The translations under genes and the position numbers were made by a program. The notes under the pieces were generated by a model that saw nothing but the letters and a program-made list of their open reading frames with translations, was not told the origin of the DNA and searched no databases. A stretch of DNA of 64,000 bases from Crassaminicella thermophila (lineage in GTDB: Bacteria; Bacillota; Clostridia; Peptostreptococcales; Thermotaleaceae). Below, one piece after another: positions 1 through 64,000 of the stretch. Location of the stretch: assembly GCF_008152325.1 (NCBI RefSeq), contig NZ_CP042243.1, positions 563,026-627,025 on the forward strand. Reading direction: 5' to 3'. Each line of letters starts with the position of its first letter. The stretch's first letter is position 1.

Positions 1-2
1 AA

Positions 3-1682
3 GAAAGAAGTTTTAAAGTGATTAACGATATGAGCTTTAAAAATTCACAAATTTATGCAGAAACTATTGGTGATTGGATTCATGAAAGAATGAATGCTAT
101 GCAGATTTATGCAGATACGCCTATTGTAAAGAGTATGGATTGGAATAAAATAGAACCTTATTTAAAAAAAGAAATAAAAGATTCTAAAATATATAATTGT
201 TTGTTTATAGCTGATGATTTGGGAAATTTTGTAACGACAGATGGAGATCATACAAATATTTATGATCGGAAATACTTTCAAGCTGCAATGAGTGGAAAAT
301 CATCAATATCGAATTTATTAATCTCTAAACTTACAAAGGAATTGATTTGTACTATTGCTGTTCCAATAAGAAATGATAACGGGAAAATTGTTGGAGTGAT
401 GGGAGGAATTATGAATTTAGAGCATATTCATAATTTAACAAAAAAATTCAAAGTAGACCATCCAGATTCCTATTCATATATTTTAGATAAAAATGGACTT
501 ACTATAAGCCATCCAAACAAAAACTTTGTTATGAATAAAAATATTATAAAATCCATAGAATTTGTAGATCCAAAGCCTTATAATATAGATCAGGTATTGA
601 ATAATGATATGGGATATATTGAGTATAATTTTGAAGGAACTATGGCTTATGGGTATTATTATAGTATTCCAAATACAGATGGATGGAAGCTGTTTATTAA
701 AGTTCCAAAGGAATATATATCTAAGTCTATTCAAGAAAATACAAATAAGTTATTAAGTATTGGTATTTTAGGTACAATGATTATTGGGATTATTTCACTT
801 GTTATTGGACAAGTTATAGCAGAACCTATGTTAAAGTTAAAGAAAGATATGAAAGAAAGTAAACGATTGCTTGAAGAGAGAATCAAATATGATCAATTAA
901 GAACAGAATTTTTTTCAAATATTTCTCATGAATTAAAGACACCTTTAAATATTATTTTTTCAACAACCCAATTGTTAAATTTATCTATAAAAGATCCAGA
1001 AAATATCCATGTAGAGAAATTAAATAAATATGTACATACAATGAAGCAAAATTGTAATAGACTTTTAAGATTGATAAATAATTTAATTGATATTACAAAA
1101 ATAGATTCAGGATTTATGCAATTAAATTTACAAAATAAAAATATTGTAGATATAATTGAAGATATTACTTTATCTACTGTAGAATATGTAAAAAGCAAAG
1201 GGCGAACCATTATATTTGATACAGAAGTTGAGGAAAAAGTTATGGCATTTGATCTAGATAAAATTGAAAGAATTATATTAAATCTTATTTCTAATGCTAT
1301 TAAGTTTACAAAGCCAGGAGATAAGATAGAAGTTAGTATTTATGATAAAGAAGACAAAGTTTTTATTGTTGTAAAAGATACGGGAATTGGTATTCCAGAA
1401 GATAAACAAAATTTAATTTTTGAGAGATTTAGACAAGTAGATGGATCACTAAAGAGGAAAACAGAAGGAAGCGGAATTGGTCTATCTTTAGTAAAATCAC
1501 TTGTAACAATGCATGAAGGGAATATTTCTGTAAAAAGAGAATGTGGTAAGGGAACAGAATTTGTGATTAAATTACCTGTGAAATTAGTTTCAGAAGCAGA
1601 TTATATAACAAAAGATAGTAGTTTTTTAGAAAAAGATAGAGTGGAGAAAATAAACATTGAGTTTTCAGACATTTATTCTTAA
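3..1682 (+). CDS. Sensor histidine kinase with dCache-type sensor domain (5' end outside window)
   Basis: Membrane sensor kinase that would autophosphorylate on histidine. The frame is open to the left edge. The first in-window start (GTG at 18) has no ribosome binding site, and the N-terminal membrane segment expected before such a sensor is absent, so the gene starts upstream. Numbered from that GTG: a dCache-like extracytoplasmic domain to about 235 (YDRKYFQAAMSGK, DKNGLTISHP), a membrane segment about 244-267, an H-box SHELKTP with His304, an N-box NAIKF near 425, and ATP-lid glycines DTGIGIP (about 455) and GSGIGLSL (about 485). No response regulator is adjacent. The kinase half closely matches the kinase at 30024-32732, including the last residues (EFSDIYS versus EFSDIYA). 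The ligand is unknown. Confidence 0.9.
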   Translation, partial: ERSFKVINDMSFKNSQIYAETIGDWIHERMNAMQIYADTPIVKSMDWNKIEPYLKKEIKDSKIYNCLFIADDLGNFVTTDGDHTNIYDRKYFQAAMSGKSSISNLLISKLTKELICTIAVPIRNDNGKIVGVMGGIMNLEHIHNLTKKFKVDHPDSYSYILDKNGLTISHPNKNFVMNKNIIKSIEFVDPKPYNIDQVLNNDMGYIEYNFEGTMAYGYYYSIPNTDGWKLFIKVPKEYISKSIQENTNKLLSIGILGTMIIGIISLVIGQVIAEPMLKLKKDMKESKRLLEERIKYDQLRTEFFSNISHELKTPLNIIFSTTQLLNLSIKDPENIHVEKLNKYVHTMKQNCNRLLRLINNLIDITKIDSGFMQLNLQNKNIVDIIEDITLSTVEYVKSKGRTIIFDTEVEEKVMAFDLDKIERIILNLISNAIKFTKPGDKIEVSIYDKEDKVFIVVKDTGIGIPEDKQNLIFERFRQVDGSLKRKTEGSGIGLSLVKSLVTMHEGNISVKRECGKGTEFVIKLPVKLVSEADYITKDSSFLEKDRVEKINIEFSDIYS

Positions 1683-1711
1683 TTTGTTGAATATTTAATT
1701 AAAAATTTATA

Positions 1712-1751
1712 AAAAAATGCTTAAATTTAAAAATTAACTTAAGCATTTTTT
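1712..1751. terminator. Bidirectional intrinsic terminator
   Basis: Perfect 13-bp arms (AAAAAATGCTTAA / TTAAGCATTTTTT) around a 14-nt loop, with an A-run on one side and a T-run on the other. It lies between the convergent kinase gene and bioA and can serve both strands. Confidence 0.8.
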
Positions 1752-1762
1752 TATCATTCCAC

Positions 1763-3109
1763 TTAAAGACGAAAATATGTATTGATTGATTTTAATGCAG
1801 TAGATACCATGAATTCAATATCTTCTTTTTCAATAACATAAGGAGGCATAAAGTAAATTACATTTCCTAAAGGACGAAGTAATAATCCATTTTTTAATGC
1901 AATTTGATAAATTTTATAGCCTACCCTTTCTTTCCAGTCAAATCCTTCTTTTGTTTTTCGATTCTTTACTAATTCTAGTGCACCTATCATTCCTAATTGT
2001 CGAAATTCCCCTATATAAGGATGATTATTAAAAGCATTCTCGACACAATTTTTAATAATTTTAGATTTTTCTTTGTTTTTTTCTATTATATTTTCTTCTT
2101 CAAAAATCTTTAATGTTTCACAGGCTACTGCACAGGCTAGGGTATTTCCGGTATAACTGTGACTATCCATAAAGGCCTTAAGATTTGTATAATCACTATA
2201 GAATGCATCATAGATTGTATTAGTCATAAGCATAACAGATAGAGGCATATATCCTGCTGTAATTCCTTTTGATAGGCACATAATATCAGGAGATACGTTT
2301 GCATGTTCACAAGCAAACATTTTTCCTGTTCGACCAAACCCTACAGCAATTTCATCAGCAATAAAATGAACATTATATGTTGTACAAAGCTTTCTTAACT
2401 TTTTAAGATAAATTGGCGGATAAATTTTCATGCCTGCAGCTCCTTGAATTAAAGGTTCGATAATAACACCAGAAATTTCATGATGTTTTTTGATAATTAG
2501 TTTTTCCATATGCTCAAAGCATTCAGCGTTGCAGGTTTCTCGACAATTACCATAAGGACATCGATAGCAGTCTGGACCTTGGACTTTGTAAGTATTTATT
2601 AAAAGGGGCTTGTATATTTTTTTGTATAAATCGATATCTCCTACAGAAAGGGCTCCAATGGTTTCTCCGTGATAAGCATCAGAAATAGCTACAAATTTTG
2701 TTTTGCTAGGATTTCCAGTTTGTTGATGATATTGAAAGCTTAATTTTAAAGCATTTTCTACTGCTGAAGAACCATTATCAGAGAAAAATACTTTATTAAG
2801 TCCCTTTGGAGTAATTTTTACAAGTTTTTCCGCTAGTTCAATAGCAGGTTTATGAGAGAAATTTGCAAAGATAACATGCTCTAAATTATTCAATTGTTTT
2901 TGAATAGCATTATTAATTCTTGGGTTGCAGTGACCAAATAAATTAACCCACCAAGAAGAAATAGCATCTAAGTATTTATGCCCATCTACATCATATAAAT
3001 AAAGTCCTTTTCCTTTTTCTATAATGATGGGTGGAAAAGTTTCATAATCTTTCATTTGAGAACAAGGATGCCAAATATATTGTAAATCTTTTTTTTGTAA
3101 TGTATTCAT
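1763..3109 (-). CDS. bioA: Adenosylmethionine-8-amino-7-oxononanoate aminotransferase
   Basis: PLP enzyme of biotin synthesis. It transfers the amino group of S-adenosylmethionine to 7-keto-8-aminopelargonate, giving diaminopelargonate in the cytosol. The protein is 448 aa, normal for BioA. It shows the WHPCSQM entry, the class-III aminotransferase [11 protein letters not shown] segment and the PLP lysine in LSKGITAG (Lys281). I chose the ATG at 3109 because GGAGGG lies 6 nt upstream; an upstream in-frame start at 3139 would lie inside bioD. The bioD stop TAG is part of the sequence leading into this Shine-Dalgarno, so the two genes are translationally close and form a bioD-bioA operon. bioB and the genes that make 7-keto-8-aminopelargonate are not in the window. 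Confidence 0.95.
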
Positions 3110-3120
3110 AAGAATCCCTC

Positions 3121-3840
3121 CTAGCATGGTTCCATCCATTCTATTAATGTTTTTACATCCAAATTTTCTTTGATGATATTTTTTAAATTTCCCAATTGTA
3201 TTTTTTCAACATTTATATCTTTTAGTTTTGGGATTGTAAGTACAGAAAGCTTTGTAAGCTCCTTTATGGTTTTTTTGTTATCAAGATGACATTTATTTGA
3301 AGAATCATATCCATTTAATATAATTCCCTTTACTTTAATTCCAACACTTTGTGCATAGCGTACTGTAAGGAGAGTATGATTGATTGTACCAAGTCCTGCA
3401 CGTCCAACAACAACAATAGGTAAATGTAAATCCTTTACCAAATCATACAGCATATATTTAGCTTTTAGTGGAACAATAAGTCCTCCAGCTCCTTCTACAA
3501 CCATGTATGGATATTTTTGTTTTAGGTCTTCAAATTTTTGTTTTATTATGGAAACTTGAATTGCTACATTTTCTATTTTAGCTGCTAGATGGGGTGAAAC
3601 TGGCGTTTTAAAAGAATAGGGAGTCATATTTTCTAAAGACTCAGGAATATCTCCTAAAGTTTTTACAAAATTGGTGTCTCCTGGAATGAATTGTCCATTT
3701 TTAAAAGCAGCACCACTTAATACAGGCTTGAAATAACAAGCATCATAATTTTTTGAACGAAGAAGATGTATAAGTCCTGCTGTGACAACTGTTTTTCCTA
3801 CATCTGTATCTGTTCCAATAATGAAGAGCCCTTTTGACAT
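3121..3840 (-). CDS. bioD: Dethiobiotin synthetase
   Basis: ATP-dependent carboxylase that closes the ureido ring of diaminopelargonate to give dethiobiotin. The protein is 239 aa. The N-terminal P-loop [14 protein letters not shown] is the BioD signature, and [11 protein letters not shown] and the [14 protein letters not shown] segment are typical of the family. The start has GAGGTG 5 nt upstream. First gene of a two-gene operon with bioA, preceded by a sigma-A promoter overlapping a BirA-like operator. Confidence 0.95.
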
Positions 3841-3877
3841 AGTTGCACCTCGAATCTTATTTAGAATACTTTTTTAT

Positions 3878-3930
3878 AGAATACTCCTAAAGTTAAAATT
3901 TGTCAACTTAACAAATTTAAAAGTTAACAA
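3878..3930 (-). promoter_or_regulatory. bioDA promoter overlapping a BirA-type operator
   Basis: Read on the minus strand: -35 TTGACA (3901-3906), 17-nt spacer, -10 TATTCT (3878-3883). The -35 sits inside an inverted repeat TTGTCAAC-N15-GTTAACAA (3900-3930). Firmicute BirA operators have the form TTGTTAAC-N14-16-GTTAACAA, so this differs by one base. Known biology: BirA carrying biotinyl-AMP represses such promoters when biotin is plentiful. That this operator is functional is inferred. Confidence 0.8.
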
Positions 3931-4021
3931 TATAAATATAATAAAATTTTCTGAAAAATAGATGAATAACAGCATAAAATTTTCAAAAATATTATACATA
4001 TTTTATAAAGGAGGGGGTTAT

Positions 4022-5440
4022 ATGCAAGAAGAGAAGAGAAAACTAGATTTTTATGGAGGAGGATGGACATCATTTTTACCATTTTTTATCTTTTTGGTCA
4101 TAGCGATTTATATTTCGGTTCTTAAAGCTCCAGATGTAAGAGGTATGTGGGTAGGAGCTTTAGCAGGTATTATGTTTACTTTTTTCTTAGCAAAAGATAG
4201 AATGTATTATTCAGAGATTGTTATTGAAGGGATGGCTGATAAAATTGCTATTGTGCCAGTAGCATGCTGGATTTTTGCAGGTGTATTTGCTGCTGTATTA
4301 AGATCATCACATTTAGTAGAAGGGATTATATGGGGAGCTTATCATGTGGGTGCAAGTGGAACGATATTTGTAGTGATTACATTTTTAGCATCAGCATTGT
4401 TTGCAACAGCAGCAGGGACAGGTTTTGGAACAATTGTTGCTGGAATGTCTGTATTATATCCTGCAGGAGTTTTACTAGGAGCTAATCCTTTAGTGCTTGC
4501 AGGAGCAATCGTAGGAGGCGGTGCATTTGGAGATAATCTAGCACCAGTTTCAGATACGACTATATGTTCAGCAGCAAGTCAAGGAGCTGATGTAGGTGGA
4601 GTTGTAAAATCAAGACTTAGATATTCAGTTGCAGCTGCTATTATTACACTTTTTGTTATAATCATTTTTGGAGGAGGAGGAACGGTTTCTAATGTTCCAT
4701 ATGAAATATTAGCTCAGTATATGAATCCAAAAGGGTTGATTATGTTAATTCCAGCTGCTATTACAATTTATATAGCCATTAAAAAAGGAGATATTATATA
4801 TGCAACAACTATTGGAACGGTAATTTCTATTGTTATTGCAATTTTGTTTGGTTTAAATAGTTTTTCAAATTTAGTGTATATAAAAGATGGAGCAGTTGGA
4901 GGAGTAATTGTAAATGGTATTGCAGGTATGGTTGATATCTGTATTCTTGCTCTCTTAATCTTATCTTGTGTGCATATTATGAAAGCAGGTGGAGGAGATA
5001 AAAAACTATTAGAATTAGCGGAAAAATTTGTAAAAACTGTAAGAGGCGCAGAAGCATCTATTGCTATATTGGTAACGACAATGGCAGCGATTATGGGTTT
5101 GAATGCACCACCTATTCTTGCAGTGGGAACCTCTTATGCAAAACCATTAGGAGAGAAATATAAAATCCATCCGTATAGAAGAGCAAATATTCTTGATGCT
5201 ACAGCATGTACATTAGCTTATTGCTTGCCTTGGACGCCTGCTTTATTGCTTACTCAATCATTAGCAAAGGATGCAAGTGAACAATTTGGAAACCTTGTCC
5301 CATCGTTAACACCTATACAAATGGCTCCATGGATTATATATTGCTGGACATTGCTAATTGTAATGGGTTTTGCAATTATTACAGGATGGGGAAGAAAATA
5401 TATAGAATCTGATGGAGAGCCTGTAGCAATAAAAAAATGA
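4022..5440 (+). CDS. NhaC-family Na+/H+ antiporter
   Basis: Polytopic membrane carrier of 472 aa, almost wholly hydrophobic with about 11-12 helices. It contains the family-like segments GGGAFGDNLAPVSDTT and ATACTLAYCLPWTPA. It would exchange sodium for protons, or a small organic anion or amino acid as some NhaC relatives do. I chose the ATG at 4022, which has GGAGGGGG just upstream, over the ATG at 3962, which has no ribosome binding site. It is divergent from bioDA and stands alone, ending at the hairpin at 5466. The exact substrate is not readable from sequence. Confidence 0.85.
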   Translation: MQEEKRKLDFYGGGWTSFLPFFIFLVIAIYISVLKAPDVRGMWVGALAGIMFTFFLAKDRMYYSEIVIEGMADKIAIVPVACWIFAGVFAAVLRSSHLVEGIIWGAYHVGASGTIFVVITFLASALFATAAGTGFGTIVAGMSVLYPAGVLLGANPLVLAGAIVGGGAFGDNLAPVSDTTICSAASQGADVGGVVKSRLRYSVAAAIITLFVIIIFGGGGTVSNVPYEILAQYMNPKGLIMLIPAAITIYIAIKKGDIIYATTIGTVISIVIAILFGLNSFSNLVYIKDGAVGGVIVNGIAGMVDICILALLILSCVHIMKAGGGDKKLLELAEKFVKTVRGAEASIAILVTTMAAIMGLNAPPILAVGTSYAKPLGEKYKIHPYRRANILDATACTLAYCLPWTPALLLTQSLAKDASEQFGNLVPSLTPIQMAPWIIYCWTLLIVMGFAIITGWGRKYIESDGEPVAIKK

Positions 5441-5465
5441 CATTTTAAAACAGATGATTTAAAAG

Positions 5466-5499
5466 TAGGCGGGTGAAGTATTCACTTGCCTATTTTGTA
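5466..5499 (+). terminator. Intrinsic terminator after the NhaC gene
   Basis: 12-bp stem TAGGCGGGTGAA / TTCACTTGCCTA with one G-U pair and a 3-nt loop, followed by TTTTG. It starts 26 nt after the stop codon. Confidence 0.75.
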
Positions 5500-5729
5500 T
5501 CATCAATAAAAAGGAATAAAATGATGCAATAGAAGGTTTTAAAATATTTGCAGAAATTTGTTTATTTAGATAGTGCTAGGTTATATATTATAAGAGAGAT
5601 AAAAAGTTAAAGGATAAACAATAGATGTATGCTTCTCTGCATTTTATAGAATATTAATAAAAAAAGCTTTATAAAATATAATTGTATAAGAACTATTTAT
5701 AAAAATTAAATATTTTGGCAGGTGAAAAA

Positions 5730-6308
5730 ATGGTAGAGCGGAAATACTTAAATCAGATGTATTCCCAAAATCCTGATACAGGAAATTTTATTGTTGAAAT
5801 TCAAATGGAGAACTATCTGTATATTTTTAATGAATGGGATAGTGCTTCTTTTAAAAGAAGAGATATTGATCCTGATTTAAGTGATTTTTTAGAGTCTTGT
5901 TCTAGTGATATTCCATTGAATATGGGTATTGAATTGCACTTTAATATTTTGAATGAAGAGAGAAGTCTAAAAAAAGAGAAAACCATTATTTCTGGGTTAA
6001 GAAATTATTATGCTCGCTGTCTCTATTTTGAGAAGCAAGCACTTAAGGAGTTATATAGAAAATTTTTATTTTATATTCTGATTGCTTTTCCATTGTTTTT
6101 TTGTAGTTATGCATTAGACTATTATATTGTAGACAATATTATTTTTACAGGATTACTTGAAGGGGTTTATGTAGGGGGATGGGTTTTTTTATGGGCAGCT
6201 ATTGAAATGCTTGCATTTGATCGGGGTCCAATTATTAGAAAGATAAAAGAATGTAATCGGCTTTTGAAAGCGCCCATTTATTTTTCCTATGATGATTTGT
6301 CAAAATAA
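5730..6308 (+). CDS. Membrane protein of unknown function
   Basis: 192 aa. I do not recognise the family. The first about 110 residues are soluble and acidic. Two hydrophobic segments follow (roughly 114-134 and 143-165) with a short connecting loop, then a charged tail of about 30 residues, so both ends are probably cytoplasmic. I chose the ATG at 5730 because AGGTG lies 5 nt upstream; a TTG 15 nt earlier would leave no ribosome binding site. It is followed 23 nt later by the small Cys-rich gene, probably in one transcript. Confidence 0.7.
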   Translation: MVERKYLNQMYSQNPDTGNFIVEIQMENYLYIFNEWDSASFKRRDIDPDLSDFLESCSSDIPLNMGIELHFNILNEERSLKKEKTIISGLRNYYARCLYFEKQALKELYRKFLFYILIAFPLFFCSYALDYYIVDNIIFTGLLEGVYVGGWVFLWAAIEMLAFDRGPIIRKIKECNRLLKAPIYFSYDDLSK

Positions 6309-6331
6309 GCTTAAGAAGGAGATGGTAAATA

Positions 6332-6523
6332 ATGCATGAAAGTTGCAATGGTTGTTATGCATTGATTGAAGATAGATGCACATTAGGATATAAAATTGAG
6401 CCTTTGTTTTTTAGTATATGTTATATAACAGAAGGCTATAAACCATTAGAAATTTGTCCAAAACCTGAAAATAAGGATAAATATTTAAAGCTATTAAAAG
6501 GAAAGAATATAGATGAAACTTAA
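6332..6523 (+). CDS. Small cysteine-rich protein of unknown function
   Basis: 63 aa with a good AAGGAG site upstream of its ATG. Cysteines occur as an N-terminal CNGC pair followed by single Cys in EDRC, SICY and EICPKP, a pattern that could hold a metal or an iron-sulfur cluster. No membrane segment or signal peptide. It probably shares a transcript with the membrane protein just upstream. Metal binding is a guess from cysteine spacing. Confidence 0.65.
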   Translation: MHESCNGCYALIEDRCTLGYKIEPLFFSICYITEGYKPLEICPKPENKDKYLKLLKGKNIDET

Positions 6524-6623
6524 ATGAGGTGGGATTAACAGTTAATTAAAATCTATAAAAAACTATAAAAGTCTATTGAATGTTTTATGCATTTCAGATG
6601 TTGTAATACTAGAGGTGATATAA

Positions 6624-6719
6624 ATGTATTCAATAGGGGAATCTTCAGAAAAATTAGGTGTAACAATACAAACTTTAATAAATAAGGAGTTTTTTGAAGA
6701 TGGGGTTCAAGAAGAATAA
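6624..6719 (+). pseudogene. Remnant of IS607-type serine recombinase TnpA (N-terminal MerR-like helix-turn-helix)
   Basis: ATG with GAGGTG upstream opens a 31-codon frame beginning MYSIGESSEKLGVTIQTL. This matches the start of IS607-family recombinases, which begin with a MerR-like DNA-binding helix-turn-helix. It stops at 6719 inside the start of tnpB, so the rest of the helix-turn-helix and the whole serine catalytic domain are missing, apparently by an internal deletion. Confidence 0.7.
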
Positions 6720-7890
6720 AGATAGTGTTATATTATGTAAAAAAGTTAAAATATATCCTACAAAAGAACAAATAGCTAATATAGAAAGAGATAGTTTTTT
6801 ATGTAAAATGTTATATAACACTTATCTAACTCAAAGAAAAGAATATTATAATTGCTACAATAAAAGTATGAAAATGACAGAACAACGAAGTCAAATTAAA
6901 TTACTTCGTGAACAAAATACTGAATATGCTAAAGTGTATGCAAAACATCTTCATGCTGTTTGTATGGATTTAGACGAAGATTATAAAGGATGTATTAAAA
7001 AAAGAAGTAAAGGAGAAAAAGCAAAACTCCCAAGATATAAAGATAAAAACTATTTTTACCCACTTAAAACACCTAAACAATATATAAAAATAAAGGAAGA
7101 TAAAATTAAACTAGGCTTTTATGAATTAAAGGTTGATGTTAATGAAATACCAACAAATTATGGAGAAGTCTGGATTAGTAAAGTTAGAAATAAGTATATA
7201 ATTTCAATAACTTATGAAGCTAACAAAAAAGAAAATAATAACAATAATGTTTTAGCAATAGATTTGGGAATTTCTAAACTTGTAACAGGTATAAATCAAA
7301 ATGGAAAAGTTATTGAAATTATAAACCCAAGATATGATAAGTATTGGAATAAAAAAATAGATAAAGTAAGGGCAATGAGAGATACAAAGAAAAAAGGAAG
7401 CAAAAGATATAAAAAATTAACTAGGACTTTAAAAAGATTATATGAAAACAGAAGAAAACAGCAAGAACATTTTATTCATACTATAACAAAATATTTAGTT
7501 TTAAATAATAAAGAATTAATTCTTGGAGATTTATCACAAGAGCAAATGATTAAAAAATCAAATTTAGCAAAATTAAATAGAAGTATAAAGGAAAATTGGG
7601 CTTTAGGGAAATTTAAGACGTTTTTAACATACAAGGCAAAATTGCATGATGTTAATATAGTTTATATAAATGAAGCATATACTTCTAAAACTTGTTCAAA
7701 TTGTGGAAATCAACAAGATATGAGATTATCAAAAAGAACATATACCTGTGAGTGTGGTATGACATTAGATAGAGATATTAATTCAAGCATCAACATTTTC
7801 AATAAATATAAAGAAAATTCAATGTTGAATTACAAAAATATAAATCGAGTAACTACTCTACATTTCCACTATGGAAAATTAGTTGCTTGA
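6694..7890 (+). CDS. tnpB: TnpB, RNA-guided nuclease family protein of an IS607-like element
   Basis: 398 aa, normal for TnpB. TTG start with AAGGAG upstream; ATG at 6700 is an alternative. An N-terminal helical region is followed by the split RuvC domain: RuvC-I Asp in LAIDLGISK (Asp190), RuvC-II segment LILGDLSQEQM (278-279), a zinc ribbon CSNCG...CECG, and RuvC-III Asp in LDRDINSSIN (Asp361). Characterised TnpBs are guided by a reRNA/omegaRNA read from the element's right end. The position that normally carries the RuvC-II glutamate (xxEDL) is glycine here. Whether the protein still cuts is therefore uncertain. Confidence 0.92.
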   Translation: MKMGFKKNKDSVILCKKVKIYPTKEQIANIERDSFLCKMLYNTYLTQRKEYYNCYNKSMKMTEQRSQIKLLREQNTEYAKVYAKHLHAVCMDLDEDYKGCIKKRSKGEKAKLPRYKDKNYFYPLKTPKQYIKIKEDKIKLGFYELKVDVNEIPTNYGEVWISKVRNKYIISITYEANKKENNNNNVLAIDLGISKLVTGINQNGKVIEIINPRYDKYWNKKIDKVRAMRDTKKKGSKRYKKLTRTLKRLYENRRKQQEHFIHTITKYLVLNNKELILGDLSQEQMIKKSNLAKLNRSIKENWALGKFKTFLTYKAKLHDVNIVYINEAYTSKTCSNCGNQQDMRLSKRTYTCECGMTLDRDINSSINIFNKYKENSMLNYKNINRVTTLHFHYGKLVA

Positions 7891-7990
7891 TTTTAAGAAA
7901 GGAAGTGAACAAAAGTACCGTTGGCTTACGGTATAGCATTGTAGAGAAATGCTATTATGTACACTAATATTGTAAAAATATTGAGTGTAT
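7891..7990 (+). ncRNA. Candidate omegaRNA (reRNA) scaffold at the tnpB 3' end
   Basis: Directly after the tnpB stop there are three consecutive hairpins: TACCGT/ACGGTA (7916-7933), ATAGCATT/AATGCTAT (7933-7955) and ACACTAATATT with a one-base-bulged partner (7961-7988). The right end of tnpB elements encodes the guide RNA in studied systems, and position and fold fit. The guide would lie just past the element end, near 7990-8025. Expression is inferred. Confidence 0.55.
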
Positions 7991-7993
7991 GAA

Positions 7994-8040
7994 TAAAATC
8001 TATAACCTTTATATATTTATTTAGATTTTTATAGATTTTA
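7994..8040. repeat. 12-bp inverted repeat upstream of pgcA, third copy flanking tnpB
   Basis: TAAAATCTATAA at 7994-8005 is mirrored exactly at 8029-8040, with 23 nt between. The same 12-mer lies in direct orientation at 6547-6558 before the tnpA remnant. The pair could form a hairpin in the pgcA leader. Confidence 0.7.
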
Positions 8041-8053
8041 TAAAGCTGATTTT

Positions 8054-9778
8054 ATGGATTACAAAGGAAGATATGAGGAATGGTTACATAGTAAATATAT
8101 GGATGAAGAAACAAAAGAAGAACTTCTTTCTATAAAAGATAACGAAAAAGAAATTGAAGATCGTTTTTATCGGGATTTAGAATTTGGTACAGCAGGGCTT
8201 CGAGGGAAAATTGGAGTAGGGACAAATAGGATGAATAAATATATTGTAGCACGAGCTACACAAGGTCTTGCAGATTTTATTATTGAAAAAGGAAAAAAAT
8301 ATATGGATCGTGGCGTTGTTATTGCTTATGATTGCCGACATTTTTCAAAAGAATTTGCAAAAAAAACAGCGCTTGTTTTAGCTGGTAATGGTATTAAAGC
8401 TTATTTATTTGAGGATTTGCGTCCTACTCCTGAACTTTCTTTTGCTGTAAGAAAATTAAATACAGCTGCTGGGATTGTGATTACTGCTAGTCATAATCCA
8501 AAAGAATACAATGGCTATAAAGTATATTGGGAAGAAGGCTCTCAAATATTAGAAGATGTCGCATCAGCTATTACAACAAAGATTCAGAATATAAAAGATT
8601 TTTCTGTTATAAAAACAATGGATGAAAAAGACGCAGTAAAGAGAGGGCTTTTGAGTATATTAGGAAAAGAAATTGATGATGTATATATTGAAAATGTAAA
8701 AAGCTTAGGCTTAAGAGAAAATATTGATAAAGAAATAAAGATTGTATATACTCCTTTAAATGGAACTGGAAATATTCCAGTAAGAAGAGTTTTAAAGGAA
8801 AGAGGATTCAAAAATATAATTGTTGTTCCAGAACAAGAAAATCCTGATCCAGATTTTACAACAGTAGGATATCCAAATCCAGAAGATGTGAAAGCATTTG
8901 CTTATGCAGAAAAATTAGGGAAAAAAGTAGGAGCAGAAATACTCATAGCTACGGACCCTGACTGTGATCGTTTAGGGGTTATGGTAAAAGGAGAAAAAGA
9001 AGAGTATGTTTCATTGAATGGGAATCAAATGGGTGCCATTTTTATTCAATATATATTAGAAGCCAAAAAAGAACAGAACACTTTACAAGAAGATGCTTAT
9101 ATTGTAAAATCCATTGTGACAGGTGATTTAGGAAAAGCTATTGCCAAATCTTATGGAGTAAAAACCTTTGAAGCTTTAACAGGATTTAAAAATATTTGCG
9201 GGAAAGTAAATGAATTAGAAAAGCTTGGAAATAACAATTTTGTATTTGGCTATGAAGAAAGCATTGGATATGTTGCAGGAAATTTTGTAAGAGATAAAGA
9301 TGGAGTTATTGCATCAGAGCTTCTTTGTGAAGCAGCAGCTTATTATAAAGGTCATGGAAAAACTTTATTAGATGTTTTAGAAGAAATATATAAAAAGTAT
9401 GGTTATTATCAAGAAAAGCTTGTTTCTATTGTTTTAGAAGGAATCGAAGGGCAAAATAGAATTAAGCGAATGATGGAGAAATTTAGAACAGAATATCCTA
9501 CTGATATAAAAAAGAGTAAGTTATCAAAATACATAGACTATCAAAAACAGGTATCTTTTGATTTTTTAAAAGAAAAGGAAGAGTCTATAGAAATTCCTAT
9601 ATCCAATGTATTAAAATTTGTGTTTGATGATCATTCTTGGTATGCTATTCGACCATCTGGAACGGAACCTAAAATTAAAGTTTATATGTATACAAAGGGA
9701 GATACATTGGAAGAAGCACAAGAAAAATTAAAAAATATAGAAGAAGTAGTTATGAAGCAATTAGAGGAAGTAGAATAG
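8054..9778 (+). CDS. pgcA: Phosphoglucomutase / phosphomannomutase (alpha-D-phosphohexomutase)
   Basis: Cytosolic enzyme interconverting glucose 1-phosphate and glucose 6-phosphate for cell-wall and polysaccharide precursors. 574 aa, typical for the PgcA type. It shows the catalytic serine loop TASHNP (Ser146), the metal loop TDPDCDRLG, the sugar-specificity loop GYEESIGY and the C-terminal phosphate loop RPSGTEPK. The ribosome binding site is weak. The leader upstream is where the tnpB element inserted, so its native promoter may have been altered. Confidence 0.93.
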   Translation: MDYKGRYEEWLHSKYMDEETKEELLSIKDNEKEIEDRFYRDLEFGTAGLRGKIGVGTNRMNKYIVARATQGLADFIIEKGKKYMDRGVVIAYDCRHFSKEFAKKTALVLAGNGIKAYLFEDLRPTPELSFAVRKLNTAAGIVITASHNPKEYNGYKVYWEEGSQILEDVASAITTKIQNIKDFSVIKTMDEKDAVKRGLLSILGKEIDDVYIENVKSLGLRENIDKEIKIVYTPLNGTGNIPVRRVLKERGFKNIIVVPEQENPDPDFTTVGYPNPEDVKAFAYAEKLGKKVGAEILIATDPDCDRLGVMVKGEKEEYVSLNGNQMGAIFIQYILEAKKEQNTLQEDAYIVKSIVTGDLGKAIAKSYGVKTFEALTGFKNICGKVNELEKLGNNNFVFGYEESIGYVAGNFVRDKDGVIASELLCEAAAYYKGHGKTLLDVLEEIYKKYGYYQEKLVSIVLEGIEGQNRIKRMMEKFRTEYPTDIKKSKLSKYIDYQKQVSFDFLKEKEESIEIPISNVLKFVFDDHSWYAIRPSGTEPKIKVYMYTKGDTLEEAQEKLKNIEEVVMKQLEEVE

Positions 9779-9809
9779 ATAAGAATAATTTATTTTAGGA
9801 AGGTATACG

Positions 9810-11000
9810 ATGAAAGAGACAAAATTAATTGTTAAAAATAAGTTTTTGAAAAAATATAAAAGTGGCTATCCTTTGATAATGAAAGATGCAATAATAAATA
9901 TGAATGCTTTAAAAGAAGAAGGACAGCTTATAAGATTATTAGATGAGAAAAAAGGATTTATTGGAAAGGGCTATTATGGTATACAAAATAAAGGTTATGG
10001 ATGGATTTTGACTCAAAATGAAAAGGAAAAGATCGATCATTCTTTTTTCCATAAAAAGTTGTTAGAAGCAATCAAACGAAGAAAAAAATTATATATGGAT
10101 AGAAATACCACTGCTTTTCGCGTATTCAACGGAGAAGGAGATGGTATTGGTGGATTTACAGTTGATTATTTTGATGGGTTTTATTTGATAAATTGGTACA
10201 GTAAGGGGATTTATACATTCAAGGATTATATAATCAATACTTTAAAAAATCTTTCAGGCTGTAGAGGGATTTATGAAAAAAAGAGATTTGATACAGGTGG
10301 AAAGTTTATAGAAGAGGATGGGTATGTTTGGGGAGAGAGAGCTAAGTTTCCTCTTATAGTAAAGGAAAATGGAGTAAATTTTGCAATTTACTTGAATGAA
10401 GGAGCTATGGTAGGAGTATTTTTAGATCAAAGAGAAGTAAGGAAAGCTATAAGAGATAAATATGCAAAGGATAAAAATGTATTAAATACCTTTTCATATA
10501 CAGGTGCATTTTCAGTTTTTGCAGCACTAGGAGGAGCAAGGAAAACGACTAGTGTTGATCTTGCAAATAGGAGTTTGCCAAAGACTATTGAGCATTTTAG
10601 TTTAAATAATATTGACTATGAAGCTCAAGATATTATTGTAGAAGATGTATTTGGATATTTTAAGTATGCACAAAAGAAAAACTTAAAATTTGATTTAATT
10701 ATTCTAGATCCTCCAAGCTTTGCAAAATCAAAGAAAAATCGTTTTAGTGCGGCCAAAGACTACAAAGATTTATTAAAATCAGTGATAAATATAACAGAAG
10801 ACGGTGGAGTAATAGTAGCATCCACAAATTGTGCTAGCTTCGATATGAAAAAATTTAAAGACTTTATTGATAAAGCTTTTAATGAAATGGATAAAAAATA
10901 TAAAATCTTAGAAGAATACAGACTTCCAGAAGACTTTAGAACCATTAGGGAGTTTAGAGAAGGAAACTACTTAAAGGTAGTGTTTATAAAGAAATATTGA
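9810..11000 (+). CDS. Class I SAM-dependent rRNA methyltransferase, RlmI-like
   Basis: 396 aa. An N-terminal PUA-like RNA-binding domain (about 1-80) is followed by an EEHAD-like middle domain. The Rossmann methyltransferase has the SAM loop NTFSYTGAFSVFAALGGA and motif IV LDPPSFAKSKK. RlmI makes 5-methylcytosine in 23S rRNA, and this layout is shared by that family. The target base is not provable here. Start has AGGAAGG upstream; 31 nt after pgcA, probably co-transcribed. Confidence 0.88.
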   Translation: MKETKLIVKNKFLKKYKSGYPLIMKDAIINMNALKEEGQLIRLLDEKKGFIGKGYYGIQNKGYGWILTQNEKEKIDHSFFHKKLLEAIKRRKKLYMDRNTTAFRVFNGEGDGIGGFTVDYFDGFYLINWYSKGIYTFKDYIINTLKNLSGCRGIYEKKRFDTGGKFIEEDGYVWGERAKFPLIVKENGVNFAIYLNEGAMVGVFLDQREVRKAIRDKYAKDKNVLNTFSYTGAFSVFAALGGARKTTSVDLANRSLPKTIEHFSLNNIDYEAQDIIVEDVFGYFKYAQKKNLKFDLIILDPPSFAKSKKNRFSAAKDYKDLLKSVINITEDGGVIVASTNCASFDMKKFKDFIDKAFNEMDKKYKILEEYRLPEDFRTIREFREGNYLKVVFIKKY

Positions 11001-11070
11001 AGGTTTTCACCAAAAATATGATGACGAAATATAGATATATAATATATAATTAATATAAGAATACTTAAGG

Positions 11071-11102
11071 CCTCACCAGTAATGGGTGAGGTTAATTGTT
11101 TT
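11071..11102 (+). terminator. Hairpin, probable terminator after the methyltransferase gene
   Basis: CCTCACC / GGTGAGG 7-bp stem with a 7-nt loop, followed by TTAATTGTTTTT. The T-run is interrupted, so efficiency may be modest. Confidence 0.55.
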
Positions 11103-11184
11103 TAAGGGGAAGGAGGAATATACTAGCATAAACTAATATTATTTCCAATAAAGCTTTTCCATCATAAAAGAAAGGCGTGATATT

Positions 11185-12855
11185 TTGAAGAAAAATGACT
11201 TTTATATTATATTAGGATGTCTAATGCTTTTGATCGGATTTATATTTACAAAGCATTATGCCTTAGCAGCACCTATTGAAAATAATGAGGTAATAATCAA
11301 AGATGGGGAACAAATGATTATATATGAAGATTATGATGAGATCGTAAAAATAGAGAACAATAATGTCTATATTGATTTATACACATTGTCGAAGCATTTA
11401 AATTTGTTAGTAGATTATGATGAAAATAATAAAATAGCAGTAATAGCAAGTTCGAATAAGATAATCAGATTTTATCAGAATAAAAAAGTAAAAATCAATC
11501 AAAAAATTACAATGAATATCTCTCCTATGGTTTTTGTCAATGAAAGACCATTTGTGCCAATCAATCAAATAGCAGAACATTTGAATATAAAATATAATTT
11601 TATAGAAGAAAAAAAATTACTATTATTAGAGAATCAATATGAAAAAATTATAACTGCAAAAGCAGCAAAGGATAACGTAAACGTAAGATTCAAACCAACT
11701 TCTTGGTCGCTTGAAGATGATTTGCTTAAGGAGAATGAAAAGGTAGAGATTTTAAAAAAAGAAGGGAAATGGATAAAAATTTTAACTCCTAGAGGAAAAA
11801 TAGGATATGTTAAAGAATATGAACTAAAAGATGAAGAAGAAATTTTAGGAGTAGTACGAGAAAATAAACCTATATGGAAACCAGAGAAAGGAAAAATTAT
11901 GCTTACATGGGAGCATGTCCATAAAAGTAATCCTGATACATCAATAATTGGAGAATTAAAAGGTTTAAATGTCATATCACCCACTTGGATTACACTTACA
12001 GATGCTTCAGGCAAAATCAATCATAAAATAAGCAAGGATTATATTGATTGGGCAAAAAATAGAGGGTATAAAATATGGCCAGTATTTACAAATAATTTTG
12101 ATCCTAAACTTACAAATGAATTTTTTAAAAATCCTTCTGCAAGAGAAAAAGCAATTGATGAAGTGTTAAAATTAGTAAAAGAAAATTATCTTGATGGTAT
12201 TAATATAGACTTTGAAAATGTTTATTTAAAAGATAAAGAAAAACTTGTTTTATTTGTAAGAGAATTAACTTCTGCTTTTCATGAAAATGGACTTATTGTT
12301 TCTATAGATGTAACAGTAAAGGGTGGTAGTGAAAATTGGTCTCAATGCTATGATCGGGCTGCTTTGGGAGAAGTAGTTGATTATGTAGTTTTAATGGCTT
12401 ATGATGAGCATTGGGGATCAAGCCCTATAAGCGGATCAGTAGCTTCAATGGGATGGGTTGAAAAAGGAATTAATGGGCTATTAGAAGAAGTATCTCCACA
12501 AAAGCTTATATTAGGGGTTCCTTTTTATACAAGAATATGGATGGAAAAACCATCAGTTAAAAATCCTGATAAAATAGAAGTAAAGTCAAAAGCAGCAGGT
12601 ATGGAAACAATCAATGAAATACTTAAAATAAATGATATTGTTAAAGTATGGGATGAAAAAAGTGGTCAGAATTATGTAGAATATAATGAAAATGATTTAG
12701 TTTATAAAATATGGATAGAAGATGGACAATCTATGAAATTAAGAGCAGATTTTGTAAACAAATATAATCTTGCAGGGATTGGGGCATGGAGAAGAGGTTT
12801 TGAAACAGAAGATATGTGGAATATAATAAATGAAACATTAAGAGAACGGCCTTAA
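11185..12855 (+). CDS. Secreted glycoside hydrolase family 18 protein with copper-amine-oxidase-N and SH3 domains
   Basis: 556 aa. TTG start with AAAGGCG upstream. A signal peptide of about 30 aa ends in ALAAP. A copper-amine-oxidase-N-like (stalk) domain occupies about 40-150, a bacterial SH3 segment about 155-220 (NVRFKPTSWS, WIKILTPRGKIGYV), and a GH18 TIM barrel about 230-556. The catalytic DGINIDFE carries the acid/base Glu of DxxDxDxE enzymes. Such enzymes hydrolyse GlcNAc-containing glycans; relatives in spore formers (YaaH/SleL type) act on cortex peptidoglycan. The extracytoplasmic location is clear, but the sporulation role is inferred. The stop codon lies in the loop of its own terminator. 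Confidence 0.87.
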   Translation: MKKNDFYIILGCLMLLIGFIFTKHYALAAPIENNEVIIKDGEQMIIYEDYDEIVKIENNNVYIDLYTLSKHLNLLVDYDENNKIAVIASSNKIIRFYQNKKVKINQKITMNISPMVFVNERPFVPINQIAEHLNIKYNFIEEKKLLLLENQYEKIITAKAAKDNVNVRFKPTSWSLEDDLLKENEKVEILKKEGKWIKILTPRGKIGYVKEYELKDEEEILGVVRENKPIWKPEKGKIMLTWEHVHKSNPDTSIIGELKGLNVISPTWITLTDASGKINHKISKDYIDWAKNRGYKIWPVFTNNFDPKLTNEFFKNPSAREKAIDEVLKLVKENYLDGINIDFENVYLKDKEKLVLFVRELTSAFHENGLIVSIDVTVKGGSENWSQCYDRAALGEVVDYVVLMAYDEHWGSSPISGSVASMGWVEKGINGLLEEVSPQKLILGVPFYTRIWMEKPSVKNPDKIEVKSKAAGMETINEILKINDIVKVWDEKSGQNYVEYNENDLVYKIWIEDGQSMKLRADFVNKYNLAGIGAWRRGFETEDMWNIINETLRERP

Positions 12856-12870
12856 GGTCGTTCTTAGTTT
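12844..12870 (+). terminator. Terminator of the GH18 gene, copy 1 of a duplicated 22-mer
   Basis: AGAACGGCC / GGTCGTTCT stem with one G-U pair and a TTAA loop that contains the gene's stop codon. The T-run after it is poor (TTAGTTT). The 22 bases 12844-12865 recur exactly at 13126-13147. Confidence 0.7.
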
Positions 12871-13125
12871 GTTAACAAAGTTATATTCATCAATGAATTA
12901 AAAAATAACGCTCATAAACAAAGCTTTAGAGAAAACTAAGATTCATAATTTAGAAAAATCCTAACGCACCTAATCAAGACATCCTGTCTTGTAGGCTGCT
13001 AGCTTAGCATCCATGCTAAGCCTACGGATTTTTCTGAAATTTTTCATCAAGTTTTCTTTACTAAAGTTTTGCAATTATTCGCTTTTATTTTTTTATTCAT
13101 AATAATTCTATTTTGTTTATAGTCT
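12866..13125. repeat. 260-bp fold-back (long imperfect inverted repeat) element between duplicated terminators
   Basis: No gene in this stretch. The arms, about 110 bp each, match each other imperfectly across the whole length: GAAAAATCC-type and GAAAAC-type blocks near 12930-12960 are mirrored near 13022-13062, and outer AAACAAA/TTTGTTT blocks near the ends also pair. The centre holds two perfect hairpins: CAAGACA/TGTCTTG around 12977-12993 and GCTTAGCAT/ATGCTAAGC around 13002-13021. It is bounded by exact 22-bp direct repeats. It looks like a non-autonomous inserted element or a structured RNA. Confidence 0.7.
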
Positions 13126-13152
13126 GAACGGCCTTAAGGTCGTTCTTTTTGT
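13126..13152 (+). terminator. Terminator, copy 2 of the duplicated 22-mer
   Basis: Identical stem to 12844-12865 but followed by a better T-run (TTCTTTTTG). This is probably the original end of the GH18 transcript, displaced by the fold-back element. Confidence 0.7.
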
Positions 13153-13192
13153 AATAAAAGTAAAAAATGTATCATCAAGGGTATTTGAAATA

Positions 13193-13221
13193 TTGACTTT
13201 TAAGAATTTTCAATTTATAAT
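13193..13221 (+). promoter_or_regulatory. Sigma-A promoter of the aspartokinase gene
   Basis: TTGACT (13193-13198), 17-nt spacer, TATAAT (13216-13221), 46 nt before the start codon. The leader is too short for a lysine riboswitch and none is seen. Confidence 0.8.
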
Positions 13222-13267
13222 AGTTATATTTATTTGAATTATTAAAATTTTAGGGGGATTTATTAAG

Positions 13268-14581
13268 ATGTGTATAAAAGTAGCAAAATTTGGAGGATCA
13301 TCAGTAGCTGATGCAAAGCAATTTCAAAAAGTTCGCGATATCATTCAAGCTGATAGCAAGCGTAGATACATTGTTCCATCGGCTCCTGGAAAAAGACATG
13401 CAGAAGATTATAAAATTACTGATCTATTGTATCTTTGCCATGAACATGTACAACATTCTGTTCCATTTGATCAAATGTTTGATATGATTTGTGATAGGTA
13501 TTTAGGGATTATTGATGAACTTAATTTATCTATTGATTTAGAACCTTATCTTATAGATATTAAACAAAAAATTTCTGAAGGAGCATCTGTTGATTATACA
13601 GCGAGTAGAGGAGAATATCTAAATGGTCTTATTTTAGCTCATTTATTAGATTATGATTTTGTAGATCCTAAAGATATTATTCTTTTTGATAAATATGGTT
13701 CTTTAGATGCAGAAAAAACAAAAGAACTTGTCAGCAAACGCTTAATGGAGCATGAGCGTGCTGTTATTCCAGGATTTTATGGTGCTATGCCTAATGGAGA
13801 AATAAAAACTTTTTCACGAGGAGGATCTGATATTACTGGGTCTATTATCGCACAAGCTGTAGGAGCAGAAGTTTATGAAAATTGGACAGATGTTTCTGGA
13901 TTTTTAATGGCTGATCCTCGTATTGTAAAGAATCCAAAACAAATTGAAAAAATTACTTATCATGAGCTTAGAGAACTTTCATATATGGGGGCTACTGTTT
14001 TACATGAAGAATCTGTTTTTCCTGTAAGAGAAGCAGGTATTCCTATCAATGTGAGAAATACAAATGAACCTGATAATAAGGGGACAATTATTGTAAGCAA
14101 TAAGGAATTTATAAATCCTGGAACAATAACAGGGGTAGCGGGTAGAAAAGATTTTACTGTGATTGCTATCCAAAAAAATCGTATGCATTCGGATATTAGT
14201 TTTATTAGAAAAATTCTTTCTATTTTAGAAGCAAACAATGTTCCTGTAGAACACCTTCCATCAGGGATTGATAATATTTCTATAGTTATTGCAGATTCTA
14301 ATTTAGGAAATAAACTCAATAAGCTTTTAAAAGAGATTAATGAGCAATGTAGTCCTGATTGTATAGAAGTATATCCAAATATGGCACTCATTGCTACTGT
14401 TGGACAAGGAATGGTTTATACACGTGGGGTAGCAGCGAGGTTATTTACGGCTTTAGCAGAAGCAGGTATTAATATTCGAATGATTGATCAAGGATCAAGT
14501 GAAATCAATATCATTGTAGGTGTTGAGACAAATGATTTTGAAAAAGCTGTACAAGCTATTTATCATGGTTTTGTAGAATAA
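13268..14581 (+). CDS. Aspartate kinase
   Basis: First step of the aspartate pathway to lysine, threonine, methionine and diaminopimelate: ATP-dependent phosphorylation of L-aspartate. 437 aa. It shows the N-terminal KFGGSSVADA kinase signature, SRGGSDITGS for the aspartate/ATP site, and two C-terminal ACT domains (from about 305), including GVAARLFTALAEAGINIRMIDQGSSE, the usual effector-binding repeat. GGGGGA lies upstream of the ATG. Feedback inhibition by an amino acid is likely from the ACT domains, but which one is not readable. Confidence 0.93.
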   Translation: MCIKVAKFGGSSVADAKQFQKVRDIIQADSKRRYIVPSAPGKRHAEDYKITDLLYLCHEHVQHSVPFDQMFDMICDRYLGIIDELNLSIDLEPYLIDIKQKISEGASVDYTASRGEYLNGLILAHLLDYDFVDPKDIILFDKYGSLDAEKTKELVSKRLMEHERAVIPGFYGAMPNGEIKTFSRGGSDITGSIIAQAVGAEVYENWTDVSGFLMADPRIVKNPKQIEKITYHELRELSYMGATVLHEESVFPVREAGIPINVRNTNEPDNKGTIIVSNKEFINPGTITGVAGRKDFTVIAIQKNRMHSDISFIRKILSILEANNVPVEHLPSGIDNISIVIADSNLGNKLNKLLKEINEQCSPDCIEVYPNMALIATVGQGMVYTRGVAARLFTALAEAGINIRMIDQGSSEINIIVGVETNDFEKAVQAIYHGFVE

Positions 14582-14629
14582 TATATAAATTTCCGTATAT
14601 ATTTCTTTTATAAAGAATGGAGGGGAATT

Positions 14630-16018
14630 ATGAATTTTGAAAAGAGAATTGATGAAATGAAAAATGAAATAATAAAGTCAACACAAAAGATAATTCAAAT
14701 TAGAAGTGTAAAGGATACTCCAAAGGAAGGGATGCCTTTTGGAGAAGGCATAAATACTTGTTTAGAATATGCCCTAGACTTATCAGAAAAACTAGGATTT
14801 AAAACAAAAAATTTGGATGGATATGCAGGGCATGCTGAATTGGGAGAAGGAGATGAAATTGTAGGTGTTTTAGTTCACCTCGATGTTGTACCTGAAGGAG
14901 ATAATTGGACATACCCTCCTTATATGGCAGAAATTCATGATGATAAAATCTATGGAAGAGGTACGATTGATGACAAGGGACCTGCAATTGCTGTTTTATA
15001 TGCTATGAAAGCCATTAAAGATGCGAATATAAAGCTAAATAAAAAGATAAGAATTATATTTGGAACAGATGAAGAAAGCGGCGGGGAAGGTATAAACTAT
15101 TATCTTAAGCATGAAAAAGCTCCAAATTTAGCTTTTACTCCTGATGCAGATTTTCCTGTAATCCATGGAGAAAAAGGGATTCTTATATTTGATTTAGTAA
15201 AAACTTTTAAGGAAGATTTAAAAGATGAAGGGATAAAGATAATAAAGATAAAAGGTGGAAATAGACCAAACATGGTACCGGATTATTGTGAAGCTCATCT
15301 AATTTCTAAGAATTCTTTAAAAGAAAAGTTGGATAAGTATTTAAAAGAAAATAATGTAAGATTAGAAATAGAGGAAAAGGATTATTTTACTGTAATTAAG
15401 TCTTATGGGGTATCTGCTCATGGAAGTCTTCCAGAACTTGGAAAAAATGCAATATCCCAACTTATGTTGTTTTTAAATACTCTGGATTTGTCGGATGGGG
15501 ATGTAAAGGATTTTATAAAATATTATAAAGAGAAGATTGGAATTGAGTATTACGGAGAATCGATAGGATGTGGTTTTTGTGATGAAGAATCAGGAAAGCT
15601 TATTTTTAATGTAGGGGTAATTGATCTAGACAAAGAAAAGGTAGCTGTATCTATTAATATTCGCTATCCTATTACTTATACAGAAAATCAGGTATATAGT
15701 GGGATTAAAAAAGAATTAGAAGGTACAGGAATAAGTATAGATCATAAAGAGCATATAAAGCCAATTTATTTACCAAAGGATCATGAATTAATTCAAAGCC
15801 TTATGAAAGTCTATAAAGCATTTACTGGAGATAGTAAAGAGCCAATCACAATAGGTGGAGGAACTTATGCAAGATCAATGGATAATGCTGTAGCTTTTGG
15901 ACCGTTATTCCCTGGACAACCAGAGCTTGCACATCAAAAGGATGAATTTATAGCTATAGAAGATTTGATTAAGATTACAAAAATCTATGCTCAAGCTTTA
16001 TATGAATTAGCAAAATAG
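14630..16018 (+). CDS. pepV: M20 metallodipeptidase, PepV/Sapep type
   Basis: Cytosolic dipeptidase of 462 aa with a two-metal site. Metal ligands sit in VLVHLDVVPEG (His and neighbouring Asp), GRGTIDDKGP, and GTDEESGGEG with the catalytic and ligand glutamates. The lid-domain His is in SYGVSAHGSLPE, and the last ligand is in PELAHQKDE. Ribosome binding site GGAGGGG. It would hydrolyse dipeptides taken up from the medium, which fits an amino-acid-using anaerobe. Confidence 0.92.
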   Translation: MNFEKRIDEMKNEIIKSTQKIIQIRSVKDTPKEGMPFGEGINTCLEYALDLSEKLGFKTKNLDGYAGHAELGEGDEIVGVLVHLDVVPEGDNWTYPPYMAEIHDDKIYGRGTIDDKGPAIAVLYAMKAIKDANIKLNKKIRIIFGTDEESGGEGINYYLKHEKAPNLAFTPDADFPVIHGEKGILIFDLVKTFKEDLKDEGIKIIKIKGGNRPNMVPDYCEAHLISKNSLKEKLDKYLKENNVRLEIEEKDYFTVIKSYGVSAHGSLPELGKNAISQLMLFLNTLDLSDGDVKDFIKYYKEKIGIEYYGESIGCGFCDEESGKLIFNVGVIDLDKEKVAVSINIRYPITYTENQVYSGIKKELEGTGISIDHKEHIKPIYLPKDHELIQSLMKVYKAFTGDSKEPITIGGGTYARSMDNAVAFGPLFPGQPELAHQKDEFIAIEDLIKITKIYAQALYELAK

Positions 16019-16041
16019 AAAATAAGCATGATATGATGAGA

Positions 16042-16074
16042 GTTAGGCTTAAATATTTTTTATTTAAGCCTAAC
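16042..16074. terminator. Strong hairpin between convergent pepV and lplA
   Basis: Perfect 14-bp stem GTTAGGCTTAAATA / TATTTAAGCCTAAC with a five-T loop. No long T-run follows on either side, so it is terminator-like rather than a textbook case. Confidence 0.6.
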
Positions 16075-16089
16075 TAATAAAGCAATAAG

Positions 16090-17106
16090 TTATAGCTGTT
16101 TTGATTTTTGAAAAAGCCAATTTTGAATATCTGTTATAATGATTGGATCTTTCGTATCTATATTTTTGATAGTATCTAAAATAGCATTCATGTCAAAGGG
16201 AAGTCCTATTAATGAAGAAGCAATTTTTTGGATTAATTTGCTATTCATAGCATCTGAATAAATTTTTGCTGAAGTGATATGACCATTTTTAAGAGAGAGT
16301 CCCATTTGTATACCACCCCAAGGGAATCTATTTTCAAATACAATATCAAATTTTGGTGCTTCTCCATATCGCCACTCCCAAGAAGCATACTTATCATATA
16401 GATCTTTAATATTGTAGTTATCTCTATCTACTTGAATTTCATTTGTAGTACCGCCATAAATATCTACAAAGCTTTGTTTCAAGCTTTGAAGCATTTGATC
16501 AATTGTAAGGTTGTTTTGCAAATCCATTAGATTGATAACTCTAGATGAAACAGAATCAATGCCCTTTGAAGCAATTTTTTCCTTTGAAACCTGCAGATAA
16601 TTTGTAAGTTTCATTAAATCTGTATTAATTAGGATTGTACCATGATGGTAAGCTGAATGTTCCCTGAAATAAAATGCATTCCCTGAAAACTTTTTACCTT
16701 TAGCTGTAAGGTCATTACGACCAGAAAATTTGGCGTCAATTCCTAAACTTTTTACTGCATTTAAAATTACTTTTAATTGTTTTTCTAAATCATACAAATT
16801 TTTATCCATTATAAAGGTGAAATTTAGATTTCCTAAATCATGAAATACGGCACCCCCGCCTGATAATCTGCGGGCTAATTTGCCACCATCTTCTTCTAGT
16901 CTTTTACATCTACACTCTTTCCATGCATTTTGATTTTTTCCAATGACGACAGTATCTTTGTTTTGCCATAAATAAAATATAACTTCATTAGGTTGAATTT
17001 GATTTAATAAATGTTCTTCTAAGGCAAGATTAAACCAAGGGTCAAAAGACAATGAGCGAATGATTTTTGTATGAATATCTTGATTAAGCAAAATGTATCG
17101 CACCAC
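16090..17106 (-). CDS. lplA: Lipoate-protein ligase A
   Basis: Activates free lipoate with ATP and attaches it to a lysine of lipoyl domains. 338 aa, the usual length with the C-terminal accessory domain. It shows the RRLSGGGAVFHDLGNLNF lipoate-binding loop, the catalytic-region segment GRNDLTAKGKKFSGNAF, and HHGTILINTD. The start is uncertain: GTG at 17106 overlaps the end of lpdA by 23 nt, and TTG at 17091 has AAGGTGG 11 nt before it. Overlap with lpdA means translational coupling. The obvious local substrate is the lipoyl domain of that same LpdA. Confidence 0.92.
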   Translation of the reverse strand: MVRYILLNQDIHTKIIRSLSFDPWFNLALEEHLLNQIQPNEVIFYLWQNKDTVVIGKNQNAWKECRCKRLEEDGGKLARRLSGGGAVFHDLGNLNFTFIMDKNLYDLEKQLKVILNAVKSLGIDAKFSGRNDLTAKGKKFSGNAFYFREHSAYHHGTILINTDLMKLTNYLQVSKEKIASKGIDSVSSRVINLMDLQNNLTIDQMLQSLKQSFVDIYGGTTNEIQVDRDNYNIKDLYDKYASWEWRYGEAPKFDIVFENRFPWGGIQMGLSLKNGHITSAKIYSDAMNSKLIQKIASSLIGLPFDMNAILDTIKNIDTKDPIIITDIQNWLFQKSKQL

Positions 17107-18787
17107 CTTCAGTTGCTAAAACTGCTTCATGTATAGATTCTGCTGTAGTTGGATGGGCATGGATGGTTTCTGCAATTTGTTCTATGGTTAACTCATTTTT
17201 TATGGCTAAAGCGATTTCTGCGATTAAATCAGTTGCATGGGGACCAATGATTGTAGCGCCAATCACTTTGTTTGTTGATTTTTCTTTTATGATTTTAACG
17301 AATCCTTTGTTCTCGCCTAGAGTTAAAGCTTTTCCGTTTGCAGCAAATGGGAATTTTCCTACTTCTATTTCTATCCCTTTTTCATGAGCCATTTTTTCAC
17401 CAATACCGACCATGGCAATTTCAGGATCAGTAAAAATAGCACTCGGTATGACTGTATAGTCCATTTGCAGATCTTTACCTAAAATATTTTTAACAGCAAC
17501 AATTCCTTGATGAGAAGCTACATGGGCAAGTTGAATTTTATTAGTCACATCCCCAATTGCATAGATATTAGGAATATTTGTTTGTAGTTTTTCATTCACT
17601 TTTATTCCTTTTTTATTTTCAGTTAATTCAATTCCTAATTTTTCTATATCTATACCTTCAAAGACGGGTTTTCTTCCAACGGCCATAAGGACTTTATCAG
17701 CAGTAATAAATTTTAACTTATTATCTTTATGGAATGAGACAATACATTCACCATCTTCACTTTCTATAATTGATGCTAATTTAGAGCTTGTATATAATTT
17801 GATTCCCATATCCTTGGCTATTTGACTGATCTCTGTACATACATCATCATCTAGGGAGGCAAGAATATTGTCCAAAAATTCAATGACAGATACATCAACA
17901 CCTAAATTTGCGTATATGAAAGCAAATTCCATACCAATAACGCCGCCTCCAACAATAGCTAACTTATCTGGTAATGTATTAAGGTCTAAAGCTTCTTTAC
18001 TTGTAATAACATTTTCTAAATCTATACCTGGGATAGGAAGACTAGATGAAGTTGATCCAGTAGCAATAATAATATTTTTACTTTTAATGGTTGCTTCTAT
18101 TTTTTTATTTTTTACAGAAACAGTTTCGTGGTCAAGTATCTCACCCATTCCATTTATGACTGTTACATGGTTTTTCTCTAAAAGATAGCTTATTCCTTGA
18201 ACCAATTGATTTACTATGTTGTTTTTTCTTTCAACAATCTTTTTCATATTTACAGAAATATTTTCAGCAGACAATCCATAGGTATCCGCCTCTTTTAAAT
18301 TTTTATAAACTTCAGCGGAGCGTACAAGGGATTTTGTAGGAATACAACCCCAATTTAGACAGGTTCCACCAAGCTTTTCTTTTTCTACTAATACGACTTT
18401 TGCACCTAATTTAGCAGCAGCAATAGCAGCCACATATCCACCGGGTCCCCCGCCAATAATGGTAATATCGCTTTCTAGCTCTTGTTTTTGAGGCTTTAAT
18501 AATCCGCTGAAATAATTGAATGTAGCTTTCGAAGGATCATTTTGAGAAGCAACTCCATCAATTTTTGCTAAAAGATCTCCTATTTTTACAGTAGATCCTT
18601 CTTCAACTTCTATAGTTTCTATTTTTCCATTAGCATTAGACTTTACGGATAGATTGCCTTTATTAGATTCAATATCAAATAAAACATCTCCTAATTTTAT
18701 TTCATCTCCAACATTTTTATGAATTTTTCCGATTTTTCCCTCTTTTGCGTGTCCAGATAATTTTTCTAATTTTAATTCAACAGCCAT
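17084..18787 (-). CDS. lpdA: Dihydrolipoamide dehydrogenase with N-terminal lipoyl domain
   Basis: 567 aa. Residues 1-75 form a lipoyl/biotinyl domain with the modified lysine in IESNKGN (about Lys41). Then comes a class-I flavoprotein disulfide reductase: FAD motif IIGGGPGGYVAAIAAAKLG, redox pair GGTCLNWGCIPTKS, NAD motif AIVGGGVIGMEFA, and C-terminal catalytic HAHPTTAES. It oxidises dihydrolipoamide with NAD+, or runs in reverse. I chose the start in the ATGATGATG run behind AGGAGGAGG; 18790 or 18793 are equally possible. No 2-oxoacid dehydrogenase E1/E2 genes are near. The neighbours are an AhpD-like protein and lipoate ligase, which suggests a role in thiol reduction. Confidence 0.93.
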   Translation of the reverse strand: MAVELKLEKLSGHAKEGKIGKIHKNVGDEIKLGDVLFDIESNKGNLSVKSNANGKIETIEVEEGSTVKIGDLLAKIDGVASQNDPSKATFNYFSGLLKPQKQELESDITIIGGGPGGYVAAIAAAKLGAKVVLVEKEKLGGTCLNWGCIPTKSLVRSAEVYKNLKEADTYGLSAENISVNMKKIVERKNNIVNQLVQGISYLLEKNHVTVINGMGEILDHETVSVKNKKIEATIKSKNIIIATGSTSSSLPIPGIDLENVITSKEALDLNTLPDKLAIVGGGVIGMEFAFIYANLGVDVSVIEFLDNILASLDDDVCTEISQIAKDMGIKLYTSSKLASIIESEDGECIVSFHKDNKLKFITADKVLMAVGRKPVFEGIDIEKLGIELTENKKGIKVNEKLQTNIPNIYAIGDVTNKIQLAHVASHQGIVAVKNILGKDLQMDYTVIPSAIFTDPEIAMVGIGEKMAHEKGIEIEVGKFPFAANGKALTLGENKGFVKIIKEKSTNKVIGATIIGPHATDLIAEIALAIKNELTIEQIAETIHAHPTTAESIHEAVLATEGGAIHFA

Positions 18788-18813
18788 CATCATTCCTCCT
18801 CCTATATAAATAA

Positions 18814-18833
18814 GAGGCAGTATAAACTGCCTC
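18814..18833 (-). terminator. Hairpin between ahpD-like gene and lpdA (attenuator-like)
   Basis: Perfect 8-bp GAGGCAGT / ACTGCCTC stem, 4-nt loop, followed on the minus strand by TTATTTATA. It could reduce read-through so that the AhpD-like protein is made in excess over LpdA. Confidence 0.5.
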
Positions 18834-18848
18834 AGTATGTAACTGGTA

Positions 18849-19202
18849 CTATTTAAAATCTTTTTCAAATTCATCTAAAGAATCTTTTACAAGGGTTACA
18901 CTGTAAGCCATAGAAGGGCCTCCACCAAAAGCAACTGCAACCATAGCTGCTTCTAAAATTTCTTCACGTGTTGCACCAGCTTCAAGGGCTTTATAAACAT
19001 GAAATACAATGCAATATTCACAACGATTATAAGCACCAATTGCAACACTCATTAATTCTTTTGTTTTAACATCTAAAGCTTTTGGCTCATATGCTACGCC
19101 AAGTAGATTCATAAAAGCACCTACATGTGTTTCGTTTGTTTTTCCTAATTCCTCTAGACCTCCCATGAAATCATTCAATAGTTTTCTTACATCTTTCGCC
19201 AT
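18849..19202 (-). CDS. AhpD-like carboxymuconolactone decarboxylase family protein
   Basis: 117 aa, one alkylhydroperoxidase D-type helical domain. The active-site signature CEYCIVFH has the CxxC pair plus the downstream His of AhpD. In mycobacteria AhpD passes electrons from a lipoylated protein and Lpd to a peroxiredoxin. The next gene here encodes a lipoylated Lpd, so the same electron route is plausible. AGGAGG precedes the start. Substrate and partner peroxidase are not in the window. Confidence 0.88.
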   Translation of the reverse strand: MAKDVRKLLNDFMGGLEELGKTNETHVGAFMNLLGVAYEPKALDVKTKELMSVAIGAYNRCEYCIVFHVYKALEAGATREEILEAAMVAVAFGGGPSMAYSVTLVKDSLDEFEKDFK

Positions 19203-19221
19203 TTTAAATCCTCCTCTTTAA

Positions 19222-19258
19222 TTTAATTGCTATGCTAATTATTAGTATAGCAATTAAA
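19222..19258. promoter_or_regulatory. 37-bp palindrome, probable MarR-family operator
   Basis: TTTAATTGCTATGCTAAT and ATTAGTATAGCAATTAAA flank a single central base with one mismatch. It starts 20 bp upstream of the ahpD-like start codon and ends 54 bp after the end of the marR gene. Each half contains an AATTGCTAT-type pseudo-palindrome, so it may hold two dimers. Confidence 0.65.
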
Positions 19259-19312
19259 CATATAAATTACAAGAGAGTGCATGAAATTTTTACAAATCAT
19301 CAAATATGAAAC

Positions 19313-19738
19313 TTATTTACTAATATTTTCTACCATTTTTTCTAAAACCTTTTTAAAAATTTTAAACTCTTCATCTGTAATATTCTGAGAAAAAATTTCA
19401 CTCATTTTTTCTCCTTCTGGAAGGAGTTTGTTTCTTAAATGTATACCTTCTTGGGTAAGCTCTAAATTTGTAATTCTTCGATCTTTTTCATCCTTTACCC
19501 GCTTTACATAGCCATCTCTTTCCATTCGATCAATAAGTCTTGCAACGGTAGAAGTTTTTATATTCATTTTTTCAGCTAATTCCGATTGGCTAATCCTTTC
19601 ATATTTTCCTAAAAAATATAATGCGATCCATTGCACTCTTGTAGAACCTAAAGAAACTAACCTTTCATTAAAAGCATCAGACATTTTTTTTGCTGCATTA
19701 TTGGTAATAAAAGCGACACAAGCATCCAGATCAAACAT
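19313..19738 (-). CDS. MarR-family transcriptional regulator, possibly thiol-sensing (OhrR-like)
   Basis: 141 aa winged-helix protein: recognition region SQSELAEKMNIKTSTVARLIDRMERDG, then the wing VKDEKDRRITN. I chose the ATG at 19738 because GGAGTG lies upstream. A cysteine near the N-terminus (FDLDACVAF, Cys7) aligns by eye with the peroxide-sensing Cys15 of Bacillus OhrR (LENQLCFLLY). Sensing of organic peroxide or other electrophiles is an inference from that cysteine and from the redox genes downstream. It probably acts at the palindrome just downstream. Confidence 0.85.
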   Translation of the reverse strand: MFDLDACVAFITNNAAKKMSDAFNERLVSLGSTRVQWIALYFLGKYERISQSELAEKMNIKTSTVARLIDRMERDGYVKRVKDEKDRRITNLELTQEGIHLRNKLLPEGEKMSEIFSQNITDEEFKIFKKVLEKMVENISK

Positions 19739-19973
19739 TTTATCACTCCCATCCATTATTTAGATATTCCCATTATCTCAAAACTTATGAATCATGCCAA
19801 CTGTATTTTTCGACAAATTTATAAATATGATCCATGGATTATTCTGATGAGGAAAAAGGGAAAAATATTTCTAAATATATTACATATTTGCATTTTTATG
19901 TAAAAGATATTAAGATAAATATATCAAAAACAATTAGAATATTAAGACAAAATAGCTGTTGCAAGGAGAAAAA

Positions 19974-21947
19974 ATGATGAGAAGGAATAAAGAAATCCTA
20001 TGCATAATCAGCATAGTATTCATGTTTATAGGGTATGGGAATCTATATGCAGAAGAAAAAGATGTCTACAAAGAAACAATCATAGTTGGTGGAGATAATT
20101 ATTTTCCCCCTTTTGAGTATGTAGATAAAAATGGTGTGTATAAAGGGTTTAACGTAGACATTTTAAGGGCTATTGCCATTGAGATGGGAATCGATCTTGA
20201 TATAAGGCCTATGCCTTGGTATGAAGCAATTATGGCATTAAATGAAAGAGAAATTGATGCAATACAGGGAATGAAGTATTCTATTTCAAGATCATATCTA
20301 TATGATTTTTCAGATCCATATTTGGTTTCATCTCAATCTATTTTTGTTCGTTCAGATAATAGCTATATTGTAAATATAGAGGATTTAGAAAAAAAGAAAA
20401 TTGCTATACAGAAAAATGATATTGCTAAAGATGTATTAAAAAATATTATGGATATTCAAATTATAGAAACTGAAAATCAGCAAATGGCTTTAAAAAAATT
20501 GATAAAAGGAGAAGTGGATGCGTATATAGGAAACCGGCTGACAGGATTATATATTATTCAAAAGGATGGATATACAAAGGATGTAAAAATTGTAGGAGAA
20601 GAAATCAATCCACTTAATTATGGTATTGTTGTAAATAAGGGAAATAAAGTATTGCTCAAAATGTTTAATGAAGGGCTTATGAGAATAAAGAAGAATGGAA
20701 CCTATGATAAAATTTATAAAAAGTGGTTTGGAGAACCTATTAATCCACCTTATGCTTACATTAAAAGAACATTGTATTTTTCCATAGTTGTTTTGTTTTT
20801 TTCTTTGTTTGGGATTTTTATCTTTTATAGATGGAATTATTTATTAAAGAAGGAAGTAAACAAAAGAACACAGCAGTTAAAAAGAGAATCTCTTTTTAAG
20901 GAACAAATTATAAATAGTATATTTAGCGGTTTAATTACTTTTAATAATCAGGGCATAATTTTATCAGCCAATGAAAAGGCTGCATATTTTTTAGATATGC
21001 CAATAGAAGCTTTTGTAAAAAAACATTTTAAGGATACGGTAGTAAAGGAATATTTTTATGAAGAAGATTTTTATGAAGTATTACAAACAGGAAAAGAAAA
21101 AATGAATATAGAAAAAAATATAAATGTAGAAGGAATTAATAAAGTATTTGAATATAATATTTATCCTCTTGTTCTTCATGAAGATGATGTTTATGGAATT
21201 ACCTTAACCTTTAAAGATATAACAAATGAAAAATTGATGAAAGAAAGAATGATAATGAAGGATAAATTAGAATCTTTAGGCAGATTGGTAGCAGGAATTG
21301 CTCACGAAATCAGAAATCCCCTTACTTCCATTAAGGCTTATATAGAACTTATACCATATAAATATGATAAAAAGGAATTTAGAGAGAAAATTTCAGAGGA
21401 TGTTCCAAAAGAAATAGAAAGATTAAATAGTATTATTTCAAATTTACTTGAGTATGCAAAACCAAAAGTTCCGAATAAGGAAATGGTTAAGGTTCATGAT
21501 GAGATTTTAGGGATTATTGTTTTTTTTAGCAATCAAATAAAAAAGAAAAATATCAAACTTATATGTAATATGAAAGAGGATTTATTTATCTATGTGGATA
21601 AACAGCAATTCAAGCAAATTATGATCAACTTTTTATTAAATGCCATAGAGGCTTTTGAAAAAACTGAAAACCCAGAAATTTGCATTACTGCTGAAAAGAA
21701 TGGGGATTTTGCTGTTATTATAATTAAGGATAATGGGTGTGGTATTGCATCAGAGAATGAGAAAAAGATTTTTGAACCATTTTTTACAACAAAGGACAAT
21801 GGAACAGGTCTTGGATTATCGATAAGCTATCAGTTTATTAAAGAAAATGGCGGAGACATTACGGTAAGCAGTCATTTAGAAACAGGGACAAAAATTAATA
21901 TGATATTACCTTTATTTAAAGAAAAAAGGAGTACTGCTAATGTATAA
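19974..21947 (+). CDS. Sensor histidine kinase with periplasmic-binding-protein sensor domain and PAS
   Basis: 657 aa. Start ATG at 19974 (AAGGAG upstream). Signal/first membrane segment about 5-22; SBP_bac_3 solute-binding domain about 30-260 ([21 protein letters not shown]); membrane segment about 268-288; PAS about 315-420; HisKA with H-box [10 protein letters not shown] (His444); HATPase with DNGCGI and GTGLGLSIS. NtrB-type kinase. It overlaps the next gene, a sigma-54 response regulator, by 8 nt. Context suggests it detects the substrate of the TAXI-TRAP transporter downstream. Confidence 0.93.
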
Positions 21948-23301
21948 GCTATTAATTATAGACGATGAAAAATCAATTTGTTCATCTTTAAAATTTGCTT
22001 TTGAAGATATGTATGAAGTTTATACGGCTAATAATATTTTTGAGGTAGAGAAGTATATTGAACAAAATGATTTTGATATAGTATTGTTAGATTTAAGATT
22101 TGGAGAAATAAGTGGTATTGATATGTTAGAAGATTTAAAAAATGCACAAAAAGATGTAGTTGTGATTATGATGACAGCTTATGGAAGTATTGATTCTTCT
22201 ATTGAAGCTATGAAAAGGGGAGCTTATGATTATATTATGAAGCCTTTGGACATGCCGAAATTGAAGGTATTATTGCAAAAGGCTGTAGAGTATAAAAGGT
22301 TAAATCAAAAAATAAATTATCTAGAGAATGAAGTTTATAGCAAATATGGAAAAAATGGAATCATAGGAAAATCGAAAAAAATGAGGGAAGTATTCTATCT
22401 CATAGATAAAGTAAAAGATTTGCATATAAATGTTTTAATTCATGGAGGAAGTGGAACAGGAAAAGAACTTGTTGCAAAAGCTATTCACTATCAAGGAAAA
22501 AGAAGAAAGGAAAATTTAGAAATTATAAATTGTGGAGCGATTCCATCTAACTTAATAGAAAGCGAATTGTTTGGTTATGAAGAAGGAGCTTTTACAGGAG
22601 CAAACCATAGAAAAAAAGGGAGATTTGAACTTGCTCATAGAGGGACAATTTTTCTAGACGAAATAGGGGAGTTGGATTTAAATCTACAAGTAAAGCTATT
22701 GCGAGTATTGCAGCAAAAAGAAGTATTTCCATTAGGAGCTGAGAGAGGAAAAAAAGTAGATGTTCGTATCATTGCAGCAACGAATAAGGACCTAAAAGAA
22801 GAAGTGAAGAGGGGAAATTTTAGAGAAGATTTATTTTTTAGATTAAATGTTGTATCTATTAAATTACCGAGCTTGAAGGAACGAAGAGAGGATATCCCTT
22901 TATTAATCGAATATTTTATAAAAAAATGTGTAAAAGAAATGAATAGAAATATAGAAGGAATAACCAAAGAAGCTTTAAAAATATTAGTAAATTATGATTA
23001 TCCAGGGAATGTAAGAGAATTAGAAAATATTATCGAAAGAGCAGTAGCTCTTACAGATAATGAATACATTCAAATAGAAGATCTTCCTGAAGAATTATTA
23101 GGTAATTATAAAAATTATAAACTATCTAGGAATATGCATATCATTCCTATAGAAATAGGAACAAGCTTAGGGGAGATAGAAAAAGAGGTTATATTAGAGA
23201 CTCTAAAAGCTATGAATCAAAACAGAAAAAAAACTGCTAAAATTCTAGGAATTAGTGAAAGGGCTTTAAGATACAAGATAAAAGAATATATGGAGAAGTA
23301 G
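21940..23301 (+). CDS. Sigma-54-dependent response regulator (NtrC family)
   Basis: 453 aa. The receiver domain has phospho-acceptor Asp51 (IVLLDLRFG). The AAA+ domain has Walker A GGSGTGKE, Walker B FLDEIGEL and the sigma-54 contact loop GAFTGA. A C-terminal Fis-type helix-turn-helix (RKKTAKILGISERALRYKI) completes it. Partner of the overlapping kinase gene. Its likely target is the sigma-54 promoter at 23459, which drives the TRAP genes. Confidence 0.95.
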   Translation: MYKLLIIDDEKSICSSLKFAFEDMYEVYTANNIFEVEKYIEQNDFDIVLLDLRFGEISGIDMLEDLKNAQKDVVVIMMTAYGSIDSSIEAMKRGAYDYIMKPLDMPKLKVLLQKAVEYKRLNQKINYLENEVYSKYGKNGIIGKSKKMREVFYLIDKVKDLHINVLIHGGSGTGKELVAKAIHYQGKRRKENLEIINCGAIPSNLIESELFGYEEGAFTGANHRKKGRFELAHRGTIFLDEIGELDLNLQVKLLRVLQQKEVFPLGAERGKKVDVRIIAATNKDLKEEVKRGNFREDLFFRLNVVSIKLPSLKERREDIPLLIEYFIKKCVKEMNRNIEGITKEALKILVNYDYPGNVRELENIIERAVALTDNEYIQIEDLPEELLGNYKNYKLSRNMHIIPIEIGTSLGEIEKEVILETLKAMNQNRKKTAKILGISERALRYKIKEYMEK

Positions 23302-23313
23302 GAAAATTTTTCA

Positions 23314-23340
23314 ACCCTGCAAAATTTGCAGGGTGTTTTT
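23314..23340 (+). terminator. Intrinsic terminator of the two-component operon
   Basis: ACCCTGCAAA / TTTGCAGGGT stem directly after the response regulator gene, followed by GTTTTT. Confidence 0.9.
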
Positions 23341-23372
23341 AGTTTTAAAGTAGCACCAATAAGTATTTTAAA

Positions 23373-23392
23373 AATGAATTTTTTTATTCATT
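23373..23392. promoter_or_regulatory. Candidate upstream activator site
   Basis: Inverted repeat AATGAAT-N6-ATTCATT about 80 bp upstream of the sigma-54 promoter, a usual distance for an NtrC-type enhancer. Binding is inferred only from position and symmetry. Confidence 0.4.
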
Positions 23393-23458
23393 CTAGTTTT
23401 TACAAAGAATAGATGGATTTGAAAAAAAATATATCGGTTTTGTTCTGAATTTTATAAT

Positions 23459-23476
23459 CAGGTATGAAACTTGCAA
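23459..23476 (+). promoter_or_regulatory. Sigma-54 (-24/-12) promoter of the TAXI-TRAP operon
   Basis: AGGTATGAAACTTGCA places GG (23461-23462) and GC (23473-23474) with the obligatory 10-nt spacing and a full TTGCA -12 element. It lies about 50 nt before the solute-binding protein gene and directly after the gene for a sigma-54 activator. Confidence 0.8.
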
Positions 23477-23524
23477 CTATTCAAAATGTACAGAAAAATA
23501 CAAAGAGTAAATGGAGGGGAAAAT

Positions 23525-24547
23525 ATGAGATTAAGGAGAACATTAGTAATTATTTTGGCAATGATACTAGTTATGGTGTCTTTCGTTGGATGTGGACAAA
23601 AGACAGAGACAAGTTCTGATGCAAAGCCATCTAAGCAATTTGTTACAATTGTTACTGGATCAACAGGGGGTACATATTATCCTGTAGGAACAATATTCTC
23701 TACTTTATGGAATGAAAAATTAGGAGATAAAGGTGTCGTAGCATCTGTTCAATCTTCTGGAGGATCAGTAGAAAACTTAAATATGTTAAAGTCTGGAGAA
23801 GCACAGCTTGGAATTGCTATGGCAAACTTAACATTATTTGCTTATAAAGGGGAAGGGAAATTTAAAGACAATAAATTTGAAAATGTTAGATTTATAACAG
23901 CACTATGGCCGGATGTTACACAATGCATTGTAACAGAAAAATCAGGAATCAATTCAATCAGTGATTTAAAAGGAAAAAGATTTAATGTTGGCGGTGCTGG
24001 TTCAGGAACAGAGTACAGCTGTAAGCTTATTTTAGAACATGTAGGGGGACTTACATTTGATGATGTAAATACAGAGCATTTAGGATATTTTGAAGCGTCA
24101 AGCGCAATGCAGAATGGTCAATTAGATGGTATGAATGCAGAAGGTGGATTACCAACTTCAGCAGTTTCAGAAATATTTGCAAGTAAAACACCTGTAAAAA
24201 TGTTAGAGTTTAGCGATGAAGATTATAAAAAGCTTCATGATGTAGCACCATATTATGGGCAGTTTACAGTACCTGCAGGATTATATTCTAAATTAGATAA
24301 AGATATAAAAACAGTAGGGATTAAATCTGCTTTAATTGCTAGTGCAGATTTAGATGAAGATTTGGTGTATGAATTAGTAAAATCAATCTATGAAAATTAT
24401 GATGAAATCTCTAGTTCTCACAAAGCATTAGAGTTTGTAAAATTAGAAGAGGCTATAAAAGGATTGCCTCCAGTTCCGCTTCATCCTGGAGCTGTAAGAT
24501 ATTATAAAGAAAAGGGAATAGAAATTCCAGAAGAATTATTACCATAA
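23525..24547 (+). CDS. TAXI-family TRAP transporter solute-binding lipoprotein
   Basis: 340 aa extracytoplasmic binding protein. Start ATG at 23525 behind GGAGGGG. Lipoprotein signal with lipobox FVGC (Cys at about 21). The TAXI family signature TIVTGSTGGTYYPVG begins the mature domain; GSGTEYSC and QNGQLDGMNAEGG follow. It delivers an organic acid or amino acid to the fused permease encoded next. Expression is probably sigma-54-dependent and controlled by the two-component pair just upstream. Confidence 0.95.
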   Translation: MRLRRTLVIILAMILVMVSFVGCGQKTETSSDAKPSKQFVTIVTGSTGGTYYPVGTIFSTLWNEKLGDKGVVASVQSSGGSVENLNMLKSGEAQLGIAMANLTLFAYKGEGKFKDNKFENVRFITALWPDVTQCIVTEKSGINSISDLKGKRFNVGGAGSGTEYSCKLILEHVGGLTFDDVNTEHLGYFEASSAMQNGQLDGMNAEGGLPTSAVSEIFASKTPVKMLEFSDEDYKKLHDVAPYYGQFTVPAGLYSKLDKDIKTVGIKSALIASADLDEDLVYELVKSIYENYDEISSSHKALEFVKLEEAIKGLPPVPLHPGAVRYYKEKGIEIPEELLP

Positions 24548-24557
24548 GTAAAAAATG

Positions 24558-24577
24558 CCCGGCCACAATTGGTCGGG
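24558..24577 (+). terminator. Intercistronic hairpin between TRAP binding protein and permease
   Basis: CCCGGCC / GGTCGGG 7-bp stem (one G-U pair), 6-nt loop, no T-run. It probably stabilises the upstream mRNA or attenuates, giving more binding protein than permease. Confidence 0.5.
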
Positions 24578-24616
24578 TATATAAATTAATTTGCTAAGGC
24601 GTAAAGGAGGGATTGT

Positions 24617-26533
24617 ATGATTAAGAAGAATAAAGTAAAAGAAACAGAAGTAGTTTCAGAAAGAAAATTAGCTGGTAGAGTGGCTGCATTTGTTACGATT
24701 TTTGCCATTTTCACTTCATTGTTCCATGTATGGATGAATAGTGCCAGTCTTATGATTGCTATTAAAAAGAATGCACTTCATTTAGGATTAATGCTAGGAC
24801 TTACATTTTTGATGTATCCAGCAACAAAGAAATCATCAAAGGATAAACCAACAGTACTTGACTGGATTTTATGTATTTTGGGGGTATCCGTTGGACTATA
24901 TATCCTTTTTACCTATGATAGTTTAGTTGAAAGATCACTGATTCCAAATAAATTAGATTATGTATTTGCAGTTATTGCAATTATATTAACATTAGAAGCA
25001 GGAAGAAGGACTGTTGGAAATATATTGCCGATGCTTTCTATATGTTTCATTTTATATGCAAAATTTGGATATCTTTTTCCAGGGAAACTTGCGCATCAAG
25101 GTTTTTCTTGGTCAAGAATACTAACAAGAATGTATTTGACAGATGGAGGAATATTTGGTGTTACATTGATGGTATCAGCATCTTATGTATTTATGTTTAT
25201 TCTGTTTGGATCTTTTCTTAATAAAACAGGAACGGCAAAGTTCTTTAATGATTTTGCATTAGCTTTTGCGGGAAGACTAAGAGGTGGTCCAGCTCAGGTT
25301 GCTGTTATGGCTAGTGGACTTATGGGAACAATAAGTGGAAGTTCTCAGGCAAATGTTGCGACTACAGGAAGCTTTACAATTCCTTTGATGAAAGAAGTAG
25401 GATATAAGCCTAGATTTGCAGGGGCTGTTGAAGCAGCAGCATCTACAGGTGGAATACTTATGCCTCCTATTATGGGCGCAGCATCTTTTATGATGGCATC
25501 ATTTCTAGGTATTCCATATATTAAGGTAATGTATGCAGGTATTATACCAGCTATATTTTATTATTTTGCAATTTTTACAATGGTTGACTTTGAAGCTAGA
25601 AAAATTGGACTTAAAGGAATGGATAAAAGTAAACTACCAGATCTTAAGAAAGTAATAAAAGAAGAAGGGCATTTGATGTTACCAATTGTCATTATATTAA
25701 TCTTACTAGTAAAAGGGCTAACGCCTCTATATGCAGCATTCTTTGGACTTATTGCTGTAATTATTACGAGTATGTTAAGAAAATCTACAAGAATGAATAT
25801 GAAAAAGTTTATGGAGGCTTTAGAAGAAGGAGCAAAAAGTGCTGTTCCTGTTGCAACAGCATGTGGTGTTGTTGGATTTATTGTTGGTGTAGTTTCAATG
25901 ACAGGACTTGGTCAGGTTGTTGCTCTTAATATTATGCAGCTTTCTTTTGGACAATTATGGTTAGCTTTAATTCTTGTTATGGTTGCATCTATATTCTTAG
26001 GAATGGGGCTTCCAGCATCTGCGTGTTATATTATTACTGCAAGTATTGCAGCCCCAGCATTAATAAAAATGGGAGTTGATCCAATTGCAGCCCATTTCTT
26101 TGCATTCTATTATGGTACCTTATCAGCTGTAGTACCGCCTGTTGCTCTTACATCTTATACTGCTGCAGGAATTGCAGGTGCAAATCCAATAGAGGTTGCT
26201 TTTAGTGGATTTAAGCTTGCTTTTGCAGGTATTATGATTCCGTTTATGTTTGTTTACTCTCCTATTTTACTTATGCAAAATGTAGTAGCATGGAAACTAA
26301 TATTAGCTTTTATTACTGGCTTATTAGGAATTATAAGTCTTGCAGCAGCAGCAGAAAACTATTTTTTTGATATACTAAAGGTATATGAGAGATTTTTAGC
26401 ATTCGCTGCAGCTATATTATTAGTTAAGCCTGGGATTATTTCTGATGCAATAGGAATCGGTTTACTAATCCTATTTATATCTTTTCATTCTATAAGAATT
26501 AAAAAAATAAAAGAAACGGCTACAATTACATAG
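24617..26533 (+). CDS. TRAP transporter fused 4TM/12TM permease (DctQM-type)
   Basis: 638 aa, highly hydrophobic. The small DctQ-like part (about 20-150) is fused to the large DctM-like part, as is typical for TAXI systems. Conserved segments include MGTISGSSQANVATTGSF, STGGILMPPIMGAA, GMGLPASACYI and PPVALTSYTAAGIAGA. Secondary carrier, probably sodium-coupled, working with the upstream TAXI binding protein. AAAGGAGGG precedes the ATG. Confidence 0.95.
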   Translation: MIKKNKVKETEVVSERKLAGRVAAFVTIFAIFTSLFHVWMNSASLMIAIKKNALHLGLMLGLTFLMYPATKKSSKDKPTVLDWILCILGVSVGLYILFTYDSLVERSLIPNKLDYVFAVIAIILTLEAGRRTVGNILPMLSICFILYAKFGYLFPGKLAHQGFSWSRILTRMYLTDGGIFGVTLMVSASYVFMFILFGSFLNKTGTAKFFNDFALAFAGRLRGGPAQVAVMASGLMGTISGSSQANVATTGSFTIPLMKEVGYKPRFAGAVEAAASTGGILMPPIMGAASFMMASFLGIPYIKVMYAGIIPAIFYYFAIFTMVDFEARKIGLKGMDKSKLPDLKKVIKEEGHLMLPIVIILILLVKGLTPLYAAFFGLIAVIITSMLRKSTRMNMKKFMEALEEGAKSAVPVATACGVVGFIVGVVSMTGLGQVVALNIMQLSFGQLWLALILVMVASIFLGMGLPASACYIITASIAAPALIKMGVDPIAAHFFAFYYGTLSAVVPPVALTSYTAAGIAGANPIEVAFSGFKLAFAGIMIPFMFVYSPILLMQNVVAWKLILAFITGLLGIISLAAAAENYFFDILKVYERFLAFAAAILLVKPGIISDAIGIGLLILFISFHSIRIKKIKETATIT

Positions 26534-26536
26534 AAA

Positions 26537-26570
26537 AAAGGATACATTCGTATGAATGTATCCTTTCTTT
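26537..26570. terminator. Bidirectional terminator
   Basis: Perfect 13-bp AAAGGATACATTC / GAATGTATCCTTT stem with a GTAT loop, A-run before and CTTTTAT after, between the convergent TRAP operon and lrp gene. Confidence 0.9.
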
Positions 26571-26998
26571 TATAATATGATTTTATTTTCAATAGGAGTA
26601 GAAAGAATGATAGAAGTTTGAGTATTGCCTATTTTTTTTATAGCATCAATTAAAATTTCTAGTTCTTCCATATTTTGAACCATAACCTTTAAGGTCATGC
26701 AATCACCACCAGTTATATGATGGCATTCAATGATGCTGCTTGTTTTCTCGGCAAAATCTAAGAAGCTTTTATACTTATCTCGATCTAGAGAGATATCTAT
26801 AAAAGCTTGGATTTTTTTACCAAGTTTCTGTGGGTTTATTATGGCTTTATAGCCTGTAATGATGCCATTTTCTTCTAATCTTCTAACTCTTTCTGTTACG
26901 GCAGGAGAAGTTAATCCTACCAAATTTCCTAGATCTTTCATAGAGATACGACCATTTTTCTGTAATATCTCTAAAATTTTTAAATCAGTAGCATCCAT
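26570..26998 (-). CDS. Lrp/AsnC-family transcriptional regulator
   Basis: 142 aa. N-terminal helix-turn-helix (KILEILQKNGRISMKDLGNLVGLTSPAVTERVRRLEENGII in outline) and a C-terminal ligand-binding RAM domain (HHITGGDCMTLKVMV). Members sense amino acids and bind as octamers. It is divergent from the carboxyltransferase-aminotransferase operon, which is a likely target. Confidence 0.92.
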   Translation of the reverse strand: MDATDLKILEILQKNGRISMKDLGNLVGLTSPAVTERVRRLEENGIITGYKAIINPQKLGKKIQAFIDISLDRDKYKSFLDFAEKTSSIIECHHITGGDCMTLKVMVQNMEELEILIDAIKKIGNTQTSIILSTPIENKIIL

Positions 26999-27216
26999 TA
27001 TTTTGCCCCCATTTAAAAAAATAAATAAAAAGCATATATTTAATTTTATTTTTTAAGCAATACTATTATAACACTTTTGTTAACAACTGTACACAAATTA
27101 TGCAGGTTGATAAAATAATATTAAACAAAGTATTGTTTATGAAAGAAATAGGGATATAAACGTTATATATAGTAATTGGAAAGCAGAACAGGAAATGAAT
27201 GATAGGAGGGAATTTT

Positions 27217-28614
27217 ATGCATAAAGTAAAAATAACAGAAACTATTTTAAGAGATGCCCATCAATCATTAATTGCTACAAGAATGAAAACAGAAGAAATG
27301 TTACCAATACTAGAAAAATTAGATCAAGTTGGTTATCATGCATTAGAAATGTGGGGCGGAGCAACCTTTGATGCTTCTTTAAGATTTTTAAATGAAGATC
27401 CGTGGGAAAGATTAAGAACTATAAGAAAGAAAGTAAAAAATACAAAATTACAGATGCTTTTAAGAGGGCAAAATATATTAGGATATAAGCATTATGCTGA
27501 TGATGTAGTGATTGAATTTGTTAAAAAAGCAGTTTATAATGGAATAGATATTATCAGAATATTTGATGCATTAAATGATGTGAGAAATCTAAAAGTTGCA
27601 CTAGAAACAGCCAAAAAAGAAGGGGCTCATGCACAAGCAGCAATTTCTTATACGACAAGTCCTGTGCATACAACAGAAGTTTACGTGAAATTGGCGAAAG
27701 AAATGGAAAATATGGGTGCAGATTCTATTTGTATAAAGGATATGTCAGGATTATTAACTCCATATTATGCTTATGAGCTTATATCTGCTTTGAAAAAAGA
27801 AGTAAAGATTCCTTTAGAAATGCATTCTCATACAACGAGTGGATTGGCAAGTATGATGTATTTAAAGGCTATTGAAGCAGGTGTAGATATTATTGACACA
27901 GCTATATCGCCTTTCTCATTAGGAACAAGCCAGCCACCTACTGAATCAATGGTTGCAACGTTACAAGGGTCAGATTATGATACGGGACTTAAAATTGAAT
28001 TGTTAAATGAAATTGCTGAACATTTTGCTCCTATAAGAGAAAAGAGTATTCAAAATGGACTATTAAATCCAAAAGTTTTAGGGGTAAACATTAATACATT
28101 GATTTATCAAGTACCAGGAGGCATGCTTTCAAATCTAGTTTCTCAGCTTAAGATGCAAAATGCCCTTGATAAATTTGATGAAGTATTAAAAGAAGTACCA
28201 AGAGTAAGAGAAGATTTAGGATATCCACCATTAGTTACCCCTACAAGTCAAATTGTTGGGACTCAAGCAGTATTAAATGTCATTACTGGAGAAAGATACA
28301 AATGGATTCCAAAAGAAGTGAAGGCTTATGTAAAGGGCATGTATGGAAAACCTACTGTACCAATAAAGGAAGAAATCATTAAAAAGATCATTGGAGATGA
28401 AGAGGTTATTACTTGTAGACCAGCAGATTTAATTGAGCCTCAATTAGAAAGTATAAGAAATGAAATGAAAGAATATTTAGAACAAGAAGAGGATGTATTA
28501 TCATATGCCCTATTCCCACAAGTGGCTATAGATTTTTTCAAGTATAGACAGGCACAAAAGTATAAAATAGATAGTGCCTATGTTGATAAAGAACAAAAAA
28601 CTTACCCAGTATAA
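27217..28614 (+). CDS. Oxaloacetate decarboxylase alpha / pyruvate carboxylase subunit B-type carboxyltransferase, lacking the biotin domain
   Basis: 465 aa. Start ATG at 27217 (AGGAGGG upstream). It is a DRE-TIM carboxyltransferase: ETILRDAHQSLIATRM at the N-terminus, and metal-site histidines in EMHSHTTSG. Then comes the PYC_OADA conserved domain (GERYKWIPKEVKAYVKGMYG, TCRPADLI). It moves CO2 between biotin and pyruvate/oxaloacetate. Full-length OadA ends with a biotinyl domain bearing MKM; here the protein ends without one, so it needs a separate carrier, as in the transcarboxylase 5S subunit. No beta/gamma subunits or carrier nearby. Confidence 0.87.
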   Translation: MHKVKITETILRDAHQSLIATRMKTEEMLPILEKLDQVGYHALEMWGGATFDASLRFLNEDPWERLRTIRKKVKNTKLQMLLRGQNILGYKHYADDVVIEFVKKAVYNGIDIIRIFDALNDVRNLKVALETAKKEGAHAQAAISYTTSPVHTTEVYVKLAKEMENMGADSICIKDMSGLLTPYYAYELISALKKEVKIPLEMHSHTTSGLASMMYLKAIEAGVDIIDTAISPFSLGTSQPPTESMVATLQGSDYDTGLKIELLNEIAEHFAPIREKSIQNGLLNPKVLGVNINTLIYQVPGGMLSNLVSQLKMQNALDKFDEVLKEVPRVREDLGYPPLVTPTSQIVGTQAVLNVITGERYKWIPKEVKAYVKGMYGKPTVPIKEEIIKKIIGDEEVITCRPADLIEPQLESIRNEMKEYLEQEEDVLSYALFPQVAIDFFKYRQAQKYKIDSAYVDKEQKTYPV

Positions 28615-28631
28615 ATAAAGGAGGACATATT

Positions 28632-29819
28632 ATGAATCATTGCCTATCAAGGAAAAATATGAAAATATCTGCATCTATAACATTAGCAATTACAGCAAAA
28701 GCAAAAAAAATGAAAGCTGATGGAATTGATGTAGTAAGCTTTGGTGCTGGAGAGCCTGATTTTAATACACCAGATCATATAAGAGCTGCAGCTATAGATG
28801 CAATGGAAAAAGGACTTACTGGATATACAGCTTCATCAGGACTTTTAGAATTAAAAGAAGCTATTTGTGATAAATTTAAAAATGATAATGATTTAGAATA
28901 TAAACCGGAAAATATTGTGGTTTCTAATGGTGCAAAGCATTCACTATTTAATGCATTACAAGCAATATGTAATCCAGGAGATGAAGTGATCGTTTCTGTC
29001 CCTTACTGGGTAAGTTATCCAGAACTTGTAAAGCTTGCAGATGCAAAACCTGTTTTGGTAGAAGCTTTAGAGGAAAATGGATTTAAATACACAAAAGAAA
29101 GTTTATTAAAAGCAATTAATGAAAATACGAAAGCAATTATCTTAAATAGTCCGAACAATCCAACGGGGACTGTTTATACTGAAAATGAATTAAAAGAGAT
29201 TGCAGAAATTGCAGTAGAGAAAAATCTTTATATCATATCAGATGAAATATATGAAAAATTAATTTATGATGGAAAACATGTAAGCATTGCTTCTTTAGGA
29301 GATGAAATTAAGGAAAGAACAGTTGTCATTAATGGTATGTCTAAAGCTTATGCAATGACTGGCTGGAGAATAGGATATCTAGCAGCAAGCAAAGAAATTA
29401 TTAGTGTTATCAATAACATTCAAAGCCATGCTACTTCTAATCCAAATACTATTGCCCAATATGCAAGTATTGCTGCATTAAAAGGAGATCAAGGACCAAT
29501 TGAAGAAATGATAAAGGCTTTTGTTGAAAGAAGAAATTATATGGTAGAAAAAATTAATACAATTGATTATTTATCTTGCAGAATGCCAGAGGGAGCATTT
29601 TATGTAATGGTGAATATATCAAAAATCATTGGAAAAACTTTTAATGGATTTACAATTAATAACTCAATGGATTTTTCTGAATATCTACTAGATTATGCAA
29701 AAGTAGCAGTAGTACCAGGCGTTGCTTTTGGAGCAGATAACTACATTAGATTATCATATGCTACTTCTCTTGAAAATATTAAAGAAGGCTTAAAAAGAAT
29801 TGAAGAAGCAATTAAATAA
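28632..29819 (+). CDS. Pyridoxal-phosphate aminotransferase, aspartate-type class I
   Basis: 395 aa. PLP lysine in NGMSKAYAMTGWRIGY (Lys238), NSPNNPTGTVY, carboxylate-binding Arg in YIRLSYATS. Closest in outline to AspB/AspC of Firmicutes: aspartate + 2-oxoglutarate to oxaloacetate + glutamate. It lies 17 nt after the carboxyltransferase gene with AGGAGG between, so the pair would link aspartate, oxaloacetate and pyruvate. Confidence 0.92.
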   Translation: MNHCLSRKNMKISASITLAITAKAKKMKADGIDVVSFGAGEPDFNTPDHIRAAAIDAMEKGLTGYTASSGLLELKEAICDKFKNDNDLEYKPENIVVSNGAKHSLFNALQAICNPGDEVIVSVPYWVSYPELVKLADAKPVLVEALEENGFKYTKESLLKAINENTKAIILNSPNNPTGTVYTENELKEIAEIAVEKNLYIISDEIYEKLIYDGKHVSIASLGDEIKERTVVINGMSKAYAMTGWRIGYLAASKEIISVINNIQSHATSNPNTIAQYASIAALKGDQGPIEEMIKAFVERRNYMVEKINTIDYLSCRMPEGAFYVMVNISKIIGKTFNGFTINNSMDFSEYLLDYAKVAVVPGVAFGADNYIRLSYATSLENIKEGLKRIEEAIK

Positions 29820-29833
29820 TTAAAAGCTTATGG

Positions 29834-29860
29834 AAGCATCCGAAAGGGTGCTTTTTTCTT
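29834..29860 (+). terminator. Intrinsic terminator after the aminotransferase
   Basis: AAGCATCC / GGGTGCTT stem (one G-U pair) with a GAAA tetraloop and a T-run. Confidence 0.9.
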
Positions 29861-30023
29861 TTAAAAAAATTCGACAAAATAAGTCATATTTCATTAAAGG
29901 TTTATAAATGCCTCATGTAGAATAATAGAAAAAGGATTTTGAAAAATTTGCAGTTTTATGAATAAATAAGTAATTTATGAAAAGAAAATTGTTTAAAAAT
30001 GATATAGGGGGATTATTAGAAGA

Positions 30024-32732
30024 ATGAGTTACATAAATAGAAATAGACATAAAATCATTTTTTTGGTTATTTATATTTTTGTTTTATCAGCAAATTTTTC
30101 ATTTTCTCAGGATTATGAGCATAGACATGTGCTTATTTTAAATTCTTATCATAGAGGATGCGAATGGACAGAAGAAATAGAAAAAGGAATAATAGAAAAT
30201 TTCAATAGAAAAGAGCAAAAGTATATATTTCATATTGAATATATGGATACAAAGAAAATTTATGATCAATTATACTTTGAAAAATTATATGAACTATATA
30301 AGTATAAATTTAAGGATAGTAAATTCGATGTTATTATTTCTAGTGACAATGATGCATTGAATTTTTTAGTAAAATACGGTGAAAAATTATTTCCAAATAC
30401 ACCGGTTGTTTTTTGTGGAGTAAATAATTTTAGAGATTCTATGCTTTCAGGAAATAATTTGTTTACAGGGGTAGTAGAAGAGGTAGATTTAAAAAGCAAT
30501 ATTGATATAGCACTAAAGCTTCATCCTAATTCAAAGCAAATGATTGTATTACTTGATCAAAGTGCTACTAGTATTGAGAATAAAAAAATGATACAGAAAC
30601 TAATTCCTTGTTATCCTAATTTGAAATTTATTTTTATAGAAGAGCAGAAAATTTCTGAAGTAGAAAACACAATAAAAAATTCACCAAGAGATAGTATTAT
30701 TTTTTACTGTGCAACATTTAAGGATAATAAAGGGGGATTAATTCCTGAAAAAACTTATATTCAGAATATTTCAAATAAATACAAAATACCTATCTATACT
30801 GGATGGAGCTTTTATCTAGGGAAAGGTATTGTAGGAGGTAAAATGGTAAGGGCTTATGATCAAGGAAAGATAGCTGCAAAAATGGCAAAAAGCATTTTAA
30901 AAGGAGAAAAAGTAGAAAATATTCCTATTATTAAAGAAAGCCCTAGCTATTATATGTTTGATTATAATCAAATGAAAAAATTTGGAATAGAGATTATGAA
31001 CTTACCTAAAAATAGTATTTTAGTAAATAGACCTTCATCAGTTTATTCGTTACCAAAGGCGTTTGTTTATGAAATTCTTATTTTTATAATTTTTATTCTT
31101 ACAAGTTGTATATTTATTCTTTTCAAAAATTTTTCTAAATGCAAACAGCTTGAAAAAGAGCTAAAAGAGCACTTGCAGTTTATGAATAAATTAATAGATA
31201 CCATACCAAACCCAATATTTTGGAAGAATACAAAAGGGATATATACAGGCTGCAATAAAGGTTATGGAGATTTATTAGAAATGGATACAAATGATATTAT
31301 AGGCTGTGGTGTTCATGATATTTTTAATAAAGAATATGCTGATATTTATTATGAGATGGATAAAGAACTTATGAATCGGGGTGGGATTCAAATATATGAA
31401 GAAAAGATTCATAGTAAAGATGGTAAATATCGAGATGTAATTTTTAATAAAGCAGCCTATACAAATATAAATGGAGAAGTTGAGGGCCTTATTGGTGTTA
31501 TTGTAGATATAACAGAACGTAAAAAGATTGAAAAGAGAATGCGTGAAAGTGAAGAAAGGTATCGCATGCTTATTGAGAATGTACCTGATGGGATTGTTGT
31601 TTATAATGATGAAAAAATACAATTTATAAACAAGGCTGGATTAGAGATGCTTGGTGTAGAAAAACAAGAAGAAATAATAGGAAAGTCTGTGATGGATTTT
31701 CTTTATCCTTGTTATCATGATAGTTTTAAGAAAAGTATTGAGCAAGTAAAAGATAAAAAAGTTGTTCCTGTAATAGAACAAAAGATTGTCAGAAAAGATG
31801 GTACTATTATTGATGTTGAAGTAAAATCTATTTCTTTTCTTTATGATGGAGAGGTAATGGTATTTAGTGGCTTTAGAGATATAACAGAACGTAAAAAAAA
31901 TGAAGCATTGCAGAAGAAGATAAAAGAAGCAATGGAACAGGATCGATTAAAAACAGAATTTTTTTCTAATTTATCACATGAGTTAAGAACTCCATTAAAC
32001 ATAATATTTAGTAGTATACAGTTGCTAGAATTGGATTTTAAAAATAATAAAATGATCAAAAATGAAAAAGGCTTAAACAAACGAATTAGGGTTTTAAAGC
32101 AGAATTGTTACAGACTTTTGAGACTTATAAACAATTTGATTGATATAACAAAAATGGATTCAGGTTATTTTGAATTAGAAATACAAAATCATAATATTGT
32201 AAGCATTGTTGAAGAGATTACTTTATCTGTAGCAGAGTATATAGAGCAAAAAAATATAAACCTTCAGTTTGATACAGATGTAGAGGAGAAGATTATAGCT
32301 TGTGACCCAGATAAAATTGAAAGAATTATTTTGAATTTACTTTCTAATGCTATAAAATTCACAAATCCTGGAGGAAGGATTATGGTGAATATGTTTGATA
32401 AAGGAGACAGGATTATTATTACAGTAAAGGATACAGGAATAGGCATACCGAAAGATAAATTAGAAGCAATTTTTGAACGGTTTAGACAAGTAGATAAGTC
32501 ATTTAGAAGAAATCATGAAGGAAGTGGAATAGGATTATCTCTTGTAAAATCTCTTGTACAAATGCATGGAGGAAGGGTTTTTGTAAAAAGTGAATATGGC
32601 AAAGGAAGTGAATTTATAATAGAACTTCCAGTAAAAGAAGTTAGAAATGAAGGAAGAAGTTTTTCTAGTCAAAATATACCACAAACTTATGCAGAAAGAA
32701 TAGAGATTGAGTTTTCAGATATATATGCATAG
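30024..32732 (+). CDS. Large sensor histidine kinase with ABC-substrate-binding sensor and two PAS domains
   Basis: 902 aa. Signal/membrane segment about 10-30; extracytoplasmic ABC_sub_bind-type domain about 35-335 (HVLILNSYHRGCEWTEEIEKG); membrane segment about 348-368; two PAS domains, about 385-500 and 510-630, each ending in a PAC-like DITERKK; HisKA with H-box SHELRTPLN; HATPase with NAIKFTNPGG, DTGIGIP and GSGIGLSL. No response regulator is adjacent. The kinase domain and the tail EFSDIYA closely match the kinase at the left edge, so the two are paralogues with swapped sensor domains. Confidence 0.93.
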   Translation: MSYINRNRHKIIFLVIYIFVLSANFSFSQDYEHRHVLILNSYHRGCEWTEEIEKGIIENFNRKEQKYIFHIEYMDTKKIYDQLYFEKLYELYKYKFKDSKFDVIISSDNDALNFLVKYGEKLFPNTPVVFCGVNNFRDSMLSGNNLFTGVVEEVDLKSNIDIALKLHPNSKQMIVLLDQSATSIENKKMIQKLIPCYPNLKFIFIEEQKISEVENTIKNSPRDSIIFYCATFKDNKGGLIPEKTYIQNISNKYKIPIYTGWSFYLGKGIVGGKMVRAYDQGKIAAKMAKSILKGEKVENIPIIKESPSYYMFDYNQMKKFGIEIMNLPKNSILVNRPSSVYSLPKAFVYEILIFIIFILTSCIFILFKNFSKCKQLEKELKEHLQFMNKLIDTIPNPIFWKNTKGIYTGCNKGYGDLLEMDTNDIIGCGVHDIFNKEYADIYYEMDKELMNRGGIQIYEEKIHSKDGKYRDVIFNKAAYTNINGEVEGLIGVIVDITERKKIEKRMRESEERYRMLIENVPDGIVVYNDEKIQFINKAGLEMLGVEKQEEIIGKSVMDFLYPCYHDSFKKSIEQVKDKKVVPVIEQKIVRKDGTIIDVEVKSISFLYDGEVMVFSGFRDITERKKNEALQKKIKEAMEQDRLKTEFFSNLSHELRTPLNIIFSSIQLLELDFKNNKMIKNEKGLNKRIRVLKQNCYRLLRLINNLIDITKMDSGYFELEIQNHNIVSIVEEITLSVAEYIEQKNINLQFDTDVEEKIIACDPDKIERIILNLLSNAIKFTNPGGRIMVNMFDKGDRIIITVKDTGIGIPKDKLEAIFERFRQVDKSFRRNHEGSGIGLSLVKSLVQMHGGRVFVKSEYGKGSEFIIELPVKEVRNEGRSFSSQNIPQTYAERIEIEFSDIYA

Positions 32733-32844
32733 GTTATTGTATAAAAGTTTAATGGAGGTTATTCGTAAAAAAATATATTGATAATTTATGGAAAATAATA
32801 TAAAATTTACATGTCGAAGTTTCATATATAATATTTTTATTGAG

Positions 32845-32873
32845 AAACTGCCGGTATTTTGCTGGCAGTTTTT
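32845..32873 (+). terminator. Intrinsic terminator after the large sensor kinase
   Basis: AAACTGCC / GGCAGTTT stem with an 11-nt loop, followed by TTC. It separates the kinase from the riboswitch region. Confidence 0.75.
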
Positions 32874-32944
32874 CAATAAAAAAGAGGAAAATTGAAATAG
32901 CTGTTGAAATACATTATATGAGATGATAAAATTTATTACGGAAA

Positions 32945-33120
32945 AATGTTGCTATGTCTAGGGAAAAGGGTGTAAGGCCCTTGCTGTAGTCGCAGCTGTA
33001 ACCAGTGATGAGGAGTAGAATATGCCACTGTCTAGATAGATGGGAAGGTTTACTCTAAAGATGACCTGGGAGCCAGAAGACCTGACATGGCATTCTTCAG
33101 TTAACCTCCGGCTTAGAGGG
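32945..33120 (+). promoter_or_regulatory. Cobalamin riboswitch aptamer
   Basis: Holds the hallmark blocks of the RF00174 class in order: GGGAAAAGGGTGTAAG, GCTGTAGTCGCAGCTGT, GCCACTG, GGGAAGG and the B12-box-like GAGCCAGAAGACCTGAC. The closing stem GCTATGTC (32951-32958) pairs with GACATGGC (33084-33091). A further hairpin, CCTC/GAGG around 33104-33118, follows. It is placed to regulate the large surface-protein and ECF operon by adenosyl- or methylcobalamin. A 62-codon open frame across it is not a gene. Confidence 0.92.
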
Positions 33121-33179
33121 ATTGAAGATATATGTGATCGTCATATATTATTTGATATGAAAGATACATATGTCTTTTG

Positions 33180-33212
33180 CCCTTTCCTCATTCTGGAAAG
33201 GGTTTTTATTTT
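33180..33212 (+). terminator. Expression-platform terminator of the cobalamin riboswitch
   Basis: Perfect CCCTTTCC / GGAAAGGG stem, 7-nt loop, then TTTTTATTTT, about 90 nt after the aptamer and 110 nt before the first gene. It indicates transcription attenuation: cobalamin bound, terminator formed, operon off. Confidence 0.85.
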
Positions 33213-33322
33213 AATGTTAAGAAAATGAAAACAAAGAAACTATTTTGATACAAGGGGGGATTCAAAAATAAAGATTATGAAAAGTATCAAAAAGTTTGAA
33301 GAAAAAAGAGAGAGGTGAAAAA

Positions 33323-36300
33323 ATGAACTTATTTAATAACAAAAATAAGCTTTTGATTTCTAAAGTAATGTTAATAATCTTGTTGGTAAGTACTATTTTT
33401 TCGATTCTACCTATATTTAACGGAAACTATACAGGGAGTGCAGAAACTGTACAAAAATATGTTTATGACGAAGACATTGTTCAAGAAGATGTATATGACG
33501 AAGACACTGTTCAAGAAGATGTATATGACGAAGACACTGTTCAAGAAGATGTATATGACGAAGACACTGTTCAAGAAGCTGTTTATAGTTCAGTTTATAG
33601 TGACTTAGCAACACAGGCAGTGAGAAATCATTACAAAACATATAAAAATGGAAAAGCTGTAGACGGTAAATGGGGAAATTTTGGAGCATATGATGCATAC
33701 ATATTGGCAGAAGCTGGAGCAAACTTAGAGAGTTGGACATATAATGGAACTACATTCAAAGAAAAAGTAGATAGTTTGATTGATGCAACGATTGCAAACG
33801 AAGATACAGAAAATAAATCATCAGCTAAGAGAGTGGCTCAAGAATATTTAGCAGCTAAAAGTTTAAATGAAAGTGATAAGGCAACTCAATTATTTAACAT
33901 CTTAAAGAATAGACAAAAAAAGAAGATGGATCATTTGATACAGGCCTTTTATAGTATGTATAGCAATGTAGCTACATATGAGCTATTGGTAAGAGCAGGA
34001 AAAATAATGGATATTGATACAGACAAAGCAATAGAATATATTTTAAAAAATCAAGATGTGAATGGTTCATGGCCTATACAAGATGTTGACACCTATATTT
34101 ACAATGATTTTATGATGACAGCACAAGCTGTAAGAGTATTAAAAGCATTAGAGGCATCTGCAGGAGAAAGAATTACAGATGTAGAAAATGCAATTGAAAA
34201 AGGAAAGAAATGGCTAAAAGAAAAACAAAAATCAGATGGAAGTTTTGTGAATGGTTATGACGATATTGTTACAGATACAGCAGAGATAATTTATACATTA
34301 AAGGATTTAGGAATAGATCCAGATACATGGACTAGTGAAGATGGTAATAGCCCAGTAGATTATATGAAAGAAAAAGCATTAAAAGAAGGAAGCTTTGGTA
34401 ATGTAGGTAGTACTACTTGGGCATTGGATGCATATCTAAAATTAGGTGGAGAGGTTTTAAACGATACTGTATTAGGTATAAAAATAACTCCAGAAAGTGC
34501 AAATATTACTAAAGGTAATACAAAACAATATAAAGCAGAAGCATATAAATTAGATGGAACTATAGAAGATATTAGCGATGTTGTAAATTGGTCTACTGCT
34601 AATAATGAAATTGCAACAGTAGATAATGGATTGGTAACAGGAGTTTCAGCAGGAACTACAGAGGTAAAGGCAATATATAAAGAATTTAGTGATACTTCTA
34701 CAGTTATAATTCAACTTACTGTTATTGACGAATTGGCAGTTAAAGCAGTGAGAAATAATTACGAAACATATAAAAATGGAAAAGCTGTAGACGGTGGATG
34801 GGGAAATTTTGGAGCATATGATGCATACATATTGGCAGAAGCTGGAGCAAACTTAGAGAGTTGGACATATAATGGAACTACATTCAAAGAAAAAGTAGAT
34901 AGTTTGATTGATGCAACGATTGCAAACGAAGATACAGAAAATAAATCATCAGCTAAGAGAGTGGCTCAAGAATATTTAGCAGCTAAAAGTTTAAATGAAA
35001 GTGATAAGGCAACTCAATTATTTAACATCTTAAAGAATAGACAAAAAGAAGATGGATCATTTGATACAGGCCTTTATAGTATGTATAGCAATGTAGCTAC
35101 ATATGAGCTATTGGTAAGAGCAGGAAAAATAATGGATATTGATACAGACAAAGCAATAGAATATATTTTAAAAAATCAAGATGTGAATGGTTCATGGCCT
35201 ATACAAGATGTTGACACCTATATTTACAATGATTTTATGATGACAGCACAAGCTGTAAGAGTATTAAAAGCATTAGAGGCATCTGCAGGAGAAAGAATTA
35301 CAGATGTAGAAAATGCAATTGAAAAAGGAAAAAAATGGCTAAAAGAAAAACAAAAATCAGATGGAAGTTTTGTGAATGGTTATGACGATATTGTTACAGA
35401 TACAGCAGAGATAATTTATACATTAAAGGATTTAGGAATAGATCCAGATACATGGACTAGTGAAGATGGTAATAGCCCAGTAGATTATATGAAAGAAAAA
35501 GCATTAAAAGAAGGAAGCTTTGGTAATGTAGGTAGTACTACTTGGGCATTGGATGCATATCTAAAATTAGGTGGAGAGGTTTTAAACGATACTGTATTAG
35601 GTATAAAAATAACTCCAGAAAGTGCAAATATTACTAAAGGTAATACAAAACAATATAAAGCAGAAGCATATAAATTAGATGGAACTATAGAAGATATTAG
35701 CGATGTTGCAAATTGGTCTACTGCTAATAATAAAATTGCAACAGTAGATAATGGATTGGTAACAGGAGTTTCAGCAGGAACTACAGAGGTAAAGGCATCC
35801 TATCAAGACTGTAGTGGTATAGTGAAAGTGAATGTATCTGGTGATAATAGTGGCATAGTAGAAAAAGGTTTCACAGTAAAAGTTGCGGTAATTGGTAAAT
35901 CTGGAGAATTATTATATGGACCTAGTAGTGTAACTATTTCAAAAAAATATGAATACAAAGATACTGCTTTGAGTGCTTTAGATGCAACTGGATTACGTTG
36001 GAAATTCAGTAACGATTGGCCTGGAATGGTTAATGAAATTGAAGGACAGAAAAATAAGGGTATGAATGGATGGATGTATGCTGTTAATGGCAAAGCACCA
36101 TCTGTATTGCCAGGTGAAAAAACAGTTAAAAAAGAAGATAAGATTCTTTGGTGGTATAGTACGAATGCTATGTCAGAGGTGCCAAAATGGCCTGATTCAT
36201 CAAATAAACCAACTATTATATCTGAATCAAAGATTGAGGAAAAAGTTAAGGAAACTTTAGATAACTACAATAAAAAGCTTGAGAAAGTGAAAGATAAAAA

Positions 36301-37312
36301 TAGTATTTTAAATATAGATAAGAAAATGACACAAAAGGAAGCAGAAGCTTTGAAAAAGGAACTAGATAAAAATAAGGTTTCTATTAATAAAGTGGCTAAT
36401 AATACAGAAACAGTGTTGGCAGATTCTAAGTTAGAAGTATCATTGTTGATCCCTAAAAAAGCATTAGATGGGGCAAAAAAAATAACCATTTCTGAATTAG
36501 AAAAAGATGAGAATCCAAAACAATTTGCTGTTAAAGTTAATTCATCTACCTATGAGTTTGGACCTAGTGGAACTAAGTTTGATAAACCAGTAACTATAAG
36601 CATTAAGCTTGCAATAACAGATGAAATGAATATAGAAAAAATATCTCCAGCTTGGTATGATGAGGAAAGTAAGAAATGGATTCCTATTCCAGGGATAATA
36701 GATGCTGAAAAGGGGTTAGTTGTATTTAATATTGATCACTTTACAAAGTTTGCAGTAATTGAATTACCAAATAAAATAAGCTTTAAAGATGTAGACGAGA
36801 AGATTTCTTGGGCTAAAGATGCTATTGAAATTTTAGCAGGTAAAGGAATCATAAAAGGTACAGGTAATGGATTTGAACCTCAAAGGTCAATTACTCGTGC
36901 TGAATTTATTAGCTTAGTGGTAACTGCTTTAAATTTAGAAAAAGAAGAATATATAGAAGAAACCTTTAGTGACGTAAATAAATTAGATTGGTTTGCTAAT
37001 GCTGTAGGGTGTGCTTATAAAAGCAATATTATATCAGGAGATCCAGATGGTAAGTTTAGACCTAATGATCCAATAACAAGAAATGAAATTGCTAGCATAC
37101 TTTATAGATTACAAGGATCACCAGAAAATAGTATTAAAAATAGTAAATTATCTTTTAAAGATATAAATACTTTACCTAGTTGGGCAATAAATGGAGTAAA
37201 ATATGTTTATCAACAAGGATTGATGAGTGGATATGAAGATGAAACATTTAGGGGAGGCAATGCATTAACTAGAGCAGAAGCTGCAGTGGTTATCTATAAT
37301 TATCTAAAATAA
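33323..37312 (+). CDS. Giant SLH-anchored surface protein with two alpha/alpha-toroid domains, Ig-like domains and DUF4430: predicted corrinoid capture protein
   Basis: 1329 aa; start ATG at 33323 behind GAGGTG. Signal peptide about 1-40; four 10-residue acidic repeats (YDEDTVQEDV) about 48-87; toroid domain 1 about 99-379; Big_2 Ig-like about 380-455; toroid domain 2 about 475-754, containing QKEDGSF-type prenyltransferase/cyclase repeats; second Big_2 about 755-833; DUF4430 about 846-947 (GWMYAVNGKAPSV, ILWWYS); a linker plus a beta-rich domain; three SLH domains 1152-1329 that bind secondary cell-wall polymer. An alpha/alpha-toroid joined to DUF4430 (InterPro: transcobalamin-like C-terminal) is the layout of intrinsic factor and transcobalamin. 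With the upstream cobalamin riboswitch and downstream ECF genes this suggests corrinoid capture at the cell surface. Binding is inferred. Toroid 1 carries a compensated frameshift. Confidence 0.87.
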   Translation: MNLFNNKNKLLISKVMLIILLVSTIFSILPIFNGNYTGSAETVQKYVYDEDIVQEDVYDEDTVQEDVYDEDTVQEDVYDEDTVQEAVYSSVYSDLATQAVRNHYKTYKNGKAVDGKWGNFGAYDAYILAEAGANLESWTYNGTTFKEKVDSLIDATIANEDTENKSSAKRVAQEYLAAKSLNESDKATQLFNILKNRQKKKMDHLIQAFYSMYSNVATYELLVRAGKIMDIDTDKAIEYILKNQDVNGSWPIQDVDTYIYNDFMMTAQAVRVLKALEASAGERITDVENAIEKGKKWLKEKQKSDGSFVNGYDDIVTDTAEIIYTLKDLGIDPDTWTSEDGNSPVDYMKEKALKEGSFGNVGSTTWALDAYLKLGGEVLNDTVLGIKITPESANITKGNTKQYKAEAYKLDGTIEDISDVVNWSTANNEIATVDNGLVTGVSAGTTEVKAIYKEFSDTSTVIIQLTVIDELAVKAVRNNYETYKNGKAVDGGWGNFGAYDAYILAEAGANLESWTYNGTTFKEKVDSLIDATIANEDTENKSSAKRVAQEYLAAKSLNESDKATQLFNILKNRQKEDGSFDTGLYSMYSNVATYELLVRAGKIMDIDTDKAIEYILKNQDVNGSWPIQDVDTYIYNDFMMTAQAVRVLKALEASAGERITDVENAIEKGKKWLKEKQKSDGSFVNGYDDIVTDTAEIIYTLKDLGIDPDTWTSEDGNSPVDYMKEKALKEGSFGNVGSTTWALDAYLKLGGEVLNDTVLGIKITPESANITKGNTKQYKAEAYKLDGTIEDISDVANWSTANNKIATVDNGLVTGVSAGTTEVKASYQDCSGIVKVNVSGDNSGIVEKGFTVKVAVIGKSGELLYGPSSVTISKKYEYKDTALSALDATGLRWKFSNDWPGMVNEIEGQKNKGMNGWMYAVNGKAPSVLPGEKTVKKEDKILWWYSTNAMSEVPKWPDSSNKPTIISESKIEEKVKETLDNYNKKLEKVKDKNSILNIDKKMTQKEAEALKKELDKNKVSINKVANNTETVLADSKLEVSLLIPKKALDGAKKITISELEKDENPKQFAVKVNSSTYEFGPSGTKFDKPVTISIKLAITDEMNIEKISPAWYDEESKKWIPIPGIIDAEKGLVVFNIDHFTKFAVIELPNKISFKDVDEKISWAKDAIEILAGKGIIKGTGNGFEPQRSITRAEFISLVVTALNLEKEEYIEETFSDVNKLDWFANAVGCAYKSNIISGDPDGKFRPNDPITRNEIASILYRLQGSPENSIKNSKLSFKDINTLPSWAINGVKYVYQQGLMSGYEDETFRGGNALTRAEAAVVIYNYLK
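33464..33583 (+). repeat. Four tandem 30-bp repeats in the surface-protein gene
   Basis: Unit begins TATGACGAAGACACTGTTCA; four units, nearly identical, coding for YDEDTVQEDV each. In frame, just after the signal peptide; probably a flexible acidic spacer whose copy number may vary. Confidence 0.95.
33617..35797 (+). repeat. Tandem duplication of a 1.05-kb toroid + Ig-like coding unit
   Basis: 33617-34672 and 34745-35797 are almost identical at the nucleotide level, with offset 1128 bp falling to 1125 bp after three extra bases in copy 1. Only a handful of substitutions are visible, such as GGAAAG versus GGAAAA before AAATGG. The duplication is recent or maintained by gene conversion. Confidence 0.95.
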
Positions 37313-37346
37313 TTTATATAATAAAAAATTAAATATATGTAGTATG

Positions 37347-37394
37347 CATGCACTGTCAGTTTAATATATAATTATAGTTAATGGACAGTGCATG
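37347..37394 (+). other. Intercistronic hairpin after the giant surface-protein gene
   Basis: Perfect 11-bp arms CATGCACTGTC / GACAGTGCATG with a 26-nt loop, followed by TTTAGTTTC. It lies between the surface-protein gene and the lipoprotein gene. It may be a weak terminator or an mRNA-stability element that lowers downstream expression. Confidence 0.6.
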
Positions 37395-37421
37395 TTTAGT
37401 TTCAATAAATGGAGGTAGTTT

Positions 37422-38412
37422 ATGAAAAAAATACGATTAAGTTGCTTAGTATTGATCATATTTGTACTTATGATGACTGTTACTGCTTGTGGAGGTAAGG
37501 ATGTCAATCCTAATAATGAAAAGAGCAATTTTGTAGAAAAAGCAAATGACATAGGAAATGTAACATTATTAGTAACAAGGGATTTTGGAAATCAGATAAT
37601 ACTTAATAAAGATGTTGAAATAAAAAAAGATTGGAACGTGATTGATCTTTTGGAAGCAAGTACAGAAATAACTACAAAATGGGATGGGAACTTTGTAACA
37701 GGAATTAATGGATTAAAAGTCTAATAATGGAGGTCTTTCAGGAAAAAGATTAGATTGGTTTTATTATGTTAATGGTATTTGTGCCGATGTAGGGGCTATG
37801 GGTTACGATCTACATCCTGGAGATATTGTTTGGTGGGATTATCATGAGTGGCAAAGTATGGGATCTACAAATTCTGCAGTGATTGGTTTATATCCAGAAC
37901 CATTCATTCATGGTTATCATCAAAAGGTTGGATTAACTACTATTATAACTTCTGAAAACAATTTTAAATTAGCAGAAGTTTTAAAAAAATCCTTAGAATC
38001 TAAGGGCGTTTTATCTGTTACGGTTAAAAATTTAGATGAGGGTATATTGGAAAATAGAGTAGGACCTACCATTGTTATAGGGAAGTGGAATGAACTTAAA
38101 AAGATAGAGTACTTGAATGATTTAAACAAAGCATATCGAAAAGCTGGAACGAATGTACATTTTACAGATGATGAGATAGAGCTTTTAAAAAGTAGTGGAA
38201 AAGTCGGTAAAACAATTAGAAATAATGCAGGAGTAATTGTTGCTTGTGGAGAAGGATTGGGGGATGATAGTCCACTTTGGCTAATTGTTGGAAATGATAG
38301 TAAAGGATTACAACAGGCAGTAGATGTTTTGGTAAATAGTCCAGACAAAATTTCTAAAATGTATAGTGCAGCAGTAGTTTCTGGAGAAGTTATAAGACTA
38401 CCATTACAATAA
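37422..38412 (+). pseudogene. DUF4430 (transcobalamin-like C-terminal) lipoprotein, interrupted by a one-base frameshift
   Basis: ATG behind GGAGG. Lipoprotein signal with lipobox VTAC (Cys about 22). A DUF4430 domain begins near residue 45; the frame stops at 37722-37724, and the same domain continues in the +1 frame (GKRLDWFYYVNGICADVG, HPGDIVWWDYHEW), running to 38412 with about 170 further residues of an unrecognised alpha/beta domain. The span 37422-38412 is 330 codons plus one base, so removing one base near 37721 restores the reading frame. It is either a genuine inactivation or a sequencing error. The intact product would be a membrane-tethered ligand-binding protein between the SLH proteins and the ECF transporter. 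Confidence 0.8.
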
Positions 38413-38429
38413 AGAAGGAAGCGAGAAAA

Positions 38430-39347
38430 ATGATGCTTGTATATAGAGAAAAAGATAACTTGATTTATAAGTTGCATCCAATAACAATGATTTCTTTTAT
38501 TTTTGTAGTTTTTATTTTATCACTAGTTTTTTCACATCCAGTATATTTACTTGGATTGTTTTTTGCTGTAGCAGGAGTAATTATTACTTCAGGAAATTTT
38601 TCTGAGTGGAAAATATATTTAAAATTTACTGTTGTTATGATTATTGTAATTTTAATTGTGAATGCTATTTTTGTTCATGCTGGCTCAACAGTTTTAATTT
38701 CTGGACCTAGATTACCCGTATTGGGTAAAGTACAAATAACAATGGAAGCATTAGCTTTTGGGATAGGAATGGGTATACGCTTATTAGTAATTACTAGTAT
38801 ATTTTGCCTTTATACATATGCAGTACACCCAGATAAAGTTATGAAAATATTTAGTCGTTGGGGGAATAAATCTATATTGATTATTACACTTGCTACCCGA
38901 TTATTTCCCTTAATGGTAAGAGACTATCAGAGAATAACGGAAGTACAACGATGCCGTGGTGTAAAGTTTGATACAGGTAAATGGTGGAATCGTGCTAAAA
39001 ATTTATTACCTGTAATTAGTGTACTTTTATTATCTTGTTTAGAGAGGTCATTTCAGTTAGCTGAGTCTATGTATGCTAGAGGTTATGGAAGTGGAAATAG
39101 GTCCTGTTATAGCAGAGATTTATGGCGACCTAGGGATTATATAATTCTTTTTACACTTTTTATAAGTATGGGAACAGGGATATGGGCTGCTTTAAAAGGC
39201 TGGGCAAGTTATGGTTATTATCCCAAATTAGAAAGATTTAATTTGAAAGAATTATATATGGTAGTAGTTGTTATGATATCATTAATGTTTCCAGTTATTC
39301 TGAATTGGGGGTGGAAGAGATGGCCAATATTAAGATCAAAAATTTAA
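38430..39347 (+). CDS. ecfT: Energy-coupling factor transporter transmembrane component EcfT
   Basis: 305 aa integral membrane protein of the CbiQ/EcfT family, with five or six hydrophobic segments. The coupling-helix motifs appear in MVRDYQRITEVQRCRGV and AESMYARGYGSG, each giving the A-R-G type signature that contacts the two ATPases. It starts 17 nt after the lipoprotein frame and overlaps the ATPase gene by 28 nt. It couples ATP hydrolysis to the S component. Confidence 0.93.
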   Translation: MMLVYREKDNLIYKLHPITMISFIFVVFILSLVFSHPVYLLGLFFAVAGVIITSGNFSEWKIYLKFTVVMIIVILIVNAIFVHAGSTVLISGPRLPVLGKVQITMEALAFGIGMGIRLLVITSIFCLYTYAVHPDKVMKIFSRWGNKSILIITLATRLFPLMVRDYQRITEVQRCRGVKFDTGKWWNRAKNLLPVISVLLLSCLERSFQLAESMYARGYGSGNRSCYSRDLWRPRDYIILFTLFISMGTGIWAALKGWASYGYYPKLERFNLKELYMVVVVMISLMFPVILNWGWKRWPILRSKI

Positions 39348-41008
39348 ACTATCAGTATCCGGAAACAAAAAATTTAGCTTTAAATAATATAAATCTAGAA
39401 ATTCCACAAGGCCAGTTTGTTTTGCTGGTAGGAGGTTCTGGAAGTGGAAAGTCAACATTAATACGTTCTATTGCTGGATTGGTTCCTAACTTTTATGGGG
39501 GAAAGTATGGTGGTGAGGTTTACTTAGATGATAAAGAAATACGTCAGATTGATCGAAGAAGTTTTGTTCAGCAGGTGGGTATGGTTTTTCAGGATCCAGA
39601 GAGTCAATTGGTAATGACTAACTTAGAAGAGGAGATTGTTTTTGGATTAGAAAATTTAGAATTACCTAATAGTTTAATGAAACGAAGGGTGATGGAAGTT
39701 AGCAGTGCACTATCATTGTCTGATTATAAAAATAAATTTATACCTGAATTATCAGGAGGACAAAAGCAAAAGGTAGCTTTAGCATCTGTTCTAGCAATGC
39801 AGCCGGATATATTATTATTGGATGAACCTACATCACAACTTGATCCAATTGCTGGAGAAGAGATCCTTACAATGGTTAGACGATTAAACGAAGAAAATGG
39901 AATTACTGTAGTTTTGACAGAACAAAGATTAGAAAGATGTTTTCACTTGGCTGATAGGGTATTGGTTATGGAGAGAGGAGAAATTATTTATGATCATCAT
40001 GACCCTAAAACAATCGCAGAATGGGCTGTGGATAATAAAACACCTTTTATTCCACCATTAGCAAAATTATTTGCAAATGTAGGCTATCGTGAGGTGCCTG
40101 TTACAGTAAAGCATGGAAGAGAAATTCTTAGATCTTATAGGAATAAATTAAAGCCAATTAGGATTGATTCAGAAAAAAGAGCTGAAAAATTTGAAAAAAC
40201 AGAAGAAGCATGTTTGGTAGATATTAAGAATCTTTGGTTTACTTACCCGAATGGGAAAGAGGTATTAAAAAATATTAATTTAAAAATTAAGCCAGGTGAT
40301 TTTATTGTTGTAATGGGAGAAAATGGGGGAGGAAAAACTACCCTTATGAAGCATATTAATGGATTACTTAAACCTAGTCGTGGTCATGTAAAGGTTTTAG
40401 GTAAGGATACAAAAAAAATGTCTATAGAAGAATTATCATCTATAATTGGTTATTTATCTCAAGATCCTAATGATTACTTATTTTTACCTACTGTAAGAGA
40501 AGAAGTAGCTTTTACGTTGGAGAAATTAGGAATTAAAGATGATAGGATACAGAATAAAATCCTACAAAAACTTCAAATTGATTCTTTAAAAGAAAGGAAT
40601 CCTAGAGATCTAAGTACAGGTCAGCGGCAACGTGTAGCTTTAGCTTCTATTTTAGTAACAAAACCTAAACTATTGCTTTTAGATGAACCTACTCGAGGTT
40701 TAGATTATCAATTAAAAGAAGCACTAGGAGAAGTTCTTCTAAAACTTAAAGAAGAAGGAATGACTATTTTTATGATTGCACATGATGTAGAATTTGCTGC
40801 AGAATATGCTGATGAAATTATATTGTTAGATGGAGGAAGTATTATCGCTAGGGGAAACAAATATGAAATGCTTACTAATTCTACTTTTTATTCACCACAA
40901 ATTAGTAAGTTATTCCACAATTTTGTTGAGAATGTAGTAACACTTGACCAAGGAGAAGTAATACTGAGAAATATGATAGGATCAGATCAGAAAGAAAAGT
41001 ATGCTTAG
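39320..41008 (+). CDS. Fused energy-coupling factor ATPase (EcfA-EcfA')
   Basis: 562 aa with two complete ABC ATPase domains. N-terminal: Walker A GGSGSGKST, signature LSGGQKQ, Walker B LLLDEPTSQLDP. C-terminal (from about 295): GENGGGKTT, LSTGQRQ, LLLDEPTRGLD. Many ECF systems use separate EcfA1/EcfA2; the fusion fixes the pair. Start ATG at 39320 with GGTGGAAG upstream, inside the end of ecfT. It powers the S components encoded next. Confidence 0.95.
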   Translation: MANIKIKNLNYQYPETKNLALNNINLEIPQGQFVLLVGGSGSGKSTLIRSIAGLVPNFYGGKYGGEVYLDDKEIRQIDRRSFVQQVGMVFQDPESQLVMTNLEEEIVFGLENLELPNSLMKRRVMEVSSALSLSDYKNKFIPELSGGQKQKVALASVLAMQPDILLLDEPTSQLDPIAGEEILTMVRRLNEENGITVVLTEQRLERCFHLADRVLVMERGEIIYDHHDPKTIAEWAVDNKTPFIPPLAKLFANVGYREVPVTVKHGREILRSYRNKLKPIRIDSEKRAEKFEKTEEACLVDIKNLWFTYPNGKEVLKNINLKIKPGDFIVVMGENGGGKTTLMKHINGLLKPSRGHVKVLGKDTKKMSIEELSSIIGYLSQDPNDYLFLPTVREEVAFTLEKLGIKDDRIQNKILQKLQIDSLKERNPRDLSTGQRQRVALASILVTKPKLLLLDEPTRGLDYQLKEALGEVLLKLKEEGMTIFMIAHDVEFAAEYADEIILLDGGSIIARGNKYEMLTNSTFYSPQISKLFHNFVENVVTLDQGEVILRNMIGSDQKEKYA

Positions 41009-41017
41009 GTGAATGTT

Positions 41018-41713
41018 ATGAATAAACTAAGTATTTTAACAATAGGAATTATAGGCTTGGTACTACTAATAAGTATAATACCAGATAGTCCATTATTTGA
41101 AGCAAATTGGGCATTGATATCTACAATTATTATAATGATTACGCTGGTAGGTTTTTTCTATAATATTGAAAAAAGTAAAGTTACATCTAAAGAAATCACT
41201 TTGATTAGTACATTAGGTGCATTAGCAGCTATAGTGAGAATGCCTTTTGCATATTTAATGAGTATTCAGCCAACTACTTTCATAGCTATGATTACAGGTT
41301 ATATTTTTGGACCTCAGGCTGGTTTTATGGTAGGGGCTACTGCGATTTTGGTATCTAATTTTTATGCAGGTCAAGGAATGTGGACTCCTTGGCAAATGTT
41401 TTGTATGGGAATTGCCGGAGCTTCAGCAGCAATACTAGCTAAAGAAGGGAGACAGTTTAATATAAAGCAATTTGCTTTTTGTTGTGCCCTATGGGGATAT
41501 ATTTATGGTTGGATTATGAACCTATGGTATTGGACATGTTTTGTGTATCCATTGAATTTTAAAACTTTTGTATCTACATATTTGGCTAGTTTAGCGTTTG
41601 ATACTTTTCGAGCTTTAGGTAATATGTTTTTTACTCTTTTATTGGGAAATTCTTTCTATCGTATATTGATAAGATTTAGAAAAAAATTAAGTATTGAGTA
41701 TATGAAAAGTTAA
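41018..41713 (+). CDS. ECF transporter S component (first copy), predicted corrinoid-specific
   Basis: 231 aa, about six membrane helices. Start ATG at 41018 with AGGTG upstream; translation follows the ATPase gene directly. It contains SIQPTTFIAMITGYIFGPQAGFMVG in outline and the tryptophan motif GMWTPWQMFC. It resembles the S components annotated near cobalamin riboswitches (CblT/CbrT class), but I cannot assign the subtype. It is closely similar over its length to the second S component at 43351. Confidence 0.85.
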   Translation: MNKLSILTIGIIGLVLLISIIPDSPLFEANWALISTIIIMITLVGFFYNIEKSKVTSKEITLISTLGALAAIVRMPFAYLMSIQPTTFIAMITGYIFGPQAGFMVGATAILVSNFYAGQGMWTPWQMFCMGIAGASAAILAKEGRQFNIKQFAFCCALWGYIYGWIMNLWYWTCFVYPLNFKTFVSTYLASLAFDTFRALGNMFFTLLLGNSFYRILIRFRKKLSIEYMKS

Positions 41714-41782
41714 AGATATTCGTTTTTAAAATAGATATTAGAGTTTTTAGTGACTTAAATGGAGTAGAAAGGAGAAGGGAAT

Positions 41783-43309
41783 ATGAATAAAAGGAAAGTT
41801 ATTATATGTATCATTCTAACAATGTCTATTCTTATGTCATCCATTGGCTTTGCTGAGCAGTATTCTTCAGATCAGAAAGTAAAAAAAAGCATAGAAAAAG
41901 CAATTTATTATCTACATAGTGTCCAAAATAAAGATGGCGGATTTCCTGCTACGGTAGGAAACCCTAGTAGCCTATCTTTAACTAGTTGGGTTATTATGGC
42001 TTTGACAGCAGCAGGAGAAAATATTACAGATGCTACTTGGACTCCTAAAGGTAAAAATCCAATAGATTATATAAAGAATTCAAAAAATATATTAGAAGAA
42101 ACTACAGATTATGCACGATTACTATTAGCACTTACTGCAACTAATCAAGGAACAGTTTGGCAAGGAGAAGATTTAGCGAAGAAAATCATTTCATTTCAAC
42201 AAAGTAGTGGTCAATTTTGTCAACTAGATCAGGGAGAGAAGGGAATGATAAATTCCCACATGTGGTCAATTTTAGCTCTTGCTTCATCTGGACATGAAAT
42301 TCCTAACAAAGAAAAAGCAAAAAAATGGCTACTTTCAAGACAGAATGAAGATGGTGGTTTTGGATGGTTAGAGGGTGTAGAAAGTGATGCTGATGATACA
42401 GGGGTGGCTATTCAGGCACTAGTTATGTTAGGTGAGAACCCAAAAACCTCTAAGGCTATCAAAGATGCAATGAATTTCATTAAAAAATATCAGCAGGAAG
42501 ATGGAGGATTTAGCTCTGGGGAATGGATGGGGAATAGCTCAAATTCAGCTTCTGATTCTTGGGTTTTACAGGGATTGATTGCTGCAGGAGAAGATCCAAC
42601 AAGTAATAGATGGTCTATTAATGGAAAAAATGGAATAACCCATCTTTTGAGCTTGCAAAATAGTGATGGTTCATTTAATTGGAAAGAAGGGGTAAGTTCT
42701 TCCACAGTCACTATGACGTCATATGCTATAATGGCATTAGCACAAAGACCTTTTCCAGTAAATATTGATTATAAGAAAAAAGCAGTTGATGAAGAGTTAT
42801 TTTTAGATTTATCTAGTAATCACTGGGCATATAAAGCTATTACAGATTTAGTAAAGAAAAATATTTTATCAGGATATCCAGATGGAACTTTTAGACCAGA
42901 AAAATCTGTGACAAGAGCTGAGTTTACAAATCTTATGATTTGCGGATTGAATTTACAGAAAAGCAAACATAATGTAAATATAAAATTTAAAGATGTATTT
43001 AAAAATCATTGGGCATATAACGCTATTTCCATTGCGGTAGGCAAAGGGTTTATTAAGGGACGTTCTGATAAGATTTTTGATCCTAATGGAAAAATAACAG
43101 GAGCTGAAATGGCAACGATGTTGGTGAATAGTTTACCTCCCGAGAAAAAAAGTAAAATAAAAGAAGGGCCTTATTGGTATTCGGGCTATGTAAAAATTGC
43201 AAAGGAAAATGATCTATTATATCCAAATTTTAAAGCTAAAGAGAGTGCTAGCAGAGCTCAATGTGCATATAGTATTATGAAATTAAGAAATCTCTTATTA
43301 AACAATTAA
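41783..43309 (+). CDS. SLH-anchored alpha/alpha-toroid (prenyltransferase-repeat) surface protein
   Basis: 508 aa with AAGGAGAAGG upstream. Signal peptide about 1-24 (IGFAEQ). Toroid domain about 30-325 with four QxxDGGF-type repeats (QNKDGGFPAT, QNEDGGFGWL, QQEDGGFSSG, QNSDGSFNWK). SLH domains about 335-508, the third degenerate. There is no catalytic DxDD-like motif of terpene cyclases, so a binding rather than enzymatic role is likely. It sits between two S-component genes of the same operon. It lacks DUF4430, unlike the giant protein. Confidence 0.88.
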   Translation: MNKRKVIICIILTMSILMSSIGFAEQYSSDQKVKKSIEKAIYYLHSVQNKDGGFPATVGNPSSLSLTSWVIMALTAAGENITDATWTPKGKNPIDYIKNSKNILEETTDYARLLLALTATNQGTVWQGEDLAKKIISFQQSSGQFCQLDQGEKGMINSHMWSILALASSGHEIPNKEKAKKWLLSRQNEDGGFGWLEGVESDADDTGVAIQALVMLGENPKTSKAIKDAMNFIKKYQQEDGGFSSGEWMGNSSNSASDSWVLQGLIAAGEDPTSNRWSINGKNGITHLLSLQNSDGSFNWKEGVSSSTVTMTSYAIMALAQRPFPVNIDYKKKAVDEELFLDLSSNHWAYKAITDLVKKNILSGYPDGTFRPEKSVTRAEFTNLMICGLNLQKSKHNVNIKFKDVFKNHWAYNAISIAVGKGFIKGRSDKIFDPNGKITGAEMATMLVNSLPPEKKSKIKEGPYWYSGYVKIAKENDLLYPNFKAKESASRAQCAYSIMKLRNLLLNN

Positions 43310-43350
43310 ATAACATAAGGCCAAAAGATGGAAATAAATGAGGGATAAAT

Positions 43351-44073
43351 ATGAAAGTTAAATCTATTACATTTATAATAATTATGATAGCATTATTATT
43401 GGGAATTAGTATTATACCTGAAAATCCATTATTTCATGTAAACTGGGCTTTATTTTCAGCAATAATTATTGGTTTAGCTATGCTCACTTTTTTTTGGAGA
43501 TTTGAGAGAAGTGGAATAAATGCTAAAGAAGTTGCTTTGATTGCTACAATGGCATCTCTGGCAGGCATAGCTAGAGTACCTTTTGCTGCAATAATGAGTT
43601 TACAACCCACTACATTTATGGTTATGATTACAGGATACGTTTTTGGAACTCAAATTGGCTTTATGGTTGGTGCTGTAGCAGCTTTGGTATCTAATTTTTT
43701 TATAGGTCAGGGGCCTTGGACTCCTTGGCAAATGTTTTGTTGGGGAATGTGTGGTGTATTAGCAGCACTATTATCAAAAAGGTGCAAAAATTTAAACTTA
43801 ATTTTCTTTACTGTACTTACAGGTATATGTGGTTATCTATTTGGTTGGGTAATGAACATCTGGCATTGGGTAGGATTTGTATATCCATTAACATTGAAGA
43901 CTTTTTTAGCTACATATGCGGCTAGCTTTCCTTTTGATACACTACATGCTTTAGGAAATGTTGTTTTTTCTATTTTATTTGGAAAGTCATTTTACCAAGT
44001 ATTAGTTCGATTTAAAAAGAGAATTTCAGTAACGTATACTATGATAAGAGATACTAATAAAAAAACCTGCTAG
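43351..44073 (+). CDS. ECF transporter S component (second, paralogous copy)
   Basis: 240 aa, same helices and motifs as the first copy (ISIIPENPLF, LQPTTFMVMITGYVFG, GPWTPWQMFCWGM, WHWVGFVYPL). Visible differences concentrate in membrane faces, e.g. WYWTCFVYPL versus WHWVGFVYPL, so ligand preference may differ. The stop codon lies in the arm of the operon's terminator. Last gene of the train. Confidence 0.85.
   Translation: MKVKSITFIIIMIALLLGISIIPENPLFHVNWALFSAIIIGLAMLTFFWRFERSGINAKEVALIATMASLAGIARVPFAAIMSLQPTTFMVMITGYVFGTQIGFMVGAVAALVSNFFIGQGPWTPWQMFCWGMCGVLAALLSKRCKNLNLIFFTVLTGICGYLFGWVMNIWHWVGFVYPLTLKTFLATYAASFPFDTLHALGNVVFSILFGKSFYQVLVRFKKRISVTYTMIRDTNKKTC
44056..44073. terminator. Left arm of a bidirectional terminator split by the IS
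   Basis: AATAAAAAAACCTGCTAG here pairs with CTAGCAGGTTTTTTATT at 45800-45816. Before the insertion these formed one hairpin between the S-component gene and gpmI; the IS now lies in its loop. Confidence 0.8.
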
Positions 44074-44155
44074 TTATGAATATGCCCCTGTCAAGTAGAC
44101 AGTGGAAAAAATAAAAAGGAATTGCGCTAATCGTACTTTACGGTTAGCGTGATTT

Positions 44156-45050
44156 TTATGCAACATTACATAGGTATTGTCTGTATTCTAAAGGTGTCAT
44201 ACAACCAAGACGTTTTTGATATCTGTGATTATTGTAGTATTCAATGTAATTAGTTACTGCTGTTTCTAATTCTTCATAAGTATAGAATTTTCTTAAATAG
44301 TACATCTCTGATTTCAGCATACCCCAGAATGCTTCCATTGGTCCGTTGTCAATACATCGTCCAACTCGGGACATGCTCTGAATCATTTCTGATTTATCCA
44401 ACTTCTTTTCGAAATATTTTTGATGTATACTGAAATCCACGATCACTATGAAAAATAGGCTTTTCATCTGGATAATTCTCATGTGCAAGATCAAATGTTT
44501 TAAATACTAAAGGATTGTTATTAGATTTACCAATAACAAAAGAAACTACGCTTTTATCCGATAGATCAATTATTGCACTTAAGTATGCTTTTTGATTATT
44601 GCCATATTTAAATTCCGTAACATCTGTAACCCACTTCTGACCAAACTTATCTGCTTTAAAGTTTCTATTTAAAATGTTTTCCGCTATAACTTCAGGAGTT
44701 GACTTAATATATTTTTTCTTCTTCTTTCGACATACCGACTTTAGGCCTAAAATAGTCATTAAGCGATAAATTCTCTTATGATTTACTCTAAAATTGTTCT
44801 CTCTGTTTAGTTTAATTGTCATTTGACGATAGCCAAGAATACCATCTCGTTCTTCATAGGCTTCTTGAATTAAAGGTATAAGTTTTTTGTTAAAGTTCTC
44901 ATTTTTACTCTCTTTACGATTCAACCATTTATAATAAGATGACCTTTGAACACCAGCTATTTCACATAGTGTAAAAATTGGATATGACTGTATATCATGT
45001 AATTCTTTAATTGCTAAATAGTAGGTTTCATTTCTTACTTGGCTTAAAAT
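44156..45050 (-). pseudogene. IS3-family transposase OrfB (DDE integrase), frameshifted
   Basis: The DDE core is recognisable: WVTDVTEF, HSDRGFQYTS, then DNGPMEAFWGMLKSEMYY with the last glutamate in the other frame. One extra base near 44411 (298 codons plus 1 over the span) breaks the frame after TSKIF. Expression would normally come from a -1 slip at the A AAA AAG heptamer (complement of 45074-45080) near the end of orfA, and the -1 frame is open from there into orfB. Confidence 0.85.
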
Positions 45051-45727
45051 CGCCTCCTTTCTATTTCTTCTAACTTTTTTAAAAAATCAATCTCCATTTG
45101 TTGCCTTTTATTTTGAGCTTCCAGAAGTTTGTTTAGTGCTCTAAGCTTTTCAATCTCTGACAATTCATTTGCATTTTTCTGTTTGCCACGTTTATCTTTT
45201 AATGCCTCAACACCAGATTCCTCATATTTTTTAGTCCATGAATAGACTTGATGATATGATACTTTATATTTATCTGCAGTTTTACTATAGCTGTTCTGAT
45301 GTTCAATGCAGTGCTTAACAATTTCTATTCTTTCATTAAAATTAGTTTTACGTCCGTTGGCCATGACTTTATCTTCTCCTATTCCTGATGATTTTAACTC
45401 TTCATGACCATTATACTTTATAATCCACTTAAGAACAGTTGTATGTGAGGGAATCTTAAATTTTTTTGCAATGTCATATATCGAACTGTCACCCTCAAGA
45501 TATGCTTTAATAACAGTAATTTTAAATTCTTTTGAATAGAAATTATTATGAGACTTATTCATTAATGCTTCTTTACCCATTGATTGATAGTTTACAATCC
45601 ATTGTCTAAATGAGTTTCTAGTTACACCATATTTAGATGCAATTGATGTTTGTGATCCTACATTATTTAAATATTCTTCAACTGCTTTAATTTTTAGTTC
45701 GTAATCTATTTTACCTTTTCTGCCCAT
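45044..45727 (-). CDS. IS3-family transposase OrfA
   Basis: 227 aa DNA-binding subunit. Three helix-turn-helix-like units are visible (SIASKYGVTRNSFRQWI, DIAKKFKIPSHTTVLKWI, KTADKYKVSYHQVYSWTKKY), followed by a leucine-rich coiled coil at the C-terminus, as in IS150-type OrfA. Start ATG at 45727 behind GGAGGAG. The slippery heptamer for OrfAB lies in its last codons. Confidence 0.9.
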   Translation of the reverse strand: MGRKGKIDYELKIKAVEEYLNNVGSQTSIASKYGVTRNSFRQWIVNYQSMGKEALMNKSHNNFYSKEFKITVIKAYLEGDSSIYDIAKKFKIPSHTTVLKWIIKYNGHEELKSSGIGEDKVMANGRKTNFNERIEIVKHCIEHQNSYSKTADKYKVSYHQVYSWTKKYEESGVEALKDKRGKQKNANELSEIEKLRALNKLLEAQNKRQQMEIDFLKKLEEIERRRF

Positions 45728-45817
45728 AAGAAAATGCTCCTCCTTCAATAAACAGTTTTTTTATTTTAACTGTCCACTTCAAGGGGAGCATATCATTATC
45801 TAGCAGGTTTTTTATTA

Positions 45818-47371
45818 TTAAGCTTCAACAGCTTCAGCAACAGGTACAAGTAGAGATTTTCCTGTCATTTCTTCTGGTTTTTCTATTCCCATCATTGCAA
45901 GCAATGTAGGTGCAATATCTGCAAGCTTTCCTTCTGCAATGCCATATTCTTCCGAAGCATTGATCAATATAATTGGTACAGGATTTGTTGAGTGAGCTGT
46001 AACTGTATTTCCATCTTTATCTAGCATTTCATCTGCATTACCATGATCAGCTGTAAGAAGAATTTGACCACCTTTTTGGATTGTTGCTTCTACAACTTTG
46101 CCAACACATTCATCTACAGCTTCAACTGCTTTTATTGCTGCATCTATTGATCCTGTATGTCCTACCATATCGCAATTTGCATAGTTTACAATGATTAGAT
46201 CATGAATTCCTTTGTTTATTTCTTCGATTAACTTTTCTGTTACTTCATAAGCACTCATTTCAGGTTGCAAGTCATATGTTGCTACCTTTGGAGAAGGGAT
46301 TAATACTCTATTTTCTCCTTCATATGCTTCTTCCACACCACCACTTAGGAAGAATGTAACGTGTGCATATTTTTCAGTTTCTGCAATACGAAGTTGCTTT
46401 AAGCCTTGTTTTGATACATATTCACCTAAAGTATTTATTAGTGTTTGTGGTGGATAAGCAACGAAAACATTTGGCATAGCTGCGTCATATTGGGTCATAC
46501 AGACATAGTGAACAGGGAAGAATCCTTTCTTTCTTTCAAAACCGTCAAATGATTCATCAACAAAGCTTCTTGTAATTTCTCTTGCTCTATCAGGTCTAAA
46601 GTTGAACATAATGATAGAATCATTTTCACATACTGTTGCAATAGGAGCATTATTTTCTACTATTACTGTAGGTTTTACAAATTCATCTACAATTTCATTT
46701 GCATAAGAATTTTCTATTGCTTTTTTTGCTGAATTTGCTTTTTCTCCTTCACCTAAAGTTATTGCGTTATAAGCAAGCTCTACTCTTTCCCATCTGTTAT
46801 CTCTATCCATTGCGTAGTATCTTCCGGATATTGTAGCAATTTTTCCAATTCCTATTTCTCTCATTTTTTCTTCTAATTCTTCTATATATTTGATTGCACT
46901 AGAAGGTGGAACATCACGACCATCTAAGAATGCATGAACATATACTTTTTTAAGTCCTTGTTTTTTTGCAAGCTCAAGTAGTGCATAAAGATGTGTGTTG
47001 TGGCTGTGAACACCACCATCAGATAATAACCCCCAAAGATGAAGAGATGAATCATGTTTTTTTACATTTTCAATTGCATCTAAAAAAATAGGATTTTCAA
47101 AAAAATCTCCATCTTTGATTGCTTTTGTAATTCTTGTTAATTCTTGATAGACAATTCTTCCGGCTCCAATATTTAAATGGCCTACTTCTGAGTTTCCCAT
47201 TTGTCCATCTGGAAGACCTACATCTAATCCACTAGCATGTACAAGATTATTTGGATACATTTCAAAATAGCGGTCTAGGTTTGGTGTGTTTGCAAGTGAT
47301 ATAGCATTTCCATTATTGTTTGCATTTATACCAAAACCATCTAATATCATTAATATTGTTGGCTTTTTCAA
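45818..47371 (-). CDS. gpmI: 2,3-bisphosphoglycerate-independent phosphoglycerate mutase
   Basis: Glycolytic enzyme converting 3-phosphoglycerate to 2-phosphoglycerate through a phosphoserine intermediate; Mn-dependent. 517 aa. Metal site LMILDGFG at the N-terminus, nucleophile Ser in QMGNSEVGHLNIGAGR (about 62), and C-terminal NYANCDMVGHTG and TADHGNADEM. I chose the TTG at 47371 because AAAGGAGG lies just upstream; the longer frame from 47449 adds a non-homologous stretch. It stands alone here rather than in a glycolytic operon. Confidence 0.95.
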   Translation of the reverse strand: MKKPTILMILDGFGINANNNGNAISLANTPNLDRYFEMYPNNLVHASGLDVGLPDGQMGNSEVGHLNIGAGRIVYQELTRITKAIKDGDFFENPIFLDAIENVKKHDSSLHLWGLLSDGGVHSHNTHLYALLELAKKQGLKKVYVHAFLDGRDVPPSSAIKYIEELEEKMREIGIGKIATISGRYYAMDRDNRWERVELAYNAITLGEGEKANSAKKAIENSYANEIVDEFVKPTVIVENNAPIATVCENDSIIMFNFRPDRAREITRSFVDESFDGFERKKGFFPVHYVCMTQYDAAMPNVFVAYPPQTLINTLGEYVSKQGLKQLRIAETEKYAHVTFFLSGGVEEAYEGENRVLIPSPKVATYDLQPEMSAYEVTEKLIEEINKGIHDLIIVNYANCDMVGHTGSIDAAIKAVEAVDECVGKVVEATIQKGGQILLTADHGNADEMLDKDGNTVTAHSTNPVPIILINASEEYGIAEGKLADIAPTLLAMMGIEKPEEMTGKSLLVPVAEAVEA

Positions 47372-47592
47372 TATACTTCCTCCTTTGTTGAAAGTTAATT
47401 CAAAAATTAATATATCTTCAATTATACCAAAATACATGGCAAAATGCATCTTTTGTAAAATTGTGACTATTTTTAAAGAATAAATAGAATATTTGCAAGC
47501 AAAAGAAGGAAAATTTTGAATCTGTGTAGAAATTTTAATAAAATTCTGTTTTTAATCAATGCGTATTATCAATATAAACAAGGAGGAATTAT

Positions 47593-49599
47593 ATGAAATT
47601 AAGGACAAAAATACTCATTCCAATTATTTTCATACTTATTATTTCTGTCACCGGAGTAGGTTTATTTGGCTTCGTAAAAGCAGAAGATATTGCCAAAAAG
47701 CTTATAAATTCTCAATTAAAGGGTGCAGTCCATACCGTTGAAGCAACCATGGAAGAAAGGTTACAGATGATGCATATTACAAAAGAAGCGTTAAATAAAA
47801 AAAATATAGCAATTGCTAAGGCTATAGCAGAAATTATTGCAGCTGATGGGAATATGTTAAAGACAGAAAATATGATTCAACTAGCTGAAACCTTAGGGGT
47901 AGATGAGATTCATGTGATGGATAAAGATGGAAAAATTGCAAATGGAACGATCGAAGATTTTTTTGGTTTTGATTTTCATTCTAATGAACAGACAAAGCCT
48001 TTCTTAAAAATTCTTGAAGATAAAGACTTTGTTTTTGTTCAGGAGCCTACAAAAAGAGCAGTTGATGATAAATTATTTCAATATATAGGGGTTGCAAGGA
48101 TAGATCAACCGGGAATCGTTCAAATAGGGGTTGAACCAAAAGCTGTAGCAGAAATAATGAAAAAAATAGAAATTCAGGGACTTGTAGAAGGAATGCAGTT
48201 AGGAAAGGATGGTTATGTAGCAATCTGGAATCAAGAGGGTGTTATAGTAGCCCATCCTGACAAAAAATATATAGGCTTAGATTTTAATAAATACGATTGG
48301 GCAAAAGAAATCAAGAGCAAGAAAGAAGGGGAGCTTCGTTATTCCTTAGATGGAATAGATAAACATGTATATTTTAAAAGAGTAAATGATTATATTATAA
48401 TGGCGGCTATACCTACTTCAGAGTATATTGGACATATAGAGGCATTAAAAGGGAGTATTGCAACCATATTAATCGTTTCTATATTATTAGCAATCCTTGT
48501 TATATCTATTTTTATCAATAAGCAAGTAACAAAACCTTTAAATAAATTGGTACAGGCAATGGAACAAGCTGGCAATGGTGATTTAACTCTAGATATAAAA
48601 GTACAATCAAAAGATGAGGTAGGGCTTTTAAGTGATAGCTTTAATAAAATGACAAAGAACATGAAAAAACTTGTAAATCATGTGCAGGAAATTACCCTAA
48701 AATCAGAAAATACGTCACAAATGATAGCTGCTTCAGCAGAACAGATTGGTATATCCAGTATAGAGGTTTCAAAGACAATTCAAGAAATTGCTTCAGGAGC
48801 AACGATGCAAGCCAAGGAAGCAGGGGAAGGATTAAATTTAACGAATATATTATCTGAAAAAATTGTAAGTATTTCTGATAACTCAGAAATTACCATGATG
48901 AATGCGGCAAGCATGAAAGAGAAAAATGAATCTGGAATAAAAGCGGTAGCAACATTAAAGGATAAATTTAATAAAAATACACAAGCATCCATGGATGTAG
49001 CAGAAAAAATACAGGAATTATCATTAAAATCACAGTCTATAGGGAATATTATTGAAGCAATTAATACCATTTCAGAGCAGACAAATCTTTTGGCTTTAAA
49101 TGCAGCAATTGAGGCAGCACGTGCAGGGGAGGCCGGAAAAGGATTCGCTGTTGTTGCAGATGAAGTTAGAAAACTAGCAGAAGAATCAAGGATTGCTACA
49201 AATGAAATACAAGGAATTATTGAAGAAATTGCACAAGTTATTGTAAATACAAGTAATACAATGGATGAAGCAAGGGAGATTATAAAGGATGCGAATCAAT
49301 CTTTGGAAGATACATCAGAAGCTTTTGATGCAATAAAAACTTCTGCAGATGAAGTATTAAACAATGTTAAGCTTTTAAATAAAAACCTTGAAGAGATGAA
49401 ACAATCAAAAGATGAAGTGATAATGTCTATAGAAAAAATTTCAGCAATTACACAAGAAGCTGCTGCAGGAACAGAAGAAGTAAGTGCAGCAGCAGAAGAA
49501 CAAACAGCTTGTATAGAAGAGACTGTATCTGCGATACAAGAATTGGATGCGATGATTAAAACATTGGCTGAGTCTGTTAAGGTATTTAAAGTTTCATAA
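47593..49599 (+). CDS. Methyl-accepting chemotaxis protein
   Basis: 668 aa receptor. N-terminal membrane segment about 8-28; dCache-type ligand domain about 35-285 ([21 protein letters not shown] in outline); second membrane segment about 292-312; HAMP about 315-367; cytoplasmic signalling domain with the conserved tip [19 protein letters not shown]. Ribosome binding site AAGGAGG. The ligand is unknown; no chemotaxis genes adjoin it. Confidence 0.94.
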
Positions 49600-49601
49600 A
49601 A

Positions 49602-49626
49602 AAATCCCCCTAAAATAGGGGGATTT
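49602..49626. terminator. Bidirectional terminator
   Basis: Perfect 11-bp AAATCCCCCTA / TAGGGGGATTT stem with an AAA loop between the convergent chemoreceptor and fusion-oxidoreductase genes. Confidence 0.85.
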
Positions 49627-52600
49627 AGCCTATTATCTTATTTTTTATAAGCATATCGGTAAAAATATTTGTCAAGTTGTTTGTATTAACAGTTTTTCTG
49701 AATAAAGGACCATCTTTTACAATTTGTAATCTTGCTTTTTTATCTGGGAAGTTAAATCCATCTGTGTATAGAATTGGATTTTTGTTTACAGGCCAGAATA
49801 CAGATTTTTCTTTTTGTTTATCAATCTTAAAATATTCAGGTATATTGACAGATATTTCATTTAATATATCATCTGGACTATTATATTCAAAATTTGTACT
49901 TAGGGCATTTGTAAGTTTTGTAATCACCTGCCAGTTTTCTAACCCGCAAAGGGGTGGGATTGCTTGATAAAGTCTTTGGATTCTTCTTTCTGAATTTGTA
50001 TAGGTTCCTCTTGATTCAGCAAAGCTTACAGCAGGTAAAACCACATCTGCTTTTCTTGCTGTTTCTGTTAAATGAGTGTCTTGAACCATTAAAAATTTTA
50101 GATTACTTAAATCTATATGTGGAATATCCTCGCCGAATATAAGTAATCCTTTTACTTTTTTGTCTTTAATCATTTGAACAATTTTTCGTGGATCTTTATT
50201 GATTCCCATATCAACAAGACCTTGGCTATTGTTATTCGGTTTTAGTTGAATAATTCCGCTACGTGCTTTACCAATATGACCAGAGATTACAGCTATATTG
50301 GCAATTAATTTTGCAGCATCCGGAGTAATATTATTTTGATCAAATACAATCATTGCTTTTTTAGAGTTTCCATAAATTTGAGCGATTTCTTTTGCTGCAG
50401 TACTTACTTTTATATCTTTTAAGCTTTCTTTTAATGCTTCAAATCCTGATGTTTTATCATGATTTGGTGTAAGTCCATTATCTATTAATGATTTTGTTAT
50501 TTCTTTTAAGAAATTTATATTATTTTCAGGCTTTACTTGCATATATGCCCATTCGTCAGCTTGAGATTGAAATGGATTTATTGTAATAAGTTTTGCACCA
50601 TGATTTATTGCGTGCTTAATTTTAAGACCTACAATTGTATGATCTTTCATAATATCAGAACCAATAAGAAGGATTGTTTCTGTTGAAAGCAATTCATCAA
50701 AGGTATTACTTGAAGCGTCATATCCTAATACATCTTTTATTCCTTCTTGCAAGCTATTAAAAGAGCAAATATTTTCCGTTTTTAATACTTTTTTTACACC
50801 TTTCATATTTAAATATATTTCTTCATTGGTATATTTATCTGAGATAGAAACGGCTAAAGCATTACTGCCATATAGTAATGTCAAACTTTGAGATTTTTTA
50901 GCAGTATATAGAATTGCTTCATCCCAAGAAACCTCTACAAGTTTTCCTTCCTTTCGAATCAAAGGTTTTGTAAGACGATGATCTTTTGCAATATCAAAAC
51001 CAAATCTACCTTTTACACAAAGAAGACCATCATCTACAGGACTTTCTTTATCAGGAAGGGAGCGAACGAGTAAATTCCCCTTTGTATTTAAGGATATATT
51101 ACAGCCTACACTACAGTGCGAACAAACGGTATGAGTTGTTTTTGTTTTTACAGGAACAGATTTTTCGATGCTTAATTTTTCTCCTAGAGCACCTGTTGGA
51201 CAAACACTAATGCATTGGCCACAAGAGATACAGCTTGTTTCTTTTAGAGGCTTGTCAAGGGCTGGTTTTACAATGGTATCAAAACCTCTATCTACAAGAC
51301 CTAAAGCAGCAATACCCATTATTTCATCACAAACCCTTACGCACAAACCACAAAGAATACATTTATCAGGATTTCTATGAATAAATGGATGATTATCTAT
51401 AAACTCACGTTTGTGTACCTCACCTGAAAGTCTCTTTGGATCTACTTGGTATTCGTTTGCATATTCTATAAGCTTACATTCAAAAAAGTCGTGGCATCCA
51501 CATTCAAGACACCTTTTTGCATCTTTTTTTGCATCTTCCTCACTATATCCGCCTACTACTTCTTCAAAGTTTGTTTTTCTAACTTGAGGAGAAAGGTGAG
51601 GCATATGAGGGCGATATTCTTTTTTATAATCAATGAAATCATCTTCTGTTAAATCATCTCTTTCCACATAGAAAGGTTTTTTATAAGGGATAATTTCTCC
51701 TTCAAGATACCTACAAATAACTTCAGAAGCTTTTTTTGCATCTCCTATTGCTCGAATTGCGATACTTGCACCATCGTTTATAGCATCTCCACCTGCAAAT
51801 ACTCCAGGAAGATTTGTAAGGAAGGTATTTTCATCAGTAGCAATTGTACCTTTCTTTGTAAGTGTAAGATCTTCAAAACCTTTTGTATCTGTACCTTGCC
51901 CGATTGCAACAATAACAGAATCTACTTCAATAATTTCTTCTTCGCCTTCTATTGGAACAGGAGTTCTTCTACCACTAGCATCTGGATTACCTTGTTTCAT
52001 TTTTTGAAGTCTTATTTTAGATACTTTTCCATTTTCTCCTATAATTTCAATTGGACTTACTAGGAATTTAAAAGTAACACCTTCTTCTTCAGCTTCTGTT
52101 ACTTCTACTTCTTCAGCAGGCATTTCTACTTTTGTCCTACGATATAGAGCATATACTTCTTTTGCACCAAGGCGTATGGCTGTCCTACAAGCATCCATAG
52201 CAGTATTCCCACCGCCGATTACTGCAATTCGATTCCCAGTTCTTATTGGTTTATTCACAGCAAAACTTGTTAAGAAGTCAATTCCTCCAATGACACCTTC
52301 TAAATCTGAGCCAGGACAATTTAAACCAGGGCTCTTCCAGGCACCAATTGAAATATAGACTGCATCAAAATGATCTCTTATATAGCTTAATTCTACATCT
52401 TCTCCTACCCTTATATTGGTAATCATCTTAACGCCCATATCTTCAATTAATTTAATTTCTTTATTTAATACTTCCTTTGGAAGGCGATATTGAGGGATTC
52501 CATATCTAAGCATTCCTCCTAATTCAGGCATAGCTTCATAAATAGCAACTTTATGACCTTCCTTTGCAAGAAAATATGCAGCAGTAAGACCTCCAGGACC

Positions 52601-53203
52601 ACCACCAATGACAGCAACTCTTTTTCCTGTAGAAGGTTTGATTTTTGGCATAAAACTATTATTATCTTTTAAATCAATATCTGCTACAAATCTTTTTAAC
52701 CAAGCAATAGATATAGGTTCTTCTACAAGCTGTCTTCTGCAGGCATCTTCACATGGGTGAGGACAGATCCTGCCTATACTTGCTGGAAGGGGCAGTTGTT
52801 CTTTGATTAATTCTAAAGCTTCTTTATATTCTCCATTGGCAATAAGTCCTACATATCCTTGACAATCAGTATTTGCAGGACATGCTTGCACACAAGGAGG
52901 ACGACAATCTCCAACATGATCTGAAAGAAGAAGCTCTAATGCCATCTTTCTTGAGCCTCTAACCCTTTCTGTATTTGTTTTAATAACCATACCATCATTA
53001 ATTTTTGTTGCACAAGCTCTTAAAAGCTTTGGGATTCCTTCAACTTCTACAACACAAAGTCCACAGGAACCATATATTTCAACTCTTTCATCATAGCAAA
53101 GGGTAGGTATATGAATTCCATTTTCTTTTGCTACTTCTAAAATTGTCTGGTTTTTATAAGCAACGATTTCTCGTCCATCTATATTTAATCTAATCTTAGG
53201 CAT
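49625..53203 (-). CDS. Large fusion oxidoreductase: 2Fe-2S + NfnB/GltD-like flavoprotein + ferredoxin + molybdopterin-oxidoreductase-like domain
   Basis: 1192 aa; start ATG at 53203 with GGGGTG upstream. A NuoG/HydA-like 2Fe-2S ferredoxin domain (about 1-80) comes first, then a Fer4_20 region with CPANTDCQGY and CPHPCEDACRR (100-180). A GltD/NfnB-type flavoprotein follows: FAD motif VIGGGPGGLTAAYFLAKEG about 194, and second nucleotide motif VIGGGNTAMDACRTA about 326. Next are two 4Fe-4S clusters (CILCGLCVRVCDE, CISCGQCISVCP; about 615-670) and a formate-dehydrogenase/NuoG-like domain from about 690 with its own cluster (CSHCSVGC...LCVKG). The last domain lacks the C-terminal molybdopterin-binding part. 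In operon with NuoE- and NuoF-like genes, as in Sporomusa-type transhydrogenase (Stn) and HydABC. Probable NAD(P)H-ferredoxin electron-bifurcating enzyme; formate activity is uncertain. Confidence 0.85.
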   Translation of the reverse strand: MPKIRLNIDGREIVAYKNQTILEVAKENGIHIPTLCYDERVEIYGSCGLCVVEVEGIPKLLRACATKINDGMVIKTNTERVRGSRKMALELLLSDHVGDCRPPCVQACPANTDCQGYVGLIANGEYKEALELIKEQLPLPASIGRICPHPCEDACRRQLVEEPISIAWLKRFVADIDLKDNNSFMPKIKPSTGKRVAVIGGGPGGLTAAYFLAKEGHKVAIYEAMPELGGMLRYGIPQYRLPKEVLNKEIKLIEDMGVKMITNIRVGEDVELSYIRDHFDAVYISIGAWKSPGLNCPGSDLEGVIGGIDFLTSFAVNKPIRTGNRIAVIGGGNTAMDACRTAIRLGAKEVYALYRRTKVEMPAEEVEVTEAEEEGVTFKFLVSPIEIIGENGKVSKIRLQKMKQGNPDASGRRTPVPIEGEEEIIEVDSVIVAIGQGTDTKGFEDLTLTKKGTIATDENTFLTNLPGVFAGGDAINDGASIAIRAIGDAKKASEVICRYLEGEIIPYKKPFYVERDDLTEDDFIDYKKEYRPHMPHLSPQVRKTNFEEVVGGYSEEDAKKDAKRCLECGCHDFFECKLIEYANEYQVDPKRLSGEVHKREFIDNHPFIHRNPDKCILCGLCVRVCDEIMGIAALGLVDRGFDTIVKPALDKPLKETSCISCGQCISVCPTGALGEKLSIEKSVPVKTKTTHTVCSHCSVGCNISLNTKGNLLVRSLPDKESPVDDGLLCVKGRFGFDIAKDHRLTKPLIRKEGKLVEVSWDEAILYTAKKSQSLTLLYGSNALAVSISDKYTNEEIYLNMKGVKKVLKTENICSFNSLQEGIKDVLGYDASSNTFDELLSTETILLIGSDIMKDHTIVGLKIKHAINHGAKLITINPFQSQADEWAYMQVKPENNINFLKEITKSLIDNGLTPNHDKTSGFEALKESLKDIKVSTAAKEIAQIYGNSKKAMIVFDQNNITPDAAKLIANIAVISGHIGKARSGIIQLKPNNNSQGLVDMGINKDPRKIVQMIKDKKVKGLLIFGEDIPHIDLSNLKFLMVQDTHLTETARKADVVLPAVSFAESRGTYTNSERRIQRLYQAIPPLCGLENWQVITKLTNALSTNFEYNSPDDILNEISVNIPEYFKIDKQKEKSVFWPVNKNPILYTDGFNFPDKKARLQIVKDGPLFRKTVNTNNLTNIFTDMLIKNKIIG

Positions 53204-53224
53204 AAGATTCACCCCTTAATTCAT

Positions 53225-54978
53225 TTAGTCAACTGATATTGCATTGAAGTGACAGACTTCTTTGCATTTTCCACATTTGATGCATTTTTTTGGATCAATT
53301 GTATATCCATCTTTTCGATTACCAGTAATAGCCTCAACAGGGCAGTTTTTTGCGCAGAGACCGCAACCAACACAGGCATCCTTTAAAATAGTAAAAGTTA
53401 GTAGATTTATACATTGTTTTGCAGGACATTTTTTATCATAAATATGTTTTTTATATTCATCTTTAAAATACCTTAGGGTACTTAAAACTGGGTTTGGAGC
53501 TGTTTGACCAAGTCCGCAAAGAGAACCCTCTTTAATTTTTATAGCTAATTCTTCTAGTAGTTCTATATCACCATCTTTTCCTTCACCATCACAAATACGG
53601 TTAAGGATTTCTAACATTCTTTTTGTACCAATTCGGCAATGTATGCATTTTCCACAAGATTCCTTCCTTGTAAAATTTAAAAAGAATCGTGCCATATCTA
53701 CCATACAAGTTGTTTCATCCATAACAACCATACCGCCAGACCCCATAATGGCACCTGTCTTTGTTATAGATTCATAGTCAACAGGTGTATCAATTAAGTC
53801 TTTTGGAATACATCCTCCAGAAGGGCCCCCCATTTGAACAGCTTTAAACTCTTTATTATCAATTATTCCTCCACCAATATCAAAAATGATTTCTCTAAGA
53901 GACATACCCATTGGTACTTCTACAAGACCACCTTTTTGAATTTTTCCTGTAAGGGCGAAAACCTTTTTGTTCCCTTGCTTTTTTCTGTGCCCATTGCTGC
54001 AAAAGATTTTCCGCCATTTTGCATAATCCAAGGAACATTAGCAAAGGTTTCAACATTGTTAATATTAGTAGGCTTACCCCAATAACCTTTTTGTGCAGGA
54101 AATGGAGGTTTTAGTCTTGGCATTCCTCGCTCACCTTCTAATGAGGCAATAAGAGCTGTTTCTTCACCACAAACAAAAGCACCTGCACCAGCTTTGATTC
54201 TTATATCAAAATCAAATCTATCTTTGTTAAATATATTTTGACCTAAAAAGCCTTTTGCCCTTGCCTGTTCTATAGCTTTTTTAAGACGTATGATAGCAAG
54301 AGGGTACTCGGCTCGAACATAAATAATTCCTTCGTTAGCGCCTATGGCATATCCTCCAATGATCATACCTTCAATCAAACTATGAGGATCTCCCTCTAAA
54401 ATACTTCTATCCATAAATGCACCTGGATCTCCTTCATCTGCATTGCATACAATATACTTAGGAGTATCTAAAGATTGCCTTGCAGCGTTCCATTTAAACC
54501 AAGTAGGAAATCCTGCACCGCCTCTTCCTCTAAGACCTGAGCGTTTGATTTCTTTTATTACTTCATTAGGAGTCATTTCTTGAATACATTTTTTTACAGC
54601 TGTATATCCACCGACATTTATATATTCATCAATAGATTCAGGGTTAATATAGCCACAATTTCTAAGGGCAATTCTTTTTTGTTTTTCTAAAATCCTTTTA
54701 TCATCTTCAGAGATTGTATAATCATCTACATTTTGTTTTTCAACAATATAATTTTTAATTATAGCACTGACAATATCAGGTGTTACATTTACAAAAGTTG
54801 TTTTATTTTCACCATCATAAACATCTACAATAGGTTCTAAATGACACATACCAATGCAGCCTGTTATTTCAAGCTCTGCATCAATATTATTTTCCTTAAT
54901 TTCTTTTTTTATGGTATCATACACTTTATTAGCTCCAGCAGCTAAGCCGCAGCTTCCTTGACCTACGATGATCTTCAT
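53225..54978 (-). pseudogene. NuoF/HydB-like flavoprotein subunit, interrupted by a one-base frameshift
   Basis: Expected product about 584 aa: N-terminal thioredoxin-like 2Fe-2S domain (GCIGMCHLEP); NuoF FMN/NADH domain (RGRGGAGFPTWFKW, CNADEGDPGAFMDR); SLBB domain; NuoF-type cluster ESCGKCIHCRIGT with a distant Cys in GSLCGLGQ; C-terminal two 4Fe-4S clusters (CVGCGLCAKNCP, CIKCGKCKEVCH). The frame breaks in an A5 run (complement of 53964-53968); adding one A restores GTKKVFALTG. The span is one base short of 585 codons. The 4-bp overlap (ATGA) with the NuoE-like gene shows coupling. Probably functional in the living cell if this is a sequencing error. Confidence 0.85.
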
Positions 54979-55511
54979 GCTGAGACCTCCTTGCCACTTC
55001 CATTTTTCTTAATTTCTCTTAGTATTTTTCTTACTTTTTCAGGGGTAAGCTTTGCATAAGTTTCTTCATTAATCATCATAACAGGAGATAAGCTACAGCA
55101 ACCAAGGCAAGCAACATTATTAAGTGTAAATAATCCATCTTCTGTAGTTTCTCCTTCACAAATTCCTAGTTCATCACAAATGGCTTCTTCAACAGCCTTA
55201 GAACCATTTACATGGCAAGCTGTTCCTTGGCAGAGCATAATTAAATACTTGCCAATAGGCTTTAATCTAAACTGAGTATAAAAGGTCGCTACTCCATGAA
55301 CTTTTGCAGGCTTTATGCCAATATTCTCTGCAATATAATCTAGCACTTCCATAGGCAGATAACCATATATTTCTTGTGCTTTTTGAAGAATGGTAATTAA
55401 GCTTCCAGATATATTTTTGTATTTTTCAAGTATAGGGTTTAATTTTTTTAGGTCAATATTAGGGTCGCTAATATTGACCATAAGGTTTTGCTTTTTTCCG
55501 CAGCATTGCAT
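54975..55511 (-). CDS. NuoE/HydC-like 2Fe-2S subunit
   Basis: 178 aa; start ATG at 55511 behind AAAGGAG. A helical N-terminal part is followed by a thioredoxin-like 2Fe-2S fold with the four ligands in CQGTACHVNGS and CLGCCSLSP. First gene of the three-gene complex. The family passes electrons between the NuoF flavin and partner clusters. Confidence 0.92.
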   Translation of the reverse strand: MQCCGKKQNLMVNISDPNIDLKKLNPILEKYKNISGSLITILQKAQEIYGYLPMEVLDYIAENIGIKPAKVHGVATFYTQFRLKPIGKYLIMLCQGTACHVNGSKAVEEAICDELGICEGETTEDGLFTLNNVACLGCCSLSPVMMINEETYAKLTPEKVRKILREIKKNGSGKEVSA

Positions 55512-55761
55512 TTTTTTTACTCCTTTCAAATGATCATATAAAAACATAAAAAAATATATAAAAAAGTCTGAAAATAATAAAAATATAATACACAATTATA
55601 ACACAGTAAAGCTAAACTGTAAACAAAATATTCTGAAATATGAAGGAAAATAGAGTGTCGGCTTCTTAGATTAAACAATATTCTGAAAATAAAAAATACA
55701 ATAATTGTATGTGATATAATTATAAGTGTAATTTTGCTCTTATAGAAAGAAGGTAATAAAA

Positions 55762-56166
55762 ATGAAAATATTTGATAGATGCTGCGCTATTGCAGTTATA
55801 CAAAATAAAAAAATATTATTAGGGGAAAGAACAGATGGACAAGGATGGAGTATGGCTGGGGGAAAGTTAGAGGAAGGAGAGGATTATGAAACAGCTGCTA
55901 AAAGAGAATTGAATGAAGAATTTGATATTTTTGCAACAACGCTAAATTGTTTAGGGGCTGTTACATCAGAAGTATATATAAAAGGAAAGAAAAGTATTGT
56001 TCGTCCTACTGTATTTTTATGTAAAGATTATACAGGAATACCAAAACCTTATTTACCTGAAATGAAGGAATTAAGATGGATAGGGTTAAACGAATTATCT
56101 TCTGTGGAATTATTTAAACCAACAAAGGAAATTATTGATTTATATGGGGATGTTTTGTTTAAATAA
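55762..56166 (+). CDS. Nudix hydrolase
   Basis: 134 aa. Perfect Nudix box GKLEEGEDYETAAKRELNEE continuing FDI (G-x5-E-x7-RE-x2-EE). Pyrophosphatase of nucleoside-diphosphate derivatives; mutT-like or ADP-ribose substrates both possible. GAAGG-type site upstream; single-gene unit. Confidence 0.9.
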   Translation: MKIFDRCCAIAVIQNKKILLGERTDGQGWSMAGGKLEEGEDYETAAKRELNEEFDIFATTLNCLGAVTSEVYIKGKKSIVRPTVFLCKDYTGIPKPYLPEMKELRWIGLNELSSVELFKPTKEIIDLYGDVLFK

Positions 56167-56297
56167 GTTTTTTACAAAAGTTATAAAAGTCATTCACTTA
56201 TCTTTTTATATTTCTTTTTTTAAATGTAGATATTGCTTATCTATAATTATGGTACAATAGGAAATGTTATAAACAAGGAAAGTAGGAGAGAAAAACT

Positions 56298-57083
56298 ATG
56301 AAAGAACGGGATCATGGTATTAATCAAAGCTTAGATAAAGCATTAAGTCTTTTGAACTATTTTACTGTAGAGAATCCTGTGAGGGGGTTAAGCGAAATTT
56401 CAAGACTTTCATCTATTCCAAAGGCCACTGTATATAGATTGTTTAATACATTTGAAAAAAATGGATATCTTAGGAAAGTCGATGTAAGTGGAAAGCAAAA
56501 CCAATATAAACTAGGTATGAAATTTCTTCAATTAGGAACAATTGTATCAGAAACAATAGAAATAAAAGAAATTGCCCTGCCTTATATGAAAAGGTTAAGA
56601 GATGAATTAAATGAGGATGTACAATTGGTTATGAGAGAAAACAATCATGCAATTTATGTTGAAAAATTAATATGCTCACATCCTGTAAGGTTGTTTACAA
56701 AAACAGGTAGGACAGCATCTTTAAATGCAGGAGCTTGTCCAAGAGCGATATTATCCTTTCTTGAAGATGATGAAATCAGAGAAATACTTGATACTGAAAC
56801 ACTGATAAAATATACAGAAAATACTATAGTAGAAAAGAAAAAAGTGTGGGAAATGATTAAAGAAAGTAGAGAAAAAGGATATACCATAAGCTTTGGAGAA
56901 ATGGAGCCCCAAACAATAGGGGTAGGAGCACCTATATTTGATCATACAAAAAAAGTTGTTGCGGCTATTAGTACAGCAGGTCCAGAACAGCGATTTCATA
57001 AAGCAAGATTTCCTGAGATTATACAAAAAACGAAACAAACAGCTATGGATATTTCAAAGGCATTAGGCTATAAAAAAAAATGA
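56298..57083 (+). CDS. IclR-family transcriptional regulator, probable KipR-like controller of the 5-oxoprolinase operon
   Basis: 261 aa. Winged helix-turn-helix at the N-terminus (LSEISRLSSIPKATVYRLF) and the IclR effector domain from about 80. It sits 169 nt upstream of pxpA in the same direction. Bacillus subtilis has an IclR-type KipR in the homologous ycsFGI-kipIAR locus. The operator at 57200 is a likely target. Confidence 0.9.
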   Translation: MKERDHGINQSLDKALSLLNYFTVENPVRGLSEISRLSSIPKATVYRLFNTFEKNGYLRKVDVSGKQNQYKLGMKFLQLGTIVSETIEIKEIALPYMKRLRDELNEDVQLVMRENNHAIYVEKLICSHPVRLFTKTGRTASLNAGACPRAILSFLEDDEIREILDTETLIKYTENTIVEKKKVWEMIKESREKGYTISFGEMEPQTIGVGAPIFDHTKKVVAAISTAGPEQRFHKARFPEIIQKTKQTAMDISKALGYKKK

Positions 57084-57106
57084 AGGTCTTAGACCTTCAT
57101 TTTTTT
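57080..57106 (+). terminator. Intrinsic terminator overlapping the iclR stop codon
   Basis: ATGAAGGTCT / AGACCTTCAT arms and a T-run; the TGA stop lies in the first arm. Confidence 0.85.
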
Positions 57107-57183
57107 AGTGAGAAAATCAAAAAATATAAAATTGTCTAAAGTTTATAAAAATTAATGTAGAAAATTGTATCATTGTATGCTAC

Positions 57184-57214
57184 TATAATACTATAAAGAT
57201 GAACCGGTGGTTCA
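57184..57214 (+). promoter_or_regulatory. pxp operon promoter region with a palindromic operator
   Basis: -10-like TATAAT (57184-57189) is followed by the palindrome TGAACC-GGT-GGTTCA (57200-57214), near the expected transcription start. I could not find a well-spaced -35. Binding by the IclR-type regulator is inferred. Confidence 0.5.
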
Positions 57215-57252
57215 CATATTAAAACATATCTTTTGGAACTGGAGGTGTTAAA

Positions 57253-58023
57253 ATGTATAAAGTCGACTTGAACAGTGACTTAGGAGAAAGTTTTGGAAGT
57301 TATAAAGTGGGACTTGATGAGGAGGTAATAAAGTATGTAACTTCAGCAAATATTGCTTGCGGATGGCATGCAGGAGATCCTTTAGTAATGGAAAAAACTG
57401 TTAAAATGGCAAAAGAGCAAGATGTTGGCATTGGTGCCCATCCTGGTTTTTTTGATTTGATGGGTTTTGGAAGAAGAAATATGGCTGCTACACCAGAAGA
57501 AGTAAAAGCTTACATAAAGTATCAGTTAGGGGCGCTTATGGCATTTGCAAAATCAAAAGGGGAGAAAGTTCAGCATGTAAAGCCTCATGGTGCTATGTAT
57601 AATATGGCTGCAAAGGATAAGGCGTTAGCTAAGGCAATTGCTGAAGCAGTATATGAAGTGGATGAAAATATTATACTGATGGGACTTGCGAATAGTGAAA
57701 TGATAAAAGCAGGGAAAGAGATAGGTTTAAAAGTAGCAAATGAGGTGTTTGCAGATCGAGCATATAATCCAGATGGTACATTGGTATCAAGAAAATTAGA
57801 AGGTGCAGTAATTCATGATGCTGAATTAGCCATATCAAGAGTTGTAAGAATGGTAAAGACAGGTAAGGTTACTGCTATAAATGGAGAAGATATTGAGATA
57901 AGAGCAGATTCAATTTGTGTGCATGGAGACAATCCTGAGGCTGTTGCATTTGTTAAAAGAATACGTTCAAAGCTTGAAGAGGAAGGGGTTAAAGTAACAG
58001 CTATTTCTAATTTTATTAAATAG
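57253..58023 (+). CDS. pxpA: 5-oxoprolinase subunit A (LamB/YcsF family)
   Basis: 256 aa, whole family length. Signature [12 protein letters not shown] at the start, [13 protein letters not shown], and [14 protein letters not shown]. PxpABC hydrolyses 5-oxoproline (pyroglutamate) to glutamate with ATP. GGAGGTG before the start. First gene of the pxpA-ycsG-pxpB-pxpC operon. Confidence 0.94.
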
Positions 58024-58045
58024 GGTTATTGAATAGGGGGAGAAA

Positions 58046-59284
58046 ATGATGGATTCAACAAAAGTAAAAGAAAATGTAAAAAAGGAGATTCAATCTCAGA
58101 AAAAGAATTTAGGGGCTCTTTTAGGGGCAGCATTTATTATGGCAACATCAGCTATTGGACCAGGCTTTTTAACACAGACAGCAACATTTACTGCTGAATT
58201 TGCAGCAAGCTTTGCATTTGTTATACTTGTATCTATTATCCTTGATATTGGAGCACAAGTGAATGTTTGGAGGATTATTGGTGTATCAGGAATGAGGGGA
58301 CAGGATATTGCAAATAAAGTTGTGCCAGGACTTGGATATATGGTTGCAATACTTGTTGCATTAGGAGGATTGGCTTTTAATATCGGAAACATTGGTGGAG
58401 CCGCATTAGGCTTAAATGTTATTTTGGGGATTAATGTAAAGGTTGCAGCTATTATTTGTGGAATTATAGGTAGTATTATTTTTTTATCAAAGGATGCAGG
58501 GCTAGTAGTAGACAAATTTACAAAAATTCTTGGAGGATTAATGATTATTATTGTTGCATATGTTGCAATTATAACAAAACCACCTATTGGAGAAGCAGTT
58601 TATAGGAGCGTAATTCCTGAAAATTTTACATCGTTAATTTTTCCAACTATTACTCTTTTAGGAGGAACAGTAGGGGGCTATATTACTTTTGCAGGTGGAC
58701 ATAGATTAATTGATGCAGGTATTACAGGGAAAGAGAATCTTAGAGAAATTACAAAGGGTTCTATAATGGGAATTGTTATCGCATCTATTATGCGTATATG
58801 CTTATTCTTAGCTGTATTAGGTGTAGTGGCAAAGGGATTCCAATTAGATCCATCTAACCCAGCAGCTTCTGCTTTTCAACATGGTGCGGGCATGATTGGC
58901 TATAAGTTCTTTGGTATTGTATTATTATCAGCAGGTATTACTTCTGTTGTTGGAGCTGCATATACATCTGTATCATTCTTAAAAACCTTACACCCATCTA
59001 TAAAAAATAATGAAAAATATTGGATTGTAGGTTTTATTATAGCATCTACAGTGATTATGGCTGCATTAGGAAAACCAGCAAAGTTACTTATTTTAGCAGG
59101 ATCATTAAATGGATTGATCTTACCAATTACTATTGGTGTTATTTTATTAGCTTCTAGAAGAAAAGATATTGTAGGAGATTATAAGCATCCTACTTGGTTA
59201 TTGGTATTTGGATTATTGATTGTCATAATAGCTGGATATGCAGGAATGAATGCATTAAAAAATATGCAAATGTTAGTACACTAA
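58046..59284 (+). CDS. ycsG: NRAMP-family transporter, YcsG-like
   Basis: 412 aa, about 11 helices. The N-terminal SAIGPGFLTQTATFTAEFAASF replaces the DPGN metal motif of MntH with a different sequence (GPGFLTQT), so manganese transport is doubtful. Position inside the pxp operon, as ycsG in Bacillus, suggests uptake of 5-oxoproline or a related substrate; this is inference. GGGGGAG before the ATG. Confidence 0.85.
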   Translation: MMDSTKVKENVKKEIQSQKKNLGALLGAAFIMATSAIGPGFLTQTATFTAEFAASFAFVILVSIILDIGAQVNVWRIIGVSGMRGQDIANKVVPGLGYMVAILVALGGLAFNIGNIGGAALGLNVILGINVKVAAIICGIIGSIIFLSKDAGLVVDKFTKILGGLMIIIVAYVAIITKPPIGEAVYRSVIPENFTSLIFPTITLLGGTVGGYITFAGGHRLIDAGITGKENLREITKGSIMGIVIASIMRICLFLAVLGVVAKGFQLDPSNPAASAFQHGAGMIGYKFFGIVLLSAGITSVVGAAYTSVSFLKTLHPSIKNNEKYWIVGFIIASTVIMAALGKPAKLLILAGSLNGLILPITIGVILLASRRKDIVGDYKHPTWLLVFGLLIVIIAGYAGMNALKNMQMLVH

Positions 59285-59291
59285 TTAATAG

Positions 59292-59320
59292 GCATCTAGG
59301 CAATTATATTGCCTAGATGC
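59292..59320 (+). other. Intercistronic hairpin between ycsG and pxpB
   Basis: Perfect 13-bp GCATCTAGGCAAT / ATTGCCTAGATGC stem, TAT loop, no T-run. Probably an mRNA stability or attenuation element within the operon. Confidence 0.65.
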
Positions 59321-59358
59321 TATCAGTCTTTAAGGATGAAGTACAAGGGGGAAGGCGA

Positions 59359-60099
59359 GTGTATACAGAAACAAAGTACTTAATATCAGGGGATCAGGCG
59401 ATTGTGATAGAGTTTGGAAATAAAATTTCTGAAGAAATAAATAGTAAAGTAAGGGCTATGATGATTGCAATTAATAAAAAAAATATAGAAGGTGTTGTAG
59501 AAATGATACCTACCTATAGATCTTTGATGGTACATTATAATCCTTTAAAAGTAGATTTTAATTCCTTATGTGAGGAATTAAAATCTATAGAGAAACAATT
59601 AGACGATATAGAAATTCCTCTGCCAGAAGTGATAGAAATACCAACTCTTTATGGCGGGGATTATGGAGCTGATATAGAAAATGTAGCAAAGCATAATGGA
59701 TTAACAGTAGATGAAGTAGTAAAGATTCATACATCGAAAGAGTATTTGATTTATATGCTAGGATTTACACCAGGTTTTCCGTATTTAGGAGGTATGGATG
59801 ATAGAATTTCTACACCAAGGCTTAAGACACCAAGAACAAAAATTAGTGCTGGATCAGTAGGCATTGCAGGAAGTCAAACAGGGATCTATCCAATAGATAG
59901 CCCAGGAGGATGGCAATTAATCGGAAAAACACCACTAAAGTTATATGATGCATATAGAGAAAACCCCATTTTATTGCAAGCAGGAAATTATATTAAGTTT
60001 GTTCCAATTGATGAAAAAACTTATATAAAGATTGAAGAAGAAATAAAAAATAACACCTATATATATAGGATATATCCAAAGGAAAGGAGGGATAGATAA
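59359..60099 (+). CDS. pxpB: 5-oxoprolinase subunit B (KipI-like)
   Basis: 246 aa. GTG start at 59359 with GGGGGAAGG upstream; an earlier ATG at 59317 would lie in the hairpin. Allophanate-hydrolase subunit 1 fold with FTPGFPYLGGMD and SAGSVGIAGSQTGIYPIDSPGG in outline. In Bacillus, KipI also inhibits sporulation kinase A. Its stop abuts the pxpC start. Confidence 0.93.
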   Translation: MYTETKYLISGDQAIVIEFGNKISEEINSKVRAMMIAINKKNIEGVVEMIPTYRSLMVHYNPLKVDFNSLCEELKSIEKQLDDIEIPLPEVIEIPTLYGGDYGADIENVAKHNGLTVDEVVKIHTSKEYLIYMLGFTPGFPYLGGMDDRISTPRLKTPRTKISAGSVGIAGSQTGIYPIDSPGGWQLIGKTPLKLYDAYRENPILLQAGNYIKFVPIDEKTYIKIEEEIKNNTYIYRIYPKERRDR

Positions 60100-61131
60100 A
60101 TGGGAACAATAAATGTTATCTATCCGGGTCTTTTAACATCTGTACAAGATGAAGGTAGATATGGCTATCAACAATTTGGTGTTCCTGTTTCAGGGGTTAT
60201 GGATAGTTTTTCACATCGTGTTGCAAATATTTTAGTAGGCAATGATGAAAAGGAAGCTGTTTTAGAAGTGACCATGTTAGGTCCTAAAATCGTATTTGAA
60301 AATGATAGTGTCATTGCTATTACAGGAGGAGATTTATCTCCTATGATTAATGGTAAAGCTATTTCTATGTGGGAGAGCATCTATGTAAAAAAAGGAGATC
60401 AATTATCCTTTGGAGGAATAAAAAGTGGATGTAGAAGTTATATTGCTTTTGCAGGTGGTATAGATGTAGATGTGATTATGGGAAGTAAGTCAACTTATAT
60501 GAAAGGAAAAATAGGGGGATTTGAGGGAAGAGCTTTAAAGGCTGGAGATATTGTTAAAATAGGAGTTCCAAAAGAAGATTTATCTATCCTTATAGGAAGA
60601 AAAGTTTCTCAAAAATATATTCCTAAAATTACAAGTCCTTTTGAAGTACGGGTTGTTTTAGGTCCTCAGGATGAATATTTTACACAAAAGGGAATAAATA
60701 CTTTCCTTTCTAATGAGTATATTGTAACGAATGAGTGTGATAGGATGGGATTTCGCCTTGATGGAGAAGCCATTGAGCATGTGGATGGTGGAGATATTAT
60801 TTCAGATGGTATTGCTTTTGGAGCTATTCAAATACCAGGTCATGGAAAGCCTATTATTATGATGGCGGATCGGCAAACAACAGGGGGATATACCAAAATT
60901 GCTAATGTTATTAGTTCAGATCTTTATAAGATTGCACAAGCTAAGCCTAATGATAAAATAAGATTTAAAAAAGTAGGAATAAAAGAGGCACAAAATATAT
61001 TAAGACATGTGGAAGATACAATCTCTGCTATTAAAAAAGAATGTGCTTTACTGAAAATGATTAGCATAAAGAAATATCATTTAAAAATAAATGGAAAATC
61101 TTATACGGTTCAGGTGGAAGAAGTTAGCTAA
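60100..61131 (+). CDS. pxpC: 5-oxoprolinase subunit C (KipA-like), with biotinyl-domain-like tail
   Basis: 343 aa. Allophanate-hydrolase subunit 2 fold: PGLLTSVQDEGRYGYQQFGVPVSGVMD in outline, DRMGFRLDG, and QIPGHGKPIIMMADRQTTGG. AGGAGG lies upstream of the ATG, which follows the pxpB stop with no gap. The last about 20 residues (KYHLKINGKSYTVQVEEVS) look like the first strands of a biotinyl carrier domain but stop before any MKM motif. Confidence 0.93.
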   Translation: MGTINVIYPGLLTSVQDEGRYGYQQFGVPVSGVMDSFSHRVANILVGNDEKEAVLEVTMLGPKIVFENDSVIAITGGDLSPMINGKAISMWESIYVKKGDQLSFGGIKSGCRSYIAFAGGIDVDVIMGSKSTYMKGKIGGFEGRALKAGDIVKIGVPKEDLSILIGRKVSQKYIPKITSPFEVRVVLGPQDEYFTQKGINTFLSNEYIVTNECDRMGFRLDGEAIEHVDGGDIISDGIAFGAIQIPGHGKPIIMMADRQTTGGYTKIANVISSDLYKIAQAKPNDKIRFKKVGIKEAQNILRHVEDTISAIKKECALLKMISIKKYHLKINGKSYTVQVEEVS

Positions 61132-61163
61132 AAAGCTTTTGGAGCATAATCCAAAAGCTTTTT
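61130..61163. terminator. Bidirectional terminator
   Basis: 13-bp AAAAAGCTTTTGG / CCAAAAGCTTTTT stem, 8-nt loop, between convergent pxpC and the helicase gene. Confidence 0.9.
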
Positions 61164-63333
61164 ATAAAAGATTTAAAACTTTTTGCTGTATACATACCTG
61201 TAAAGACAGACTTCTTATTCCTAATGATTCAAAATCAATTTGTGCAATATCTCCATCTATAGATTTTATAATACCTTTTCCAAATTTTGTATGAGCTACA
61301 AAAGAACCTTCACAGAAAGGATGAGGAAATTTATTGATTTGTTTTTTAGAAAATGTTTTATATGAGTAGTTGTATTTAGATTTAGAAAAAGAATCATATT
61401 TTTTGACGGTTATATACTGATCCTTAATAGTATCTTTTATTTCTTCTACAAAAGGAGAAGGTTTTATATATTTACCATCTTGAAATGTTGGGAAAACAAG
61501 ATGTAATGCTTTTTTTGCTCTTGTCATTCCTACATAAAAAAGTCTTCGTTCTTCTTCAAGATAATCAGATATTTCCTCATCACAATCGTCTATATTTGAC
61601 TGAGGAGGAAATTGCCCACTTACTAAATCAATTAAATAGACACGATCAAATTCTAATCCTTTTGAAGAATGTATTGTAGACAATAATATAGATGTATTTC
61701 TTTTTTCTTTTTTTATTCTTTGAATGATCTTTTTTAAGGAATCAATTCTTTCCATAAACTCAATAATAGAATTGGTTCTTGCAGCAATCATTTTTAATTG
61801 GATAAATACAAACATAACATTTTCATAAGAATACTTTAGTCTTTGACAATTTGATTTTAAAAATTTTTTATAAGCTAAGTTTTCTTCTATAAAAGATAAA
61901 GCATCTTTAGGCTTCATATGGGCTAGAGAATAAAAATCTTTTTGTAGACGTTTTAAATTTTTCCTTTGAAAATCTTTAAGATCAGGAAAATGAATCAAAT
62001 ATTCAAAGACAGAAATGGATCTAGGCTGTTCTTTAATGTAGGAGATAGCTGCTTTTGAAATATAACCATTCATTTTATAATAAATTCTCTCAAAAGATTC
62101 TATATCATAAGGATTTAATGCTATATCTAAAAAAGCTAATAAATCTTTTACTATCCAATGATTGAAAAAAGACATATTAAAGCCTTGTATTGTAAAAGGG
62201 AGATTGTTTCTTTCTAATGCATCAATCAAAGTAATGGCTGATATATTATTGCGATACAATATAGCAGTATTTTTATAAAAATTAGAAGTTGCAAGCTCCT
62301 CTATCAAATAATTGGTTTGATCTGCTATATTTTGTACTTTTACCATATGAATAGGGGCATCATATTCATTTTCTGTGTACATGTTTTTTGCATATCTTTG
62401 TGTGTTTCTTTGAATAAATGTATTGCTAATTGAGACAATTTCTTTTGAAGAACGATAGTTTTGTTCTAAAAAGAAAGTGTTAGCGCCTTTATATATTCTT
62501 GAAAAATGCAACAATGCTTCAGGATAGGCACCTCTAAACCCATAGATACTCTGATCATCATCAGCAACCATAAACAAATTATTTTTCGGATAAGCAAGTA
62601 ACTGAATAATTGCATGCTGCACCTTTGAGGTATCTTGTGCTTCATCTACTTGAATATATGGATATTGCTTTTTGTATTGATTTAATAGATTTTGGTTATT
62701 TTGTAGTATTTTTAGAGCAAGGCTTAACATATCATCAAAATCAATAAGGTGATTTTTCTTTTTATAGTTTTCATACTTTGTATAGATTTCGTTAAAGCGG
62801 TCTATTGAAAAGTCATAATTAGAAAAATCATCTTTCTTAATCATTGAATTTTTTACAAAACTAATGGCACTTAAAAGTTCTTCAAGTTTTTCTTCATTTA
62901 GAAAATCATGATTTATTTCTTGGTAGATTCTTTTTAATAGGGTGTTTTTATGAATAGATGGATTGTCTCCTTCTATGATTGAGTATTTAATATTATTAAT
63001 TTTGGCATATCTTTGGACAATTCGAAGCGATAAGCGATGAATTGTAGAAAAATATACATTTTGATTAATATATTTTCCAAATACTTCATAAAAACGTCTT
63101 TTCATATCTTGAGCAGAAGCTCTGCTAAAGGTTACAGACAATATATTTGAAGGGTTAATTTTATGATTTAGAATTAAATTAGCTGTCCGACAAATGAGTG
63201 TTGTAGTTTTTCCGCTTCCAGGAACAGCTAATACAAGGCTTGGACCATCTTTATGCAGTACAACTCTTTTTTGTTGATGGTTTAAATCAATATTGTGTTG
63301 ATTTTTTAGCATTTGAAAAAATGATTCACTCAA
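61162..63333 (-). CDS. UvrD/PcrA-like superfamily 1 DNA helicase
   Basis: 723 aa, 3'-5' helicase type. Walker A VPGSGKTTTLICR; motif II VDEAQDTS; motif III DDDQSIYGFRGA; motif IV EQNYRSSKEIVSI; motif V STIHSSKGLEFDRVYLID; motif VI EEERRLFYVGMTRAKK. The C-terminus (FVAHTKFGKGIIKSIDGD) resembles the PcrA tail that contacts RNA polymerase. TTG start with AGGAGG upstream. Shorter and more divergent than housekeeping PcrA, so probably a second paralogue. Confidence 0.9.
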   Translation of the reverse strand: MSESFFQMLKNQHNIDLNHQQKRVVLHKDGPSLVLAVPGSGKTTTLICRTANLILNHKINPSNILSVTFSRASAQDMKRRFYEVFGKYINQNVYFSTIHRLSLRIVQRYAKINNIKYSIIEGDNPSIHKNTLLKRIYQEINHDFLNEEKLEELLSAISFVKNSMIKKDDFSNYDFSIDRFNEIYTKYENYKKKNHLIDFDDMLSLALKILQNNQNLLNQYKKQYPYIQVDEAQDTSKVQHAIIQLLAYPKNNLFMVADDDQSIYGFRGAYPEALLHFSRIYKGANTFFLEQNYRSSKEIVSISNTFIQRNTQRYAKNMYTENEYDAPIHMVKVQNIADQTNYLIEELATSNFYKNTAILYRNNISAITLIDALERNNLPFTIQGFNMSFFNHWIVKDLLAFLDIALNPYDIESFERIYYKMNGYISKAAISYIKEQPRSISVFEYLIHFPDLKDFQRKNLKRLQKDFYSLAHMKPKDALSFIEENLAYKKFLKSNCQRLKYSYENVMFVFIQLKMIAARTNSIIEFMERIDSLKKIIQRIKKEKRNTSILLSTIHSSKGLEFDRVYLIDLVSGQFPPQSNIDDCDEEISDYLEEERRLFYVGMTRAKKALHLVFPTFQDGKYIKPSPFVEEIKDTIKDQYITVKKYDSFSKSKYNYSYKTFSKKQINKFPHPFCEGSFVAHTKFGKGIIKSIDGDIAQIDFESLGIRSLSLQVCIQQKVLNLL

Positions 63334-63507
63334 GCTTGATGCCTCCTAATAGTAAAATACAATAGACAGTATAGCATATATAGTAATAACTTCATAGTTT
63401 TAGAATTTCTAAAAATATTATGGGATAAAAAAATGATTTTTATTTTTTAAGGCGAATATATAATTTGTGAATATATTGATTGTTTAGAAAATCATAAGGA
63501 GGCAAAA

Positions 63508-64000
63508 ATGAGTAGAGCAAAAAAAGATTTTCTAGAAAGTATGGAATATATAGATGGAATCACTATTATTGATAGAAATGGCACTATATTATTTTCTGTG
63601 AAATTTAACCCATGGTTTCACCCTGAGATTATTGATGGAGAAGAAGTGATTGGAAAAAAGCTTTGTAATGTATTTACGAATATTGATGAAGATACAAGTA
63701 CCTTATACAAAGCCATAGAGTTAGGTAGACCTATTCATAGAAAAAGGCAAATGGTTTCGGATATAGAGGGGAATAAGATTGTTACTATGAATATATCCTT
63801 ACCCATAAAAGGAGAAGATAGAATTATTGGAGCTATTGAACTTTCAAAAGATATTACAAAATACAAAGATAAGAGTACGCATATCATTCCTATGAATTCT
63901 GAATGTTTTTCTAAAATGGATACAATGAAAAAACACTTTGGCCCAGATCGAGCAAGATATTCTCTTGATGATATTATCTCAAGCAATGTAAAAATAAAAG
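63508..64000 (+). CDS. PAS-domain regulator, probably sigma-54-dependent activator (3' end outside window)
   Basis: ATG behind AAGGAGG; 164 codons to the window edge, open throughout. The PAS-like sensor region begins MEYIDGITIIDRNGTILF and continues to IIGAIELSKDITKY. The following RARYSLDDIISSN is the usual lead-in to the AAA+ domain of RocR/PrdR-type sigma-54 activators, which lies beyond the window. What it senses or controls cannot be read here. Confidence 0.75.
   Translation, partial: MSRAKKDFLESMEYIDGITIIDRNGTILFSVKFNPWFHPEIIDGEEVIGKKLCNVFTNIDEDTSTLYKAIELGRPIHRKRQMVSDIEGNKIVTMNISLPIKGEDRIIGAIELSKDITKYKDKSTHIIPMNSECFSKMDTMKKHFGPDRARYSLDDIISSNVKIK

Follow-up and report, generated by a model that had tools for sequence, protein, structure and literature searches.

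Introduction

Burroughs, Balaji, Iyer & Aravind (2007; PMC1796856) have already predicted that bacteria scavenge vitamin B12 with proteins resembling animal cobalamin carriers. They described a secreted fusion of a toroid with a transcobalamin-like beta-grasp (SLBB) domain and a second, paralogous SLBB protein, for which B12 scavenging was proposed, in operons with a CbiO-like ATPase and a CbiQ-like membrane protein, naming Desulfotomaculum, Moorella and Syntrophomonas. The animal carriers are presented there as soluble, secreted proteins, in which the ligand is sandwiched by both domains. As an importer, ECF-CbrT of Lactobacillus delbrueckii, which was assayed in an E. coli laboratory strain deficient in cobalamin uptake, is reported to take up cobalamin and cobinamide (PMC5997447; PDB 6FNP). 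BtuG is described as a surface lipoprotein of Bacteroides, exclusive to Bacteroidetes by that account, which works with BtuB (PMC6143338), and for Lacticaseibacillus rhamnosus the annotation ‘Additional lipoprotein component of putative cobalamin ECF transporter’ was given in a paper that also mentions a DUF4430 protein beside rtpR (PMC9963975). An experimental test of bacterial toroid-DUF4430 proteins was not found in the open-access literature searched.

In the present study a gene cluster of Crassaminicella thermophila was analyzed, which shares with the systems of Burroughs et al. (2007) the toroid-beta-grasp fusion, secretion, a second SLBB protein and CbiO/CbiQ-like partners. Beyond these it displays CbrT-related S components, two in number, as well as riboswitch conservation, SLH anchoring and a recent toroid duplication; the main text of the earlier paper does not contain the words riboswitch, prenyltransferase or S-layer. 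The likeness to ECF-CbrT lies in homologous S components and the ECF module, whereas the present system differs in a hydrophobic N-terminal stretch of about 57 residues that precedes the region alignable to 6FNP, a dedicated fused EcfA-EcfA', co-encoded capture proteins of wall and membrane, and the second S component. Haptocorrin (PDB 4KKI), transcobalamin and intrinsic factor likewise combine an alpha/alpha toroid with a DUF4430-type beta-grasp domain, but here the protein is SLH-anchored, the toroid is duplicated and Big_2 is placed between the domains. The capture of B12 at the surface ahead of an importer would be common to BtuG, and the assignment of a lipoprotein to a cobalamin ECF transporter to the annotation in L. 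rhamnosus, which in that paper is a database name only.

Results

Gene arrangement and leader

The cluster occupies positions 32930–44073 of the window, i.e., the whole analyzed stretch of 64,000 nt (NZ_CP042243.1), and lies on one strand (+) with short gaps or overlaps between genes. A cobalamin riboswitch is followed by a toroid/Big_2/DUF4430/SLH protein, a DUF4430 lipoprotein, EcfT, a fused EcfA-EcfA, S component 1, a toroid-SLH protein and S component 2. All these parts and their single-strand arrangement had been listed in a sequence-only reading of the DNA and were recovered, with the reservation that the lipoprotein is not encoded in one open frame; PF14478, PF00432, PF00395 and PF02361 all match proteins of the cluster. 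IS3-like transposase genes are situated just downstream (44394–45748, −).

The riboswitch aptamer (RF00174; 32930–33103, +) was detected by cmscan with 81.6 bits, well over the gathering score of 31.5, across the full model length (1–189), and was found by the whole-genome search, too. It is the sole Rfam match at gathering score within the window and the lowest scoring of eight cobalamin riboswitches in the genome. An intrinsic terminator with a 9-pair stem and T run (33179–33203, +) is the longest of seven terminator-like sites in 32700–44400 (3.8 expected from shuffles) and folds as a hairpin of its own, apart from the aptamer. Cobalamin riboswitches with a terminator are read as OFF switches, and by this analogy the hairpin is likely the expression platform of such a switch. 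The promoter scan yielded 63 sites where 59.1 were expected; therefore nothing was inferred from it.

Surface proteins and lipoprotein

The ORF of the secreted SLH-anchored protein, P0001, spans 33296–37312 and opens at TTG 33296, although ATG 33323 is probably the better start (33323–37312, +). Pfam (SLH, two Big_2, DUF4430 and Prenyltrans/SQHop toroids) and local profiles revealed the order acidic repeat, toroid 1, Big_2, toroid 2, Big_2, DUF4430, ZU5-like and three SLH domains. According to the local profiles the toroids comprise residues 103–414 (33602–34537) and 479–789 (34730–35662) and DUF4430 residues 889–955 (35960–36160; PF14478 45.5 bits, cut-off 23.8), and the wall anchor consists of three SLH stretches at 36782–37309 (PF00395, 142 bits). 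The two toroid-Big_2 copies are identical in 1061 of 1078 DNA positions and hence a recent tandem duplication, which kept the reading frame. Copy 1 bears a short compensated frameshift; as its differences fall in homopolymer runs, they may have arisen in the assembly. A further secreted protein with toroid and SLH domains is encoded at 41783–43309 (+; PF00432 65.5 bits, PF00395 102.7 bits).

A frameshift divides the lipoprotein gene in two. Its 5' fragment (37422–37724, +) encodes a signal peptide with lipobox and the first half of DUF4430, whereas the second half (PF14478 positions 36–71, window 37738–37845) and the C-terminal part follow in another frame, whose open 3' fragment (37798–38412, +) holds the end of DUF4430 and the C-terminal domain. 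In the whole-genome search the 3' frame matched PF14478 with 39.6 bits (cut-off 23.8); searched singly, the two ORFs gave no PF14478 match at E up to 0.1. The frameshift may be a mutation or an assembly error, a second copy of the gene was not found in the genome, and thus the membrane-anchored step may be impaired in this strain unless the assembly is at fault. Among 78 short DUF4430 ORFs, which include fragments and mis-started ORFs, a lipobox-like motif was present in 30 by a strict pattern with visible misses, and many others start with a hydrophobic stretch; judged by these sequences, the short DUF4430 protein is not a lipoprotein in every case.

Comparison with animal cobalamin carriers

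P0001 had no match at E up to 0.1 in the Pfam scan to the family of the animal carriers, and at the level of sequence comparison the link to them runs only via DUF4430. Phmmer of P0001 against PDB sequences retrieved Ig-like (Big_2-type) and SLH matches and no cobalamin carrier; a profile of the toroid-DUF4430 alignment retrieved mainly Ig-like and terpene-cyclase/prenyltransferase chains and no carrier at E up to 0.1. With a DUF4430-only profile haptocorrin was the top match, but a weak one (E 0.0073), with unrelated chains next.

With the AlphaFold2 model of P0001 residues 470–962 (toroid copy 2 to DUF4430; pLDDT 92.3, pTM 0.75) as query, haptocorrin-CNCbl ranked first in the PDB (E 4.6e-8) and transcobalamin or intrinsic factor took ranks 3 and 5–9, while ranks 2 and 4 were Ig-like LigA chains. 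The closed cobalamin cleft between toroid and DUF4430 that had been expected was not seen, because in the model Big_2 parts the two domains and their joint superposition on animal carriers gives an rmsd of about 22 Å. Each domain matches its counterpart in the carriers, and it is their mutual placement that differs in this ligand-free model of pTM 0.75. For the toroid alone, terpene cyclases and epimerases (Z about 20–22) were at least as close as intrinsic factor (Z 18.7). DUF4430 of an intact lipoprotein relative (L070, Desulfoscipio geothermicus) superposed best on the beta domain of haptocorrin (Z 14.5, 2.2 Å, 95 residues), followed by intrinsic factor, transcobalamin and the Ruminococcus gnavus protein 3U7Z (Z 13.4–13.8), so that, as modeled, DUF4430 has a beta-grasp fold like that of the carrier beta domain. 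In Foldseek the lipoprotein model retrieved BcsB chains at ranks 1–16 ahead of transcobalamin at rank 17, owing to its C-terminal domain, which resembles BcsB in the intact relative. The proposed relation to the animal carriers is founded on the structure comparison and on PF14478.

ECF module and S components

A complete ECF transporter set is encoded, composed of EcfT (38430–39347, +; PF02361 65.1 bits, over cut-off), a fused EcfA-EcfA' with two ABC_tran stretches (39305–41008, +; TIGR04520 424.5 bits over two stretches, cut-off 315), S component 1 (41009–41713, +; PF12822 43.5 bits) and S component 2 (43351–44073, +; PF07155 39 bits), both S components over cut-off. The corrinoid importer that the sequence-only reading had proposed is supported by the S components: CbrT (6FNP), the proven B12 S component, was the sole significant PDB sequence match of S component 1 (E 5e-9) and the sole match at E up to 1 of S component 2 (E 2.6e-12). 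By homology both are of CbrT type and predicted to transport cobalamin or cobinamide. S component 2 is canonical. In its numbering, S component 1 lacks the family residues P122, W131 and H199, which are retained in 82, 82 and 79 (R in three) of 82 other S components compared. P122 falls inside a locus search pattern and is hence partly selected, and two divergent relatives (L061 and L063) also have M at W131. A cobalt importer was considered as a candidate and rejected, since the Pfam matches of the cluster included neither CbiM nor CbiN and both S components match CbrT.

Related loci

Eighty related loci were found via S-component patterns including PW[TE]PWQM, wherefore conservation inside this motif is partly selected; neighbor and riboswitch counts were not chosen by these patterns. 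The set holds closely related species (L140 and L143 are one genome), and domains were called with profiles built from proteins of the window. An ATPase was present in 80 loci, EcfT in 75 and DUF4430 in 72, toroid and DUF4430 were united in one ORF in 53, and an upstream riboswitch on the same strand was detected in 55. When the 12 loci with less than 6.5 kb of upstream sequence were left out, a cobalamin riboswitch lay upstream in 54 of the remaining 68 and a DUF4430 gene was present in 67, so the combination of riboswitch, DUF4430 and ECF genes recurs in related loci, in line with the sequence-only reading. Of the 12 training sequences behind the riboswitch model R1, five came from four tested loci (L070, L097, L106, L133), and these Rfam finds independently. 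The 14 loci in which no upstream riboswitch was detected (L072, L076, L077, L078, L087, L096, L104, L110, L120, L138, L139, L142, L143, L148) comprise, among others, lactobacilli and an archaeal contig; in several cases the contig starts inside the cluster.

Among 23 of the 80 loci run against Rfam, none was clearly under another riboswitch. In Cerasibacillus (L142) a TPP riboswitch is nearby, but an S-component-like gene, presumably ThiT, intervenes between it and the DUF4430 gene, and thus it may or may not govern the cluster; in L133 a c-di-GMP-I riboswitch is located downstream of the S component. In the 26 genomes with DUF4430 over cut-off (122 matches, one borderline row left out), at least 30 of 103 listed riboswitches lay within 10 kb of a DUF4430 match, against 1.8 expected with rounded genome sizes and genomes treated as unrelated; this association is far above chance. 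Of 59 genomes searched, 24 had the S component, which lay within 10 kb of a DUF4430 match in 20 of them (hand count). In some relatives the toroid-DUF4430 proteins are expanded to islands that span about 90 kb and contain at least seven cobalamin riboswitches, and in some the island also encodes a fused nitrogenase-like reductase.

Discussion

The genes present, the riboswitch, the relationships in fold and sequence, and the conservation observed here support the interpretation of the sequence-only reading, and we regard it as probable (roughly 0.8) that the cluster is a cobalamin-riboswitch-regulated system by which a Gram-positive cell scavenges corrinoids, either vitamin B12 or cobinamide. 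At low intracellular adenosylcobalamin the leader would not terminate and the genes would be expressed. The SLH-anchored proteins would display toroids and the transcobalamin-like DUF4430 in the wall, where they would bind the corrinoid, probably with the toroid on one side and DUF4430 on the other in the manner of the animal carriers; the membrane-anchored DUF4430 protein would hand it onward, and two CbrT-type S components with one EcfT and the fused EcfA-EcfA' would import it. The ligand, the cleft, the order of the relay and the common use of one ECF module by both S components are inferred.

That the imported compound is a precursor or special cobamide (cobinamide, an incomplete corrinoid or a lower-ligand variant) instead of B12 itself, with S components differing in substrate, is the most serious alternative, if still the less probable one. 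It would agree with the deviating residues of S component 1, within the limits given above for P122 and W131, with the uptake of cobinamide by CbrT (PMC5997447), and with CbiD, a marker of corrin synthesis, in the host and in 19 of 28 DUF4430-positive genomes. CbiD is, however, as frequent in DUF4430-negative genomes (22 of 31; hand counts, one of the 22 a partial match), CbrT itself accepts both cobalamin and cobinamide, and the ligand class would stay corrinoid.

A far more remote explanation is an importer for cobalt ions or another vitamin, accompanied by surface proteins for adhesion or for binding of terpenoids or glycans. SLH and Big_2 domains are common in adhesins, and terpene cyclases and sugar epimerases have the toroid fold as well. 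EcfT and EcfA resemble CbiQ and CbiO, and cobalt importers, too, are described under cobalamin riboswitches (PMC2667541, PMC11477304); yet EcfT reached only 42.8 against the CbiQ equivalog cut-off of 111.8, CbiM and CbiN are missing from the Pfam matches, the S components match CbrT only, and DUF4430 of the lipoprotein relative (L070) superposes best on cobalamin carriers. It also seems unlikely that the cluster is a decaying remnant, no longer functional in this strain. The broken lipoprotein gene, of which no second copy was found, the compensated frameshift in toroid copy 1 and the adjacent transposase genes would fit such decay, but the remaining genes are open frames, the homopolymer differences of copy 1 may stem from the assembly, and the reading frame was preserved when the toroid was recently duplicated.

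The corrinoid-scavenging reading can be extended to a scheme in which wall-bound toroid-DUF4430 proteins deliver to a membrane-tethered DUF4430 docking on the extended N-terminus of a CbrT-type S component, the two S components that share an ECF module divide corrinoid specificity between them, the island reductase of some relatives processes corrinoids or related tetrapyrroles, and the animal B12 carriers descended from such proteins; as a whole we hold this scheme to be unlikely.

Bacteria with such systems were stated usually to lack key enzymes of B12 synthesis (Burroughs et al., 2007; PMC1796856), which, by the single marker CbiD, was not seen in the genomes searched. In contrast to those bacteria, the present host has cobalamin-synthesis genes: it carries CbiD, and CobB, CobT and a BtuC-like permease (the last scoring below its cut-off) adjoin other cobalamin riboswitches, so that the need for the importer of the cluster is not obvious. 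What the present study adds to the published prediction is the CbrT assignment, the conservation of the riboswitch and the detail of the locus; for C. thermophila, in view of its own synthesis genes, the cluster would probably serve salvage and not be the sole supply of cobalamin.

Organization of the cluster

The sequence-only reading had proposed a riboswitch followed by a one-strand set of toroid, DUF4430 and ECF genes, and this arrangement is present in the window (G000:C1:563026-627025; G000 is the 3.08 Mb genome of Crassaminicella thermophila itself). A full-length cobalamin riboswitch (32930–33103, forward strand) scores 81.6 bits, as against 109–122 bits for the seven others of the genome, and together with a terminator-like hairpin on its 3′ side (33179–33203, forward strand) and the genes up to 44073 it lies on one strand throughout. 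The first gene, which contains an acidic 30-nt tandem repeat, encodes a surface protein with two toroids, two Big_2 domains, one DUF4430, a ZU5-like region and three SLH repeats; it is followed by a DUF4430 lipoprotein gene, EcfT, a fused EcfA-EcfA′, S component 1 (41009–41713), a toroid-SLH protein and S component 2 (43351–44073). IS3-like transposase genes (rve/HTH_21 and HTH_Tnp; 44394–45748, reverse strand) follow immediately after the operon.

In the gene for the surface protein, the two toroid-Big_2 modules share 1061 of 1078 bases (33602–35800) and represent a recent tandem duplication; toroid copy 1 carries a compensated frameshift by which a short stretch was rewritten. As for the DUF4430 lipoprotein, domain and signal peptide are indeed encoded, but not in one frame: the 5′ part of the gene (37422–37724) comprises the signal peptide and the first half of DUF4430, while the second half and the C-terminal domain are found in a different frame, with the frameshift at 37715–37800. 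This may be a mutation or an assembly error. No second copy of the gene was found in the genome, to which the genus-level search was likewise confined.

Identity of the importer

Sequence searches of the PDB returned one significant match for each S component, in both cases 6FNP chain A (E 5e-9 for S component 1, 2.6e-12 for S component 2), which is listed as ‘membrane protein’ and is the CbrT protein from the vitamin B12 transporter ECF-CbrT. Cobalamin and cobinamide were shown to be transport substrates of CbrT (PMC5997447). Within the cluster no match to CbiM or CbiN was detected. Among the sequences compared, identity to the nearest relative amounts to 73% in S component 2 and 56% in S component 1, which deviates at three positions where the 82 other S components of this comparison carry P (82), W (82) and H (79); the conservation of P is partly selected, as this position sits inside the locus-search pattern, and two divergent relatives outside the count (L061, L063) carry M instead of W.

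Structure of the capture proteins

Residues 470–962 of the surface protein were modelled with AlphaFold2 using 18 homologues (pLDDT 92.3, pTM 0.75). In a Foldseek search against the PDB, haptocorrin with cyanocobalamin ranked first (E 4.6e-8), transcobalamin or intrinsic factor occupied ranks 3 and 5–9, and Ig-like LigA chains ranks 2 and 4. With the toroid alone, VIA-align gave terpene cyclases a Z of up to 21.9 and intrinsic factor one of 18.7 (3.2 Å, 235 residues); terpene cyclases and epimerases are no farther from it than intrinsic factor. Toroid and DUF4430 aligned as two domains gave an rmsd of ~22 Å, hence the domain placement in the model is unlike that of the animal carriers.

The lipoprotein was modelled from an intact relative in Desulfoscipio geothermicus (L070; pLDDT 87.1, pTM 0.78). 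Its residues 63–165 superpose on the beta domain of haptocorrin (Z 14.5, 2.2 Å, 95 residues), followed by intrinsic factor, transcobalamin and the Ruminococcus gnavus protein 3U7Z. Foldseek ranks 1–16 of the entire model were BcsB, owing to the C-terminal domain (L070:4785-5834, residues 169–348), which in the model resembles BcsB as well as the domains found N-terminally in GH67/GH115 glucuronidases (VIA Z ~9 to 13). The corresponding fragment in the window has no Pfam match.

Conservation across genomes

Of 59 genomes (own genome and relatives), 28 have DUF4430 and 24 have the S component; in 20 of these 24 the S component lies within 10 kb of a DUF4430 match (hand count; exceptions G003, G025, G026 and G042). 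For the 26 genomes in which DUF4430 scores above its cut-off, at least 30 of the 103 riboswitches listed are no more than 10 kb away from a DUF4430 match, against 1.8 expected.

A locus survey, in which one genome per species was scanned and the best 80 loci were kept, yielded mostly Bacillota (Syntrophomonadaceae, Desulfotomaculum-like, Moorella, Clostridium, Paenibacillus, Bacillus, lactobacilli), besides MAG contigs labelled archaeal (three), Armatimonadetes, Actinomycetota, Deltaproteobacteria and Tritonobacter. These 80 loci contain the ATPase (80), EcfT (75), DUF4430 (72; at least two such genes in 54), a toroid (65), toroid and DUF4430 within a single ORF (53), SLH alongside either (33) and a same-strand upstream riboswitch (55). 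Where at least 6.5 kb upstream were available (68 loci), 54 had a riboswitch, 67 DUF4430 and 61 a toroid. The toroid precedes DUF4430, often with SLH, in many Clostridia and in Paenibacillus. DUF4430 comes first in Bacillus and a number of Clostridium loci; in lactobacilli both are separate short proteins. Of 65 large DUF4430 ORFs, 29 carry SLH and 15 LPxTG-like ends.

An island with nitrogenase-like proteins

G010, a relative from the same family, has a one-strand island of ~90 kb (contig C12, ~92–183 kb) that ends in a similar ECF set. It displays seven cobalamin riboswitch matches of 72–120 bits and an eighth, weak one (18 bits); Pfam gave 13 DUF4430 matches in the genome, and within the island local profiles matched DUF4430 15 times and toroids 24 times. 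The island (in G010:C12:88000-187999, L149–L153) carries many toroid/DUF4430/SLH proteins, and also a subtilase, MoxR/BatA/VWA genes, a beta-propeller protein and a papain-like protease with a lectin-like domain.

Just 5′ of EcfT (G010:C12:176425-179905) lie a fused NifH-NifD-like protein of 739 aa (L153:8426-10645) and a nitrogenase component-1-like partner (L153:10611-11906). Full-length homologues of the former (E up to 1e-30, 59 genomes) number six (G010, G012, G014 twice, G015, G054), all near a DUF4430 match, five within 3 kb and that of G054 at 12 kb; the window’s own genome gave no match at this threshold. Its best NCBIfam matches, NifH and CfbC, are under cut-off. The pair is a candidate nitrogenase-like reductase acting on a corrinoid or tetrapyrrole; a literature search found no paper joining ‘nitrogenase-like’ with ‘cobalamin riboswitch’.

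Proposed function

Riboswitch presence, folds and importer type are supported computationally. At low adenosylcobalamin, transcription would read past the terminator, wall proteins would catch a corrinoid, the membrane-anchored DUF4430 protein would relay it, and the ECF module with its CbrT-type S component would import it; ligand, cleft and relay are what we infer here. The locus is a new member of the kind predicted by Burroughs et al. 2007 (PMC1796856), and the annotation ‘additional lipoprotein component of putative cobalamin ECF transporter’ has likewise been published (PMC9963975). To this the present analysis adds the assignment of both S components to CbrT, their divergence, the conservation of the riboswitch, a lipoprotein domain resembling BcsB, the duplicated toroid and the frameshifted lipoprotein gene.

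Among the other cobalamin riboswitches of the genome, one precedes a gene for an AspT/YidE-like antiporter (L004:1859-3091) and another a protein of 242 aa (L002:606-1334, reverse strand) that has no NCBIfam match. CbiD is about equally common in genomes with DUF4430 (19/28) and without (22/31; hand count). The host possesses CbiD; CobB and CobT adjoin other cobalamin riboswitches, and a further one has as its neighbour a BtuC-like permease that scores under its cut-off. Given these synthesis genes, the most likely role of the system is corrinoid salvage by a cell also able to make corrinoids, or uptake of a particular corrinoid.
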